From Dactylorhiza incarnata (lineage: Eukaryota; Streptophyta; Magnoliopsida; Asparagales; Orchidaceae): DNA of 64,000 bases. Every line of letters starts with the position of its first letter. The first letter of the stretch is position 1. This document shows, one piece after another, positions 1 to 64,000 of the stretch. The translations under genes and the position numbers were made by a program. The notes beneath the pieces were generated by a model. That model had not been told where the DNA came from. It did not search any database and saw only the letters and a list, made by a program, of their open reading frames with translations. Location of the stretch: contig JAWHQI010000328.1 in NCBI GenBank assembly GCA_033032865.1, positions 1,922,001 through 1,986,000 on the forward strand, in the 5' to 3' direction.

Positions 1-1057
1 CGCAAGTGAAATATGTAATTGGACCACGTGCAGTCGTAGCTCCCGACACATTTGAGCGAGTTGGTTCTGCAGACTTGAACTTCCTTTTATTCCTCCTGAA
101 CTCAGATTTGGATTGAGAGGTCGGCGCATGAAATTCAGGTTTCTTTGCCACGCCCTTTGCTTGTACTCTCTTCATGTCCAACTCCAGAGATCTGGCGCTT
201 TGCACCATCAAATGGAAGCCAAACGTCACTGGGCCTGCAAGGAGCAGCCTCAACTCATCCCGAAGACCTTCATAAAACTTGTTCGTCTTCATTTCCTCAT
301 CTTCCACCAAAAACCCCGCATAGCGGCCCAATCTAGTGAACTTGTGCAAGTACTCGTCCACCGAGCTATCGCCTTGAGTTAACTTCAAGAACTGGTTTTG
401 CAATGCAATGCGTTGGGCAGAGGGAATATATCTCTGAAGAAACGACTTTGAGAACTCCGCCAAAGTGATCTAGGTAATATCCTTACCTTCAAACTTATGC
501 GCTTCATGTTCGGCCCACCAAAGCTCTGCTTCTCCGTTAAGGAGAAAGATAGCTAGGGTGACCATCATAGCTTCTTCCGTTGCTGTCGCCTTTAGAGTTT
601 TCCTAACCGTTGACAACCAATCCTCCGCCTCCGCTGGGGATCCGGTCCCCGAAAAGGTTGGAGGATGGAAACTTTGAAAGTGCTGCAGTTGTTGATCACA
701 CGCTCGCGCAACAGTTACATCCTCTACACGACGCTCCACCCTTGGCACCACCGCAGGTTCCACTGCAGCCACTGGCACAGGGGTCTCCATCCTCGGTTCC
801 ACCGCAGGTTCCACTGCAGGTTCGATCACCGGGGCCGCATCTATAACAGGTGTAGCAGGCTATGCAAGCCTTTGAGGTTGAGCATTGATCATCGCGAAGA
901 CAGCTTCTGCGATTAACCTGATCATCTCAGCAGGAGGAGTGGTCGCTGGCACCTCAGCCGACGCACTACTTTCAGCGGTGTTACGGGGTCGAGGCTGCCC
1001 CGCAGCACTCCTAGTCACCTATAATCGTGCAATACACAATTTAGTGACCGAAAACAT
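1..1057 (-). pseudogene. Ty3/gypsy gag, decayed, 3' part outside window
   Basis: The gag capsid protein packages element RNA into virus-like particles. Reading on the minus strand from an ATG at 1057 gives one frame to the window edge, broken by TAG at 1019-1021, 860-862 and 470-472. The core from about 700 down to 200 has the Retrotrans_gag pattern: HPPTFSGTGSPAEAEDWL, then a GEAELWW block, then SFLQRYIPSAQ and DEYLHKFTRLGRYAGF. The frame ends at the edge with a Cys that could open a CCHC knuckle. The N-terminal part is Pro/Ala/Val-rich. A primer site and an LTR lie just upstream (1221-1242 and beyond), as expected for gag. The TAG at 470 replaces a position usually Trp in this block, consistent with a G-to-A change. 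The family is Ty3/gypsy, chromovirus-like; the exact lineage is uncertain. Confidence 0.8.
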
Positions 1058-1220
1058 AGCAAACAACAATCATGGAACGCTCAGGTTCCGTAAACAAGTA
1101 TGTTTTTCCCTTCCTAAGTGGACATTCTTATTAGTTTTTGTCGTTTTAGGTGAATGCACATCCCGTGCACACCACCCCTTAAAAGGAATTCATCCCGAAT
1201 TCGCTAAACTACGGATCGAC

Positions 1221-1238
1221 GCCCTAAGTTCGATACCA
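1221..1238 (-). other. Primer binding site of gypsy element A
   Basis: On the minus strand TGGTATCGAACTTAGGGC begins three bases after the LTR end (…GTGTTACA). TGGTATC matches the start of the primer site complementary to initiator tRNA-Met, but the rest departs from it, so either the site has decayed or another tRNA was used. Confidence 0.6.
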
Positions 1239-1475
1239 AATTGTAACACCCTGCCAGTACAAATAATATAACAGTAGGCCCGGCCGGGACCCCACGCTAT
1301 ACTAGAAAAGAACTACACCAGAGTATACTAAACATAAGCGAAAGCATAAAGGTCTAACATTTCTTTTAGAATAGTCCACTATCACAGGAATGAAACAATA
1401 AATTATAGAGTTACGGCCTTAAGGCCTTACATTCCAAAATGTACAAAACTCCCAAAACATACTTCAGCACGCAGG

Positions 1476-1480
1476 CCGGC
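1476..1480. repeat. Left target-site duplication of A1 (CCGGC)
   Basis: CCGGC directly precedes the TG of the left LTR of A1. The same five bases follow the right LTR at 7825-7829. This marks a simple, intact insertion. Confidence 0.9.
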
Positions 1481-2430
1481 TGATGGACAAAACTATGCTT
1501 GCAAACGATAACGGCAAGTGTACCGTATCGAATGTAGTATAGGTTGTTAAAACAAGGTCGTATTAGACTCGGGGCGGTTGAGTACTCTTACTTCAAGAAA
1601 ATCTCTATTATTTTATCAAATAGAACTTGGGAGTGATTTTGCAAAGGAAAATAAAAATAAGATTAAACTGACGAGTAAAAAGGATAGCACTCGATCTTTG
1701 AATCACCTTGGAGATAAAAATAAGAACAAAGAATAAAAGCGCATTCTCTTAATAAAATAGCTTTGACCGTGGAGATTCCCGAATTATGAACGCATCTCTC
1801 TCGAGGATGCGCTCAACTGAGTTTAGGTTGATCAATCAAACTCTCGTTCTAGAATCGAAACCCCTAAAACTCGCCTTATCGAAGTGAATCCCGCAATTGG
1901 ATTTTACTCCAATCCGGAAGGGTAACGTCTTCCTCTCTCGAGGATTGCATTCTACTCTTTTAATCCTTGAGTGATCGATTTGTCTTACGAGCCTCTCAGC
2001 TAGCTAAAGAACGAAAACAAGAACAAGAATTATATATCGAAAATATAATCTCGTTATCTTAAAATCAAGGGCAAATCTTAAGTATTTTCGAAAAGAGAAA
2101 TAGCAGCAATATATTATTTCATGACTTATATCATTCCTTGGATCATCTCGATCGAGTACTAATAATATTTTAGTTACTCATGGAGATTGGGGAATCAAAA
2201 TAAATAAAAGAGCGCATCATAAAAGAGAGAGGAAATGAGAGAAGAAAAGATCTATTTTATTAAATTACAAAAGAGAGTACAAGCCATGAAATTGAGAATT
2301 ACGACTATTGAAATGAAAATACAATTTGCAAGAAGAAGAAGGATTACAAGACTACTAAAACATGAAAAATAAACATGAAACGAAGCATCTAATCCTAAAA
2401 AAACTCGTCCTGGTTGATCTGGAGAAGCTC

Positions 2431-2440
2431 CCTTTAAATA
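2431..2440 (-). promoter_or_regulatory. TATA box in 3' LTR of A1
   Basis: TATTTAAAGG on the minus strand, conserved in the other LTR at 7171-7180, at the usual place between a repeat-rich U3 and U5. Confidence 0.6.
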
Positions 2441-2451
2441 GGCAGAAGTTT

Positions 2452-2920
2452 GATGTTACATGCCCTTGGTCACGCCCGTGACCAAGGGCGTGTAAGGAGC
2501 GTGATCGATGCTGGTGCGGAGAGGGCGCGTTCTGGCGTAAATGCGAGCATTTCGGCCGTGTCACGCCCTAGGTCACGCCCGTGACCTGGGGCGTGTAATC
2601 TTGAAATATTACTGCTGGCGGGAAACTTTGGCGGGAAGAAGCGCGGGGCGAGTCACGCCCGTGACCTGATGTCACGCCCGAGGTCACGCCCGTGACCTGG
2701 GGCGTGTAACTTTAAATGACGTGGCAGGCGTGCTCTGGATGCTGTGGCGAGTCGCGGCCGTGACACTGGGTCACGCCCTTGGTCACGCCCGTGACCTGGG
2801 GCATGTACTTGGCGAATTCTTCACGGAACGCTCCCTTGTGGAGGAATTGGGTCTGGAACACATCTTTGACTGTCACGCCCTTGGTCACGCCCGTGACCTT
2901 GGGCGTGTACTTTGGATTTT
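2452..2920. repeat. CACGCCC dyad cluster in U3 of A1 (3' LTR)
   Basis: Several imperfect copies of a module of the type CACGCCCTTGGTCACG and its inverse, each able to fold on itself. The copy nearest the TATA box is a 40-nt inverted repeat with one mismatch here and none in the 5' LTR. The short open frames over this stretch on both strands come from the symmetric repeats and are not genes. Confidence 0.8.
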
Positions 2921-3084
2921 TACTCAAAGTGCCCAGAAAACCTGCAAAACATAAAATAAGCTTAAATTAGTTGAAGAAATTAAAAAGGAACAGATTAAAT
3001 AAGAAAATACATATAAATTATATAAATTCAATTTAAAACTATATTAAAATAATACTAAAAGATGAGTACAATAAGTACTTATCA

Positions 3085-3102
3085 AACACCCCCATACTTG
3101 AG
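3085..3102 (-). other. Polypurine tract of A1
   Basis: On the minus strand CTCAAGTATGGGGGTGTT abuts the 3' LTR. TATGGGGGTGTT is the typical Athila/Tat plus-strand primer. Confidence 0.8.
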
Positions 3103-3464
3103 TTTTTGCTATTCCAGAGCAAAAGAGTGAGGGAAGAATTACAAGACATCGATATTATTTCTAATTAACTAAAATTTTATTAAACCATGAATAAGTTAAA
3201 GGCAAATTTTAGGAATTCAAGAATTAAGTCATAAGTTATGTTGATAATTTAAAAAGAGAAATTTGTTTAGCTAACTACTTCTCAAGATAACTATTTAGCA
3301 ATCAAAATTATAGAAATTTTCAAACAAAATTAGATTGAAATTATAGACACTCTAACATAAAAGAAGCTTAAGGAAAAGACACCTACTAAAATACTGCTCT
3401 CTCAATAATTTAGTTTAGGACTAGAAACAATGAAATTGGCTAGGGATGGGTTTGAACGAAATGG

Positions 3465-3742
3465 CAAATGAAGAGTTCTTGAATAGAGGTGATGAATTTT
3501 ATCCTCTCACCTCATTTGAATACGAAATTGTATATGTTTAGGAAAATAATGAATTTTATCCTCTTATTTTCCATGCCATATAATCTTTAAACAATTCTCT
3601 TCAATCAAAAACCCAAAATGTATATGTTTTAGATGTAATGAATTTTATCCTCTTACATCATGACATATAATCTTTTAAATGATTTTGGGTGCATATGTTT
3701 TAGGAAATAATGAATTTTATCCTCTTATTTCCATGACATATG
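3465..3742 (-). other. Four stem-loops with an identical 14-nt loop
   Basis: In the sense (minus) strand each loop reads GAGGATAAAATTCA. Plus-strand positions of stem/loop/stem are: 3486-3492/3493-3506/3507-3513 (GAGGTGA with TCACCTC); 3541-3549/3550-3563/3564-3572 (GGAAAATAA with TTATTTTCC); 3632-3638/3639-3652/3653-3659 (GATGTAA with TTACATC); 3703-3710/3711-3724/3725-3732 (GGAAATAA with TTATTTCC). Outer stems also pair: TATATG with CATATA in the second and third, CATATG with CATATG in the fourth, and ACCCAAAAT (3611-3619) with ATTTTGGGT (3682-3690). Stems differ while pairing is kept, which points to an RNA or cruciform structure. The function is unknown; packaging, dimerisation or protein binding are possibilities only. 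Confidence 0.8.
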
Positions 3743-4161
3743 ATCTTTTTCTATTTTTTTTATTTGCCAACAAAGGGTGAGGTGGGAGAAATACTTCTAG
3801 TTTATAAATTAAACTATTTTGAGAGCAACTTTTTAGTGGAATGAGATTTCCTAAGATCTTAAAGTAAAAAGTGAATATAACAAAAAAAATCTAAAGATGT
3901 TTAGCCAATTTACCACAAAGTGAAGCTATTTAAAATTAAACGGAGAAGTGGTGCTAAATTAACTCTCTAATCGAATTAAAAACATAAAGTGTTCCTTAAA
4001 ACTAAATTACTTCAAATTTAGATTTAACAAATTCTGATCAAATAAAATAATTAGCTAAATTAAAAATGTAGGAATTCTTATAATCGTACCTCAAACTAAA
4101 TTTCTAGAACATTAAAAACAACAAGGCTAGGCATATTTATTATTATTTTATTATTTCTTGA

Positions 4162-4253
4162 ACTTCCCAAGGGCTACCCGGTGAAGGGTTCGCAAGGTAC
4201 TAGGAGCTGTGATGGGAATTCAAGCCCAAAGCGCCCTTTCCAAGAAATTAGAT
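4162..4253. repeat. 92-bp repeat, copy near 3' end of A1 internal region
   Basis: Starts ACTTCCCAAG and ends ATTAGAT. A second copy at 6009-6100 lies on the other side of the ORF, close to the primer site. The two copies have the same length and most positions agree. Confidence 0.8.
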
Positions 4254-4312
4254 TTTTATAAGTTATATATACATATATATATTTTTTAAATAAAAATACA
4301 ACAAAGCTAAGC

Positions 4313-4330
4313 TACACCCCCATACTTAAA
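4313..4330 (-). other. Second polypurine-like tract inside A1
   Basis: On the minus strand TTTAAGTATGGGGGTGTA, nearly the same as the tract at 3085-3102 but 1.2 kb further from the LTR. It is preceded by a GGGACAATG motif like that near the Athila 3' end. It may be a central polypurine tract or a relic of an older element end. Confidence 0.65.
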
Positions 4331-4489
4331 ATTAAACATTGTCCCAATGGTTAAAACTAAGTATGAAAAACACTTGAAAAATAAATTTTTTTAAAAAAAG
4401 AAAAAGAAAAATACATTAAATTAAAGATAAGCAAAGGGTGCCTCCCAAAAGCGCTTTCTTTTTCCCGTCTTTAAGCTAGACGGTTATTG

Positions 4490-5899
4490 TTAGGAAAAAG
4501 GAAATTTAAAAGAGAGGTGGACAGGCAACTCCCTTAATTTGCGCTGAGCCGAATGTGCCGGCATCAGTCGTCTGGCTACTCCTCCGATGTAGTCTTGATT
4601 CTTTTGTTGTCGGTGAGCTTGAAATTGTGAATCCAAATTACCTAAACAAACCTTAGGTAATTTGGAAAGCTGAAGATGAGCGGCAAATGGATCTCTGAAG
4701 ACGTTTGGTTGCAACGGCTCATCATCTACAAGGAAATTATTAGTATCAAAAGAATCAGAATTAAGCGATTCAGAAAATGATTCGCAAGGAGGATGCGCTT
4801 GAGAAAATATATGATTAAGCTCCGGTTGTTCCTTTTCTAAAATAAAATTTTCATTAGGAAAATCTAGTGCATTACCAAGCGGGATAAATTTTTTGGACAC
4901 AAAATTTTCATGAATTTTTGGTTTGATAGAAGAAATTTGCGAATGTTCATGACAAAGAAAATAAAATCCGGGTGAAGTAGGGGAAGAAACTTGTTCTTCT
5001 TCTATTTCATCCGGGGTGCCCATAACTTTAAGAAACTCTTGGTAAAGTAATTTTTCTTCATCTTCGGTAAGAGAAGTTATGGGATTACATGACACTACAT
5101 GTTCCGCCATAACTAAATTATCCAAAGGTGGAGAAAAAATACTAGAAGAAATAAAATTTTCCTCTAAATTTTTGGGGGAAGTCTTTATTTGAATCGGCGG
5201 ATATTCCCCAAAATTAGAGTACGAAGGTTGCGGCGCAAAAGAAGAAGAACAAGAATTCGGATCTAAAGATTTATCTTCATCGCCCCGTAAACTATCTGGG
5301 TGACCTTGCCACCAAGAATAATCTACTTCGGGGCTAGAAGGAAGATTATTAGAAGCCGAAGAATTATTCTCGTGAAAATTAGAAAAAGCACTAGACAAAA
5401 TAATATTTTCCTCTAAATTTTGGGGGGTAGTATCTATATGAGTTTGCGAAATTTCCCCCAAATTAGAGAACGAAGACTGCGGAGTATAAGTAGGAAAACA
5501 AAAATTTGTGTCTAAAGATTTATCTTCGTCGCTCCGAGAATTATCCGGGTGAGCTTGCCACCAAGAATAATCAACTTCGGAACTAGAAGAACAATTATTA
5601 AATGCCAAAAATTTGTTTTCATTATAATTAGAAAAATTATTTTCATCAAAGTTTGAAAAATTATTCTCATTAAAAGGGGAAAAATTATGATCGTAATTAT
5701 TATCAAAATTATTTGCATAATATTGAGGAAAATTATTTTCATAATAATTATTTTGATAATAAGAATGTAAATAACATTTCTCACTTTGATGAGGCGCACC
5801 ACAATAATGACAACTAAATTGGCGTTCTCGCGCGGCTTGTAAAAGATAAAGTTGGTTTCGAAGCTCGGCAACCTTAACGGCCAATTCAGATTCTTTCAT
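4490..5899 (-). CDS. A1 ORF, gag-like protein with Athila-type zinc knuckle
   Basis: 469 codons, intact, the only convincing ORF of A1, starting about 300 nt after the primer site. Residues 30-42 form a knuckle C-x2-C-x3-H-x4-C (C30, C33, H37, C42, with GAPH), one residue shorter than the standard CX2CX4HX4C and like the CGG-x-H form of Athila/Tat gag proteins. Residues 45-100 are rich in Asn, Tyr and Phe (repeats of the ENNFSN type). Two diverged copies of a module of about 78 residues follow, each beginning EVDYSWWQ-HPD and containing DEDKSLD and NLEEN. The rest is acidic; the C-terminus is basic with VARRLMPAH. No capsid fold, protease or polymerase motif is seen. The likely role is RNA binding or packaging for a helper element. 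No family name can be given. Confidence 0.7.
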   Translation of the reverse strand: MKESELAVKVAELRNQLYLLQAARERQFSCHYCGAPHQSEKCYLHSYYQNNYYENNFPQYYANNFDNNYDHNFSPFNENNFSNFDENNFSNYNENKFLAFNNCSSSSEVDYSWWQAHPDNSRSDEDKSLDTNFCFPTYTPQSSFSNLGEISQTHIDTTPQNLEENIILSSAFSNFHENNSSASNNLPSSPEVDYSWWQGHPDSLRGDEDKSLDPNSCSSSFAPQPSYSNFGEYPPIQIKTSPKNLEENFISSSIFSPPLDNLVMAEHVVSCNPITSLTEDEEKLLYQEFLKVMGTPDEIEEEQVSSPTSPGFYFLCHEHSQISSIKPKIHENFVSKKFIPLGNALDFPNENFILEKEQPELNHIFSQAHPPCESFSESLNSDSFDTNNFLVDDEPLQPNVFRDPFAAHLQLSKLPKVCLGNLDSQFQAHRQQKNQDYIGGVARRLMPAHSAQRKLRELPVHLSFKFPFS

Positions 5900-6008
5900 A
5901 ATAAAAAATAAAAAAGTAACAACCTTTACACAGATGAATGGAATTTTGTTTTTTAAAATATTTTTATTATATATATATTTTTGAAAAAGCGAGTTAAATT
6001 AGTCCCGG

Positions 6009-6100
6009 ACTTCCCAAGATCTCCCCGGCGAAGGGTTTGCAAGGTACTAGAGGCTGTGATGGGAATTCAAGCCCAAAGCGTCCTTTCCGAGAATTTAGAT
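6009..6100. repeat. 92-bp repeat, copy near primer site of A1
   Basis: Second copy of the segment at 4162-4253, about 100 bp from the primer site and so within the 5' leader of the element RNA. Confidence 0.8.
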
Positions 6101-6196
6101 TGCGCTTTTTAATTTTTTATTTTTTTAGAAAAAAGGGGGAGAAGAAAGAGAACGATAAAATTAATAAATATTTCTTTTTTCGAAATATCAACCGTG

Positions 6197-6214
6197 TCCC
6201 CGGCAACGGCGCCA
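6197..6214 (-). other. Primer binding site of A1 (tRNA-Asp)
   Basis: TGGCGCCGTTGCCGGGGA on the minus strand, complementary to the 3' end of plant tRNA-Asp (…CCGGCAACGGCGCCA), six bases from the LTR end. This primer is typical of Athila/Tat elements. Confidence 0.9.
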
Positions 6215-6220
6215 AAAACT

Positions 6221-7824
6221 TGATGGACAAAACTATGCTTGCAAACGATAACGGCAAGTGTACCGTATCGAATGTAGTATAGGTTGTTAAAACAAAGTCG
6301 TATTAGACTCGGGGCGGTTGAGTACTCTTACTTCAAGAAAATCTCTATTATTTTATCAAATAGAACTTGGGAGTGATTTTGCAAAGGAAAATAAAAATAA
6401 GATTAAACTGACGAGTAAAAAGGATAGCACTCGATCTTTGAATCACCTTGGAGATAAAAATAAGAACAAAGAATAAAAGCGCATTCTCTTAATAAAATAG
6501 CTTTGACCGTGGAGATTCCCGAATTATGAACGCATCTCTCTCGAGGATGCGCTCAACTGAGTTTAGGTTGATCAATCGAACTCTCGTTCTAGAATCGAAA
6601 CCCCTAAAACTCGCCTTATCGAAGTGAATCCCGCTATTGGCTTTTACTCCAATCCGGAAGGGTAACGTCGTCCTCTCTCGAGGATTGCATTCTACTCTTT
6701 TTATCCTTGAGTGATCGATTCGTCTTACGAGCCTCTCAGCTAGCTAAAGAACGAAAACAAGAACAAGAATTATATATCGAAAATATAATCTCGTTATCTT
6801 AAAATCAAGGGCAAATCTTAAGTATTTTCGAAAAGAGAAATAGCAGCAATATATTATTTCATGACTTATATCATTCCTTGGATCATCTCGATCGAGTACT
6901 AATAATATTTTAGTTACTCATGGAGATTGGGGAATCAAAATAAATAAAAGAGCGCATCATAAAAGAGAGAGGAAATGAGAGAAGAAAAGATCTATTTTAT
7001 TAAATTACAAAAGAGAGTACAAGCCATGAAATTGAGAATTACGACTATTGAAATGAAAATACAATTTGCAAGAAGAAGAAGGATTACAAGACTACTAAAA
7101 CATGAAAAATAAACTTGAAACTAAGCATCTAATCCTAAAAAAACTCGTCCTGGTTGATCTGGAGAAGCTCCCTTTAAATAGGCAGAAGTTTGATGTTACA
7201 CGCCCTTGGTCACGCCCGTGACCAAGGGCGTGTAAGGAGCATGATCGATGCTGGTGCGGAGAGGGCGCGTTCTGGCATAAATGCGAGCGTTTCGGCCGTG
7301 TCACGCCCTAGGTCACGCCCGTGACCTGGGGCGTGTAATCTTGAAATATTACTGCTGGCGGGAAACTCTGGCGGGAAGAAGCGCGGGGCGAGTCACGCCC
7401 GTGACCTGATGTCACGCCCGAGGTCACGCCCGTGACCTGGGGCGTGTAACTTTAAATGACGTGGCAGGCGTGCTCTGGATGCTGTGGCGAGTCGCGGCCG
7501 TGACACTGGGTCACGCCCTTGGTCACGCCCGTGACCTGGGGCATGTACTTGGCGAATTCTTCACGGAACGCTCCCTTGTGGAGGAATTGGGTCTGGAACA
7601 CATCTTTGACTGTCACGCCCTTGGTCACGCCCGTGACCTTGGGCGTGTACTTTGGATTTTTACTCAAAGTGCCCAGAAAACCTGCAAAACATAAAATAAG
7701 CTTAAATTAGTTGAAGAAATTAAAAAGGAACAGATTAAATAAGAAAATACATATAAATTATATAAATTCAATTTAAAACTATATTAAAATAATACTAAAA
7801 GATGAGTACAAAAAGTACTCATCA
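6221..7824 (-). repeat. 5' LTR of A1
   Basis: 1604 bp, partner of 1481-3084. The TATA box is at 7171-7180. A perfect 40-nt inverted repeat (19-nt arms, 2-nt centre) lies at 7196-7235, 16 bp upstream of the TATA. The terminus TGATGAGTAC…TCATCA matches Athila/Tat LTR ends. Confidence 0.9.
7171..7180 (-). promoter_or_regulatory. TATA box in 5' LTR of A1
   Basis: TATTTAAAGG on the minus strand. This copy would drive transcription of the element. The palindromic cluster lies directly upstream (7196-7660). Confidence 0.65.
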
Positions 7825-7829
7825 CCGGC
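7825..7829. repeat. Right target-site duplication of A1 (CCGGC)
   Basis: Matches 1476-1480. Confidence 0.9.
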
Positions 7830-9261
7830 AATCCAAGAAAAGCAGAAAAGAGGCTAGCCTTAAAGGGCCAACGCAGCAAAAAGGGCCACCGCCCGCTATT
7901 TCCCGCTAGGCTCACCTGCACCTGCATAAGAAGATTCCACCAAGAGGTGGCAAACAAAGCAACGGTCAGCACAGCTGACCAAATTATAATGACCCCACCC
8001 CTTTCTCGGGGTGGCGGAGCTTCTTCGCTGTAAACAAGTCGTACTAGCAGCAAGTAGTACTAAGGAAGGTGCAAACTACACAAGGTGAGGTTTCAAGCAC
8101 AAACAATCTTCTATGTGTAGCAACAAATAGAGTTGATCCTGGGAATGCACATGATGTTGGTTGGGTTCACCCGAAGGTTCCCCACAACCGCCTAAGCAAC
8201 GCATGAGGCTAATCATAACATCAATCCAAAACCATGACCGTGGGTTCTCACGACCACACGTAACCCTCCCAAACAGGTCTATCCCATGATCACACGGCGT
8301 CCCGAGGTTTCCCCCTCTCGCCGATAAGCATGGTGCGGGTTCGGTACAAGCTTGTGCTCGTTGCTCAAATCATCGCGTTAACAACAACGATGCGGGTGTA
8401 GCTTTACCTCGGCCCGTTTGCAAGGAAACACCGACGGGCGTTCCCAATCAAGATAAGTTATGCACCTAAACCAACCAAGTGGCCCTAGGCTTCACTAGAA
8501 CAACCAACGAAGGAGGTATACAACGACTCACTTCAATTTCGTGGTGAAGGTTTGCATTCCACCACTCTCCAAGCAAGGGGATTTTGTTAGGATCTTCACA
8601 CGACGCCTAATCTCAAGTCCCGCAATACTATAGATGATCTCACGGAGTCATTCTCTGGCACGCATTCTAGGCCTAACCTAAATGCAACGTCGCAAATTAA
8701 AGCATCACCGATTCGGGCTCACGGCCACGAATAGGCTTCACACACAATGCCTAAATCTGCACGACTACCAGATTTCTAAATGCAATATGCCGGGGACGGG
8801 CACAATCGACCAGGAGTTCCGAAGAACTAGAGGAAATCCTACACTTCACCCATTTGATGAAAGGGAGTCCTCATGCAAGCATAGAAAAAGAAAGAGAGGA
8901 CAAAGAACACGTCCTAAGACCGGGAGAAAGAATCGTTACCCTTGGAGCTCTCTTCCCCGCCATAGATCCGAGATTCCAATCGGAGGGAAAGAACCGCACC
9001 GGGTTGCACTTTCCAGATCTGGAAACGTCTCGCGAATCGGAGCTCCGGAGCTCCGTCAATGACAGAATCTCCTTCTTCTTCCTCCTTGCCCTTTCTTCTT
9101 TCTCAAGCTTAGGAGAAAGAAAGGCTATGGAAATATGGGGGATTAACCCCTATCCAAAGCCCTAAGACCCCCCAGCAACAGCTCACAGCCGTTGGATCGA
9201 TTTCCAATAAATTTGATCGGTCGGATCGTATTCTCTGCTCTTCTTTACGGAACAGAATAAA

Positions 9262-9455
9262 CAGGGCGCACGATCACTGGCGCACGACCAGCGATCGTGC
9301 GCGAAGAGGAGAAATGGTCGTGCGCACTGTTTTGGACAGTGAGCATCTCGACAGCTCTCTTTGCCTTGACAAGAGCGCACGATCACTGGCTCACGACCAT
9401 GGTCGTGCGCGAAGAGGAGAAATGGTCGTGCGCACTGCTATGGATAGTGAAATTT
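9262..9455. repeat. GCGCACGA/TCGTGCGC inverted-repeat module, two copies
   Basis: Two diverged copies about 110 bp apart, each with GCGCACGATCACTGG and the stretch GAAGAGGAGAAATGGTCGTG. The first holds GCGCACGA / TCGTGCGC arms at 9280-9302, the second the perfect 16-bp palindrome CACGACCATGGTCGTG at 9392-9407. The same motif family recurs in an unrelated solo LTR at 50355-50615. Confidence 0.75.
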
Positions 9456-9523
9456 CAGCCTACTCCAAGCGCAGCACTACCACTCCGTCTACCTCGCCGA
9501 ACTACGATTTTTGGGGCGTTACA

Positions 9524-10178
9524 CCCGACCTGCTATGGGTAGACCAACCGCGAGGTCTCCATAACAAACCGCCCGACCTCCACTTCACTTCAATATTTTC
9601 AACATTACCTCCCCCAGAAACGGACTTATTTATAGGAATCGGTGGGCCCCGCAAAATTTAATTCCCAATATGGACATCAACATTCGCCAAAATACAGGGT
9701 CGGACTATCTTGTCGAGCTTGGGGCAAGCTTGTAAAGAGCGGAGATTGTGTACAATCCCATATTTGCCGAGTGGCCGGAGGGTCAAGGAAGAACCAGAAT
9801 CGAGACCAGAATCTACTGCACCTGGCGAGTAGAAGCCTCGGGTGAGTTGGCCACTCGGGCTAGCCCTCGCCCAAAGCGCAGAGTGGTTGGCAAGATCGGT
9901 GGACTGGGCTATGTTGTCAGCAGTCGCCTAGCAACCCCGGCAAGGCAAGCCACCATGAGGGTAGGAACTCGTCCAGATTTGCTCAGCAAAGCCAACCCCA
10001 CTGGCCTGCAATTAGCCTTTCCAAACAATGGGATTTCGTTGTTGGCAGACAGTTTTGGGCTGCGCTTAGTAAGACAAAAAGGCGGGATCTCACTATCCGC
10101 ATGGCGCCTCTAGAAAACTATAAATATACCCGCAAAGGCCCATTTGGAGAAGACTTCTCACTTGTTTCTTGAAATATA
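9524..10178. other. Unclassified flank between elements A and B1
   Basis: No recognisable gene. A TATA-like CTATAAATATA lies at about 10116-10126 on the plus strand and CCTATAAATAAG at about 9625-9636 on the minus strand. It is probably a piece of an older LTR into which A and B1 inserted. Its continuation would be at 31936-32213. Confidence 0.4.
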
Positions 10179-11931
10179 TGGGTTGACTGTAAACTACTCC
10201 TATAGGGGGGGGGGGGGGTGATTAGGTTTTTTCATTTTACTTTGTTATTTAATAATTTATTTATCTCAGTAAAGAAGCATCACAGAAAACACACAATGAT
10301 TTATAGTGGTTCCCAACTAGACAATGTGTCTAGAGGTATGTCACTGTCCCTCCCACCTATCTAGCAGTGTGCTAGACTAGGCAACTTCTCCAACTCAGAT
10401 CTTTTCACTATATTCAGATCTTACAGTCAGGTTCACATAGAACCCTACAAATCTCAAACAATACAAGCCCTACAAACTTAGATCTTCGATAAGATCCTAC
10501 CAAACTCAGGTTCACCAAGAACCCTACCAACTCAGATCTATTGTTAGATCCTACCAACTCAGACTCACAAAGAGCCCTACGAAGTGGTACATAATTGTTA
10601 TTGTAGAAGAGAAGACTGCAGAGAATGAACAATTGAATAGCAGATCTTCCTCTTCTTCTATGTCCAATGATCTTGTGGATCAATGAACCTTTCTTCAGAA
10701 TCTTCTGTAGAACTTCACAGCCAGCAGCAATGAAGAAGACTTCTTCTCTTTTTCTTTTCTTTATCTTCTGTAAGTATATATCAGAATGAACTTTGAGAAA
10801 GAATACTAAGTCAAAAACTATCTCTGTAAAAGAAAAATCTTTCTTTATACTCTTCTGCACTTATGCATAAAATCCCTTATTGATTACTGCATAATAAATT
10901 CCTCATTTGAAAATGTCTTGCAGAATTGGAAATTCTTTGTCATTATTACTAGCCTTTTTTGGAACTTGTAAAAAATAGAAATAGTAAATTTCTTTCTTAA
11001 CTACAGTGTAATGGCTATATTCTGCAGAGATCATTTCATTTATGGCTCCTTGAATTGTGTGCAAGATAGGCGGCGTACGCGTTGTCCGATTATTCATTTC
11101 GAAGAATGTCTGCGCATTAAATGCAGCTCTGCAACTGTCAAGACGATATTATTCCTTCAAGACGATATCGTCTTGATCAACAGATATTCTTCACGACGAT
11201 GTCATCGATATATTTTCTTCTTCATTATATGGCTGGATATGTCCATGAGATTGCTTCTTCTAGACGATATCGCCGAGATCCTTCCTTATATGCAATATCT
11301 TTTCGATCTTCATAGTAGCATGCTTCCATTAAGTTAACATAGCTCCTTATTAAAGGATTTCTATAATATCTCAATGATATTACTTCTTCTTGACGATATC
11401 ATGGAGATATCTTAGCTGTGACTGCGATGAGCTTTCTTCAGAATGATGTCGTAGATATCTGATCTTTAGATTTATCTACGACAAGCTTTCTTCACGATGA
11501 TGTCGTAGACATCTGGACTTCACTTTATCTACGACAAGCTTTCTTCACGATGATGTCGTCGACATCTGGACTTAAAATTATCTAAGACAAGCTTTCTTCA
11601 ACCTTCAAGATGATGTGCTTCTATCAAGACGATATCGTCAAAACTGTTTCGACGACATGATACTTTTCTCCACGATTCTTCTGCTGAGTCTTGAGACGAT
11701 ATTTTACTTAGTTGATTTTCATTAATTTTATCGTCTATACACTAGTGATGTTGCTTTGATGATTTCTCAACGATATGTCCAGTCCTAGATGATTTTAGAC
11801 TTAGAAAATTTCCTGATATATGATTTATTTTCTGCAGTCATGAATAAGCTATATCATCAAATACATAATGCATTTATCATTGATCTGAGCACTTCTTCTA
11901 ATCAGGAACATTGCTGGCACAGTTCCCAACA
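10179..11931 (-). repeat. 3' LTR of B1
   Basis: 1753 bp. On the minus strand it starts TGTTGGGAACTG. A G14 run at 10205-10218 is G6 in the partner LTR. A TATA box (TATAAAGAA, minus) lies at 10841-10849. Upstream of it (11130-11700) are dyads such as the perfect palindrome CAAGACGATATCGTCTTG (11158-11175) and a 53-bp tandem array (11420-11630). Confidence 0.85.
11420..11630. repeat. 53-bp tandem array in B1 3' LTR
   Basis: About four copies. TATCTACGACAAGCTTTC starts at 11473 and 11526, a diverged form at 11579, and an earlier degenerate copy precedes them. Each copy holds the dyad GATGTCGTCGACATC or a variant. The matching array is at about 31420-31620. Confidence 0.8.
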
Positions 11932-11946
11932 ATCTCCCCCTATTTG
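11932..11946 (-). other. Polypurine tract of B1
   Basis: CAAATAGGGGGAGAT on the minus strand next to the LTR start, the same as the tract of the copia element at 60811-60824. Confidence 0.85.
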
Positions 11947-12131
11947 AAGAAGTCATAACTCACTTCAATGATAAAAGTCAAGGTACAAATAATATCATAA
12001 CTTGAAGACATTCATAGAATATTATATGATTCATCTAGCATGATAAAATATAAAATGTTTTAGAACAAAACATAACACAGTCATTTGCCCAAGTCAAAAA
12101 TTTTGTTTTTAAATAAAGCATTCTATGGTCT

Positions 12132-14436
12132 TCAAATCTTGCCGCTGCTTCCTTTCCCCCTCCTCTTTTGTCTTTCATAGAAGCTAATAGGTTTTGCGAT
12201 CTTCTTTGGAGAAGGAGGAGGGCCATGAGGAAATGCCAGTTTGTGGTTTCTCCTATTCTCTAATTGAATTGAATGTTTGTTCCAATCAGCAGCATAATAA
12301 TTTCTTTCTGACCCATCCTGAGGGTATCCAGACTCCATCCAGGCTTCTGTAATAAAATTTCTAGAATCAGGACTCCACCTGCATTACTGTGGATCCAGCT
12401 CCACTTCCCTTAGCCTCTTCTGCCTGTATCTTTTGCTCTGAACCCTTTTTCCCTTTCTGGAGGTAGCAGAGTCTCCAATTTCTATGCCATAGATTTCTGA
12501 GGCAGTACTTTCAGATGGTTCTTCTAATTCATAGGTTGATGAAGGCTTCTGAAGGACTTGCTTAACTTGATTAACTGTCACATGGCTTGATGTGAGCCAG
12601 CATTTATCATTGCCTTCTTCCCCTTTAGGACTTCTTCAGATCATCAAGAGTTACTTGCACCAGATTTATCCTTTCATGTAAATGTTGTTCATCCTCATCC
12701 ACATTATTTCTCACTTCTAACAAATGTTCATTTAGGCATTCTGTATTTTCATTTAATTTTTGTAGAATTTAATCTCTGTCTTCATTCATAAATCCTGCTA
12801 TCTGTTGAAATGCTCTCTCTGTATTTCTTTGCATTATGCCATGGTTTTGTAATAGCTGGTGAGTCTGATGTCCAACTTTGTTGATCTCCTGACCAACCTG
12901 TTCCATGGCTGGTGCAGCTAAGTGAAAGAAATGGGTGTGTTGTTTGTTGAGGTGATGTATATCCTCCTTCACTATTTTTAGCTTAGCCTTTATCTCTTGC
13001 CTGAGTCCATCAACTATCTGTTCCATCTTCTCCCTTTAAGCTTTTAGCAATGCTGACATCATGTGAAACAATGATCATGATTGTGCAGTGGATGTTTCAG
13101 CAACATCTTCTTTTGAAGCAATTGTTTCTTCTGGGGCACTATCTGAACAATAGATTTCCTGGGAGAAACTGTCTTGATGGGCTCACCTTCAATTGTGATC
13201 ACTATTTTTCCTCCAAGAGCCAGCTTTAGTCCCGTGGAAGGATTATAATTCAACTATTTCTGGTTCTTTTTCCTTGTTGTTGTTTCCTGTTTCTGGGATG
13301 TCCTCCATCTGGACAATCTTTTCAGCTGCATGTTTTTCAGTTTGACTTTCTAGGGTGGAGCACTCCAGATGGGGCTCCCCCTCAACCCTCTTAGTGTCTT
13401 GGGTTGAGATTCCCATCAAGAACTCCCCCTCAACTGGATCACTTCCTAGAATGGGACTTCTTCTTGCTTCCATAACCTCTGTGTCAGTAGGTACACTTAC
13501 ATCCTCTGGAATCACATAATTTAGAGCTACCTCCCCCTCTGTCAAAGCAGGGTTTGGTAGAGATGGGGCATTTTCTTCCTCAGCATCCTTGGACAGGTTT
13601 GGGTCTGGAATTGATGATGCTCCTTCTTCTTCAGAACTGCTAGAGGATCCTAACTCCTCTGAGTCATTAACTGTCACAGTTTTCTTTTTCTTACCTTTAG
13701 GAGCAGTTTGGGCATCCTTGAAAGTTTTGGGAATGACTCTCTTCCATCTATCTAGCATTTTTGAATCTAACCTCTTTGAGTTGTGCAGAGGTGCTCCCAT
13801 ACTTTTCTTCACAATATTCCCAAGGATATTCTGTAGGAGGATGGATAGAATTCTTCCATATGATAGAGTCTTCAGGGAGTTCTTGATTCTCTGGAATAAG
13901 AATTTTCTCCAGTCTGTCTTCTTTGAAACAATAATCATGCACATTGTTTCAAACATTTCTTTTGAAATCCTATCGTGGAAACCAGGCTTGCACATCAGTA
14001 CTTTCCCTACTATATCTGCAAGGAGCTTTCCCTTCTGATTAAATTCGGTCTTCTTAATAGACCCATAGGTCTTGCCACTATGCCCATACAGGACATATCC
14101 AGTAGATAGATCCTCAATGGTCAAGTCTTGCTCTTCGATGTCTTTCCCTAGCCTAGAAATCCTCAGAGCTTTTCCTAAGCTTTTGGTAGTTACTTTAATC
14201 TTCTCTCTAGCCAGAGTAGTTTTTAGAATAGCCACTGAGCTATTTGTTCTAGCTCCATCAAACAACTCCTCGACTTCCTTGTTCATGATACCACATGGTT
14301 CGCAGAACAGATACTCTAGCCCAGCTGATTCTATCAGCACGATTACTGACCTGATCTCTTCTTAACAAGAACTGAATCCTCCCCTCATTAGCTCACATCT
14401 GGAAATGAATTAGGATTCTTCCTTCTTTGGCACCAT
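12132..14436 (-). pseudogene. Accessory ORF of B1, possible plant transposon protein, with coiled coil and basic tail
   Basis: The minus-strand frame from an ATG at 14436 has two early stops, then is open from 14340 to 13243 (365 codons). It continues with breaks through 13026-12769 (helical, many Gln/His/Glu) and in another frame through 12581-12132. The N-terminal 200 residues are globular (EPCGIMNKEVEELFDGAR, then TLSYGRILSILLQNI). The YGRILS block resembles the PYGMLLT block of the Pfam putative plant transposon protein family, a weak match by eye. Acidic Ser/Glu-rich segments follow, then a Pro/Lys-rich tail (LAFPHGPPPSPKKIAKPI) also present in the copia element at 59480-59653. The function is unknown; an env-like or captured host ORF is possible. 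Confidence 0.6.
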
Positions 14437-14771
14437 GAGAGCAGAACGTTGAGAACGAGTGATTGTCGGAGACGGAACGCAGTTTTATTGCGGAAATGAC
14501 TTAGGGCAAATGAAAAAAGGTTTATTTTTGACCTAAGCATTCACTCTATTTATATTAAAAGTAGATGAAGAGGCGCGTACCTTTTTGTCTTTGTTAACAG
14601 ATTAAAAATCTATCAGACGACTCAGATTAGAGATCCAATGTAGCATTAAGTGTCTGCATTTTATTTTAACGATGCGTATCTTTGCCGTCGAAACTGCTCG
14701 TTCTGTATCAGTGAGAATTCATCGATGTCATCGAAATACTCATCTGATACTTGTTTATCTTGAGCATTCCT
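14341..14771 (-). promoter_or_regulatory. Leader with TATA box upstream of accessory ORF
   Basis: On the minus strand TTAATATAAATAG (about 14548-14561) lies roughly 115 bp upstream of the ATG at 14436, with a pyrimidine-rich leader between. This is inside the element, not in an LTR, so the accessory ORF may have come with its own promoter. The right edge is cut by LARD1. Confidence 0.45.
14767..14771. repeat. Left target-site duplication of LARD1 (TTCCT)
   Basis: TTCCT here and at 27720-27724 flank LARD1. Confidence 0.9.
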
Positions 14772-14934
14772 TGTAACATCCCGACTTCGAAAAAGGGGTC
14801 TAGCCGGTTCAGTTGAACCCTTGGAGGAATCTAGGCCGGGTCATCAGGCAATCACGACCCGACCTTCACCACCTAGAGGTGGTCAGTTAGAGACATGACT
14901 GTTTTGGGCAGCATCGTGCCTCACCACAACGTCA

Positions 14935-15715
14935 AAGTTGTTCATCGAGCATACGTGCTCCGAATCGACTTCCGTCAGTTGCATTAGACTCGTATAATTG
15001 ATACGAGTGCAACGGAACTCGTTTCGTTTCGATCCGAGGTCATATGCAGAATATGACCATTTTGAGTATAGTAGCGCGTCACGACGACGCAGTTTTAGAA
15101 TTTGGAGCATACATGCTCCGAATCGACTTCCGTCAGTTACGTTAGACTCGTATAGTCGACACGAGTGCAACGGAACTCGTTTCGTTTCGATCAGAGGTCA
15201 TTTGGTGAAAGTGACCGTTTTGAGTATCGCAGCGCGTCACGACGACGCAGTTTTAGAATATGGAGCATACATGCTCCGAATTGACTTCCGTCAGTTACGT
15301 TAGACTCGTATAGTCGACACGAGTGCAACAGAACTCGTTTCGTTTCGATCAGAGGTCATTTGGTGAAAGTGACCGTTTTAAGTATCGCAGCGCGTCACGA
15401 CAACGCAGTTTTAGAATATGGAGCATACATGCTCCGAATCGACTTCCGTCAGTTACGTTAGACTCGTATAGTCGACACGAGTGCAACGGAACTCGTTTCG
15501 TTTCGATCAGAGGTCATTTGGTGAAAGTAACCGTTTTGAGTATCGCAGCGCGTCACGACGACGCAGTTTTAGAATATGGAGCATACGTGCCCCGAATCGA
15601 TTTTCGTCAGTTGCTTTAGACTCGTATAGTTGATGCGAGTGCAACGGAACTCGTTTCGTTTCAATCCGAGGTCGTTTTAAGAAAACCACTATTTTGAGTA
15701 ACGTCGAGCGCGACA
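14935..15715. repeat. 158-bp tandem array, about five copies (LARD1 5' LTR)
   Basis: CTCGTTTCGTTTCGATC recurs at 15018, 15176, 15334 and 15492. Each unit holds the dyads GGAGCAT-AC-ATGCTCC and ACTCGT…ACGAGT and the string GCGCGTCACGACGACGCAG. Open frames of about 98 codons result from the repetition; 158 is not a multiple of three, so no conserved protein repeat is implied. The matching array is at about 22620-23400. Confidence 0.85.
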
Positions 15716-16146
15716 ACAACGCCATTTTAAAATGTTGGGTGAACGGACTCGGAATCGACTTCGGATGCTTTCGTTAGCTTCGTAGGGTTGACACGAACAC
15801 AACGGCACCCTCTGCACATTTTAGTGGCGTTTCTGTTGGGAGTTATGATATATATATATACCTATATATGAATATAAATATATGATTATATATATACTAA
15901 TATATGTACATATATTAAGGAGCTTAAAAGCATATTATGGGGAATCCTAAAATCAGAACTAGCGAAAGAAGGGGGAGCGGCTAAACCAGGGGGCGAGCTC
16001 CGGTGGCAGGATCACGAACTGGGCAGGAATTGCGAACCCAAGCTTGATCTTCCTCCCTAGACGAGTGCCCATGGGGCGATGGCCACCTGTGCTTTTGGAT
16101 TCGGAAAAGGAGCTCCGGTGGGAGCTTCCGATTGGCTGGTTCTGGC

Positions 16147-16154
16147 TATAAATG
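16147..16154 (+). promoter_or_regulatory. TATA box of LARD1 5' LTR
   Basis: TATAAATG in GGCTATAAATGGAAGG, with pyrimidine-rich sequence downstream. Conserved at 23834-23841 in the 3' LTR. If it is used, R-U5 is nearly 3.9 kb long. Confidence 0.6.
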
Positions 16155-17649
16155 GAAGGCTTCGCCTTCATTTCTGGGGGGCTCGACGGCAAGGTCCCCT
16201 CTTCTCCATCTCCCCCCCCTCCTATTTCCTCTGCTCTCCCTCTCATGGCAGAAATCTACCTCTTACTCCTTGACCGGGCGCGGATTGGAGTAGAACTACT
16301 CCAAATAGCATGGAGATCGAGCCTCTCTCTCTCTCCCTCTCTCTCCCTCCATGCTCCCTAGCTTCCATTTCGTGTTCTGCGAATTGTTTTTTTTTTAAAG
16401 AGGAAAGAAAAACTAGATAATGAATGAAGTAATGCTATGCATAAGCATGGCTTTGGATCTAATCTCGGCAAACCAAGAGAGGTTTTTCCCTCCTGGTTTT
16501 GGGGATGATCCTCATCCTTTTTTTTGTTTCTTATTGCGATAACATAAATAAATATAAGGGGAGGTGAAGATGCTACAACCGTAATCAAATCATATGAGAG
16601 GGTATTAAATTTTGTCCATCTTCATCTCTCCCTCCTCGTCCCCATGGTAAGCATTATCAAATTGGGGGCTGGTCTTCTTCTCTTTCTCAGTTTAGGATGA
16701 CCTTGAGGATAAGGGAATCATGTCTGAACTTGAAGTGGTAGTGGTGTTGCACATCAGGAATGGCTCAGATAATTTGGGCAATATGTGCGAATCTCTCTCC
16801 ACCTCTTACTCTTTCTCTTCTTCTCTTCTTCGCAGTAAAGTGAGAGGAAATGAGAGAAAGGAGAGCAAACCCGAGGCTAAGAGTTTCTCAACGGGCCCCT
16901 TTAGAAAGTCTATAACTCATCTCCTCTCCTCCCTACTCTTCCTCCTCCCTGGACTCCTGAAACACTAATTACAACTCTCTAATTAATGGTTTGCCCTAAA
17001 CCCCATCTCCCTCCCGCACTCTTTTTCCCCATCTGTGTAAGATTTAATATATATATATATATATATTTTCATGTGTTCTTACACATACATGCACATAAGA
17101 CACTATCATGGGGTTTCACTTGAGAAAGTTGGTGTGCTTAATAAGTGACTTTTTCTGCATGGGAGATATCAAGTGTTATCTATTTGAGCCTCTCCCTTCT
17201 CTGATAGTGATGAATAGGCTGAGTATATAAGAGCTGTAACTAATTCTGGTGGCTATATTCACTTCAAAAATGCTTTACACATTTCTTTCTCTCTCCCACT
17301 CCCTCCCTCTCTTGGTCTTTGGAAAAGAAATAAAGATCATCTCTCCCTCACTCGCCTTTCTCTGTCCATGCAAACTTTAATACATATATATATAGTTACA
17401 TATATTCACATATATATATATGCCCGTACGAGGAGGCTTCACAAGAGATGGTGGATACGCAAAGGCTCTAGTGCAACCCTTGGATGTTTCATATGCTCCT
17501 ACTCTCCCTCTAGGAGCATTACATATGGTGGATGTGCTAATATCGTTCTCTCTCTCTCTCTCTACCTATGTCTATGCAAGCTCTTATATATTTCTATATA
17601 GGAGTTGTAAGCTTGCTCAGGAAGAGGCCTATCTTGGGCTTCATTTGAA

Positions 17650-18420
17650 AAGGTTGGGGGGCTGCTCCTTGTGGAGTTGGACTGCAGGTAGGGTGATGTG
17701 GGGCTGCTCCTTTTATTGTTGATTTGGAGTTGCTCCTTTTGTGGTTGATTTGGAGTTGCCTCCTTTGTTGTTGGTTTGGGGGCTGCTCCTTGTGGAGTTG
17801 GACTGCAGGTAGGGTGATGTGGGGCTGCTCCTTTTATTGTTGATTTGGAGTTGCTCCTTTTGTGGTTGATTTGGAGTTGCCTCCTTTGTTGTTGGTTTGG
17901 GGGCTGCTCCTCGTGGAGTTGGACTGCAGGTAGGGTGATGTGGGGCTGCTCCTTTTATTGTTGATTTGGAGTTGCTCCTTTTGTGGTTGATTTGGAGTTG
18001 CCTCCTTTGTTGTTGGTTTGGGGGCTGCTCCTTGTGGAGTTGGACTGCAGGTAGGGTGATGTGGGGCTGCTCCTTTTATTGTTGATTTGGAGTTGCTCCT
18101 TTTGTGGTTGATTTGGAGTTGCCTCCTTTGTTGTTGGTTTGGGGGCTGCTCCTTGTGGAGTTGGACTGCAGGTAGGGTGATGTGGGGCTGCTCCTTTTAT
18201 TGTTGATTTGGAGTTGCTCCTTTTGTGGTTGATTTGGAGTTGCCTCCTTTGTTGTTGGTTTGGGGGCTGCTCCTTGTGGAGTTGGACTGCAGGTAGGGTG
18301 ATGTGGGGCTGCTCCTTTTATTGTTGATTTGGAGTTGCTCCTTTTGTGGTTGATTTGGAGTTGCCTCCTTTGTTGTTGGTTTGGGGGCTGCTCCTTGTGG
18401 AGTTGGACTGCAGGTAGAGT
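17650..18420. repeat. 121-bp tandem array, about 6.3 copies (LARD1 5' LTR)
   Basis: Units contain GGGGCTGCTCCTT, TGGAGTTGGACTGCAGG and TGGAGTTGCCTCCTTTG. Copies are nearly identical, and the matching array at 25340-26105 has the same number, so the array predates the insertion. Confidence 0.9.
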
Positions 18421-18992
18421 GATGTGGGGCTGCTCCTTTCCTTGATTGATTTGGAGTTGCCTCTTTTATTGTATTATTGGGGATTGTTTTATTGTGGCTG
18501 TTTTGCCTTGGGGCTGCTCTTACCCTTGTTAGCTGAGGCTGTTTGCATTAGGGGCTGCTGTCATAAAAACCTGTTGCTGCTACTATCAATTAATGTTGGG
18601 GCCTTCCTTGTGGATTGAGAGTTGTTGATATACTTTTGGTAGATGGGCTTTGCTGTTACTACCTCCTTCCCATATTCTCTAACATTTCTTCTCTCTCTAC
18701 CCCTTCACGAATTCTGATGTTGATTAAAGGTGGAAATACTCCCTCTTCTTTTGATATGGTACCAATACCAATGGAAATGTTATATAGATAACTTGGGTTT
18801 GAACACCAAGCATCCAAATGGTTGACGGGAGCCTATGAGGATGGCTCGATTTAATTGCCAGCCGGGTTAAAATAGTGGTACCTTCTCGGATGAAGATATG
18901 TTAAGCTTATATAGAGTTCGTCTTCTCTCCTCCTACAGGTTGCGGGTGGATATATTGCTGATCTTAAAGGGCGCCTCTTTTCTTCTCTTATG

Positions 18993-19262
18993 AAAATGTT
19001 GCCTTCGAGAAATAATTCCTACGGGAATGAAATGCTGCCTTCGAGAAATAATTCCTACGGGAATGAAATGTTGCCTTCGAGAAATAATTCTTACGGGAAT
19101 GAAATGTTGCCTTCGAGAAATAATTCCTACGGGAATGAAATGCTGCCTTCGAGAAATAATTCCTACGGGAATGAAATGTTGCCTTCGAGAAATAATTCCT
19201 ACGGGAATGAAATGTTGCCTTCGAGAAATAATTCCTACGGGAATGAAATGTTGCCTTCGGGA
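18993..19262. repeat. 36-bp tandem array with tetraloop hairpins (LARD1 5' LTR)
   Basis: Seven copies of a 36-bp unit. Each carries ATTCC-TACG-GGAAT, at 19014, 19050, 19086 (ATTCT variant), 19122, 19158, 19194 and 19230. As RNA each forms a 5-bp stem closed by C-UACG-G, a member of the very stable UNCG tetraloop class. Because 36 is a multiple of three, several frames are open on both strands; I do not treat them as genes. Confidence 0.85.
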
Positions 19263-20029
19263 ATGTGACAAGGGATAAAATCGATGGCCTATGAGTTTTA
19301 CTCTAAGGCAACCCGCACGATGGACGGTCTGGGAGGGCAACCCGTGCGAAACTAATAGAACTACGTGGGTCTGAGGCCGTATGCAGGACGATACGGAGTA
19401 CGTAGGCGGTGGTCATGGGAAGACCGCCTCGGCCCAATAAGAATTCCAGATATCCCCTCCCTTATAAATGTTATATTATGTTTGTTTGATAGCAAGGGTT
19501 GGATTCTCTTCGTGGTTCTAATAACTTGTCTTTAGCACAAGTGACAGGTGCAGATGAGGGACAACACCCATGTGTGGATGAAGCTATGGAGCAAACTACG
19601 TCAGGTATAAGTTTGTTAAGCCGCATCTCCTTTTACTGTGCCCTATCTTAGGGTATATAAATATATAATGGCAATAAAGCCTTGATGGATAGGATTTAAT
19701 GTGGCGGCGAAATCGATATTATTCATACAAGTTTTGAAATTATGGTTTCTGTGATAATTAATCTTCCGCTATAAACCATGTCTTCCGCTAAGGGTTACAA
19801 AGCGCACCCTTTAATAATGTCTTCCGCTAAAATACTGCTTCCTTACTCTGTTGGTGTGTAGTGACTTTCGCTTAACACCACCCCTAGGCGTGACATCGGA
19901 GTGTTCAAGGAAAAAGGGTTGGAGAAGCTAGTACCTCCACCCCTCGGGATCGCTTCGGCGTCGTGTTAAAGGGTGGTGTGCGATAAGATCCCCCGGTCGG
20001 TCCGTCGATTTGGGAGGGGGGGTCTTACA

Positions 20030-20045
20030 AATGGATCAGAGCCTA
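20030..20045 (+). other. Primer binding site of LARD1
   Basis: TGGATCAGAGCC begins at 20032, two bases after the LTR end. It resembles the tRNA-Met site TGGTATCAGAGCC with two bases missing. Confidence 0.65.
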
Positions 20046-20926
20046 ACCGATCTTTCGACCTATTCATGATCATAGAAACACCTATTGTTCCGCTAATCGC
20101 TGTAGCGTGGTTCGGGACGAACCACTGCAGCGGAAGCGGTGGTGGACCTAAAAGATAAAAGTTGGCAACAAACTTAGCATATATTTGAACATTTTCACTT
20201 GAACTTATCAAATTCAGTTTTAGTCATGCAAAATATTTTTATGACTCAAGTCGACACTTAAATGTCCTTTACTACGTCTAATCTCGAACGATCATCTATC
20301 TTATTCCCATAAAACACTCTCTTTAAACCCTATAAATGATCATTTCAAATTTTGAACTCTGGGTTTAATCCTCTTTGTTTTATCGGGATTAAATACTCGT
20401 TTTCAAATTTCCATTCGAGGTAAACTAATCAAATGGAATTTTGTGTACGATGTAAGGATTTCATTGCTAATTTCTAATCCCAGGCTTAAGCCTCTTTATT
20501 TTATTGGGATTAAAATTCTCGTTTTCAAAATTTCATTTAAAGTAAGCTAACTAAATGAAATTTTGCGTGTATATGGAGAATTGCTCTAACGATTGCAAAT
20601 ATGAAGTATGCTTTGACTTGATCAATTTGACGATCTGTTGAAAGTAAAGCGGTGCAATCGTAAAAGAACTATGATAAAATGTTAGTCTTTTCAATAACGT
20701 TAATATTTCAGGAAATGATTACTGAGGCGACGTGCTGGAATGAGGTAAATTTGTGGCAAATTTATAAAATCTTGTCTACAAACCATCATAAAAGTACATT
20801 GTTAGCATTCGCGGGACTTGCGAGGTTTGCATACTCAGCCAGCCGGGAAGCCTTGTTGAAAAGGGTAAACCACTGAGGACCCGAAGGTGATGGTTACCCA
20901 TTTTATTGCTTGCTTGCATTAGGAAA

Positions 20927-21600
20927 AGTGGCGGGTCGGTCATGCCCGTTGACCGTACGTACCGGTGCGGGAAGGTTAACGACTCTAGGCGACAGGGAGG
21001 TGTGCACCCCGGGAGCTCGGTTGTATCTTATATGCCCCGCTGGGTTCCTCCGCTGGTTGGCCAAATTCAGTTATTGTCGGATGTCTCCTACGTCCGAGGG
21101 TACACGGGGTTGTACGATGGGGCCTGGGTAGTGCGGTACATCCACACCCAGAAGTGGCAGGACCGGCCACTGTCACCGACGGCCACATCGGTGAGGCCCG
21201 CGGGGTTCGCTACCCTGCAAAAAGAAGCTGTCAAAATATGTCAACATAAAGAGCAAACTGGTAAAACATTATATGTGAGTACCGTGGCAGGACAATCATG
21301 CCTAAGGACCATTCGTACATGAATGGGAAGGTTGACGACTCATGAGGCACTAGGGAGTGTATGAACCCCGGGAGATTATTTCCCCGCAGGGTCCCTCTGC
21401 TGGATAGCCGAATTTTGTAATTGACGGATGTTGCTCACATCCAGGAGTACACTGGGTTGTACATTAGGGCCTGGGTAGTGCGGTACGTCCACACCCAGAA
21501 GTGGCTGGACCGGCCACTGTCACCGACGGCCACATCGGTGAGGCCCGCCGGGGTCGCAACCCTGCTGGAAGAAAAGCGGTCAAACTGTTTCAACATTGTG
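20927..21600. repeat. Direct duplication, offset about 356 bp
   Basis: The second copy starts at about 21283. Both contain CACCCAGAAGTGGC, CGGCCACTGTCACCGACGG and CACATCGGTGAGGCCCGC. The 3' halves are nearly identical and the 5' halves diverged. An open frame of 138 codons (20906-21322) spans the first copy but is not kept in the second, so coding is unlikely. Confidence 0.75.
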
Positions 21601-21712
21601 TGTTGTGATTGAATCGTGAGTACTCGTTATGCATGGCTTGCATATGCATCAAAACATACATATTTGCATACGCATCATTTGCATCAAAACATACATATCT
21701 GCATATACCATT

Positions 21713-21990
21713 AACATATAACCTTCGTATGGGAGTTGGTTATATGTTTATGGATTTTTACTGCTTATTTGCAATTTTATCTGTACCATTAACATATAAT
21801 CTTCGTATGGGAGTTGGTTATATGTTCATGGATTTACTCTACTTATTTGCAATTTTCATCTGTTCCGTCAACATTTAACCTTCGCATGGGAGTCAGTTAT
21901 ATGTTGATGGGTTTTACAAAAGCTTATGCAAGTTATAACTTTTATATGTTCCACTAGCATGTAGCCCCGTGAGAGAATTAGCTATATGTG
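21713..21990 (+). repeat. Four tandem hairpins (period 78-86 bp) in LARD1 internal domain
   Basis: First hairpin: arms AACATATAACC (21713-21723) and GGTTATATGTT (21738-21748), 11 bp, 14-nt loop. Second: arms 21791-21801 and 21816-21826, one G-T pair. Third: 21870-21880 and 21895-21905, two mismatches. Fourth: AGCATGTAGCC (21956-21966) and AGCTATATGTG (21980-21990), where one A-T pair has become G-C and two pairs are G-T. Confidence 0.7.
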
Positions 21991-22053
21991 GAGGGATTTT
22001 TACTATGTGCCTTTTGGACACAACTCATAAACGTTGCGTTTCAGATATACAAA

Positions 22054-22200
22054 CCTTGGAAGGTGCTGAGTAGCCTCCCCTTCCAGTTAAGCTCGGCTCT
22101 TTGGAAGGTGTCGAGTAGTCCCCACTTCCAGCTGAGCTCGGCTCCCGGGAAGGTGTTGAGTTGCCTTCGTCTCCCGTTAAGCTCGGTTCACGGGAGGGGT
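22054..22200 (+). repeat. Three 45-bp tandem hairpin units in LARD1 internal domain
   Basis: Units start near 22056, 22101 and 22146. The arms are TGGAAGG with CCTTCCA, TGGAAG with CTTCCA, and CGGGA with TCCCG. The third unit differs on both sides of the stem, so pairing is kept. The AAGCTCGG string between units is shared. Confidence 0.65.
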
Positions 22201-22456
22201 ATCAAGTGATGAAGGGTTTCTTGTTTCTCACGATTAGATCAATTTGAATCGTTCAAGCTACCCCGTAGTTCACGTAAGCTACTTGTATAGTACACGGCGG
22301 AAGCCGTCTACATAGCTCGTTAGGTAAAACCAAACCTAGAGACCCTTAAAATTTGGGATCATTCGACACCTCTAGTGGTCTGCAATACGTCCTGTTTTGA
22401 ATCTCCATGACCCACTCGTATTTTCGGGGACGAAAATTTTCTTTGTTTTATTGGAT

Positions 22457-25400
22457 TGTAACATCCCGACTTCGAAAAAGGGGTCTAGCCGGTTCAGTTG
22501 AACCCTTGGAGGAATCTAGGCCGGGTCATTAGGCAATCACGACCCGACCTTCACCACCTAGAGGTGGTCAGTTAGAGAAATGACTGTTTTGGGCAGCATC
22601 GTGCCTCGCCACAACGTCAAAGTTGTTCATCGAGCATACGTGCTCCGAATCGACTTCCGTCAGTTGCATTAGACTCGTATAATTGATGCGAGTGCAACGG
22701 AACTCGTTTCGTTTCGATCCGAGGTCATATGCAGAATATGACCATTTTGAGTATAGTAGCGCGTCACGACGACGCAGTTTTAGAATATGGAGCATACATG
22801 CTCCGAATCGACTTCCGTCAGTTACGTTAGACTCGTATAGTCGACACGAGTGCAACGGAACTCGTTTCGTTTCGATCAGAGGTCATTTGGTGAAAGTGAC
22901 CGTTTTGAGTATCGCAGCGCGTCACGACGACGCAGTTTTAGAATATGGAGCATACATGCTCCGAATCGACTTCCGTCAGTTATGTTATACTCGTATAGTC
23001 GACACGAGTGCAACGGAACTCGTTTCGTTTCGATCAGAGGTCATTTGGTGAAAGTGACCGTTTTAAGTATCGCAGCGCGTCACGACGACGCAGTTTTAGA
23101 ATATGGAGCCTACATGCTCCGAATCGACTTCCGTCAGTTACGTTAGACTCGTATAGTCGACACGAGTGCAACGGAACTCATTTCGTTTCGATCAGAGGTC
23201 ATTTGGTGAAAGTAACCATTTTGAGTATCGCAGCGCGTCACGACGACGCAGTTTTAGAATATGGAGCATACGTGCCCCGAATCGATTTCCGTCAGTTGCT
23301 TTAGACTCGTATAGTTGATACGAGTGCAACGGAACTCGTTTCGTTTCAATTCGAGGTCATTTTAAGAAAACCACTATTTTGAGTAACGTCGAGCGCGACA
23401 ACAACGCCATTTTAAAATGTTGGGTGAACGGACTCGGAATCGACTTCGGATGCTTTCGTTAGCTTCGTAGGGTTGACACGAACACAACGGCACCCTCTGC
23501 ACATTTTAGTGGCGTTTCTGTTGGGAGTTATGATATATATATATACCTATATATGAATATAAATATATGATTATATATATATACTAATATATGTACATAT
23601 ATTAAGGAGCTTAAAAGCATATTATGGGGAATCCTAAAATCAGAACTAGCGAAAGAAGGGGGAGTGGCTAAACCAGGGGGCGAGCTCCGTTGGCAGGATC
23701 GCGAACTGGGCAGGAATCGCGAACCCAAGCTCGATCTTCCTCCCTGGACGAGTGCCCATGGGGCGATGGCCACCTGTGCTTTTGGATTCGGAAAAGGAGC
23801 TCCGGTGGGAGATTCCGATTGGCCGGTTCTGGCTATAAATGGAAGGCTTCGCCTTCGTTTCTGGGGGGCTCGACGGCAAGGTCCCCTCTTCTCCATCTCC
23901 CCCCCCCCCTCCTATTTCCTCTGCTCTCCCTCTCATGGCAGAAATCTACCTCTTACTCCTTGACCGGGCGCGGATTGGAGTAGAACTACTCCAAATAGCA
24001 TGGAGATCGAGCCTCTCTCTCTCTCCCTCTCTCTCCCTCCATGCTCCCTAGCTTCCATTTCGTGTTCTGCGAATTGGTTTTTTTTTAAAGAGGAAAGAAA
24101 AACTAGATAATGAATGAAGTAATGCTATGCATAAGCATGGCTTTGGATCTAATCTCGGCAAACTAGGAGAGGTTTTTCCCTCCTGGTTTTGGGGATGATC
24201 CTCATCCTTTTTTTTGTTTCTTATTGCGATAAAATAAATAAATATAAGGGGAGGTGAAGATGCTACCACTATAATCAAATCATATGAGAGGGTATTAAAT
24301 TTTGTCCATCTTCATCTCTCCCTCCTCGTCCCCATGGTAAGCATTATCAAATTGGGGGCTGGTCTTCTTCTCTTTCTCAGTTTAGGATGACCTTGAGGAT
24401 AAGGGAATCATGTCTGAACTTGAAGTGGTAGTGGTGTTGCACATCAAGAATGGCTCAGATAATTTGGGCAATATGTGCGAATCTCTCTCCACCTCTTACT
24501 CTTTCTCTTCTTCTCTTCTTCACAGTAAAGTGAGAGGAAATGAGAGAGAGGAGAGCAAACCCGAGGCTAAGAGTTTCTCAACGGGCCCCTTTAGAAAGTC
24601 TATAACTCATCTCCTCTCCTCCCTACTCTTCCTCCTCCCTGGACTCCTGAAACACTAATTACAACTCTCTAATTAATGGTTTGCCCTAAACCCCATCTCC
24701 CTCCCTCACTCTTTTTCCCCATCTGTGCAAGATTTAATATATATATATATATTTTCATGTGTTCTTACACATACATGCACATAAGACACTATCATGGGGT
24801 TTCACTTGAGAAAGTTGGTGTGCTTAATAAGTGACTTTTTCTGCATGGGAGATATCAAGTGTTATCTATTTGAGCCTCTCCCTTCTCTGATAGTGATGAA
24901 TAGGCTGAGTATATAAGAGTTGTAACTAATTCTGGTGGCTATATTCACTTCAAAAATGCTTTACACATTTCTTTCTCTCTCCCACTCCCTCCCTCTCTTG
25001 GTCTTTGGAAAAGAAATAAAGATCATCTCTCCCTCACTCGCCTTTCTCTGTCCATGCAAACTTTAATACATATATATATAGTTACATATATTCACATATA
25101 TATATATGCCCGTACGAGGAGGCTTCACAAGAGATGGTGGATACGCAAAGGCTCTAGTGCAACCCTTGGATGTTTCATATGCTCCTACTCTCCCTCTAGG
25201 AGCTTTACATATGGTGGATGTGCTAATATCGTTCTCTCTCTCTCTCTCTCTCCCTATGTCTATGCAAGCTCTTATATATTTCTATATAGGAGTTGTAAGC
25301 TTGCTCAGGAAGAGGCCTATCTTGGGCTTCATTTGAAAAGGTTGGGGGGCTGCTCCTTGTGGAGTTGGACTGCAGGTAGGGTGATGTGGGGCTGCTCCTT

Positions 25401-27719
25401 TTATTGTTGATTTGGAGTTGCTCCTTTTGTGGTTGATTTGGAGTTGCCTCCTTTGTTGTTGGTTTGGGGGCTGCTCCTTGTGGAGTTGGACTGCAGGTAG
25501 GGTGATGTGGGGCTGCTCCTTTTATTGTTGATTTGGAGTTGCTCCTTTTGTGGTTGATTTGGAGTTGCCTCCTTTGTTGTTGGTTTGGGGGCTGCTCCTC
25601 GTGGAGTTGGACTGCAGGTAGGGTGATGTGGGGCTGCTCCTTTTATTGTTGATTTGGAGTTGCTCCTTTTGTGGTTGATTTGGAGTTGCCTCCTTTGTTG
25701 TTGGTTTGGGGGCTGCTCCTTGTGGAGTTGGACTGCAGGTAGGGTGATGTGGGGCTGCTCCTTTTATTGTTGATTTGGAGTTGCTCCTTTTGTGGTTGAT
25801 TTGGAGTTGCCTCCTTTGTTGTTGGTTTGGGGGCTGCTCCTTGTGGAGTTGGACTGCAGGTAGGGTGATGTGGGGCTGCTCCTTTTATTGTTGATTTGGA
25901 GTTGCTCCTTTTGTGGTTGATTTGGAGTTGCCTCCTTTGTTGTTGGTTTGGGGGCTGCTCCTTGTGGAGTTGGACTGCAGGTAGGGTGATGTGGGGCTGC
26001 TCCTTTTATTGTTGATTTGGAGTTGCTCCTTTTGTGGTTGATTTGGAGTTGCCTCCTTTGTTGTTGGTTTGGGGGCTGCTCCTTGTGGAGTTGGACTGCA
26101 GGTAGAGTGATGTGGGGCTGCTCCTTTCCTTGATTGATTTGGAGTTGCCTCTTTTATTGTATTATTGGGGATTGTTTTATTGTGGCTGTTTTGCCTTGGG
26201 GCTGCTCTTACCCTTGTTAGCTGAGGCTGTTTGCATTAGGGACTGCTGTCATAAAAACCTGTTGCTGCTACTATCAATTAATGTTGGGGCCTTCCTTGTG
26301 GATTGAGAGTTGTTGATATACTTTTGGTAGATGGGCTTTGCTGTTACTACCTCCTTCCCATATTCTCTAACATTTCTTCTCTCTCTACCCCTTCACGAAT
26401 TCTGATGTTGATTAAAGGTGGAAATACTCCCTCTTCTTTTGATGTGGTACCAATACCAATGGAAATGTTATATTGATAACTTGGGTTTGATCACCAAGCA
26501 TCCAAATGGTTGACGGGAGCCTATGAGGATGGCTCGATTTAATTGCCAGCCGGGTTAAAATAGTGGTACCTTCTCGGATGAAGATATGTTAAGCTTATAT
26601 AGAGTTCGTCTTCTCTCCTCCTATAGGTTGCGGGTGGATATATTGCTGATCTTAAAGGGTGTCTCTTTTCTTTTCTTATGAAAATGTTGCCTTCGAGAAA
26701 TAATTCCTACGGGAATGAAATGCTGCCTTCGAGAAATAATTCCTACGGGAATGAAATGTTGCCTTCGAGAAATAATTCCTACGGGAATGAAATGGTGCCT
26801 TCGAGAAATAATTCCTACGGGAATGAAATGCTGCCTTCGAGAAATAATTCCTACGGGAATGAAATGTTGCCTTCGAGAAATAATTCCTACGGGAATGAAA
26901 TGTTGCCTTCGAGAAATAATTCCTACGGGAATGAAATGTTGCCTTCGGGAATGTGACAAGGGATAAAATCGGATGGCCTATGAGTTTTACTCTAAGGCAA
27001 CCCGCACGATGGACGGTCTGGGAGGGCAACCCGTGTGAAACTAATAGAACTACGTGGGTCTGAGGCCGTATGCAGGACGATACGGAGTACGTAGGCGGTG
27101 GTCATGGGAAGACCGCCTCGGCCCAATAAGAATTCCAGATATCCCCTCCCTTATAAATGTTATATTATGTTTGTTTGATAGCAAGGGTTGGATTCTCTTC
27201 GTGGTTCTAATAACTTGTCTTTAGCACAAGTGACAAGTGCAGATGAGGGACAACACCCATGTGTGGATGAAGCTATGGAGCAAACTACGTCAGGTATAAG
27301 TTTGTTAAGCCGCATCTCCTTTTATTGTGCCCTATCTCAGGGTATATAAATATATAATGGCAATAAAGCCTTGATGGATAGGATTTAATGTGGCGGCGAA
27401 ATCGATATTATTCATACAAGTTTTGAAATTATGGTTTCTGTGATAATTAATCTTCCGCTATAAACCATGTCTTCCGCTAAGGGTTACAAAGCGCACCCTT
27501 TAATAATGTCTTCCGCTAAAATACTGCTTCCTTACTCTGTTGGTGTGTAGTAACTTTCGCTTAACACCACCCCTAGGCGTGACATCGGAGTGTTCAAGGA
27601 AAAAGGGTTGGAGAAGCTAGTACCTCCACCCCTCGGGATCGCTTCGGCGTCGTGCTAAAGGGTGGTGTGCGATAAGATCCCCCGGTCGGTCCGTCGATTT
27701 GGGAGGGGGGGGTCTTACA
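22457..27719 (+). repeat. 3' LTR of LARD1
   Basis: 5263 bp, collinear with 14772-20029, including the 158-bp array (22620-23400), TATA (23834-23841), 121-bp array (25340-26105) and 36-bp array (26681-26950, hairpins from 26703 to 26919). Small length differences sit in CT, AT and C runs. Confidence 0.88.
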
Positions 27720-27724
27720 TTCCT
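27720..27724. repeat. Right target-site duplication of LARD1 (TTCCT)
   Basis: Matches 14767-14771. Confidence 0.9.
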
Positions 27725-28204
27725 GTTGAGAGATTTTTGGGGACAATGATATTTGTATTTTCTCCTTCACATCTCTTGTATATATTGCCAATTTGATGTT
27801 TACTTGAGCAAGGCTCCATTCTTCATTCATTCTCTTCATTTTGGCTTCTTATTCTTCAAAGGAAACATAGTATCTTTTGCTTTCTGACTTACCTATTTCT
27901 CAAGCATGGTGATGAGAGAATAGGGACTATGATGGTTGAACATGGTACTCATCTTCTATCATTGATCTGAGGTCTTCTTTGTGAGTGAAGCTGTGGACTC
28001 CCCCTCCATTGTTGCAGGGGTTTGAAAGATTCTTCTAAATCTTTAATAACTTCATGTCCACTCTTAGAGCTTTCCCAGATACTTCAGTTTCCATGTCCAA
28101 AACAACTTCTTGAGCAATTTGAGGATGTCTTCTTGATGTACTTATTTACACCAGCCTTGTGCCTGGAGCAAACATTGCCCAAATACCAAAAGTATTGGCA
28201 TTTG
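27725..28204. other. Unassigned internal sequence of B1
   Basis: Lies between the gag/pol junction remnant and LARD1. No motif recognised in either strand. The open frame at 28022-28237 (plus) is antisense to the element and overlaps the junction remnant, so it is probably spurious. Confidence 0.4.
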
Positions 28205-28716
28205 GACATTTCTGCAAAAAGGATCACTTATCCTTAGGCACCCAATTGGATTTGGGTCCAAGGTTCATGTTAGGGAAATAACCTAAAATACTACACCTAT
28301 GAGTGGTCTGCTCTCTTTTTGCATTAGGCACTGTTGGGTTAAACCAACAGTCCAGGGCAAAATGACCATTTTTCCCTAGCACCATCACTCATACCTGTTG
28401 TATCTTCTCTTATGCCTTACCACCTGGAAATGTTGGTGGGAAGGAGAGAAGATGGCTGACCTAACAGTCCTTGGATGAACCTCGCAATGGTGAGTATGTG
28501 GTTGAGCTGATCTCACCATTTTTTGGTTCACCACCTTGGGAACAGGCTTGGCTGCCTTTCCTTTACTTTTAAGTATTGATGCTGCAGATCCATGGACATG
28601 AGAACCTGGAATCTGTACTTGGGTCTCATCAAGGGGTGGTTTAGAAACACTTGGCCCAAAGCTTGCTCTTCTATGTGTGTTGGGGTATTTACTGTTTCTT
28701 GTAGAGCAAGCCTTGG
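28205..28716 (-). pseudogene. gag/pol junction remnant of B1
   Basis: After the coiled-coil part of gag the minus strand continues, with a frameshift, into a Lys/Pro/Ser-rich linker. A degenerate knuckle follows (GKNGHFALDC at about 28343-28372, N-terminal Cys lost), then GPKSNWVPKDK ending at TGA 28224-28226. A WVPK block marks the start of pol in SIRE-type elements, but no protease or integrase follows. Confidence 0.55.
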
Positions 28717-30099
28717 TCAGATGATCATGTGAAAATTCCTGGTTGGAGAAATTTGATGCCAGTAGCTTCTCTTTGCTGAGAACTGGTCATTGATGGGAAG
28801 GACAGTCTTGGGCATTAAGAAGCTGGCAACAATTTTCTTCTCAGCCGATAACATTTCCTCAAGGTCCTTGATGACCTTGTTCCTCTTACCCAACTCAGCA
28901 TTTTGCAGCTTTGTGACATCCTTGAGATTATCCATTTCTTTGCTCAAAGCAATCAGCTTTTTAGCTGTCTCTTTGAGCTCAGATTGGACATATTTTAGGG
29001 ATGCTAACTCCTTAGATTGAGCTCTAAGAAGCTTCTTGCTTCTTTTCAAGGCAATCCACGTGGCTTCCTTATGCTGTACTAGGTCAAATTCAACCTCATG
29101 TGGAGATCTTGAGGATATGTTACTTCAAGCAAATCCACACTCACTCTCTTGCATAGAAACTGTCATTGATTCGGAATCAGAGACAGATAAGGGGGCTCTA
29201 ATAAGTACCTTCCCAGGAGAGGTTCATCCATCCTGGATTTCTTCAGTTATGGCCATAAGGCCAATGAGAACTTCCTCCTTATCTTCTGATGAATCTAAGT
29301 CAGAATCACTGAGTGTTCTTATTTTCTTGGCCATGTGTTCTTTCTCAGATTCCTTCTTGTCCTTTGGACTTCTTCTATCATCACTCTTCTTGGATTCTTT
29401 CTTCTTAGAGGAGCAGTCATCAATCATGTGACCTGTCTTCTTGTAGGGACAACACACTAGGTTATCTAAATCAGATTCGTTGAGTTTAGAGATATACCTT
29501 TCCTCCTTTGAAGATTTATTCTGGTCATGTTGACTAGATCTTCTGGAGTTTGAGAAGGATGATTTCTTTCTACTTCTTCTTTTTCTAGACATCTTTCTTT
29601 TGGGTTGCTTGGTGATGAGTACTAGCTCTTCAACAATGTCATCAGATTTTGATGAGCTTGCATTAGTAGATTCTGTGTTCTTAGAGATATTCTGAATTAT
29701 CAGAATATTGTCTTTGGTACTCCTCAAGCTTTCACCCTCAAGAATCATGACCCTTTCTCTGGTGTTCTCCTTTGAAATTTCTTCTTTAGTTTCCTTCTTG
29801 TAGATCTCCAAGGAATCCTACATCTCATTTGCTATTTTGCAATCACTTAAGTATTGAGATGTGGAATCATCAATTGCACTTTCAAGTATGTGTTTTGCAC
29901 TTTTATCCATGGATATCAGATCTTCATCTTCAATGAGGAACTGTGATAGAGTATAGGTTGTCTCTTCAACAACCATAAATAACTTGGGATCTGATGCTTC
30001 CATGAATAACTTGACTCTTAACTTCTATATGGCAAAGTTCTCTTTGGTGCAGATGGGCAACCTTATTGATCTCATCTCTTGATGATTCTCACAGGCCAT
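28717..30099 (-). pseudogene. Ty1-copia gag of B1, decayed
   Basis: One frame from ATG 30099 (MACENHQEMRSIRLPICTKENF) to 28717, with stops at 30025-30027, 29818-29820, 29224-29226 and 29125-29127. The first two replace Trp codons found in the related gag at 56851. The N-terminus matches that gag (LPIC-KENF, RV-LFMEA). The central part, roughly 130 residues, is deleted. Then come Ser/Lys/Arg-rich sequence, a knuckle with one Cys lost (CCPYKKTGHMIDDC) and a coiled coil (SKELASLKYVQSELKETAKK, then EMLSAEKK). A coiled coil behind the knuckle is usual in SIRE/Maximus gag. Confidence 0.85.
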
Positions 30100-30165
30100 T
30101 GAAGAATCACAACCTAATCAAAAGCTTGTAGATCTTGTTCTAAGATGTTAAGATATTGAACTCAA

Positions 30166-30181
30166 CCTAGCTTTGATACCA
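30166..30181 (-). other. Primer binding site of B1 (tRNA-Met)
   Basis: TGGTATCAAAGCTAGG on the minus strand, 11 bases from the LTR end and about 65 bp before the gag ATG. Confidence 0.8.
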
Positions 30182-30192
30182 ATTAAAAGATA

Positions 30193-31935
30193 TGGCTTGA
30201 CTGTAAACTACACCTAGGGGGGTGATTAGGTGTTTTCAGTTTACTTTGCTATTTAATTATTTATCTATCTCAGTACACAAGCATCACAGAAAACACACAA
30301 TGATTTATAGTGGTTCCCAACTAGATAATGTGTCTAGAGGTAGTCCACTGTCCCTCCCACCTATCAAGTAGTGCGTTAGAATAGGTAACTTCTCCAACAC
30401 ATATTATTTCACTATATTCAGATCATACACTCAGGTTCACACAGAACCCTACAAAGCTCAGACTTTACAAGTCCTACAAACTCAGATCTTCGACAAGATC
30501 CTACCAAACTCAGGTTCACCAAGAACCCTACCAACTCAGATCTATTTCTAGATCCTACCAACTCAGACTCACAAAGAGCCCTACAAAGTAGTACAGAATT
30601 GTTGTTATAGAAGAGAAGACTTTAGAGAATGAACAATTGAATATCAGATCTTCCTCTTCTTCTAAGTCCAATGATCTTGTGGATCAATGAACCTTTCTTC
30701 AAAATCTTCTGTAGAACTTCACAGCCAACAGCAATGAAGAAGACTTCTTCTCTTTTTCTTTTCTTTCTCTTATGTAAGTATATATCAGAATGAAATTTGA
30801 GAAAGAATACTAAGTCAAAAACTACCTATGTAAAAGAAAAATCTTTCTTTTATACTCTTCTGCACTTATGCATAAAAGCCCTTATTGATTACTGCATAAT
30901 CAATTCCTCGTTTGAAAATGTCTTGCAGAATTGGAAATTATTTGTCATTATTACTAGCCTTTCTTGGAACTTGCAAAAATTAGAAATAATAAATTTCTTT
31001 CTTAACTACAGTGTAACAACTATATTCTACAGTGATCATTTCATTTATGGCTCCTTGAATTGTGTGCAAGATAGGCGGCGCAGGCGTTCTTTGATTATTC
31101 ATTTCCAAGAATATCTGTGCATTAAATGCAAATATGCAACTGTCAAGATGATATTGTTCTTTCAAGAAGATATCTCTTGATCAACAGATATTCTTCACGA
31201 CGACGTCGTCGATATACTTTCTTGTTCAGTACTTGGCTGGATATCTCCATGAGATTGCTTCTTCTAGACGATATCGCCGAGATCTCTCCTTATATGCAAT
31301 ATCTTTTCGATATTAAAAGTAGCATGCTTCCATTAAGTCGACATAGCTCCTTCTTCAAGGCTTTCTATAATATCTCAATTATATTACTTCTTCTTGACGA
31401 TATCGTGGAGATATCTTAGTTGTGACTGCGATGAGCTTTCTTTAGAATGATGTCGTTGATATCTGATCTTTAGCTTTATCTACGACAAGCTTTCTTCACG
31501 ACGATGTTGTCGACATCTGGACTTCACTTTATCTACGACAAGCTTTCTTCACGACGATGTCATCGACATCTGGACTTAACTTTATCTAAGACAAGCTTTC
31601 TTCAACTTTCAAGATGATGTGCTTCTATCAAGACGATATCGTCGAAACTATTTCGACGACATGATACTTTTCTCCACGATTCTTCTGCTGAGTCTTGAGA
31701 TGATATTTTACTTGGTTGATTTTCATTAGTTTTATCGTTTATACACTAGTGATGTAGCTTTGATTCTTTCTCTACGATATGTCCAGTCCTAGATGATTGT
31801 AGACATAGAAAATTTCCTGATATATGATTTATTTTCTGCAATCATGAATAAGCTATATCATCAAATACATAATGCATTTATCATTGATCTGAGCACTTTT
31901 TCTAATCAGGCATATTGCTGGCACAGTTCCCAACT
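30193..31935 (-). repeat. 5' LTR of B1
   Basis: 1743 bp, collinear with 10179-11931. The TATA box on the minus strand is at about 30847-30854 (TATAAAAG). Upstream lie the GACGATATCGTC and GTCGACATC dyads and the 53-bp array (31420-31620). Many differences from the other LTR are C/T or G/A. Confidence 0.85.
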
Positions 31936-32213
31936 ATTTCTCCTTTGGCTTGTTTTGGTAAGCAAGAGAGTTCAGTCTTGCTGCCCACCGTGGTTTCCGG
32001 GTGGGTGGTCAGAAATTCTCTAGCACTCTCCAAGGTGCCTGGTTCAGTATTTGGCTTGAGAGTGGAACTCTCTAAGATCTTCTGGGTGTGTAGCCGGACC
32101 TCCTTACTGCAGCTCGAGGGTCTATTCTTGTTTTTCAACTTAAAGGGTGAGAATCCTTGTCCTGAACGACTGTCCTAGTGAGCTAGCTTAGTAGAATTAA
32201 GTGCAAGCTACAC
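31936..32213. other. Unclassified flank between B1 and Athila element C
   Basis: Probably the continuation of 9524-10178 on the far side of B1. No gene or motif recognised; the small open frames on both strands lack support. Confidence 0.35.
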
Positions 32214-34501
32214 GATGAGTAGTAAAATATACGTATTTTTAGTATAGTCTTTAGCATAATTTTAAGTAATATTGTAAATATTTTATGTAAATTAATGAAT
32301 AAATTGCTTGTTTTATTATTTTCCTTACTAACTTAGCTTTATTTCTATTTTTCAATATTTTGGAATTTTTTGTTAGGTGACGCCCTCGGTTACGCCTGTG
32401 ACCAAGGCCACGTACATGGTCACGCCCGTGTACCACTCGATCGACTATCCTTCCCATCGATCGACATCCTGTCCCGTCGATTTTGAATGTCACTCCCGTG
32501 ACAAAGGGCGTGACAGCTTAAATATCAAATTCCAGCCTTCTCAGCGGTTCTCGCCTCTAATGTCTCGACGGAACAAAGAAGTCACGGTCGTGTACATGGT
32601 CACGCCCGTGTACCACTCGATCCACATCTCGTCCCGTCGATAAACATCTCGTCCGGTCGATCGGCTTGTTGTCCGATCGATTTTACAAGTCACTCCCATA
32701 ACCGAGGCCGTGACACATCAAATCCTTCCAGAAGCAAGCATACACGCCAGTCGTCACGCCCCAGTTGAACCTGATGTTTGCTGCCCAAAGTCATGCCTAT
32801 GACACCTCAAGTCACGCCCGTGTACTGCCATTTTCTCCGGTCAACTCTTCTAGAAGGCGGCTGAAGCGACCTCAATCACACGCGCAAAAGTCACGCCCTC
32901 GATCACGGGCGAGATCGAGGGTGTGTAATCTTAAAATCTTCCCTATAAATAGAGGGGCTCGGCTGAAGCTTAGGATCCATATTTTGAGAGTGTTTTAGTG
33001 TTTTCTTGAATTATTTTGAGTGTATGTGAGTTCTTTTATGCATTTAAGTTGTATTTCTTTTGTAATTTTCATTTTCCTAGTCTAGTTGTAATATTTATTT
33101 TGAGAATAAAATAGTTTGTTTTCTCATTTGGATCTTCTTTTCCTTATGTCAAGAGTGTGTGAGTGTATCATTTTCCTAGTCTAGTTGTAATATTTATTTT
33201 GAGAATAAAATAGTTTGTTTTCTCATTTGGATCTTCTTTTCCTTATGTCAAGAGTGTGTGAGTGTATGAGTTTAATTTTTCTTTTCTTTTAATTTAGTTG
33301 GTGTGCAAGTATCATTATTGTTTTTGCTTTCTTTTAATTTTTCTTTTCTATTTATTCATCTTATTGTAGAGTGTGTGAGTTTATGAGATTAATTTTTATG
33401 CTTTCTTTCATTTTAAGGAGAGTGTGTGTGTATGAGATAATATTTTAATTTGTTTGTAATTTAGCTTTTAATTCAAAGTAGAGTGTGTGTGTGTGTGTGT
33501 GTATGAGAATAGCTTTTTCACTTTCTTTTATTTCAGTTTTTAATTTCAAAGTAGAGTGCGTGAGTGTTATATACCACCCCCCATCCCGGATGAGAGGCTA
33601 AGAACTTTTTAGCGCTTGATTAAAATGGTTGGGAAGGATACTATTTCTGCATTTTATAAGTCTTTTAATTTTCTTTGTTAAAAGCGCTTATATCCGCTTA
33701 AAATATTAACATGTATTATCTTATTACTAATGTCGTCCTCATTCTGATGTCGAAGAGCATTGGGACAAATAAATTATTTTCTAAAAATAAAATATCTCTT
33801 TCTAAAAATCAATTAACGAGCTTAAGGTTTACCTGAGAAAAATGTTGAGTGGAACCATATAATCGATGTATGGTTCTCATTTCCGTTTCCATACACTAGT
33901 TAGCCGAGAGGCTCGTGTGTATGGATTGATCACTTATAGGTAAAGAGAAGTGCGCTCTACCCTCGAGAGAGGATAAGGTAAGTCTCCCGAATTGGAAGAA
34001 ATATCCAATAGAGGGGTTCACAACATAAAGCGAGTATTAAGGAGATTCGATCAAAGAATGAGAGTTCGGTCGAATATTCTTAATCTCAGGTGGGCGTATC
34101 CTCGACAGAGGTGCATTCATACTTATGGAACCTCCACGGCCAAACCGTTCTAATGTTTTGAAAAATCAGATCTTTTACTTCTAAAAAAATGCTATTTTTC
34201 TCTAAAGGTAATTCGACATCGGGCGCTATCTTCATCATCATTTAAAACTCTAGTAATTCGTATATTGTCGCTCTCTAAATATTATAAATCAAATCAAAAA
34301 CTTATTCTGATAAAATAATAGTTCATTCCTTATAAGTAAGAGTAATCAACAGGATCCGTGGAAATATACGACCTTGATATTTTTAGCTAAAATATCCTGT
34401 ACTATACGCGATAAGGTATACTTGCCTCTATCGAAGAATAGTTTGGATATAAATTAAACAAAAACTTTAAAAACCTAAAAACCAAAACCCAAATCCAATC
34501 A
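32214..34501 (+). repeat. 5' LTR of Athila element C
   Basis: 2288 bp, starting CGATGAGTA (TG decayed to CG) and ending CCAATCA. U3 has CACGCCCGTG dyads (32380-32925), the last with 13-bp arms (32892-32904, 32913-32925). The TATA box is at 32944-32951. A 99-bp tandem duplication begins at about 33071. U5 is similar to that of A1 (TGATAAAATAATAG, GTAAGAGTA-TCAAC, ATACGACCTTG, CTCGAGAGAGGA). Confidence 0.82.
32944..32951 (+). promoter_or_regulatory. TATA box of Athila element C
   Basis: TATAAATA in CCCTATAAATAGAGGGG, 18 bp after the near-palindrome at 32892-32925. Confidence 0.7.
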
Positions 34502-34510
34502 CCAAGTTTT

Positions 34511-34528
34511 TGGCGCCGTTGCCGGGGA
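34511..34528 (+). other. Primer binding site of Athila element C (tRNA-Asp)
   Basis: TGGCGCCGTTGCCGGGGA, nine bases after the LTR end and identical to the A1 site. Confidence 0.92.
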
Positions 34529-34654
34529 CTTCGTGTTGTTATTTCGAAAAAGGAATCACTATTAATTTTATTACGTATATATTTTATAAAACAAAACACA
34601 AAACAATTTTTTTTTTAGAAAAAGCCAAAACCACAAATAATTTTTTATCAGTAT

Positions 34655-36050
34655 ATGACCCGAAAAAGCTCATCGGACGATTCGAACATTCCTTTTGACC
34701 CCGAAATCGAGCGCACCCTTCGTGAGCGCCTCCGATCTCATGATCTAAACTTGCTCAAATTTCCCGAAGAGTCTATCAGAGATACTGACGCTGAAGCTAT
34801 GACCGATCCAAATCCAGATGCGGACTCGCCACGAACCATGGCATATTATGTCAGGCTGAATTTGGAAGATACGGGATCAAGTATTACCCGCCGAACGGTG
34901 GCCAATAATAATTTTGAAATTAAATCTAGTATCATTCAAATGGTACAATAGTCAGTACAATTTGACGGTTTGCCGGATGAGGATCAGAATTTACACCTTT
35001 CAAACTTTTTGAAAATTTACAACACTTTTAAAAATAATGGCATTATTGATGACGCTATTCGTTTACGCCTATTTCAATTTTCGCTCCGGACAAAGGCTAA
35101 AACATGGTTACGTTCTTTCCCAAGAGGATCCATCACTACGTGGGGCCAATTGACGGAGAAATTTCTAACAAAATATTTTCCCCCGTCTAAAACTGCTAAA
35201 TTACGCAAAGATATCGCCTCTTTCATTCAATTCAATTCTGAGTCTCTCTACGAGACTTGTGAGCATTTTAAAGAGTTCTTGCTTAGATGTCCTCATCATG
35301 CGCTGCCGCCCTGGCTGCAGGTCTAGACGTTCTATAATGGCTTAAATTTCTCAACGCGATAGATGATGGATGCAGCCGTCTGGGGAACTTTAAACAACAA
35401 AATCCCGGAGGCCGCAAAAGCTCTGTTCGAAGAAATGACCACGAACACCTACCAATGGAATGTGCCTAGATCCCGCCCTACCAAACCGGCTGGCATATAT
35501 GAAGTGGATGCCACTGCTCACTTAGCCTCGCAAGTAGAGCGGCTAAGCAAGTAACTGGCGGAGATGACTGCTTCCTCCTTCACTCGAAGATGTTTTTGTC
35601 GAAGAAACTGTAGATTACTTAGGCAACCCCGTTCGGCCCCCCTTCAACCCTAACAACAATCCCTATAGTTATAATTATAATCCGGGTTGGAGGAACGACC
35701 CAAACTTCTCCTGGAGCAATCCAAACAATGCTCAGAGGCCCCCAAATGTGAACCTGCAAGGATTTCCACAAGGATTTCCGCAAGGATTCCAGCCTCCACC
35801 TCCCAAATCTTCTTCGCTCGAAGATGTTTTTGCTAAATACGTCGCGTCCACCGAGTCAAATATCCGGAATATTATCGGATTGATTAAAAACTTGGAAAAT
35901 TAGGTTGGACAGCTTGCAAAGATGGTCTCCGAGCGGCCGTATGGAGCTCTACCAGGGAACACGGAGCCGACCCAGAGAAAATGCCAATGCCGTAAACTTT
36001 TGCAGTGGCAAGGAGGTAACCTCCCCAAAATAGGTTGAACCTAAGATACC
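34655..36050 (+). pseudogene. Athila gag, decayed
   Basis: Capsid protein of an Athila element. The frame from 34655 carries stops at 34949, 35324, 35357 and 35552, then shifts frame near 35580 and has another stop at 35901. Recognisable blocks are MTRKSSSDDSN at the N-terminus, the capsid part FDGLPDEDQNLHLSNFL and RLRLFQFSLRTKAKTWLRSFP, TWGQLTEKFLTKYFPPSKT, then an Asn/Tyr-rich segment with YNPGWRNDPNFSW and GQLAKMVSERPYGALPGNTE near the end. These are typical of plant Athila gag. Most stops can be explained by a C-to-T change in a CAG or CAA codon. Confidence 0.85.
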
Positions 36051-37934
36051 TATTTCGACACTGACCCCTACACCCTCTCGTTCGATAGAAAAATCACTGA
36101 GTATTCCGGCTGTGCCGAACGTATGTAGCCAACCTCTTCCTTATCCTTCAAAAATAAATAACGAGCAGAAGGAAGAGCTATTTACAAAAATCTTACAAAT
36201 TATAAAACAAATTCAAATCAACGTTCCTTTCTGCGAGGTACTCTCCCAAATGCCGAAATACGTGAAATATCTTAAAGAGTTACTTTCTAATAAAAAGAAA
36301 CTCGAGGATGTTTTGTGTGTTTCCGGTAACACGGAATGCTCAGCTGTTCTCCTTAAAAAATTGCCGCAAAAATTGAACGACCTGGGACGGTTCTCCATCT
36401 TGTGTCTCTTCGGCAATTGGTTAATCAAGTACGCTCTAGCGGACTTGGGCGCCGTCATCAATTTGATGACCTTTTCCCTTTTCAAAACACTCAATTTGGG
36501 CGTCCCGAGCCTGACAAAGATGAGCATCCAACTCGCGGACCGCTCGATAAAGTACCCGATAGGGGTTGTGGAGGATGTTCTGGTCAAGGTTGATAAGTTT
36601 ATATTCCCGGTAGGCTTCGTCATCCTGGACATAGAGGAGGACGTTGAGGTACCTATTATACTCGGTCACCCCTTCCTCGCAACCTCCCACACATTAATAG
36701 ATGTAAGTAACGGTCGAATCCTCCTTCGGGTCGGAGACGACGAAGTTACTTTGCATATTAATCCCTCGATGCAGAACTCCCTATCGAACGATGATTCCAG
36801 TTTTAACCTAGAACCCGCGTTTGAAGAGGAATGTTCTTCCCTTTGTAAATTTCTCACCTTAGCATTAAATAATTTGGATTTGGCGAATCTATTTTGTCTC
36901 GACGAAATGCTGACAGATTCTCCATTAGAACCCTTCGATTCTGAAGCTTTAAAAATTAAATCATCATACGAAGAACAACCAGTCCTCGAACTGAAACAAC
37001 TCCCCGATAATCTAAAATATGTTTTTCTTGAAAAAGATTTAAAACATCATGTTATTATTTCTTCCTCCTTAATTGAGTCGGAGATTTCCGAATTAGTAGA
37101 AGTTTTAAACAAACATCGTCGTGCAATTGCATGGCAGATTTCGAATATCAGGGGGATAAACCCCTCGTTCTGTACCCAAAAGATTTTTGTAGAAGACAAC
37201 CCCCGTAAAACCATTCAGCCTCAATGACGACTTAACCCAAACATGCGGGATGTCGTTAAGGCTGAGATTATAAAACTCCTCGACGCGGGAATTATCTATC
37301 CTATATCTGATAGTACGTAGGTAAGCCACGTACAAGTGGTCCCCAAAAAGGGTTGTATAACGGTCGTGGAAAACCAGAATAACGAATTGATCCCAACTTG
37401 TACTATTATGGGTTGGAGGGTGTGCATCGATTACCAGAAATTAAATGATGCCACCAGAAAAGACCAATTTCGGCTACCGTTCATCGATCAAATCATGGAG
37501 CGTCACTCAGGTCATCCTTTTTATCGTTTTCTCGATGGTCTCTCGGGGTTTTTCCAAATCCCTATTTCCCTCGAAGACCAGGAGAAAACAACTTTTACTT
37601 GCCCTATCGACACCTTCACATATCGAAGGATGTCGTTTGGCCTCTACAATGCGCCAGCTACATTACAAAGATGTATGCTGGCTATATTTAGCGAGCTCGT
37701 AGAAGATATCATGGAAGTCTTTATGGACGACTTCTCCATTTTTGGAAACTTTTTTAAAAACTACTTGAAAATTTTAGATTGAGTCCTCCAGTGGTGTGAA
37801 GAGACAAATTTAGTCTTAAACTGGGAGAAATGTAACTTTATGGTCTGAGAAGGTTTGGTCCTCGGCCATAATATTTCTTCCAAGGGGATGGAGGTCGATA
37901 GGGCCAAAGTCGCAATAATTGAACAACTTCCCGC
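36051..37934 (+). pseudogene. Athila pol: protease and N-terminal reverse transcriptase, decayed and interrupted
   Basis: In one frame: a linker (EVLSQMPKYVKYLKELLSNKK), a retropepsin-like domain with the active-site D-L-G (ALADLGAVINLM) and the flap-side segment VPIILGHPFLAT, then reverse transcriptase with GWRVCIDYQKLNDATRKD, FLDGLSGFFQIPI, MSFGLYNAP and the catalytic FMDDFSIFG. Stops lie at 37225 (TGA), 37318 (TAG), 37780 (TGA) and about 37847 (TGA), all explicable as C-to-T or G-to-A. The frame runs to the insertion point of LARD2 (…AIIEQLPA). The longest clean stretch is 36112-37227, 371 codons. Confidence 0.87.
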
Positions 37935-40694
37935 TGTAACATTCCCAAAACAACTAGACCCCTAAGATGCATTTTGTCATGACAAGGTCATGGCATTGCT
38001 CTATGACACCAAAATAGCCATAGAACCAGGGTGAATATATAGGTAAAAATCACCTTGGTGTGCAAATAGTTAAATATGAGTCCAAATTTTAGAGCTTGAT
38101 ATTTAAGCTTCAAAATGATAAGTTGGACCCGTCAACTCTTCCTAAACCCCTTAGAGAGTTCCTTGGGTCACCATGGGTCCATTGGGGTCAGTCAGATGGG
38201 CAATTTGACCAGAGTCAACATAGACCCTAATTTGGTTAAATCACCCCCTATTGGACCAACTAGATAATTAGAGTTCAAATTGACCCCACCCTAGCATCCC
38301 TAATAGTTTAGAAAATTCAATAGGTCACTAATGACCCAAAGAGCCAAGCCAAGACCTTGAACTATGCCAAAATTACCATTGGGCCCACTTAGCCAATTTG
38401 GCCCAAATGGCTCAATTGAGCTCAAGTTGGCCTAACCTAGTCACATTTCACAATAATTGATGTCCATATACCCAATGGCACCAATGTGGGTCAGCCAAAT
38501 TGGTTAGGTTGACCTAGGGTCAACCCTAACCCATTAAACCCTACATTATTCACCTTGGGTCAAGTTAGCCCAAAGTCCAAATCAATTGGGTATAGCCCAA
38601 TGTATCAAGGCCCAAACAAAAAAAATGGGCCCATGAAATTTCTGAACCCTAAGAATTCTGAAATTCATAAAATTGGGTTAAATTATTTGGGGGAAAAGAC
38701 AAAGAGGGGACATGGGAATAAGAAAATGGGATTGAGTGACAAATGACACTCAATACCCCTTCCCAAGCACCCTTCTGAGCTCCTGCATCAGTTCCCCATC
38801 TTTTCCCTAAGCTGTGCATGCAATTCCATTGGCTACCATGGGAGGTGCCACCTTGGCCGAACCCCATGCAATGGCAGACTTGGATTAAAGCTCCCCAGCC
38901 CAAATTGAAGGCTCCAATACCTTCAATGAGTAGAGAGGAAGAGAAGCCCCGTGGGAATTACAGGAATCGAGCACTAGAAGGGGAGATCACCATGGGAGCT
39001 CAACAAAATTTTCGACCATGGCAAACACGAGCTTCCTTCAACCTCAAGCCAAATCAAGGCAAGTTCCTCTCCCCCTCCTCCAACGCTAGTTATCTCATCT
39101 ATTCCGTTTCGATTCGTGGACGAAAATGGTGGTTTTGCCATTTCAATTTCTTGCTCCTAACCAAAAAAATGAGAATGTTGTGGGACCACCTCCGACCGCC
39201 TCCATTCGAGTTCTCACCGCCATTCGCTAGCCCTACCTCGGCCGAAGGTGAAGGCTTGGGGGATTCTCCGGCAATGGCCGGAGATCGCCGAAAAATTGCC
39301 CGCAACTCAGCCCAACACTGGATAATCCGATCCATTGGCTCAAAGAGGAAGACGGGTTCCTAACTGTCCGATCTGGATGATTGGATCACCGCAGCCCAGT
39401 TTATTTAAATTAAACTTATTTAAATGATTTTGTCACACTATACCCGAATTTTGTAAGCCGATTTTGAGGTCCTTAGAGGCCGAAAAACGAAAAATGCCCA
39501 GAGACATGACTTGTAGATCCTGGAGTCTACTTTAATTAGAAATTAAGATCAGGTCAATTGATGACCTGTAGCCCCTTGTAGGTCGGATTTAGTGGGACTG
39601 GTCCAAATAGTGAACCAACCACATTTTTATTAATTCCCATTGATTGGTACCTCACCAAGGCCTGAAATTTTGGGCATGGTTGAGATACATATAGAGGCAT
39701 ATTCAATAGAAATTTCAGATTTTTAGGACAAAAATGTCCTATGGTTTTGGAAAAATTTTACTTTTTCTTGTGACACCTAAATCTAGGGTTATACAAGGTC
39801 AACTCCACTCAAATCTCTGGTGGATGGTATATTAGATCAAGGATAGTCCATGGACAAATTTGAGGTCACTTGGACTCATGCATGTTGAGATATCTCACAT
39901 GCAAGATCTTTAGTCATGATGAATGGTAACCCCTTTAACCCAATGACCTAATTTGTGAAATTAATGGAGAAATCCTCCATGCATGCCTCTGAAACGTTGG
40001 GGTATTTGTATGTCATGGGGTTATACACTATGGATATGAGTTTCATTACTTTTGGAAATTATTTTCCTAAAGTTTTGAATTAAACAAAAATTGTCACACT
40101 TTTAAATAAATGAAATAACTTGAATCAAAACTTTAGGAATAAATCCAAAACTCTGGGAAATGTGTCTTTGACTTGAAGGGCATATTCAGGAATTTTGCTG
40201 GATTTTCTTTATCACATTTATTTCTCTGAATTTGATTTAATTTGTTAGGTCAAATTTATTCAAGTATGAAATTTAGGCCTCATATGCCATTGAAAAATTA
40301 TGAAATTATTTTAGTAGATTCCCTTAGTGATCTTATAGCTCTGTAAATTTTTCCAGAATTTTTAGAAGAATTTTGCAGTAGATATCATTTTATTAAAGAA
40401 AACCCCCTTTTTATATTTAATTAAATTGATGGGGGTAAATTAGTTTGTAAAATTCCAAATCTCTGGCTATAGTGATATTCTCATGTTTTGGACCTCTGCT
40501 AAATAATTCAGATCATGTTGATGATTTTATACAGTAGTCACATTACAAATTAAGTGTAAACCATTATTTTATTTAATTTGAAAATAGGGTAATATAGTTA
40601 ATAAAATATTGATTATCAAGATTTGGTAGTTTTATAGTGTGACACACCAGTAGCAATTATCTCAAGATATTATGATGGAAATTTAGGGTAGGTC

Positions 40695-42408
40695 TGTTGG
40701 AACAACCCTATTTGTGATTTGGGCTAGGATCACTATATGTTGACTAAGGACAAAGTTGACCCCAATGTATAGTTTATGGGTCAAGAGTTTAGGAAGAGTT
40801 TAGGCTGTTAGAACTAGAAATTTCATTAAGATTCTGCGTTCGACGAATGGCTAGCTGCGTTCGACGAATGGCTAGCTGCGTTCGACGAATGGCAATCTGC
40901 GTTCGACGAACAGACTTGTTCTCATCGCTCGACGCTCCCGTCTCAGCGGTCGAAGAATTTGCTCAAGCTCAGTGCTCGACGCTCAGCGCTCGACGCTCTT
41001 ACTCAGTCTCAGCGCTCGACATTCTCAGAGCAGTGCTCGATGAATTCCAGCCAGCGCTCGACGAATTCTTTACTGAAGCACAGATCGACATATTCAGACT
41101 CCAGATTATTTAATACTTAAATATCAGTTATTTGTCAGTTCTCTGATCACAGATCGACGACAGTAACGGTTCTTTTATCAGATCAAGTAAGGAAATATAT
41201 TTCCTTTATTATTTAAGTTATAGCCGTTGACACTTCCAGTAGAAAAGGACAAATCATGGAAAAAGGAAAGAGATTACGGCGTGCAGATGTACTGTTCCCA
41301 GAATATCTTCTCAGATATAATATATTCCTTAATATAAGGGATTTGCATTTAATAGCTATCAAAAATTTGAAAAGGCAGAAGATATACAGCAGATTATATA
41401 CAAGCTTACACGACAGATGATATACAGAACATTATTTTCAAATTGCAGCACAGTTTTTCAAAACAAGAAAGAAAGACAAAAAGAAAAAAAAAGGAAACAA
41501 GAAGAACATATAATTAACAGATCTTCTTCTTCCTCCTCCAGCAGCAGCACATAATTTCTGAGAACCTCTTCAACACCATCTCAATATTTCTGCTGCAAGA
41601 ATCAAGAAAGAAAGAAGAAGAAGAACAAACACAGACAGAGAAAATAATTTTCAGTGTTCTTCTTTCTCAAAGTAGCACCTTCATTCAACTGAGAACATTC
41701 TCATCAACTATACTCTCTCAGTCTTTGCTGCAAGCTCAGATCATCAAAAGAGCAACAACAACCTGAGAAACACTCTTGTCTTTCAGTTTTATCTGCTACA
41801 GGAAGATCAAATCTTTCAAGAAAAGGCACCAGCACTTTCAACTATCAAACATCTCATATCAGACAGAGGAGTTCTTTTCTACATCAAATCCACTAGAGTC
41901 TTCTCTATACATCTTGACAGAGAAGAACTTCAAAACCCCTCTCCATTCCATTCTGTACAGGGTTAATACTCCCTTCAAAAGTGTAACCCACTGGGGGCAA
42001 GACACCTTATCAAAAAAATCCTTGTGTGGTTTTTAAGCACCTTATCAAAAGCTTATCCGTGATTTGGGCACCTGATCAAACTCCCATTGGTGTGTGGACA
42101 CCTTATCAAAAATCCCTTGGTGTGAGGGCACCTTATCAGAAATCTTAGTGGATTCCTACTAAGGGTGGTAGAAGAGTAGACGTACCCAGATTTATTGGGG
42201 AACTACTATAGCTCCTTGTGTCTTCTGTGTTTGATTCCTTTTCTGTGTTTGTGCTGTGCTGATTTTATTTACTTAGTTTTTATTACTCACTCTCATATAC
42301 ACATATATATATCACTATTTTTAATTCCGCTATAAAACTAAGGGAAAAAGTTTTTAAACTCTATTCACCCCCCTCTAGAGTTAATTTAAGATCTAACCTC
42401 CACTTTCA
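40695..42408 (+). mobile_element. Ty1-copia solo LTR in LARD2 5' LTR
   Basis: 1714 bp, TGTTGGAACA…CACTTTCA, flanked by AGGTC at 40690-40694 and 42409-42413, and absent at the matching place in the 3' LTR (about 53259). No internal region, so unequal recombination between its two LTRs removed the rest. Contains four 21-bp repeats CTGCGTTCGACGAATGG… (40834-40914) and degenerate ACCTTATCAAAA repeats (42000-42150). CACCCCCCTCTAGAG near the end matches other copia LTRs here. Confidence 0.88.
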
Positions 42409-42659
42409 AGGTCCTTCACAAACCATGGAAAAAACCCTAAATAGTGTTTAATTTAATTATGTTGAAAATAATTGTTGCCAATTTAAGATTCTCTGGAAAT
42501 TGTAATTTTATATTGAGTTACATCAGTAGAATTAATTTCAAGTTGTTGGGATGAAAATTTAGGGTAGACCCTTCACAAAATATAAAATGTCTTCCATGGG
42601 TATTTTAATTGCTTATGGAGAGATTTATTTGTGGGAGGTTATGAAATTTAGGATATGAG

Positions 42660-43615
42660 TTTTTTAGACCATTATTATATTATATTGAGTTTCTCAGAAT
42701 TTATGGAGATCAATTGTTGACACTTGGTGTATAAACCTCTATTTGCACCCCATCTATTTTAAATAGAATTTGTGAATAGATATTCCCTGGAAAATTTTGA
42801 AACTTAGGGTTTAAGGTTGTTAGACCATTATTATGTTATATTGAGTTTCTCAGAATTTATGGAGATCAATTGTTGACACTTGGTGTATAAACCTCTATTT
42901 GCACCCCATCTACTTTAAATAGAATTTGTGAATAAATATTCCCTGGAAAAATGTGAAACTTAGGGTGTAAGGTTTTTAGACCATTATTATGCTATATTGA
43001 ATTTCTCAGAATTTATGGAGATCAATTGTTGACACTTGGTGAATAAAACTCTATTTGCATCCCATCTATTTTAAATAGAATTTATGAAAAAATATTCCCT
43101 GGAAAAATGTGAAACTTAGGGTTTGAAGTTTTAAGACCATTACTATGTTACTGTGAATTTATCAGAATTTATAGAGATCTCTAGTTGATAATTGATGTGC
43201 AAATCACTACTTGCACCCCCATTCACTTTAAATAGAAATCATGATTAAATATTCCATGGAAAAATGTGAAACTTAGGGTTTGAAGTTTTTAGACCATTAC
43301 TATATTACAGTGAATTTATCAGAATTTATAGAGATCTCTAGTTGATACTTGAGGTGTAAACCCTATTTGCACCCCATTCATTTTAAATGGAAATTATGAT
43401 TAAATATTCCCTGGAAAAATATGAAACTTAGGGTTTGAGGTTTTTAGACCATTACAATGTTATATTGAATTTATCAGAATTTATGGAGATCATTAGTTGA
43501 TACTTGATGTACAAAACCCTATTTGCACACCATCCATTTTAGATAGAAATTATGATTAAATATCCCCTAGAAAATTATGAAATTTAGGATTTGAAGTTTT
43601 TAGATCGTTACTCAT
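42660..43615. repeat. 156-bp degenerate tandem array (LARD2 5' LTR)
   Basis: The TTAGACC motif recurs at about 42665, 42821, 42977, 43132, 43290, 43445 and 43601. Units share CAGAATTTATGGAGATC, CTATTTGCACCCCATC and ATATTCCCTGGAAAA. The matching array is at 53511-54370, with a local rearrangement. Confidence 0.85.
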
Positions 43616-44307
43616 TGCGAACCTATGGTAAGAAATTGGAACTCATTAGGACATGATAGGGCCAGGGTTCCATCTTAAGAGTCAAACCTATTTCAATCTC
43701 ACCTTGGTCTGCGAACAGTAGAAACTTAAAACATAGATGTGGACCCCTCCTTTATGGTAACCACCCCTAGAGTTATTAACTCTAAGAGATTTGCATATGC
43801 CCAATTAGGTTGGAGGATTAATCACCAAAGGCAGTCAACGGAAGTGAAGACGGGGTGTGTTTAGTAAAACTATCAATTCAAAAATTTCACAAGGGCCTAT
43901 TAGGGAAGGTGAAGAATGACTTAGCAGGAAGTTCAAGTTGTGATTGAGAGATAACACAAGGAATTAGTCAGTCACTAGGTATGACATGGTTCGGTGTTCA
44001 AAAGAATACCGACACAGGTCTGCCCGAGTCAAATGGTAATCCACCCTAGGATTTTAGAGCAATTAGAGAGCAAATGGGCATATAAGAATGGGTAGAAACC
44101 AATAAGAGTAAATATCCTGGAAAGGGGAACTTGGGCTTTAGTCACCATCGCATTCCCTAGTAGCATTGCGAGCCCTTCACTGGGTAATCCACGGGAAGTC
44201 CAGGATTCACCCCAAGCCTCTGAGGTCAACTAATAATAGACAAGAGTAGTAAAGTAGGAGAACTGGAAATATAATCTCCTTCCCATATTTGGCAGGGAAA
44301 GGAATAA

Positions 44308-44695
44308 GGACTGGGATAGTCTTGCGAGCGGTAGGCTCGGCCTATAAGGAAAGACTGAGATAGTCCTGCGAGTGATAGGCTCGGGTTATAAGGAAGGACT
44401 GGGATAGTCCTGCGAGCGGTAGGCTTGGGTTATAAGGAAGGACTGAGTTAGTCCTTTGAGCGGTAGGCTCGAATTATAAATAAGGACTGGGATAGTCCTG
44501 CGAGCGGTAGGCTTAGGTTATAAGGAAGGACTGGGTTAGTCCTGCGAGCGGTAGGCTCGAGTTATAAGGAAGGACTGGGATAGTCCTGCGAGCGGTAGGC
44601 TCGGGTTATAAGGAAAGACTGGTATTGTCCTGCGAGCGGTAGGCTCGGGTTATAAGGAAGGACTGAGACAGTCCTGCGAGCGGTTGGCTCGATTT
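44308..44695 (+). repeat. 44-bp tandem array of double hairpins (LARD2 5' LTR)
   Basis: About nine units at 44308, 44352, 44396, 44440, 44484 and on. Each has GGACT-gggat-AGTCC and then CGAGC-ggtag-GCTCG, joined by TG, followed by GGTTATAAGGAA. The matching array is at 63063-63450. Variants include G-T pairs (CGAGT/GGCTCG). Confidence 0.82.
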
Positions 44696-45990
44696 TTATA
44701 AATGTTGGTTTAAGAATTACGAGTTGAAGGCTCGGTGGTACGAGATAATACATAATTACAAGTGCATAAGATGTGGTGGGTCTTCGGTTCTGGCTTAGTC
44801 ATCACACCGATAGCAATTCGTTTACTCGGCAGTGCTAGTAGTTTGATTAGGGGCCAGGTTGTTTTTCTGCGCGTCCGACGGGACGGAATCCCGAAACCCT
44901 ACCTGGCCAATTTAGTTTAGTACGCAGGAGCTCGTGTGTACCGGGTACCAGTATCATAGCATAAATTAGGGCCTAGGTCTGGTAGTGTGACTTACCCACC
45001 TAGGTGAGGAGACGCCCGCTCCTCTGCCACTGTTTGACCACGACGGGAGGTGCCCGAGAGGTTAGCTACCTCCGAAAAGTGGGAACTAAAGGTCTGTACG
45101 TATAGAGTCGTGTGCATGAGTTACACCATTGCATTGCATATCATAACATAGCATTCTTGCAAAAATCAGAAACCTCATCGTAAAAATTAGTATGGGCTCT
45201 TTTATATGATGAGTTTACCTTAGTGCCAGATCCCTTAGCTTATGTGCTTTTGTGTGTTCATATAAGCTAAGGTTATATTCGTAGCTGCTCTTATTTATTA
45301 TACCTTCTTCTTTATATTTCATTGTCCTTTACTTATTGATGTCAAACTATACTCTGCTAGCATAGAATTGTTATCATTAAATGTCCAGTAATTATAAACC
45401 CTGCTAGTCTAGCCACTTGCCACCTGCTTTTGATTTACCCTTTGATGTCCTCCACTTCCTCCTCCCGCACAGTGCCTAGGAGTCGCGGGTGGAGGCAGTG
45501 AGGAATATGCTGAGTCTTATAGACTGACGGTCGGTGGACCTCAAAATTTTAGGGATGATGTGTCGGAACAGCAGGACCCCATTCAGGAGATAGGATAGGA
45601 GGACGGGATGAAGCAGAGCAGCCACTACACATCATCACAGCAGCAGCTACAGATGCATGAAGACAGAGTTGATAGCTTCTGCATAGATGTAAAGTGAGAG
45701 TGTTGTTGCACTATATTTGAACATATACCAGACATAAGACCTTAATCGTTTAGTTCTTTCTCATCGTGGACAATGTAATCTTGTAATTTATACATTTATT
45801 GTGATTTGTGGAGTTGTCTCTTCTAATGCTTATATTACTGTGAATTTTGGTTGGCCTGGAAGATGTTGAATAACCGGCAGGATCGACATATTGTGGCGTC
45901 GACCACATGGAGTAATGGTGTTGCCGCAAGACGACGGTTCTGGGGGGGTAAGACCCGAGAAAGAATGCAAAAAAAGAGGGTCTTACAAAC

Positions 45991-46002
45991 TGGTATCAGC
46001 TT
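45991..46002 (+). other. Primer binding site of LARD2 (tRNA-Met)
   Basis: TGGTATCAGCTT, three bases after the LTR end. TGGTATCAG matches the initiator tRNA-Met site. Confidence 0.75.
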
Positions 46003-48894
46003 AGCCGACTTTCGATCCAAGTAAAAGAAGTCTACAAACCCTGGTCCGCCCAGCTCAAGCTTAGTTTGAGGACAAACTTGCAGCGGAAGCAATGGTGTGC
46101 CCATACGGGAAATCACATAATTTTGTCCACTTAACGATGAGAGTAGGCCAACCTGACTAGTACACCGTATTGGTTTGACTTAGCAAGACTTCTCATAAGG
46201 TATCCTAGTCCGACATCAACCTCGAGTATATTTTGACCAAGTAGTAGGATACCCCCAAAGTGGCTTAAAGAAGGAGTTGAAAGCGTGTGTAAGTGTTCAG
46301 GGCTTACTCTCTGATATACCCACGTCACTTCCTAAGTGATATTAACACCCTTCACACAAACAAATAGGACAATCTTAAGTGATTTGGTGCTTGTGATTGT
46401 ACTATCAGATTAGTTTGAGACTCGTAAGGCTTAAATTATGTGCTTAGAAGCTAATACTCCACACTTCCACCCTCAGAAAACCATCGCAAGGAATCAAATG
46501 TGGAATGAGAATTCCAACTTAGAGAAGACTACTTAATTAGCACACAACCCTTGGAAAAGTTACGATAAATGGCATTTTGAGGGCAGAGAACCTTACCATA
46601 TACACAAATCTCGAGGACTATGTATCCATAAGGATTAAGTACACACTTGAAAATGTCCAAATTGTCGGATATAAGAAACTCAACACAAGACTTATGGGAG
46701 GCTAATCTTGTTTCTTCATTTATTGGGCCGCTATAATATTAACTTGGGTTATTTTAGAAACATAAAAGTCCCTACAATACAACTCCCAGGGCACCTATTT
46801 TGGTGCAGGGTATATAAAGTGAACCCTAGACCCAAATCGGTGTGCCCCCATCATCTGACTTATCCAGATAATCTGAATTTTACATCGTACATGTAATTTA
46901 GTACGATACATATGCAGTCCAAAAATCAGAATTTTGGAGATAAAGTTATATAGATTTGGAGATGGTTTCATTACATACGATTGTGGTAGACCTAAGGCTT
47001 AATGAAGATCAATCCACTCAAATCTTTATGGACGGTAGGCCTCAGAAAGGAAGGTCCCTGGACAAATTTGAGGCCATTTAGACCCCTACATATTGGTGGG
47101 TCCCACATGCAAGACCAAGGTAGCTTAGGGTAATACACATGTTGTTGCACACAGAGTTTTATGAATAATAATTATTTCCTTGGTCAATTCTCTTAGAATT
47201 GAAACACGCACTAGTTATCAAGAGATCGTTCATCTCTTAATGAATCAACGACCTTGAGGATTGAGTTCTGTCGGAAATTAGGGTTTGTGAACTCAGGTTA
47301 CATTAAGCACAATTGAGAATTCCAGGGTCAACTTCCCCTAGATCATTATAAAAATCTGGAATTTATCTCAAAGGGTGTAATTACACATTGGAAACTCCGT
47401 TTGGAATTTTATAGACATTATAGTCCACAAAATTGCTCTTACTCAAATTGCCCCCAATTACAATACCCCACCTCTTAATGACCAAATGAAATTTTGTTCC
47501 TTTCCTAGAATGATTATTATTGCTGGTCAAATGAAATTTGAAAAATCATGAGATTTGGGCAGTAGGCCTAATCGGAGCACAATAACGCCCTGGTGATTTT
47601 ATTATAATTGATCCCTGATGATTTTCTGTAGTTACTTCATAACAAGTAAATAATTAGCCCCTATGGTTAATAATTAATTTTCTGAAGAATCTTTAGGGGG
47701 AAAACTACGAATTTCTGTTGAACACTGTCTTGGATCATGAATAGCCTCTAGAAATTCTATTAAACCTATTGGCCTGATAACTGATACTTGGTGTACGAGA
47801 TGGGGACCCCATGATTATGAAAGAAATAAGAATTAGGCCAAAAACAAATACAACATTATGAAGAGTTCAAATCTGTAGAATTATCACTTACAAAACTCTG
47901 TGAATGATTTAGAGATCAATTTATGACATATTCACGATAGTTGATTCATAGGTGATAGGTCTCGTGCAAAATTTGAGCTTGGTTTGCGTTTAATAAAAAT
48001 GAGGACTATAGATTTGACTGTTAATAACACATGATTCGGGATAAAAATCAGGAATGAGGTTTCAGGACGCTAATGTGATTGGGTGCACTTCAAGAATTAA
48101 TCTTGGAGGATTTACAATATACAAATTTTATGAGCCTTGGAATTGATGACTCACGTGAATTTAAGTACCAGAATAAGGTTTGATTATTACTGGAGTATCC
48201 TTTTAGTTTAGTAAACGACCATGGACATAATTGCATTTACTAAATATGATTTTGGATCTTAGAAGCATGATTAAGCGTTGACTTAAAATATTAAAAGAAT
48301 GACGATGTCATGAAAAATTAGGAGAACAAGTATTGCCTAAGCCATAAGCATATCATGATCTTGGAAGACAAGTCTAAATTCTAATTGCAATCACCTAACA
48401 AATAAGAGTACTGATATCACGTGAACAATGATTGTGAACCACAGGAGGGTTAGATCCAAAGTGTTAATAAGGATGGTATTGAAAATATTAACGGTGAACA
48501 TGACGATATACTCACCGGATCGAGAATTGTATACTTTCGAAGACATCATACTATATATTATAGGGCTCGATTAAGTTGCACACTCGCCTTGTGAATGTGT
48601 AAATTCACTTCAATCTATGTCTTCCCTCCACTACGTATAACTTCATCCATTGGGAATTAGTGAAGAACCCCCAGGAAGAAGATCTTGGTTACGAACATAG
48701 TAAGATTTAACAAAAGTGCACTTGGGAGAAAACTGAGGATGAGGCGATGTGAACTAGACCTAACCATTTCCAATATTAGATGGGAGTCATACTGCACTAA
48801 AACTACTAAATCTTCCGGGTATATTCTGAACTCTGACTCCCGTAGCCCTAACTTAAATTTCGAGGATGAAATTGTTTCTTCGTTTATTGGGATT
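46003..48894 (+). other. Non-coding internal domain of LARD2
   Basis: No gag or pol. The part from about 46930 to 47900 is distantly similar to the LTR around 39770-40500. It ends AAATTTCGAGGATGAAATT… TTTATTGGGATT before the 3' LTR, where the end of a chromovirus pol frame (FEDE) may survive. A similar TTGTTTCTTCATTTATTGGG string at about 46710 may be a relic of an older element end. Confidence 0.6.
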
Positions 48895-50097
48895 TATAAC
48901 AACCCCAAAACAACTAGACCCCTAAGATGCATTTTGTCATGACAAGGTCATGACATTGCTCTATGAGACCAAACTGGCCATAGAACCAGGGTGAATAGGT
49001 AAAAATCACCTTGGTGTGCAAATAGTTAAATATGAGTCCAAATTTTGGAGCTTGATATGTAAGATTCAAAAGGACAAGTTGGACCCGTCAACTCTTCCTA
49101 AACCCCTTAGAGAGTTCCTTGGGTCACCATGGGTCCATTGGGGTTAGTCAGATGGGCAATTTGACCAGAGTCAACATAGACTCTAATTTGGTTAAATCAC
49201 CCATATTGGACCAACTAGATAATTAGAGTTCAAGTTGACCCCACCCTAGCATCCCTAATAGTTTAGAGAATTCAATAGGTCACTAATGACCCAAAGAGCC
49301 AAGCCAAGACCATGAACTAGGACAAAATTACCATTGGGCCCACTTAGCCAATTTGGCCCAAATGGCTCAATTGAGCTAAATTAGGCCTAACCTAGTCACA
49401 TTTCACCATAATTGGTGTCCATAAACCCAATGACACCAATGTGGGTCAGCCAAATTGGTTGGGTTGACCTAGGGTCAACCCTAACCCATTAAACCCTAAA
49501 TTATTCACCTTGTGTCAAGTTAGCCCAAAGTCCAAATCAATTGGGTATAGCCCAATGCCAAGGCCCAAACAAAAAAAAATGGGCCCATGAAATTTTTGAA
49601 CCCTGAGAATTCCGAAATTCATAAAATTGGGTTGAATTATTTGGGGGAAAAGACAAAGATGGGACATGGGAAGAGGAAAATGGGATTGAGTGACAAATGG
49701 CACTCAATCCCCCTTCCCAAGCACCCTTCTGAGCTCCTCCATCAGTTCCCCATCTTTTCCCTAAGCTGTGCATGCAATTCCATTAGCTGTCATGGGAGGT
49801 GCCACCTTGGCCGAACCCCATGCAATGGCCGACTTGGATTAAAGCTCCCCCACCCCAAATTGAAGGCTTCAATACCTTCAGTGAGTAGAGAGGAAGAGAA
49901 GCCCCATGGGAATTATAGGAATCGGGCACTAGAAGGGGAGATCACCATAGGAGCTCAACAAAATTTTCGGCCATGGAAAACACGAGCTTCCTTCAACCTC
50001 AAGTCAAATCAAGGCAAGTTCCTCTCCCCCTCCTCCAGCTCTAGTTATCTCATCTATTCCGTTTTAATTCGTGGATGAAAATGGTGGTTTCGCCGTT

Positions 50098-51702
50098 TGA
50101 TGAGTCCCAAATATATACACATTTATGGACTCATCTGGGCCGATTTTCTAGTCTATGCACTTCACTTTAGTCATGTTTTCACTTATATTTGATTCTCCAT
50201 GCTAAGTGCACCTTTAGGCCCGTTTTGGTGTCATTTCTTGTTTATCTTCATTATTAGTTTTCATGCATGGTTAAGTGCCACTTTCAGTGGTTTGATTAGT
50301 GTTGTATGCTGGAGCAGGAGTCGTGCAGGTGTTTCCGGTACAAATCTGTACAGGAATACTACGCACGATCACTGGTTCTACTGCGCACGACCACTGGTCG
50401 TGCGCCACTGATCGTGTGCACTTAACCCCTGAAAACTGAGTTCTGTTTTCCTTATCGCACGACCACTTACGATAGCGCGCACGATCACTGGTCGTGCGAA
50501 CATTGTATTTTATAATTTTATTTCCTTTCAGGCTCCGTCCAGGCAGGCGCACGATCACAGGATGCTAGTGCGCACGACCACTGGTCGTGCGCCAATGACC
50601 GTGCGCGCTGTTCATTCCAGCGCCTATATATTATCCTGCTCGCGAATTAGGTCGGGACCTCGCCGTTTTTCCGCCCAGCTTCGCCATTTTCGCCCCTTCC
50701 GCAAGTTTTTCGCCCCATCCATCGCCGCCCACCATATGGAGGTGCTCCGGGCTTGTTCTTCACGCCAATCTTGAGCCGGAGCTTCCTCTCGGCCTCCTCC
50801 TTCATCCTAGCGCTCCAAGGGAATACCTAACCGCCATCACCATCAAGCAAGAGGAAGTTTGCAACCTCTACCGGATCGTGACACGAAGAAGACGGGCTCA
50901 TTGGAGAGTAGTGACAGCTCTCTCTACCCTGGACGTAGTTGCGGACCGAGCTTGGACGTGGATTGACAACCCGGCGATTCCAACCGTGAATCTACAACGA
51001 GACTTCAGATTCGGTCGATTTCTTGCCTTATTCTTCTCTTATTGATGTGTGTATGCAGTTAGATCTATGTATTAAGATGAAGTTGCACTTAAACTAGTTT
51101 GTATTTCTATATATTTCATGTCTATGTGAAATGTTTATTGTTTGAGTTGCTTTAGGTGCGCCACCATTCCATCCTCCATCCCGCCGTCACGTTCGGTGCC
51201 GCACTAGCAATTGCTAGTGGCGTGCTTGTCGAAGAGGTGCTTGCAACCCTCATTCCGTTAGCCTACTCGCCCATCCGCCTACCGAAGCGTGGCATAGCGG
51301 CCCGTGTATTCCATCCCGCCTAACGAAGTAGCGCGCTCAAGGCCTGCATAGTTCGATTCGTTTGCCTACCCGTCCATCCGCCCTTACGAAGTAGCGCGTT
51401 CAAGGCCTACGTAGTCTTCCATCCCGCCGAGCGAAGCTTTGCATAGCGACATTGCATAGGAGTAGTTATAGTATTTTCTCTTTATTGTCCACAATCCAAA
51501 ACCCCCGTTTCCGCATCCATCTTCTCGAAAGGACTTCAATCTCAAGTCCTTCCTCGATAATAAACTCCACCTTACTGTGTTCCTTTGAGATCGATACTTG
51601 GGGATTCATTCCCATTTTATATTACTTGAACGATCGGTACACTGCCGTTTCGTGTCGCAGTTGAGCTACCGCCTATAGCGGTGTGTGAGATTTGCGCCAT
51701 CA
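50098..51702 (+). mobile_element. Athila/Tat-like solo LTR in LARD2 3' LTR
   Basis: 1605 bp, TGATGAGTCCC…GCGCCATCA, flanked by CCGTT (50093-50097, 51703-51707). No internal region. U3 has several GCGCACGA / TCGTGCGC dyads, including perfect 11-bp arms at 50570-50592. The TATA (TATATATTA) is at 50625-50633. The ends resemble Athila/Tat LTRs, but the body does not match A1 or C. Confidence 0.8.
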
Positions 51703-53510
51703 CCGTTTCAATTTCTTTCTCCTAACCGAAAAATGAGAACGTCGGGGGACCACCTCCGGCCGCCTCAGGCTGAGTTCTCACGGCCATTCGCTAGCCCTAC
51801 CTCGGCCGAAGGTGAAGGCTTGGGGGATTCTCCAGCAATGGCCGGAGATCTTCGAAAAACTGCCCGCAACTCAGCCCAGGACTAGATAATCCGAGCCATT
51901 GGCTCAAGGAGGAAGACGGGTTGCTAACCGTCCGATCTGGATGATTGGATAACCGCAGCCCAGTTTATTTAAATTAAACTTATTTAAATGATTTCGTCAA
52001 ACTATACCCGAATTTTGTAAGCCGATTTTGAGGTCCTTAGAGGCCGAAAAATCAAAAATTCCCAGAGACATGACTTGTAGATCCTGGAGTCTACTTTAAT
52101 TAGAAATTGAGATCATGTCAATTGATGACTTGTAGCCCCTTGTAGGTCGGATTTAGTGGGACTGGTCCAAATAGTGAACCAACCACATTTTTATTAATTC
52201 CCATTGATTGGGACATCACCAAGGCCTGAAATTTTGGGCACGGTTGAGATACATATAGAGGCATATTCAATAGAAATTTTAGATTTTTAGGACAAAAATG
52301 TCCTATGGTTTTGGAAAATTTACTTTTCCATGTGACACCTAAATCTAGGGTTATACAAGGTCAACTCCACTCAAATCTCTGGTGGATTGTAGATTAGATC
52401 AAGGATAGTCCATGGACAAAATTTGATGTCACTTGGACTCATGCATGTTGAGATATCTCACATGCAAGATCTTTAGTCATGATGAATGGTAACCCCTTTA
52501 ACCCAATGACCTAATTTGTGAAATTAATGGAGAAATCCTCCATGCATGCCTCTGAAACCTTGGGGTATTTGTATGTCATGGGGTTATACACTATGGATAT
52601 GAGTTTCATAACTTTTGGAAATTATTTTCCTAAAGTTTTGAATTAAACAAAAATTGTCACACTTTTAAATAAATGAAATAACTTGTATCAAAACCTTAGG
52701 AATAAATCCAAAACTCTGGGAAATGGGTCTTTGACTTGAAGGGCATATTCAAGAATTTTGCTGGATTTTTTTTATTACATTTACTTCTCTGAATTTGATT
52801 TAATTTGGTAGGTCAAATTCATTAAAGTATGAAATTTAGGCCACATATGCCATTGGAAAATTATGAAATTATTTTAGTAGATTCCCTTAGTGATCGTATG
52901 GCTCTGTAAATTTTTACAGAATTTTTAGAATAACTTTTGCAGTAGATATCATTTTATTAAAGAAAATCCCCTTTTTGTATTTAATTAAATTGATGGGGTA
53001 AATTAGTTTCTAAAATTCCAAATCTCTGGCTATAGTGATATTTTCATGTTTTGGACCTCTGGTAATTAATTCAAATCATGTTGATGATTTTATACAGTAG
53101 TCACATTACAAAATAAGTGTAAACCCTTATTATATTTAATTCTGAAAATAGGGTAATATAGTTCATAAAATATTGATTATCTGGATTTGGTAGTTTTATA
53201 GTGTGACACACCAGTAGCAATTATCTCGAGATATTATGATGGAAATTTAGGGTAGGTCTTTCACAAACCTTGGAAAAAAACCCAAAATAGTTTTTAATTT
53301 AATTATGGTGAAAATAATTGTTGCCAATTTAAGATTATCTGGAAATTTTAATTTTATGTTGAGTTACATCAGTAGAATTAATTTCAAGTTGTTGGGATGA
53401 AAATTTCGGGTAGACCCTTCACAAAATATGAAATGTCTTCCATGGGTATTTTAATTACTTATGGAGAGATTTAATTGTGGGAGGTTATCAAATTTAGGAT
53501 TTGAGGTTTT

Positions 53511-54370
53511 TAGACCATTATTATGTCATATTGAGTTTCTCAGAATTTATGGAGATCAATTGTTGACACTTGGTGTATAAACCTCTATTTGCACCCCATC
53601 TATTTTAAATAGAATTTGTGAATAGATATTCCTTGGAAAAATGTGAAACTTGGTGTATAAACCTCTATTTGCACCCCATCTACTTTAAATAGAATTTGTG
53701 AATAGATATTCCCTGGAAAAATGTGAAACTTAGGGTTTAAGGTTTTTAGACCATTATTATGTTATATTGAATTTCTCAGAATTTATGGAGATCAATTGTT
53801 GACACTTGGTGTATAAAACTCTATTTGCACCCCATCAATTTTAAATAGAATTTGTGAATAAATATTCCCTGGAAAAATGTGAAACTTAGGGTTTAAAGTT
53901 TCTAGACCATTAGTATGTTACTGTGAATTTAACAGAATTTATAGAGATCTCTAGTTGATGCTTGATGTGCAAATCACTACTTGCACCCCATTCACTTTAA
54001 ATAGAAATCATGATTAAATATTCCCTGGAAAAATGTGAAACTTAGGGTTTGATGTTTTTAGACCATTACTATATTACAATGAATTTATCAAAATTTCTAG
54101 AGATCTCTAGTTGATACTTGAGGTGTAAACCCTATTTGCACACCATTCATTTTAAATGGAAATTATGATTGAATATTCCCTAGAAAATATGAAACTTTGG
54201 GTTTGAGGTTCTTAGACCATTACAATGTTATATTGAATTTATCAGAATTTATGGAGATCATTAGTTGATACTTGGTGTACAAAACCCTATTTGCACACCA
54301 TCCATTTTAGATAGAAATTATGATTAAATATCCCCTAGAAAAATTATGAAATTTAGGATTTGAAGTTTTT
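53511..54370. repeat. 156-bp degenerate tandem array (LARD2 3' LTR)
   Basis: Partner of 42660-43615. A partial unit near 53640-53660 joins two copies out of register. Confidence 0.8.
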
Positions 54371-54805
54371 AGATCGTTACTCATTGTGAACCTATGGTAA
54401 GAAGTTGGAACTCATTAAGACATGATAGGGCCAGGGTTCCATCTTAAGAGTGAAACCTAGTTCAATCCCACCTTGGTCTGCGAACAGTAGAAACTGAAAA
54501 CATAGATTCGGACCCCTCTCTTATGGTCACCACCCCTAGAGTTATTAACTCTTAGCGATTTGCATATGCCTAATTAGGTTGGAGGATTAATCACTAAAGG
54601 CAGTCAACGGAAGTGAAGACCAGGTGTGTTTAGTAAAACTATCAATTCAGAAATTTGACAAGGGCCTATTAGGGAAGGTGAAGAATGACTTAGCAGGAAG
54701 TTCAAGTTGTGATTGAGAGATAACACAAGGAATTTAGTTAGTCACTAGGTATGACATGGTTTGGTGTTCAATAGAACACCGACACAGGTCTGCCCGAGTC
54801 AAATC

Positions 54806-54810
54806 GTAAT
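54806..54810. repeat. Left target-site duplication of copia element (GTAAT)
   Basis: GTAAT here and at 62790-62794. Confidence 0.88.
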
Positions 54811-55815
54811 TGTTGGGAATCTTGCCCACATGATTCCTGATTTGAAGAAGTCACCAAGTCAAGAAAACTTCACTTTGTATTTGATCACTTATCTAGCTTA
54901 TAAATCTCAGAAAGTTAGTAGAACAAGATTCGTCAAACGCAGAAGGAAGTTCGTCGAATGAAGAATGGAGTTCATCGAATGCTGAGAATTGGCGAGTTCG
55001 TCGACCGCTGAGACTTGGAGTGTTCGTCGAACGCAAGAAGGAAGATCGCCGAACTCAGAAGGAAGATCGCAGACCGCTGAGACTTGGCGAGTCAGTCGAC
55101 CGCTGAGAATTGGCGAGTTCGTCGAACGCAGAGACGGGACAGAAGAATGAAGCTTGTCGAACGTAGAATGTTGTTCCTCTAATGAAGATTGCCGTTCGTC
55201 GAACGAAGAAAAGAATGAAGACAAAAGGAAGAAATGTCATCAAGAAGACGCGGTATCATCGACATCACCAAAGTGGCCTTGTCGTCGAGAAGTTGAAGAA
55301 GCCTTGTCGCTGAAAAGGCTAATTATGACTAATGGCGGTGAACATCGTCGTAAAGAAGGCATGTCGTCAAGAAGACTGAAGAAGATCAGCTGAAGACAAA
55401 GAGTTGCTAAAGTATGTTCTAACAACATGTTATCACTCATGTCGTCGAGAGAACAACGTAATTACAACGATAGTCCGCAAGAGAGAAGCTCTCGACGACA
55501 CAGTCAGAGATAGCATATCGTCGTATATGCAGAAGCGCCAGAATGTCTTGTATCGTCGAGATACCAGCATCAGAGGCAGAAGCATGAAGAATTGAAGATC
55601 TACCAAGTTTAAGGCATCGACAAAGTCCTGTCGTCGAGATATTGTCCATGACGTCGTAACAATGGAAATATCGTCGAGACAGATTCAAATGTTGCGGAAG
55701 CCCTGTCAACATTTAATGCAGCCGCCTGATTGTCTAATCAGCGCGTGCTCTTAAGGAAAGGAGCGTCTGACACTTAAAGAACTTTTTCAGAAGACCGCCG
55801 GGGACCTCGCAGTCT

Positions 55816-55823
55816 TATAAAAG
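55816..55823 (+). promoter_or_regulatory. TATA box of copia 5' LTR
   Basis: TATAAAAG in GTCTTATAAAAGAGATAA, conserved at 61827-61834 in the 3' LTR. Confidence 0.7.
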
Positions 55824-56138
55824 AGATAAAAGGTTGCCCTAATACGGGAGGGAATCGATCAATAAAAAAAAACTTGCGCATACAAAAAAAGAACAGAAAA
55901 AGCGGCGCAAGAAAGAAAGTAAAAAAGAAGAAGCAGTCATCTCCGTCGACTGATAAGAAGCCAATCCTCATCAGGCTAAGAAAAGATTGATGAAGAACTG
56001 TGCGCTCAAGATCTGATTCAGGAGCATCTTCTTCAACCTTTAGAAGCCGATCTTCAACAAGCTAAAGTTGCCGATCTTCATCCGGCAGAAGAAATAGTTT
56101 TTCTACTGTAATTTCTTGTAAGGCTTGCAGGCCTATCC

Positions 56139-56342
56139 GTCTAGCTTGAGGGCTGGAGAGCTATGAGGCTTGATGGCCAGGGCAGTGGACTTGCAGGTCC
56201 GACACCGTCTAGCTTGAAAGCTGGAGAGCTGTGAGGCTTGAGGGCCAGGGCAGTGGACTTGCGGGTCTGACACCGTTTAGCTTGAGGGTTGGAGTGTTGT
56301 GAGGCTTGAGGGCTAGGGCAGTGGACTTGCAGGTCCAATCTT
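56139..56342. repeat. 68-bp tandem repeat, three copies (copia LTR)
   Basis: Units start GTCTAGCTTGAGGG and contain GGGCAGTGGACTTGC. The region is G+T rich (GGCTTGAGGGCC). The partner is at about 62150-62355. Confidence 0.8.
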
Positions 56343-56783
56343 GCCGAGCTTGAGGGCTCGGGCGTAGTAGGGGCTTGCAGGCCTAGGCTGTAGGCACAGG
56401 ACTTGTGGGTCTGTGTTGTGTAGGGCTTGAGGGCCTGAGTGTCGAGCTTGCGGGCTCGGGGGCAGTACGGGCTTGCGGTCCTAGGCTGTTGGACTTGCGG
56501 GTCCGTGTTTTAGGGCTTGAGGGCCTGAAGTTTTTGCGGCGTTTGCCGATCCTAGCACACTGCTGGGTAGGCGCAGAGGGACAGAGAACTACTTAAGACA
56601 CCCGTTCTTGAGGAACCTCTATAGATCTTATGTCATCTGGTGCGCTTTATCTGTGCTTATCTGTGCGATATTTTTTGTTCTGTGCTTGAATATTTGAAAC
56701 TCGTGCAAGTAGATTAAAAAAATAGCCCAGATCACCTAACACCCCCCCCCCCCCCTCTAGGTGAACGTTCCATAAACAACAAA

Positions 56784-56795
56784 TGGTATCAAAGC
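56784..56795 (+). other. Primer binding site of copia element (tRNA-Met)
   Basis: TGGTATCAAAGC, two bases after the LTR end. Confidence 0.85.
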
Positions 56796-56850
56796 GAGGT
56801 TGATCAAAAGAAGACTTAACCGTCTGATCTAGATTGTGGAATGACTCACT

Positions 56851-58095
56851 ATGGCTGGTGGAGATCAGAATCGGGAGATGAGATCCATGAAACTTCCAAT
56901 CTGCTCAAAGGAGAACTTTCCTATCTGGAAGGAAAGGGTTAGGCTGTTCATGGAAGCGGCTGATCCAAGAATCTATCTGACAATCCAACAAGGTCCCTTT
57001 ATCCCTACAACTGCTTCCACCATTGATCCAACAAAGAAGGTGGTAAAGAAATATGAGGACATGACCAAGGATGAGCTAGCCTTGGCAGGCCTAGATAAGA
57101 GGGCACAAATTGTCATTGTAAATGTCGTAGATGACTCAACCCTCCAAAATCTGATTCACTGCAAAACGGCCAAGGAGATGTGGGACTCCCTGATCGTATA
57201 CATGGAGGGTACTAAAGAGGTAAGGGATGATATAAAATACCTTCTCAACCAAGAGTATGAGGCCTTCAAGCAAGGCAAGAATGAAACAATCTCCAACTGC
57301 TATGAGAGATTTTTCCAGATAGTGAATGGTCTGAGAAACTACGAAAGAGAGTTCACCAACTCTGATCTAAACGATAAGTTTCTCAGATCCCTCACAAAAG
57401 AATGGGACATCAAAATATGTGGCATCAGAGAGATGGGTCAGCTGGGCGTCATGGAGCCCAAAAATCTATATGGGAAGCTGCTGTCTCATGAACTTCAGCT
57501 CAACGCCAGGAAGGCTGAAGAAGAAAGCTCAAAAGTGAGCTCAAGAGAGAGATCTATGGCTCTAAAGGCTGAGAGAATCAGAAGAGCCAAGTGCAATACC
57601 TCTGCAACTCAGAGCAAATCTGAGAGCAGTGAAGAATCAGAAGCCAGCTCTTGTGATTCTGATGATACTGATAGAGAGGTGGCCCTCCTCTCAAAACAGT
57701 TCAGGAAGCTGCTACACAGAAGGAGGAGGGATAGTCACAAAAACTCCTCATCAAGATCCAGATGATATGACTATCATGATAGATCCAAAGCTCCCAGGGA
57801 GGAAAGGTATAGATCCAACTCTAGTAGACATGATTTAAATAATACTATTTGTTATTCCTGCAGCAAAATAGGTCACATGGCTGCTGACTGCACCTCTAAG
57901 AAGAAGGAGCCAAGGAACCATGAAGAAAGAAGAAGCTCAAGGAGCAAGAGGAACTCTGAGAAAGGGTTCGTGGCCAAGAAGACCAGAACATTGAGTGACT
58001 CTGACTCAAGCTCCTCTGGGACTGAGGACGAGGCACTTATTGGATTGATGGCCATCAATGAAGGGAACCATGATGACATCTCCCTGGGAAGGTAA
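56851..58095 (+). pseudogene. Ty1-copia gag (UBN2 type) with CCHC knuckle, one internal stop
   Basis: Capsid/nucleocapsid protein. The frame from ATG 56851 is open for 304 codons, meets TGA at 57763-57765 (an Arg CGA codon would explain it), then stays open to 58095. N-terminal blocks LPICSKENFPIWKERV-LFMEA, then TAKEMWDSL, NCYERFFQIVNGLR and SLTKEWDIKICGIRE fit the UBN2 gag family. After a Ser/Glu-rich linker comes a complete knuckle CYSCSKIGHMAADC (C-x2-C-x4-H-x4-C, about 57849-57890), followed by a Lys/Arg-rich stretch and an acidic segment (DSDSSSSGTEDEALIGLMAIN). An extra C near 58080 shifts the frame into the coiled-coil part. Confidence 0.88.
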
Positions 58096-58603
58096 CCAAC
58101 AGAACTCCACTATCTGACTCTGATTCTGAATCAGTAGCAGACTCTTTGCATGATGATGAGGATGTGTGTGCTGCCAACAACACAGACTCAAGATCCCAGT
58201 ATGAAGTTGAATATGAACTGATAAGGAAATACAAAGCCTTGTGGAAAGCCTTCAAGGGCTGTAAGAAACTCCTCAAAATCCAGACCAAGGAGTTAGATGC
58301 CTTGAAGCTTGTTCAATCTGAGCTCCAGGAGACACCTGAGAAGCTGGCTGCTATGAGCAAAGAAGTGGACAAATTCAAGGAAGCCGTAAGGCTTAAGAAT
58401 GCTGAATTGGGACAGAAGAACAAGGTCATCAAGGACCTTGAGGAAATGTTGTTGGCTGAGAAGAAACTTGCATCCAGCTTCTCAATGCCCAAAACAATCC
58501 TGCCTATCATTGACACCTTCACTGGACAGTTCAGAGCTGGTGTTGGTTTTAATCAGGAGACAGTTAAGGGCAAAGATTCTGAAGCTAGACCTTCCTACAA
58601 GAA
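58096..58603 (+). pseudogene. gag C-terminal coiled coil of copia element
   Basis: Continuation of gag after the frameshift. SDSDSESVADSLHDDEDV is followed by a long helix (ELDALKLVQSELQETPEKL, then EMLLAEKK) and FSMPKTILPI. Closely similar to the B1 segment at 28717-29049. The frame runs on to 58661 past the join with pol, out of frame with the pre-integrase part. Confidence 0.75.
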
Positions 58604-59480
58604 GGTGCTGGTGTCAAGTCCTTCAGCTTTGTTATTACCTTCCACAAGGAGAAGTGCCTAATTAAGAAGTCCTTAGATTCTGAGGCTACCTTAACTGGCA
58701 CTAGGAGTGGGAGTATTTATTGTTTAAACTTTCTCAATACAAATTCTTCCATGCCCATTTGTCTTGTGGATGATAGTAAAAAGGCTCTCTGTGTACAATG
58801 GCACAAGAGACTTGCACACATCAACTATAAGACAATAGGCAAGCTTTTCTCACAAGACCTAGTTAGGAATGGACCTGATGTTAAGTGCATCAAAGATGGT
58901 CCATGTCAAGCTTGCCAACTTGGAAAGCAGACTAGGACAAGCTTTAAAAGCATATCTAAAAGAGAGTCCACTAGGTGCTTATTTCTACTGCACCTGGATT
59001 TGTTTGGTCCTATGTCAGTTCATAGCTTAGGAAGGAAGGCCTACACCCATGTAGTTGTTGATGATTATTCAAGGTTCACTTGGGTATTATTCCTCAAAAA
59101 GAAATCAGATACCCTAGATATCTTGAAAAAAAATTTCAGGCAGATCCAGAATGAGATGGACTGTACTGTGGTCAAACTCAGAAGTGACCATGGGATAGAA
59201 TTTCAGTCAGGGGCCATGACAGAATTCTGCCAAGAACTAGGTATCTCCCAAGAATTCTCCTCACCCAGAATTCCTCAACAGAATGGGGTTGCTGAAAGGA
59301 ATAACAGAACCTTGATAGAGGCTAGTAGGACAATGCTAAGTGACTCCTCACTACCAGAATACTTATGGGCAGAGACTGTGAATACTGCTCGTCATGTGAT
59401 ATACAGGGCTTCCATCATCAAAGATCACAAGAAAACTCCCTATGAGTTAATGAAGGTCAGAAAGACCATGAAAGAATGTA
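58604..59480 (+). pseudogene. pol: GAG-pre-integrase and integrase core
   Basis: Integrase inserts the cDNA into the genome. The frame from 58604 (FVITFHKEKCLIKK, then GTRSGSIYCLNF) enters the zinc domain with H18, H23, C52 and C55 counted from the Met at 58751. The catalytic core follows: HLDLFGPM with the first Asp, SDHGIEF with the second Asp, and QQNGVAERNNRT with the Glu, with 35 residues between the second Asp and Glu as in D,D-35-E integrases. The core ends at YELMKVRK, where the sequence changes. Gag is joined directly to pre-integrase, so the protease has been lost. The open frame continues to 59509 only because of the fused segment. Confidence 0.88.
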
Positions 59481-59980
59481 CACCTCTACGGAATGGAATC
59501 ATCACGTGAAAGACCTAGAAGAAAGGAAGCGACATAAGATGGCCTTTCCCCACGGTCCTCCTCCTCCTCCTCCAAAGAAGATCCCGAAGCCAATTGACTT
59601 CTACAGGAGAAAGAAGAAGAAGGAAACAAAGGGAGCCAGCTCCAGCATGCCATAAGGAAAAGTCTCGTTCAAAACGATTGAATGACTTAGATTTCTAAGG
59701 ATAATACTACTTCAAGAACAATTGGTCCTCTTATATAACTAGTTTGATATATATGAACAATCTTAGTATATGAACAATTATCTATGAATGCTTATAAGAC
59801 ATATGCCTGTGATGATATTGCAGCATGCTATTCTTGATATGTATGGTATTCATAAATTTGCAATTACTACTATATCTAGTTATTGCTTGCTGATAACTGA
59901 AAATGTGCCTTGCACCTTGTGTGCTTAGTTAGCACAATGCCATACAATCTTATATGGGTCTATGCTAGACATCAGATGCA
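59480..59980 (+). other. Inserted segment with accessory ORF tail
   Basis: Lies where reverse transcriptase should be. It encodes HKMAFPHGPPPPPPKKIPK and a Lys-rich end with a stop at 59653-59655, matching the tail of the accessory ORF of B1 (12132-12338). About 330 bp of AT-rich non-coding sequence follows. A downstream piece of the accessory gene has therefore been joined between integrase and RNase H. Confidence 0.7.
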
Positions 59981-60436
59981 GGTTATACAGGTTATGCAGG
60001 ATGCAAGGAAGATAGGAAGAGTACCTCAGGGACATGTAAATTCCTTGGTGGAAGACTGATCTCGTGGAGCAGTAAGAAGCAGACTAGTGTGGCAATCTCA
60101 ACAGTAGAATCAGAGTATATCTCTGCTGGGAGCTGCTGTGCCCAACTACTATGGATCAAACATCAACTTGAAGACTATAATCTAAAGATGACCAAAACAC
60201 TCCTGTTTTGTGACTCTTCAAGTGCAATTTCAATTGCTAAGAACCCTGTATCCCACAGCAGGACTAAGCATATTGAGATCAGGTATCACTTCATCAGGGA
60301 GCATGTGGAAAATGAAGATATCACCCTTGAGTTTATCCCAATAGACAAACAAGTGGCTGATATATTTATAAAGCCCCTAAATGAAGCTAAGTTTAATTTC
60401 TTCAAATTCCAACTGGGGATGTTAAACTTAGAGTAG
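59981..60436 (+). pseudogene. pol: RNase H fragment
   Basis: RNase H removes RNA from the RNA-DNA hybrid. The frame starts DAGYTGYAGCKEDRKSTSG (first Asp), continues LISWSSKKQTSVAISTVESEY (Glu) and CDSSSAISIAKNPV (second Asp), then HIEIRYHFIREHV and the final DIFIKPLNEAKFNFFKFQLGM, the usual end of Ty1-copia pol. It is intact to its stop at 60434-60436 but has no start or reverse transcriptase attached. Confidence 0.88.
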
Positions 60437-60824
60437 TCCTCTACTTTTTTTTCACTAATCCATTTCTAGATGCTTGGTTAGAAAATCTCTCAAGATTTGG
60501 ATGAACTATGACCGAGCAAGGGGGAGCTTTGACTTTTGTCTACTTAAAGAAGAGCTCCAGGAAAGAAGTCAAAAAGGGGGAGAAATACCTCAAGTTGAAA
60601 GACCTCACAGATAGGGGGAGTAAAGGTGTAGGGGGAGCAAAGGTGTAGGGGTATCCACAAAAGAAGAGACATCAAATCAAGGGGGAGCTATAAGCCTAAT
60701 GTACTCAGAGAGTTCAACAAAGATAAGTACAATCTTACATGCTCAAAAGTTAAGATTATAATATTTGTTGTCAAGTGAAAGTAGTCTTGAATTGAGATTC
60801 TGACTTCTTCAAATAGGGGGAGAT
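60437..60824 (+). other. 3' untranslated region with polypurine tracts (copia element)
   Basis: Contains GGGGGAG five times (near 60520, 60576, 60614, 60631, 60681) and a final AAATAGGGGGAGAT at 60811-60824 next to the LTR. Only the last is the expected primer for plus-strand synthesis. Repeated tracts of this kind are known in SIRE-type elements. Confidence 0.8.
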
Positions 60825-62789
60825 TGTTGGGAATCTTGCCCACATGATTCCTGATTTGAAGAAGTCACCATGTCAAGAAAACTTCACTTTATATTTGATC
60901 ACTTCTCTAGCTTATAAATCTCAGAAAGTTAGTAGAACAAGATTCGTCGAACGCAGAAGTAAGTTCGTCGAACAAAGAATAGAGTTCGTCGAACGCTGAG
61001 AATTTGCGAGTTCGTCGACCGCTGAGAATTGGCGAGTTCGTCGAACGCAGAAGCAAATCGTCAAACTCAAAAGGAAGATCGCAGACCGCTGAGACTTGGC
61101 GAGTCAGTCGACCACTGAGACTTAGCAAGTTCGTCGAACGCAGAGATGGGATAGAAGAATGAAGCTTGTCGAACGTAGAATGTTGTTCGTCGAACAAAGA
61201 TTGTCGTTCGTCGAACACAGAGAAGAATGAAGACAAAAGGAAGAAATGTCGTCAAGAAGACGCGGTATCGTCGACATCACCAAAGTGGCCTTGTCTTCGA
61301 GAAGTTGAAGAAGCCTTGTCGCTAAAAAGGCTAAGTATGACTTATGGCGGTGAACATCGTCGTAAAGAAGGCATGTCATCGAGAAGGCTGAAGAAGATCA
61401 GCTGAAGACAAACAGTTGCTAAAGTATGTTCTGACAACATGTTATCACTCATGTCAACGATAGAACAACGTGATTACAATGATAGTCAGCAAGAGAGAAG
61501 CTCTCGATGACACAGCCAGAGACAACATATCGTCGTATATGCAGAAGCACCAGAATGTCTCGTATCGTCGAGATACCAGCATCAGAGGCAGAAGCAAGAA
61601 GAACTGAAGATCTACCAAGTTCAAGGCATCGACAAAGTCTTATCGTTGAGATATTGTCCATGCATCGTAACAATGGAAATATCGTCAAGACAGATTCAAA
61701 TATTGCGGATTTGCTGTCAGCATTTAATGCAGCCGCCTGATTGTCTAATCAGCGCGGGCTCTTAAGGAAAGGAGCGTCTGACACTTAAGGAACTTTTTCA
61801 GAAGACCATTGGGGACCTCGCAGTCTTATAAAAGAGATAAGAGGTTTCCCTAATACGGGAGGGAATCGATCAATAAAAACAAGAACTTGCGCATACCAAA
61901 AAAAGAACAGAAAAAGCAGCACAAGAAAGAAAGTGAAAAAGAAGAAGCAGTCATCTCCGTCGACTGATAAGAAGTCAATCCTCATCAGGCTAAGAAAAGA
62001 TTGAAGAAGAACTGTGCGCTCAAGATTTTATTCAGGAGCATCTTTTTCAACCTTAAGAAGCCGATCTTCAACAGGCTAAAGTTGTCAATCTTCATCCGGC
62101 AGAAGAAACAGTTTTTCTACTATAATTTCTTGTAAGGCTTGTGGGCCTATCCGTCTAGCTTGAGGGCTGGAGAGCTGTGAGGCTTGAGGGCTAGGGCAGT
62201 GGACTTGCGGGTCCGACACCATCTAGCTTGAGGGCTGGAGAGCTATGAGGCTCGAGGGCCTGGGCAGTGGACTTGCGGGTCTGACACCGTCTAGCTTGAG
62301 GGCTAGAGAGCTGTGAGGCTTGAGGGCCAGGGCAGTGGACTTGCAGGTCCGATCTTGTCGAGCTTGAGGGATCGGGTGCAGTAGGGGATTGCGGGCCAAG
62401 GCTGTAGGCACAGGACTTGCGGGTCTGTGTTGTGTAGGGCTTGAGGTCCTGAGTGTCAAACTTGCGGGCTCGGGGGCAGTAGGGTCTTACGGGCCTAGGC
62501 TGTTGGACTTGCGGGTCCGTGTTGTAAGGCTTGAGGTCCTGAAGTTTATGGCAGCATTTGCCGATCCTAGCACACTGCTGTGTAGGCGCAGAGGGACAGA
62601 GGACTACTCAAGAAACCCAGTCTTGAGGAACCTCTATAGATCTTGTGTCGTCTGGTGTGCTTTATCTGTGCTTAGCGGTGCGATATTTTTTGTTATGTGC
62701 TTGAATATTTGAAACTCGTGCAAGTTGATTAAAAAAAGAGCCCAGATTACCTAACACCCCCCCTCTAGGTGAACGTTCCATAAACAACA
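60825..62789 (+). repeat. 3' LTR of copia element
   Basis: 1965 bp, collinear with 54811-56781. TATA at 61827-61834, 68-bp repeats at about 62150-62355. Many differences from the 5' LTR fall in CG dinucleotides of the TTCGTCGAACG repeats (CG against TG or CA). Confidence 0.88.
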
Positions 62790-63062
62790 GTAATCCACCC
62801 TAGGATTTTAGAGCAATTGGAGAGCAAATGGGCATATAAGAATGGGTAGAAACCAATAAGAGTAAATATCCTGGATAGGGGAACTTGAGCTTCAGTCACC
62901 ATCGCATTCCCTAGCACCATTGCGAGCCCTTCACTGGGTAATCCATGGGAAGTCTAGGATTCACCCCAAGCCTCTGAGGTTAACTAATAATAGACAAGAG
63001 TAGTAAAGTATGAGAACTTGAAATATAATGTCCCTCCCAAATTTGGGAGAGAATGGAATGAG

Positions 63063-63450
63063 GATTGGGATAGTCCTGCGAGCGGTAGGCCCGGGATATA
63101 AGGAAGGACTGAGATAGTTCTGCGAGCGGTAGGCTCGGGTTATATGGAAGGATTGGGATAGTCCTGCGAGCGGTAGGCTCGGGTTATATGGAAGGACTGG
63201 GTTAGTCCTGCGAGCGTAGGCTCGAGTTATAAGGAAGGACTTGGATGGTCCTGCGAGCGGTAGGCTCGAGTTATAAGGAAGGACTAGGTTAGTCCTGCGA
63301 GCGGTAGGCCCGAGTTATAAGGAAGGACTGGGATAGTCCTGCGGGTGGCAGGCTCGGGTTATAATGAAGGACTGGGATTGTCCTGCGAGTGGTAGGCTCG
63401 GGTTATAAGGAAGGAATGAGATAGTCCTGCGAGCGGTTGGCTCGATTTTT
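63063..63450 (+). repeat. 44-bp tandem array of double hairpins (LARD2 3' LTR)
   Basis: Partner of 44308-44695 with the same unit and about nine copies. The paired arms GGACT/AGTCC and CGAGC/GCTCG are mostly kept. Confidence 0.82.
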
Positions 63451-64000
63451 ATAAATGTTGGTGTAAGAATTACGAGTTGAAGGCTCGGTGGTACGAGATA
63501 ATACATAATTGCATGTGCATAAGATGTGGTGGGTCTTCGGTTCTGGCTTAGTCGTCACACCAACAGCAGTTCGTTGACTCGGCAGTGCTAGTGGTTTGAT
63601 TAGGGGCTATGTTGTTTTACTGCCCGTTCGATGGGACGAATTCCCTAAACCCTGCATGGCCAATTCAGTTTAGTACGCAGGAGCTTGTGAGTACCAGGTA
63701 CTGGTATCACAGTGTACATTAGGGTCTAGGTCTGGTAGTGTGACTTACCCACCTAGGTGAGGAGACGCCCGCTCCTCTGCCACCATTTAACCATGACGGG
63801 AGGTGCCTGAGAGGTTAGCTACCTATGAAAAGTGGGAACTAAAGGTCTGTATGTACATAGTCGTGTGCGTGAGTTGCACCATTGCATTGCATTGCATTGC
63901 ATATCATAACATAGCATTCTTGCATAAATCAGAAACCTCATCGTATAAATTAGTATGGGCTCTTTTATACGATGAGTTTACCTTAGTGCCAGATCCCTTA

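Follow-up and report, generated by a model that had tools for sequence, protein, structure and literature searches.

A near-constant loop on covarying stems in the 3' non-coding part of an LTR retrotransposon family of Dactylorhiza incarnata

What keeps one loop sequence unchanged on neighbouring hairpins whose stems differ from one another? The question is raised by a stretch of 64,000 nucleotides from the orchid Dactylorhiza incarnata (contig JAWHQI010000328.1, positions 1,922,001 to 1,986,000; hereafter the window), in which the 14-nt loop GAGGATAAAATTCA was found in four exact copies on the minus strand (3493-3506, 3550-3563, 3639-3652 and 3711-3724), with no further exact copy elsewhere in the window. 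The earlier note had described four hairpins with this loop on perfect stems of 7, 9, 7 and 8 bp, together with an outer helix that changes from TATATG/CATATA to CATATG/CATATG, and both descriptions are confirmed in the sequence:

3703..3732, minus strand: arm 1, 8-bp stem GGAAATAA/TTATTTCC with the canonical loop
3737-3742 with 3692-3697, minus strand: outer helix of arm 1, CATATG/CATATG
3632..3659, minus strand: arm 2, 7-bp stem GATGTAA/TTACATC, outer helix TATATG/CATATA
3682-3689 with 3612-3619, minus strand: further outer helix of arm 2, CCCAAAAT/ATTTTGGG
3541..3572, minus strand: arm 3, 9-bp stem GGAAAATAA/TTATTTTCC, outer helix TATATG/CATATA
3486..3513, minus strand: arm 4, the terminal one, 7-bp stem GAGGTGA/TCACCTC; the 3' polypurine tract (PPT) follows about 400 nt later

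Folded singly, the hairpins have z-scores of -3.2 to -4.1, and 0, 0, 2 and 0 of the 200 dinucleotide shuffles made for each of the four folded as well. The further outer helix of arm 2 is shorter on both sides in relatives of the L136 type. Tandem duplication alone was rejected as an origin of the array, as the stems differ yet stay complementary.

The element that carries the array

The array belongs to an LTR retrotransposon for which two LTRs, a target-site duplication (CCGGC at 1476-1480 and 7825-7829), a primer-binding site and a PPT were all found:

1481..7824, minus strand (sense = minus): whole LTR element of 6.3 kb without detected pol domains
6221..7824, minus strand: 5' LTR
6198..6213, minus strand: primer-binding site GGCGCCGTTGCCGGGG, starting at 6213
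4490..5899, minus strand: 469-aa ORF, the only long sense ORF, with one CCHC-like motif CHYCGAPHQSEKC
4314..4327, minus strand: internal PPT-like tract AAGTATGGGGGTGT
3087..3099, minus strand: 3' PPT AAGTATGGGGGTG, adjoining the 3' LTR
1481..3084, minus strand: 3' LTR

The two LTRs differ by 16 substitutions in 1604 nt (1.0% divergence), which bears out the earlier description of the element as young, and its designation as non-autonomous agrees with the lack of detected pol domains. The word AAGTATGGGGGTG is present twice on the minus strand, starting at 4327 and 3099, and the two copies bracket the four hairpins, as expected from the reported position between two polypurine-like tracts. We place the family provisionally as Athila-like Ty3/gypsy, by motif rather than by tree, on the primer-binding-site word GGCGCCGTTGCCGGGG, which is of the Athila/Tat type; the RT piece of a relative is similar to plant proteins of no stated lineage. 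No Pfam family scored above the cut-off for the 469-aa ORF, no homologue was found at E 0.001 among 4142 candidates, and BLASTP against the gag of a relative gave no significant match.

Several other features were noticed in passing. The 469-aa ORF has two copies of a VDYSWWQxHPDS motif, and related pieces occur in several relatives. The LTRs are rich in near-palindromic GTCACGCCCGTGACC-like repeats (2460-2920 and 7200-7660 of the window). Another primer-binding site of the same type lies on the plus strand at 34512, with a leader reading ..TTAATTTTATTA. Three tandem-repeat blocks recur between 14947-19263 and 22632-26951 at an offset of about 7.69 kb, representing either a long duplication or an LTR pair.

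Copy number, covariation and the enclosing helices

The host genome, 3.27 Gb in size, contains 20,355 copies of the 14-mer GAGGATAAAATTCA and 13 of a reversed control, which excludes chance as the reason for the 14-mer's abundance, and the core made up of the loop with TRA and TYA, at up to two mismatches, was counted 27,563 times against 169 for its control. Viral contigs contain the exact 14-mer at a chance-like level, with one match each among the 80 listed of at least 120 matches. The second closing pair of the exact cores in the genome reads TAA..TTA in 10,152 and TGA..TCA in 8,403 cases, compared with 149 for TGA..TTA and 198 for TAA..TCA, and is therefore matched in 18,555 of 18,902 cores (98.2%; odds ratio about 2,900). 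Closers of the G.U type were not commoner than those of the A.C type (149 vs 198), and because there is no G.U excess, sense RNA and single-stranded DNA are left unseparated as the folding form.

Loci were fetched around loops and reduced to 51 distinct ones, overlapping loci and L151, L170 and L173 being removed by an identical 140-nt key; with the window these make 52 sequences, none of which contains the exact loop in antisense. One of the 51, L144, consists of a single loop that lacks a stem. When up to two mismatches in the loop are allowed, the sample holds 118 hairpins, of which 100 have the exact loop; loops that read exactly GAGGATAAATTCCA (the degenerate arm) are excluded from this count. 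Among these hairpins there are 54 distinct arm pairs, in which 89.4% of the cells at the first seven positions are paired, whereas arms shuffled between hairpins pair in 76.7 ± 1.2% of cells (maximum 80.7% in 1000 shuffles) and arms slid by one position in 46.6%. An alignment of 26 hairpins, chosen by hand after omission of L144 and of 27 among the other 53 distinct hairpins, most of these decayed, has a covariation score of 0.511 against 0.262 for shuffled and at most 0.307 for slid arms. Of its eight stem pairs, six show changes on both sides and the other two are constant. The number of cells paired, the double-change cells and the covariation score exceed all 500 shuffles, and the other two of the five measures lie within them, namely the number of double-change pairs, reached by 130 of the 500 shuffles, and that of further pair types, reached by 442. 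Together with the genome-wide counts, the 118 hairpins sustain the earlier claim of a near-constant loop on free but complementary stems, and the stems covary under the kind of test that the earlier note had proposed. Substitutions per site in a sub-family of 30 copies rise from 0.013 for loops to 0.039 for stems and 0.110 for flanks, the loop figure being biased low as the copies were found via the exact loop.

The hairpins had been reported as an array. They do exist as such, but they are the arms of one larger domain of about 450 nt, which reaches past the limits first given to about 3385-3837 and is closed by two outer helices:

3791..3837, minus strand: closing helix P0, 5' strand
3759..3770, minus strand: second closing helix P1, 5' strand, core UGGCAAAU
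3462..3472, minus strand: second closing helix P1, 3' strand, core AUUUGCCA
3385..3429, minus strand: closing helix P0, 3' strand

P0 is the longest outer helix, contains GCTCTC/GAGAGC, and covaries. Cognate P0 strands in 12 families pair with a mean of -30.5 kcal/mol, compared with -24.6 (sd 1.2) for strands swapped between families, with 0 of 2000 swaps as good, and with -11.0 for strands paired with shuffled sequence, although a strand's own partner is the single best of the 12 in only three families; a further three of the 15 families (the window, L125 and L169) were skipped by the anchor rule. A wider set, comprising the 36 of 51 arrays (L144 excluded) with both anchors, gave means of -31.6 kcal/mol for cognate and -27.7 for swapped strands, with the anchor probably wrong in L133, L166 and L182. 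The shorter P1 (TTGGCA../..TGCCAA) surrounds the array and is present in several families, but is less certain than P0, because the best enclosing helix rarely lay beyond the shuffles. The fold of 3381-3842 in the window has a z-score of -5.8, against -3.9 for the inner part alone, and because both strands fold well, folding does not decide the strand.

Carriers, position and the limits of loop constancy

The 3' PPT could be identified for 33 arrays; the last exact loop precedes it by 403-432 nt in 18 of these and by 455-573 nt in the other 15. In three of those 15 (L132, L140 and L175) a degenerate arm, GAGGATAAATTCCA, with a lost stem and an altered loop, was found about 415 nt before the PPT. 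Elements chosen by their PPT show arms or degenerate arms 400-418 nt before it in 7 of 12 cases. An array placed between two PPT-like tracts was observed in the window and in the nine sampled loci that contain both search words.

The earlier note had tied the array to a non-autonomous element. The window element indeed shows no detected pol domains, but relatives that bear gag-pol carry the hairpins too. One array-bearing relative (L134) has gag, RT, RNase H and integrase domains directly upstream of its array, in three ORF pieces separated by stops, with a protease match below the Pfam cut-off; the Ty3/gypsy domain order was found in this relative alone, and none of these domains was detected in the window element. 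The RT and integrase upstream of the L139 array are over 6 kb away and separated from it by other sequence, so that their belonging to the array is uncertain. We read the ORFs upstream of the L134, L139 and L140 arrays as integrase C-termini; two of these were submitted to Pfam and neither scored. A Pfam search with three ORF pieces gave no family above the cut-off. A long open frame precedes the array in a variant-loop relative as well, and among the ORFs upstream of loops none was noticed to be env-like in the 3-kb loci, which are not whole elements. Among the matches listed for the RT piece of a relative, the highest identities, up to 86%, were to proteins of Platanthera, an orchid, and the top bit score was to a Tanacetum protein at 71%. 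The Gag ORF pieces of two array-bearing coding relatives (L222 and L244) have only three and two cysteines and neither contains a CCHC knuckle, in contrast to the 469-aa ORF of the window element with its one motif. At the other extreme, the shortest elements (L129, L132, L142, L146 and L148) have a primer-binding site about 1.1-1.3 kb before the first loop. The domain is thus retained where coding regions have been lost, which indicates a function in cis. As a separate observation, the leaders of L129, L132, L146 and L148 contain TTGCAGGT words about 130-170 nt after the primer-binding site that resemble a 3' splice site.

The loop had been called invariant, and this is true within the window element but not in every relative. 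A variant loop, GATGATACAATTCA, with two changes from the canonical one, sits on a perfect stem in L225 and L227 and has, with its closing bases, 447 exact copies in the genome, which makes it an amplified lineage. In loci of the L139 type (six read) the first arms have a stem but other, short loops, and in those of the L125 type (three read) the first arms differ also; the terminal arm has the canonical loop in both types, all of these loci having been found via an exact loop. The earlier note had held that loops varying freely with amplification unaffected would speak against a loop-recognised structure, and such variation was found in part, with the two-base variant in at least 447 copies and other loops on some arms in two clades. 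A sample independent of the loop was drawn as 20 of 6,198 exact 3' PPT sites, all from one contig; a loop with at most three mismatches was found in 12 of the 20, L225 and L227 with the variant loop among them, and the exact loop in 10, with no such loop in the remaining eight (L229, L231, L232, L234, L237, L238, L239 and L242). The loop is therefore constrained strongly, not absolutely. By eye, the eight elements have another 3' stretch in common around GGGCAAG..TTGATGGATTTCTTTGGAGGC at a similar place, which is perhaps a second structured domain.

Possible roles of the domain

The element RNA probably uses the fold as a recognition handle, since the fold has been kept while the stem letters changed in step. 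We tentatively favour, at a probability of about 0.42, a cis-acting RNA domain whose loop is recognised by a protein provided in trans, the most likely purpose being genome selection or packaging. The near-constant loop, the changing stems, the fixed orientation and place, and the occurrence in both coding and non-coding carriers fit such recognition. Its place would be the non-coding part towards the 3' end of the genomic RNA in an Athila-like Ty3/gypsy family, where the long P0 and the less certain P1 would hold one to four arms that present the same 14-nt loop; the stems would serve as scaffold and the loop would be the recognised part, above all on the terminal arm, which lies about 400 nt before the PPT. 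The binder might come from autonomous partners, for example Gag or another RNA-binding protein encoded by the element or the host, and its binding would mark full-length RNA for particle assembly, whereby elements without gag-pol could be copied. What the sequences show is the structure with its covariation, copy number and position, and its occurrence in coding and non-coding relatives alike; we infer RNA as the working form, a protein as its binder and packaging as the purpose.

Packaging is ranked first because it is the step at which a non-autonomous RNA has to be distinguished from that of the host, and because there is a retroviral precedent for purines exposed in loops, as in GAGGA here. 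The Psi hairpins of MoMLV and HIV-1 show looped purines. A purine loop is likewise part of the MMTV packaging signal (PMC8096270), and the predicted domain resembles such signals in consisting of genomic-RNA stem-loops with exposed purines. It differs from them in lying by the 3' PPT instead of in the 5' leader, in its 14-nt loop on up to four arms and in the two Gag pieces without a CCHC knuckle. Packaging signals are usually found near the 5' leader and not by the 3' PPT, which counts against the packaging role, as do the amplification of the changed-loop lineage (at least 447 copies) and the eight loop-less elements among the 20 sampled by PPT. A retrovirus-like zinc-knuckle contact is not available from the two coding relatives examined, because neither of their Gag pieces has the knuckle.

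The main rival to packaging, although an unlikely one, is a CTE-like nuclear-export element, the loops of which would bind a host export factor or adaptor and bring unspliced genomic RNA to the cytoplasm. The 3' non-coding position and the multi-stem architecture are like those of the CTE or RRE, and export would be equally needed by coding and non-coding elements, as observed; we know of no plant export element of such a kind, which counts against it. We rank export second after packaging. CTEs directly recruit NXF1-NXT1, and the essential part of the CTE measures 150-175 nt (PMC7551171); the RRE is a structured element of about 350 nt (PMC4488727). The domain shares with the MPMV CTE and the HIV-1 RRE a structured RNA of several stems, but here identical loops stand on several arms and there is no Rfam match. 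A role in reverse transcription is quite improbable; the hairpins would form, and be bound, in DNA that is single-stranded, either as minus-strand cDNA or as a displaced flap, between the PPT-like tracts that bracket the array in the window and the nine sampled loci. The Watson-Crick stems are possible on either strand, both of which fold well, and the G.U closers show no excess, as this role would allow; however, P0 spans about 450 nt, and hairpins of 7-9 bp are weak when formed in single-stranded DNA.

It is very improbable that the apical GAUAAAA contacts UUUUAUC about 50-60 nt after the primer-binding site and so joins the RNA ends. TTTTATC is present in six of seven leaders of canonical-loop elements, with nine matching bases in the window element, but the sole variant-lineage leader among the nine distinct leaders examined reads TTTTATT, without the expected compensating change, and in an A+T-rich region of related leaders the match may be due to chance. 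If a host DNA-binding or small-RNA factor had its site here, at the DNA level or as a linear 20-nt target, this would suit the most constant stretch TRAGAGGATAAAATTCATYA, which is 20 nt long; both sides of the R/Y pair within this stretch change together in 98% of exact copies, and further stem pairs do likewise, neither of which a linear target needs, and such a site is effectively excluded as the sole cause. Quasi-palindrome correction can make arms match, and template switching of this kind could keep arms complementary without selection, but a mutational by-product predicts free loops, whereas the loop is the most constant part here and the arms vary; position and closing helices would also be left unexplained, and we regard this origin as effectively excluded.

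A cis-acting RNA domain of a retroelement is a known kind of structure, and it is the repeated-loop design that is unusual. The kissing-loop dimerisation domain of Ty1 (PMC5454406) is likewise a structured LTR-retrotransposon RNA, but it is 5' terminal, and the loop here is not self-complementary beyond AAUU. With self-complementarity limited to this word, loop kissing was rejected or at least weakened, and the dimerisation suggested in the earlier note finds little support as a loop-loop contact. Retrozymes (PMC4918200) are comparable as plant non-autonomous retroelements with a conserved RNA fold; they differ in having hammerhead ribozymes, none of which was found in the window at Rfam thresholds. 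The whole window matched no Rfam family at the gathering threshold, and a permissive search of 3050-4400 gave three weak matches (lowest E 0.54), all below the gathering score. No such structure was seen among the papers listed by searches of an open-access library, and as most subscription papers lay outside this search, absence from print is not established.

A bolder extension of the packaging role, which we consider a long shot, is that the loop is an address tag common to a retrotransposon community. Coding elements would give the replication proteins, and the 469-aa zinc-knuckle protein of the non-autonomous ones (CHYCGAPHQSEKC) would give the RNA binding lost by the knuckle-less Gag and bind the loop on both. 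Retrotransposons would then divide the labour among themselves, and the tag would be, as far as we know, the first RNA recognition signal to be defined for an LTR retrotransposon of plants. To our knowledge, the ways in which such elements distinguish their own RNA from the mRNA of the host, and in which protein-less elements get copied, are largely open questions. For these, a structure of about 450 nt with a near-constant loop, of which tens of thousands of variants occur naturally, provides a concrete RNA for study, with the amplified loop-variant lineage as a natural mutant series. By its structure the domain also provides a marker for this repeat family, which diverges fast in other respects. 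Between about 2.3 and 15.1 kb of one contig (C42), clusters of loops were observed every 4.2-4.3 kb, as if elements stood there in tandem.
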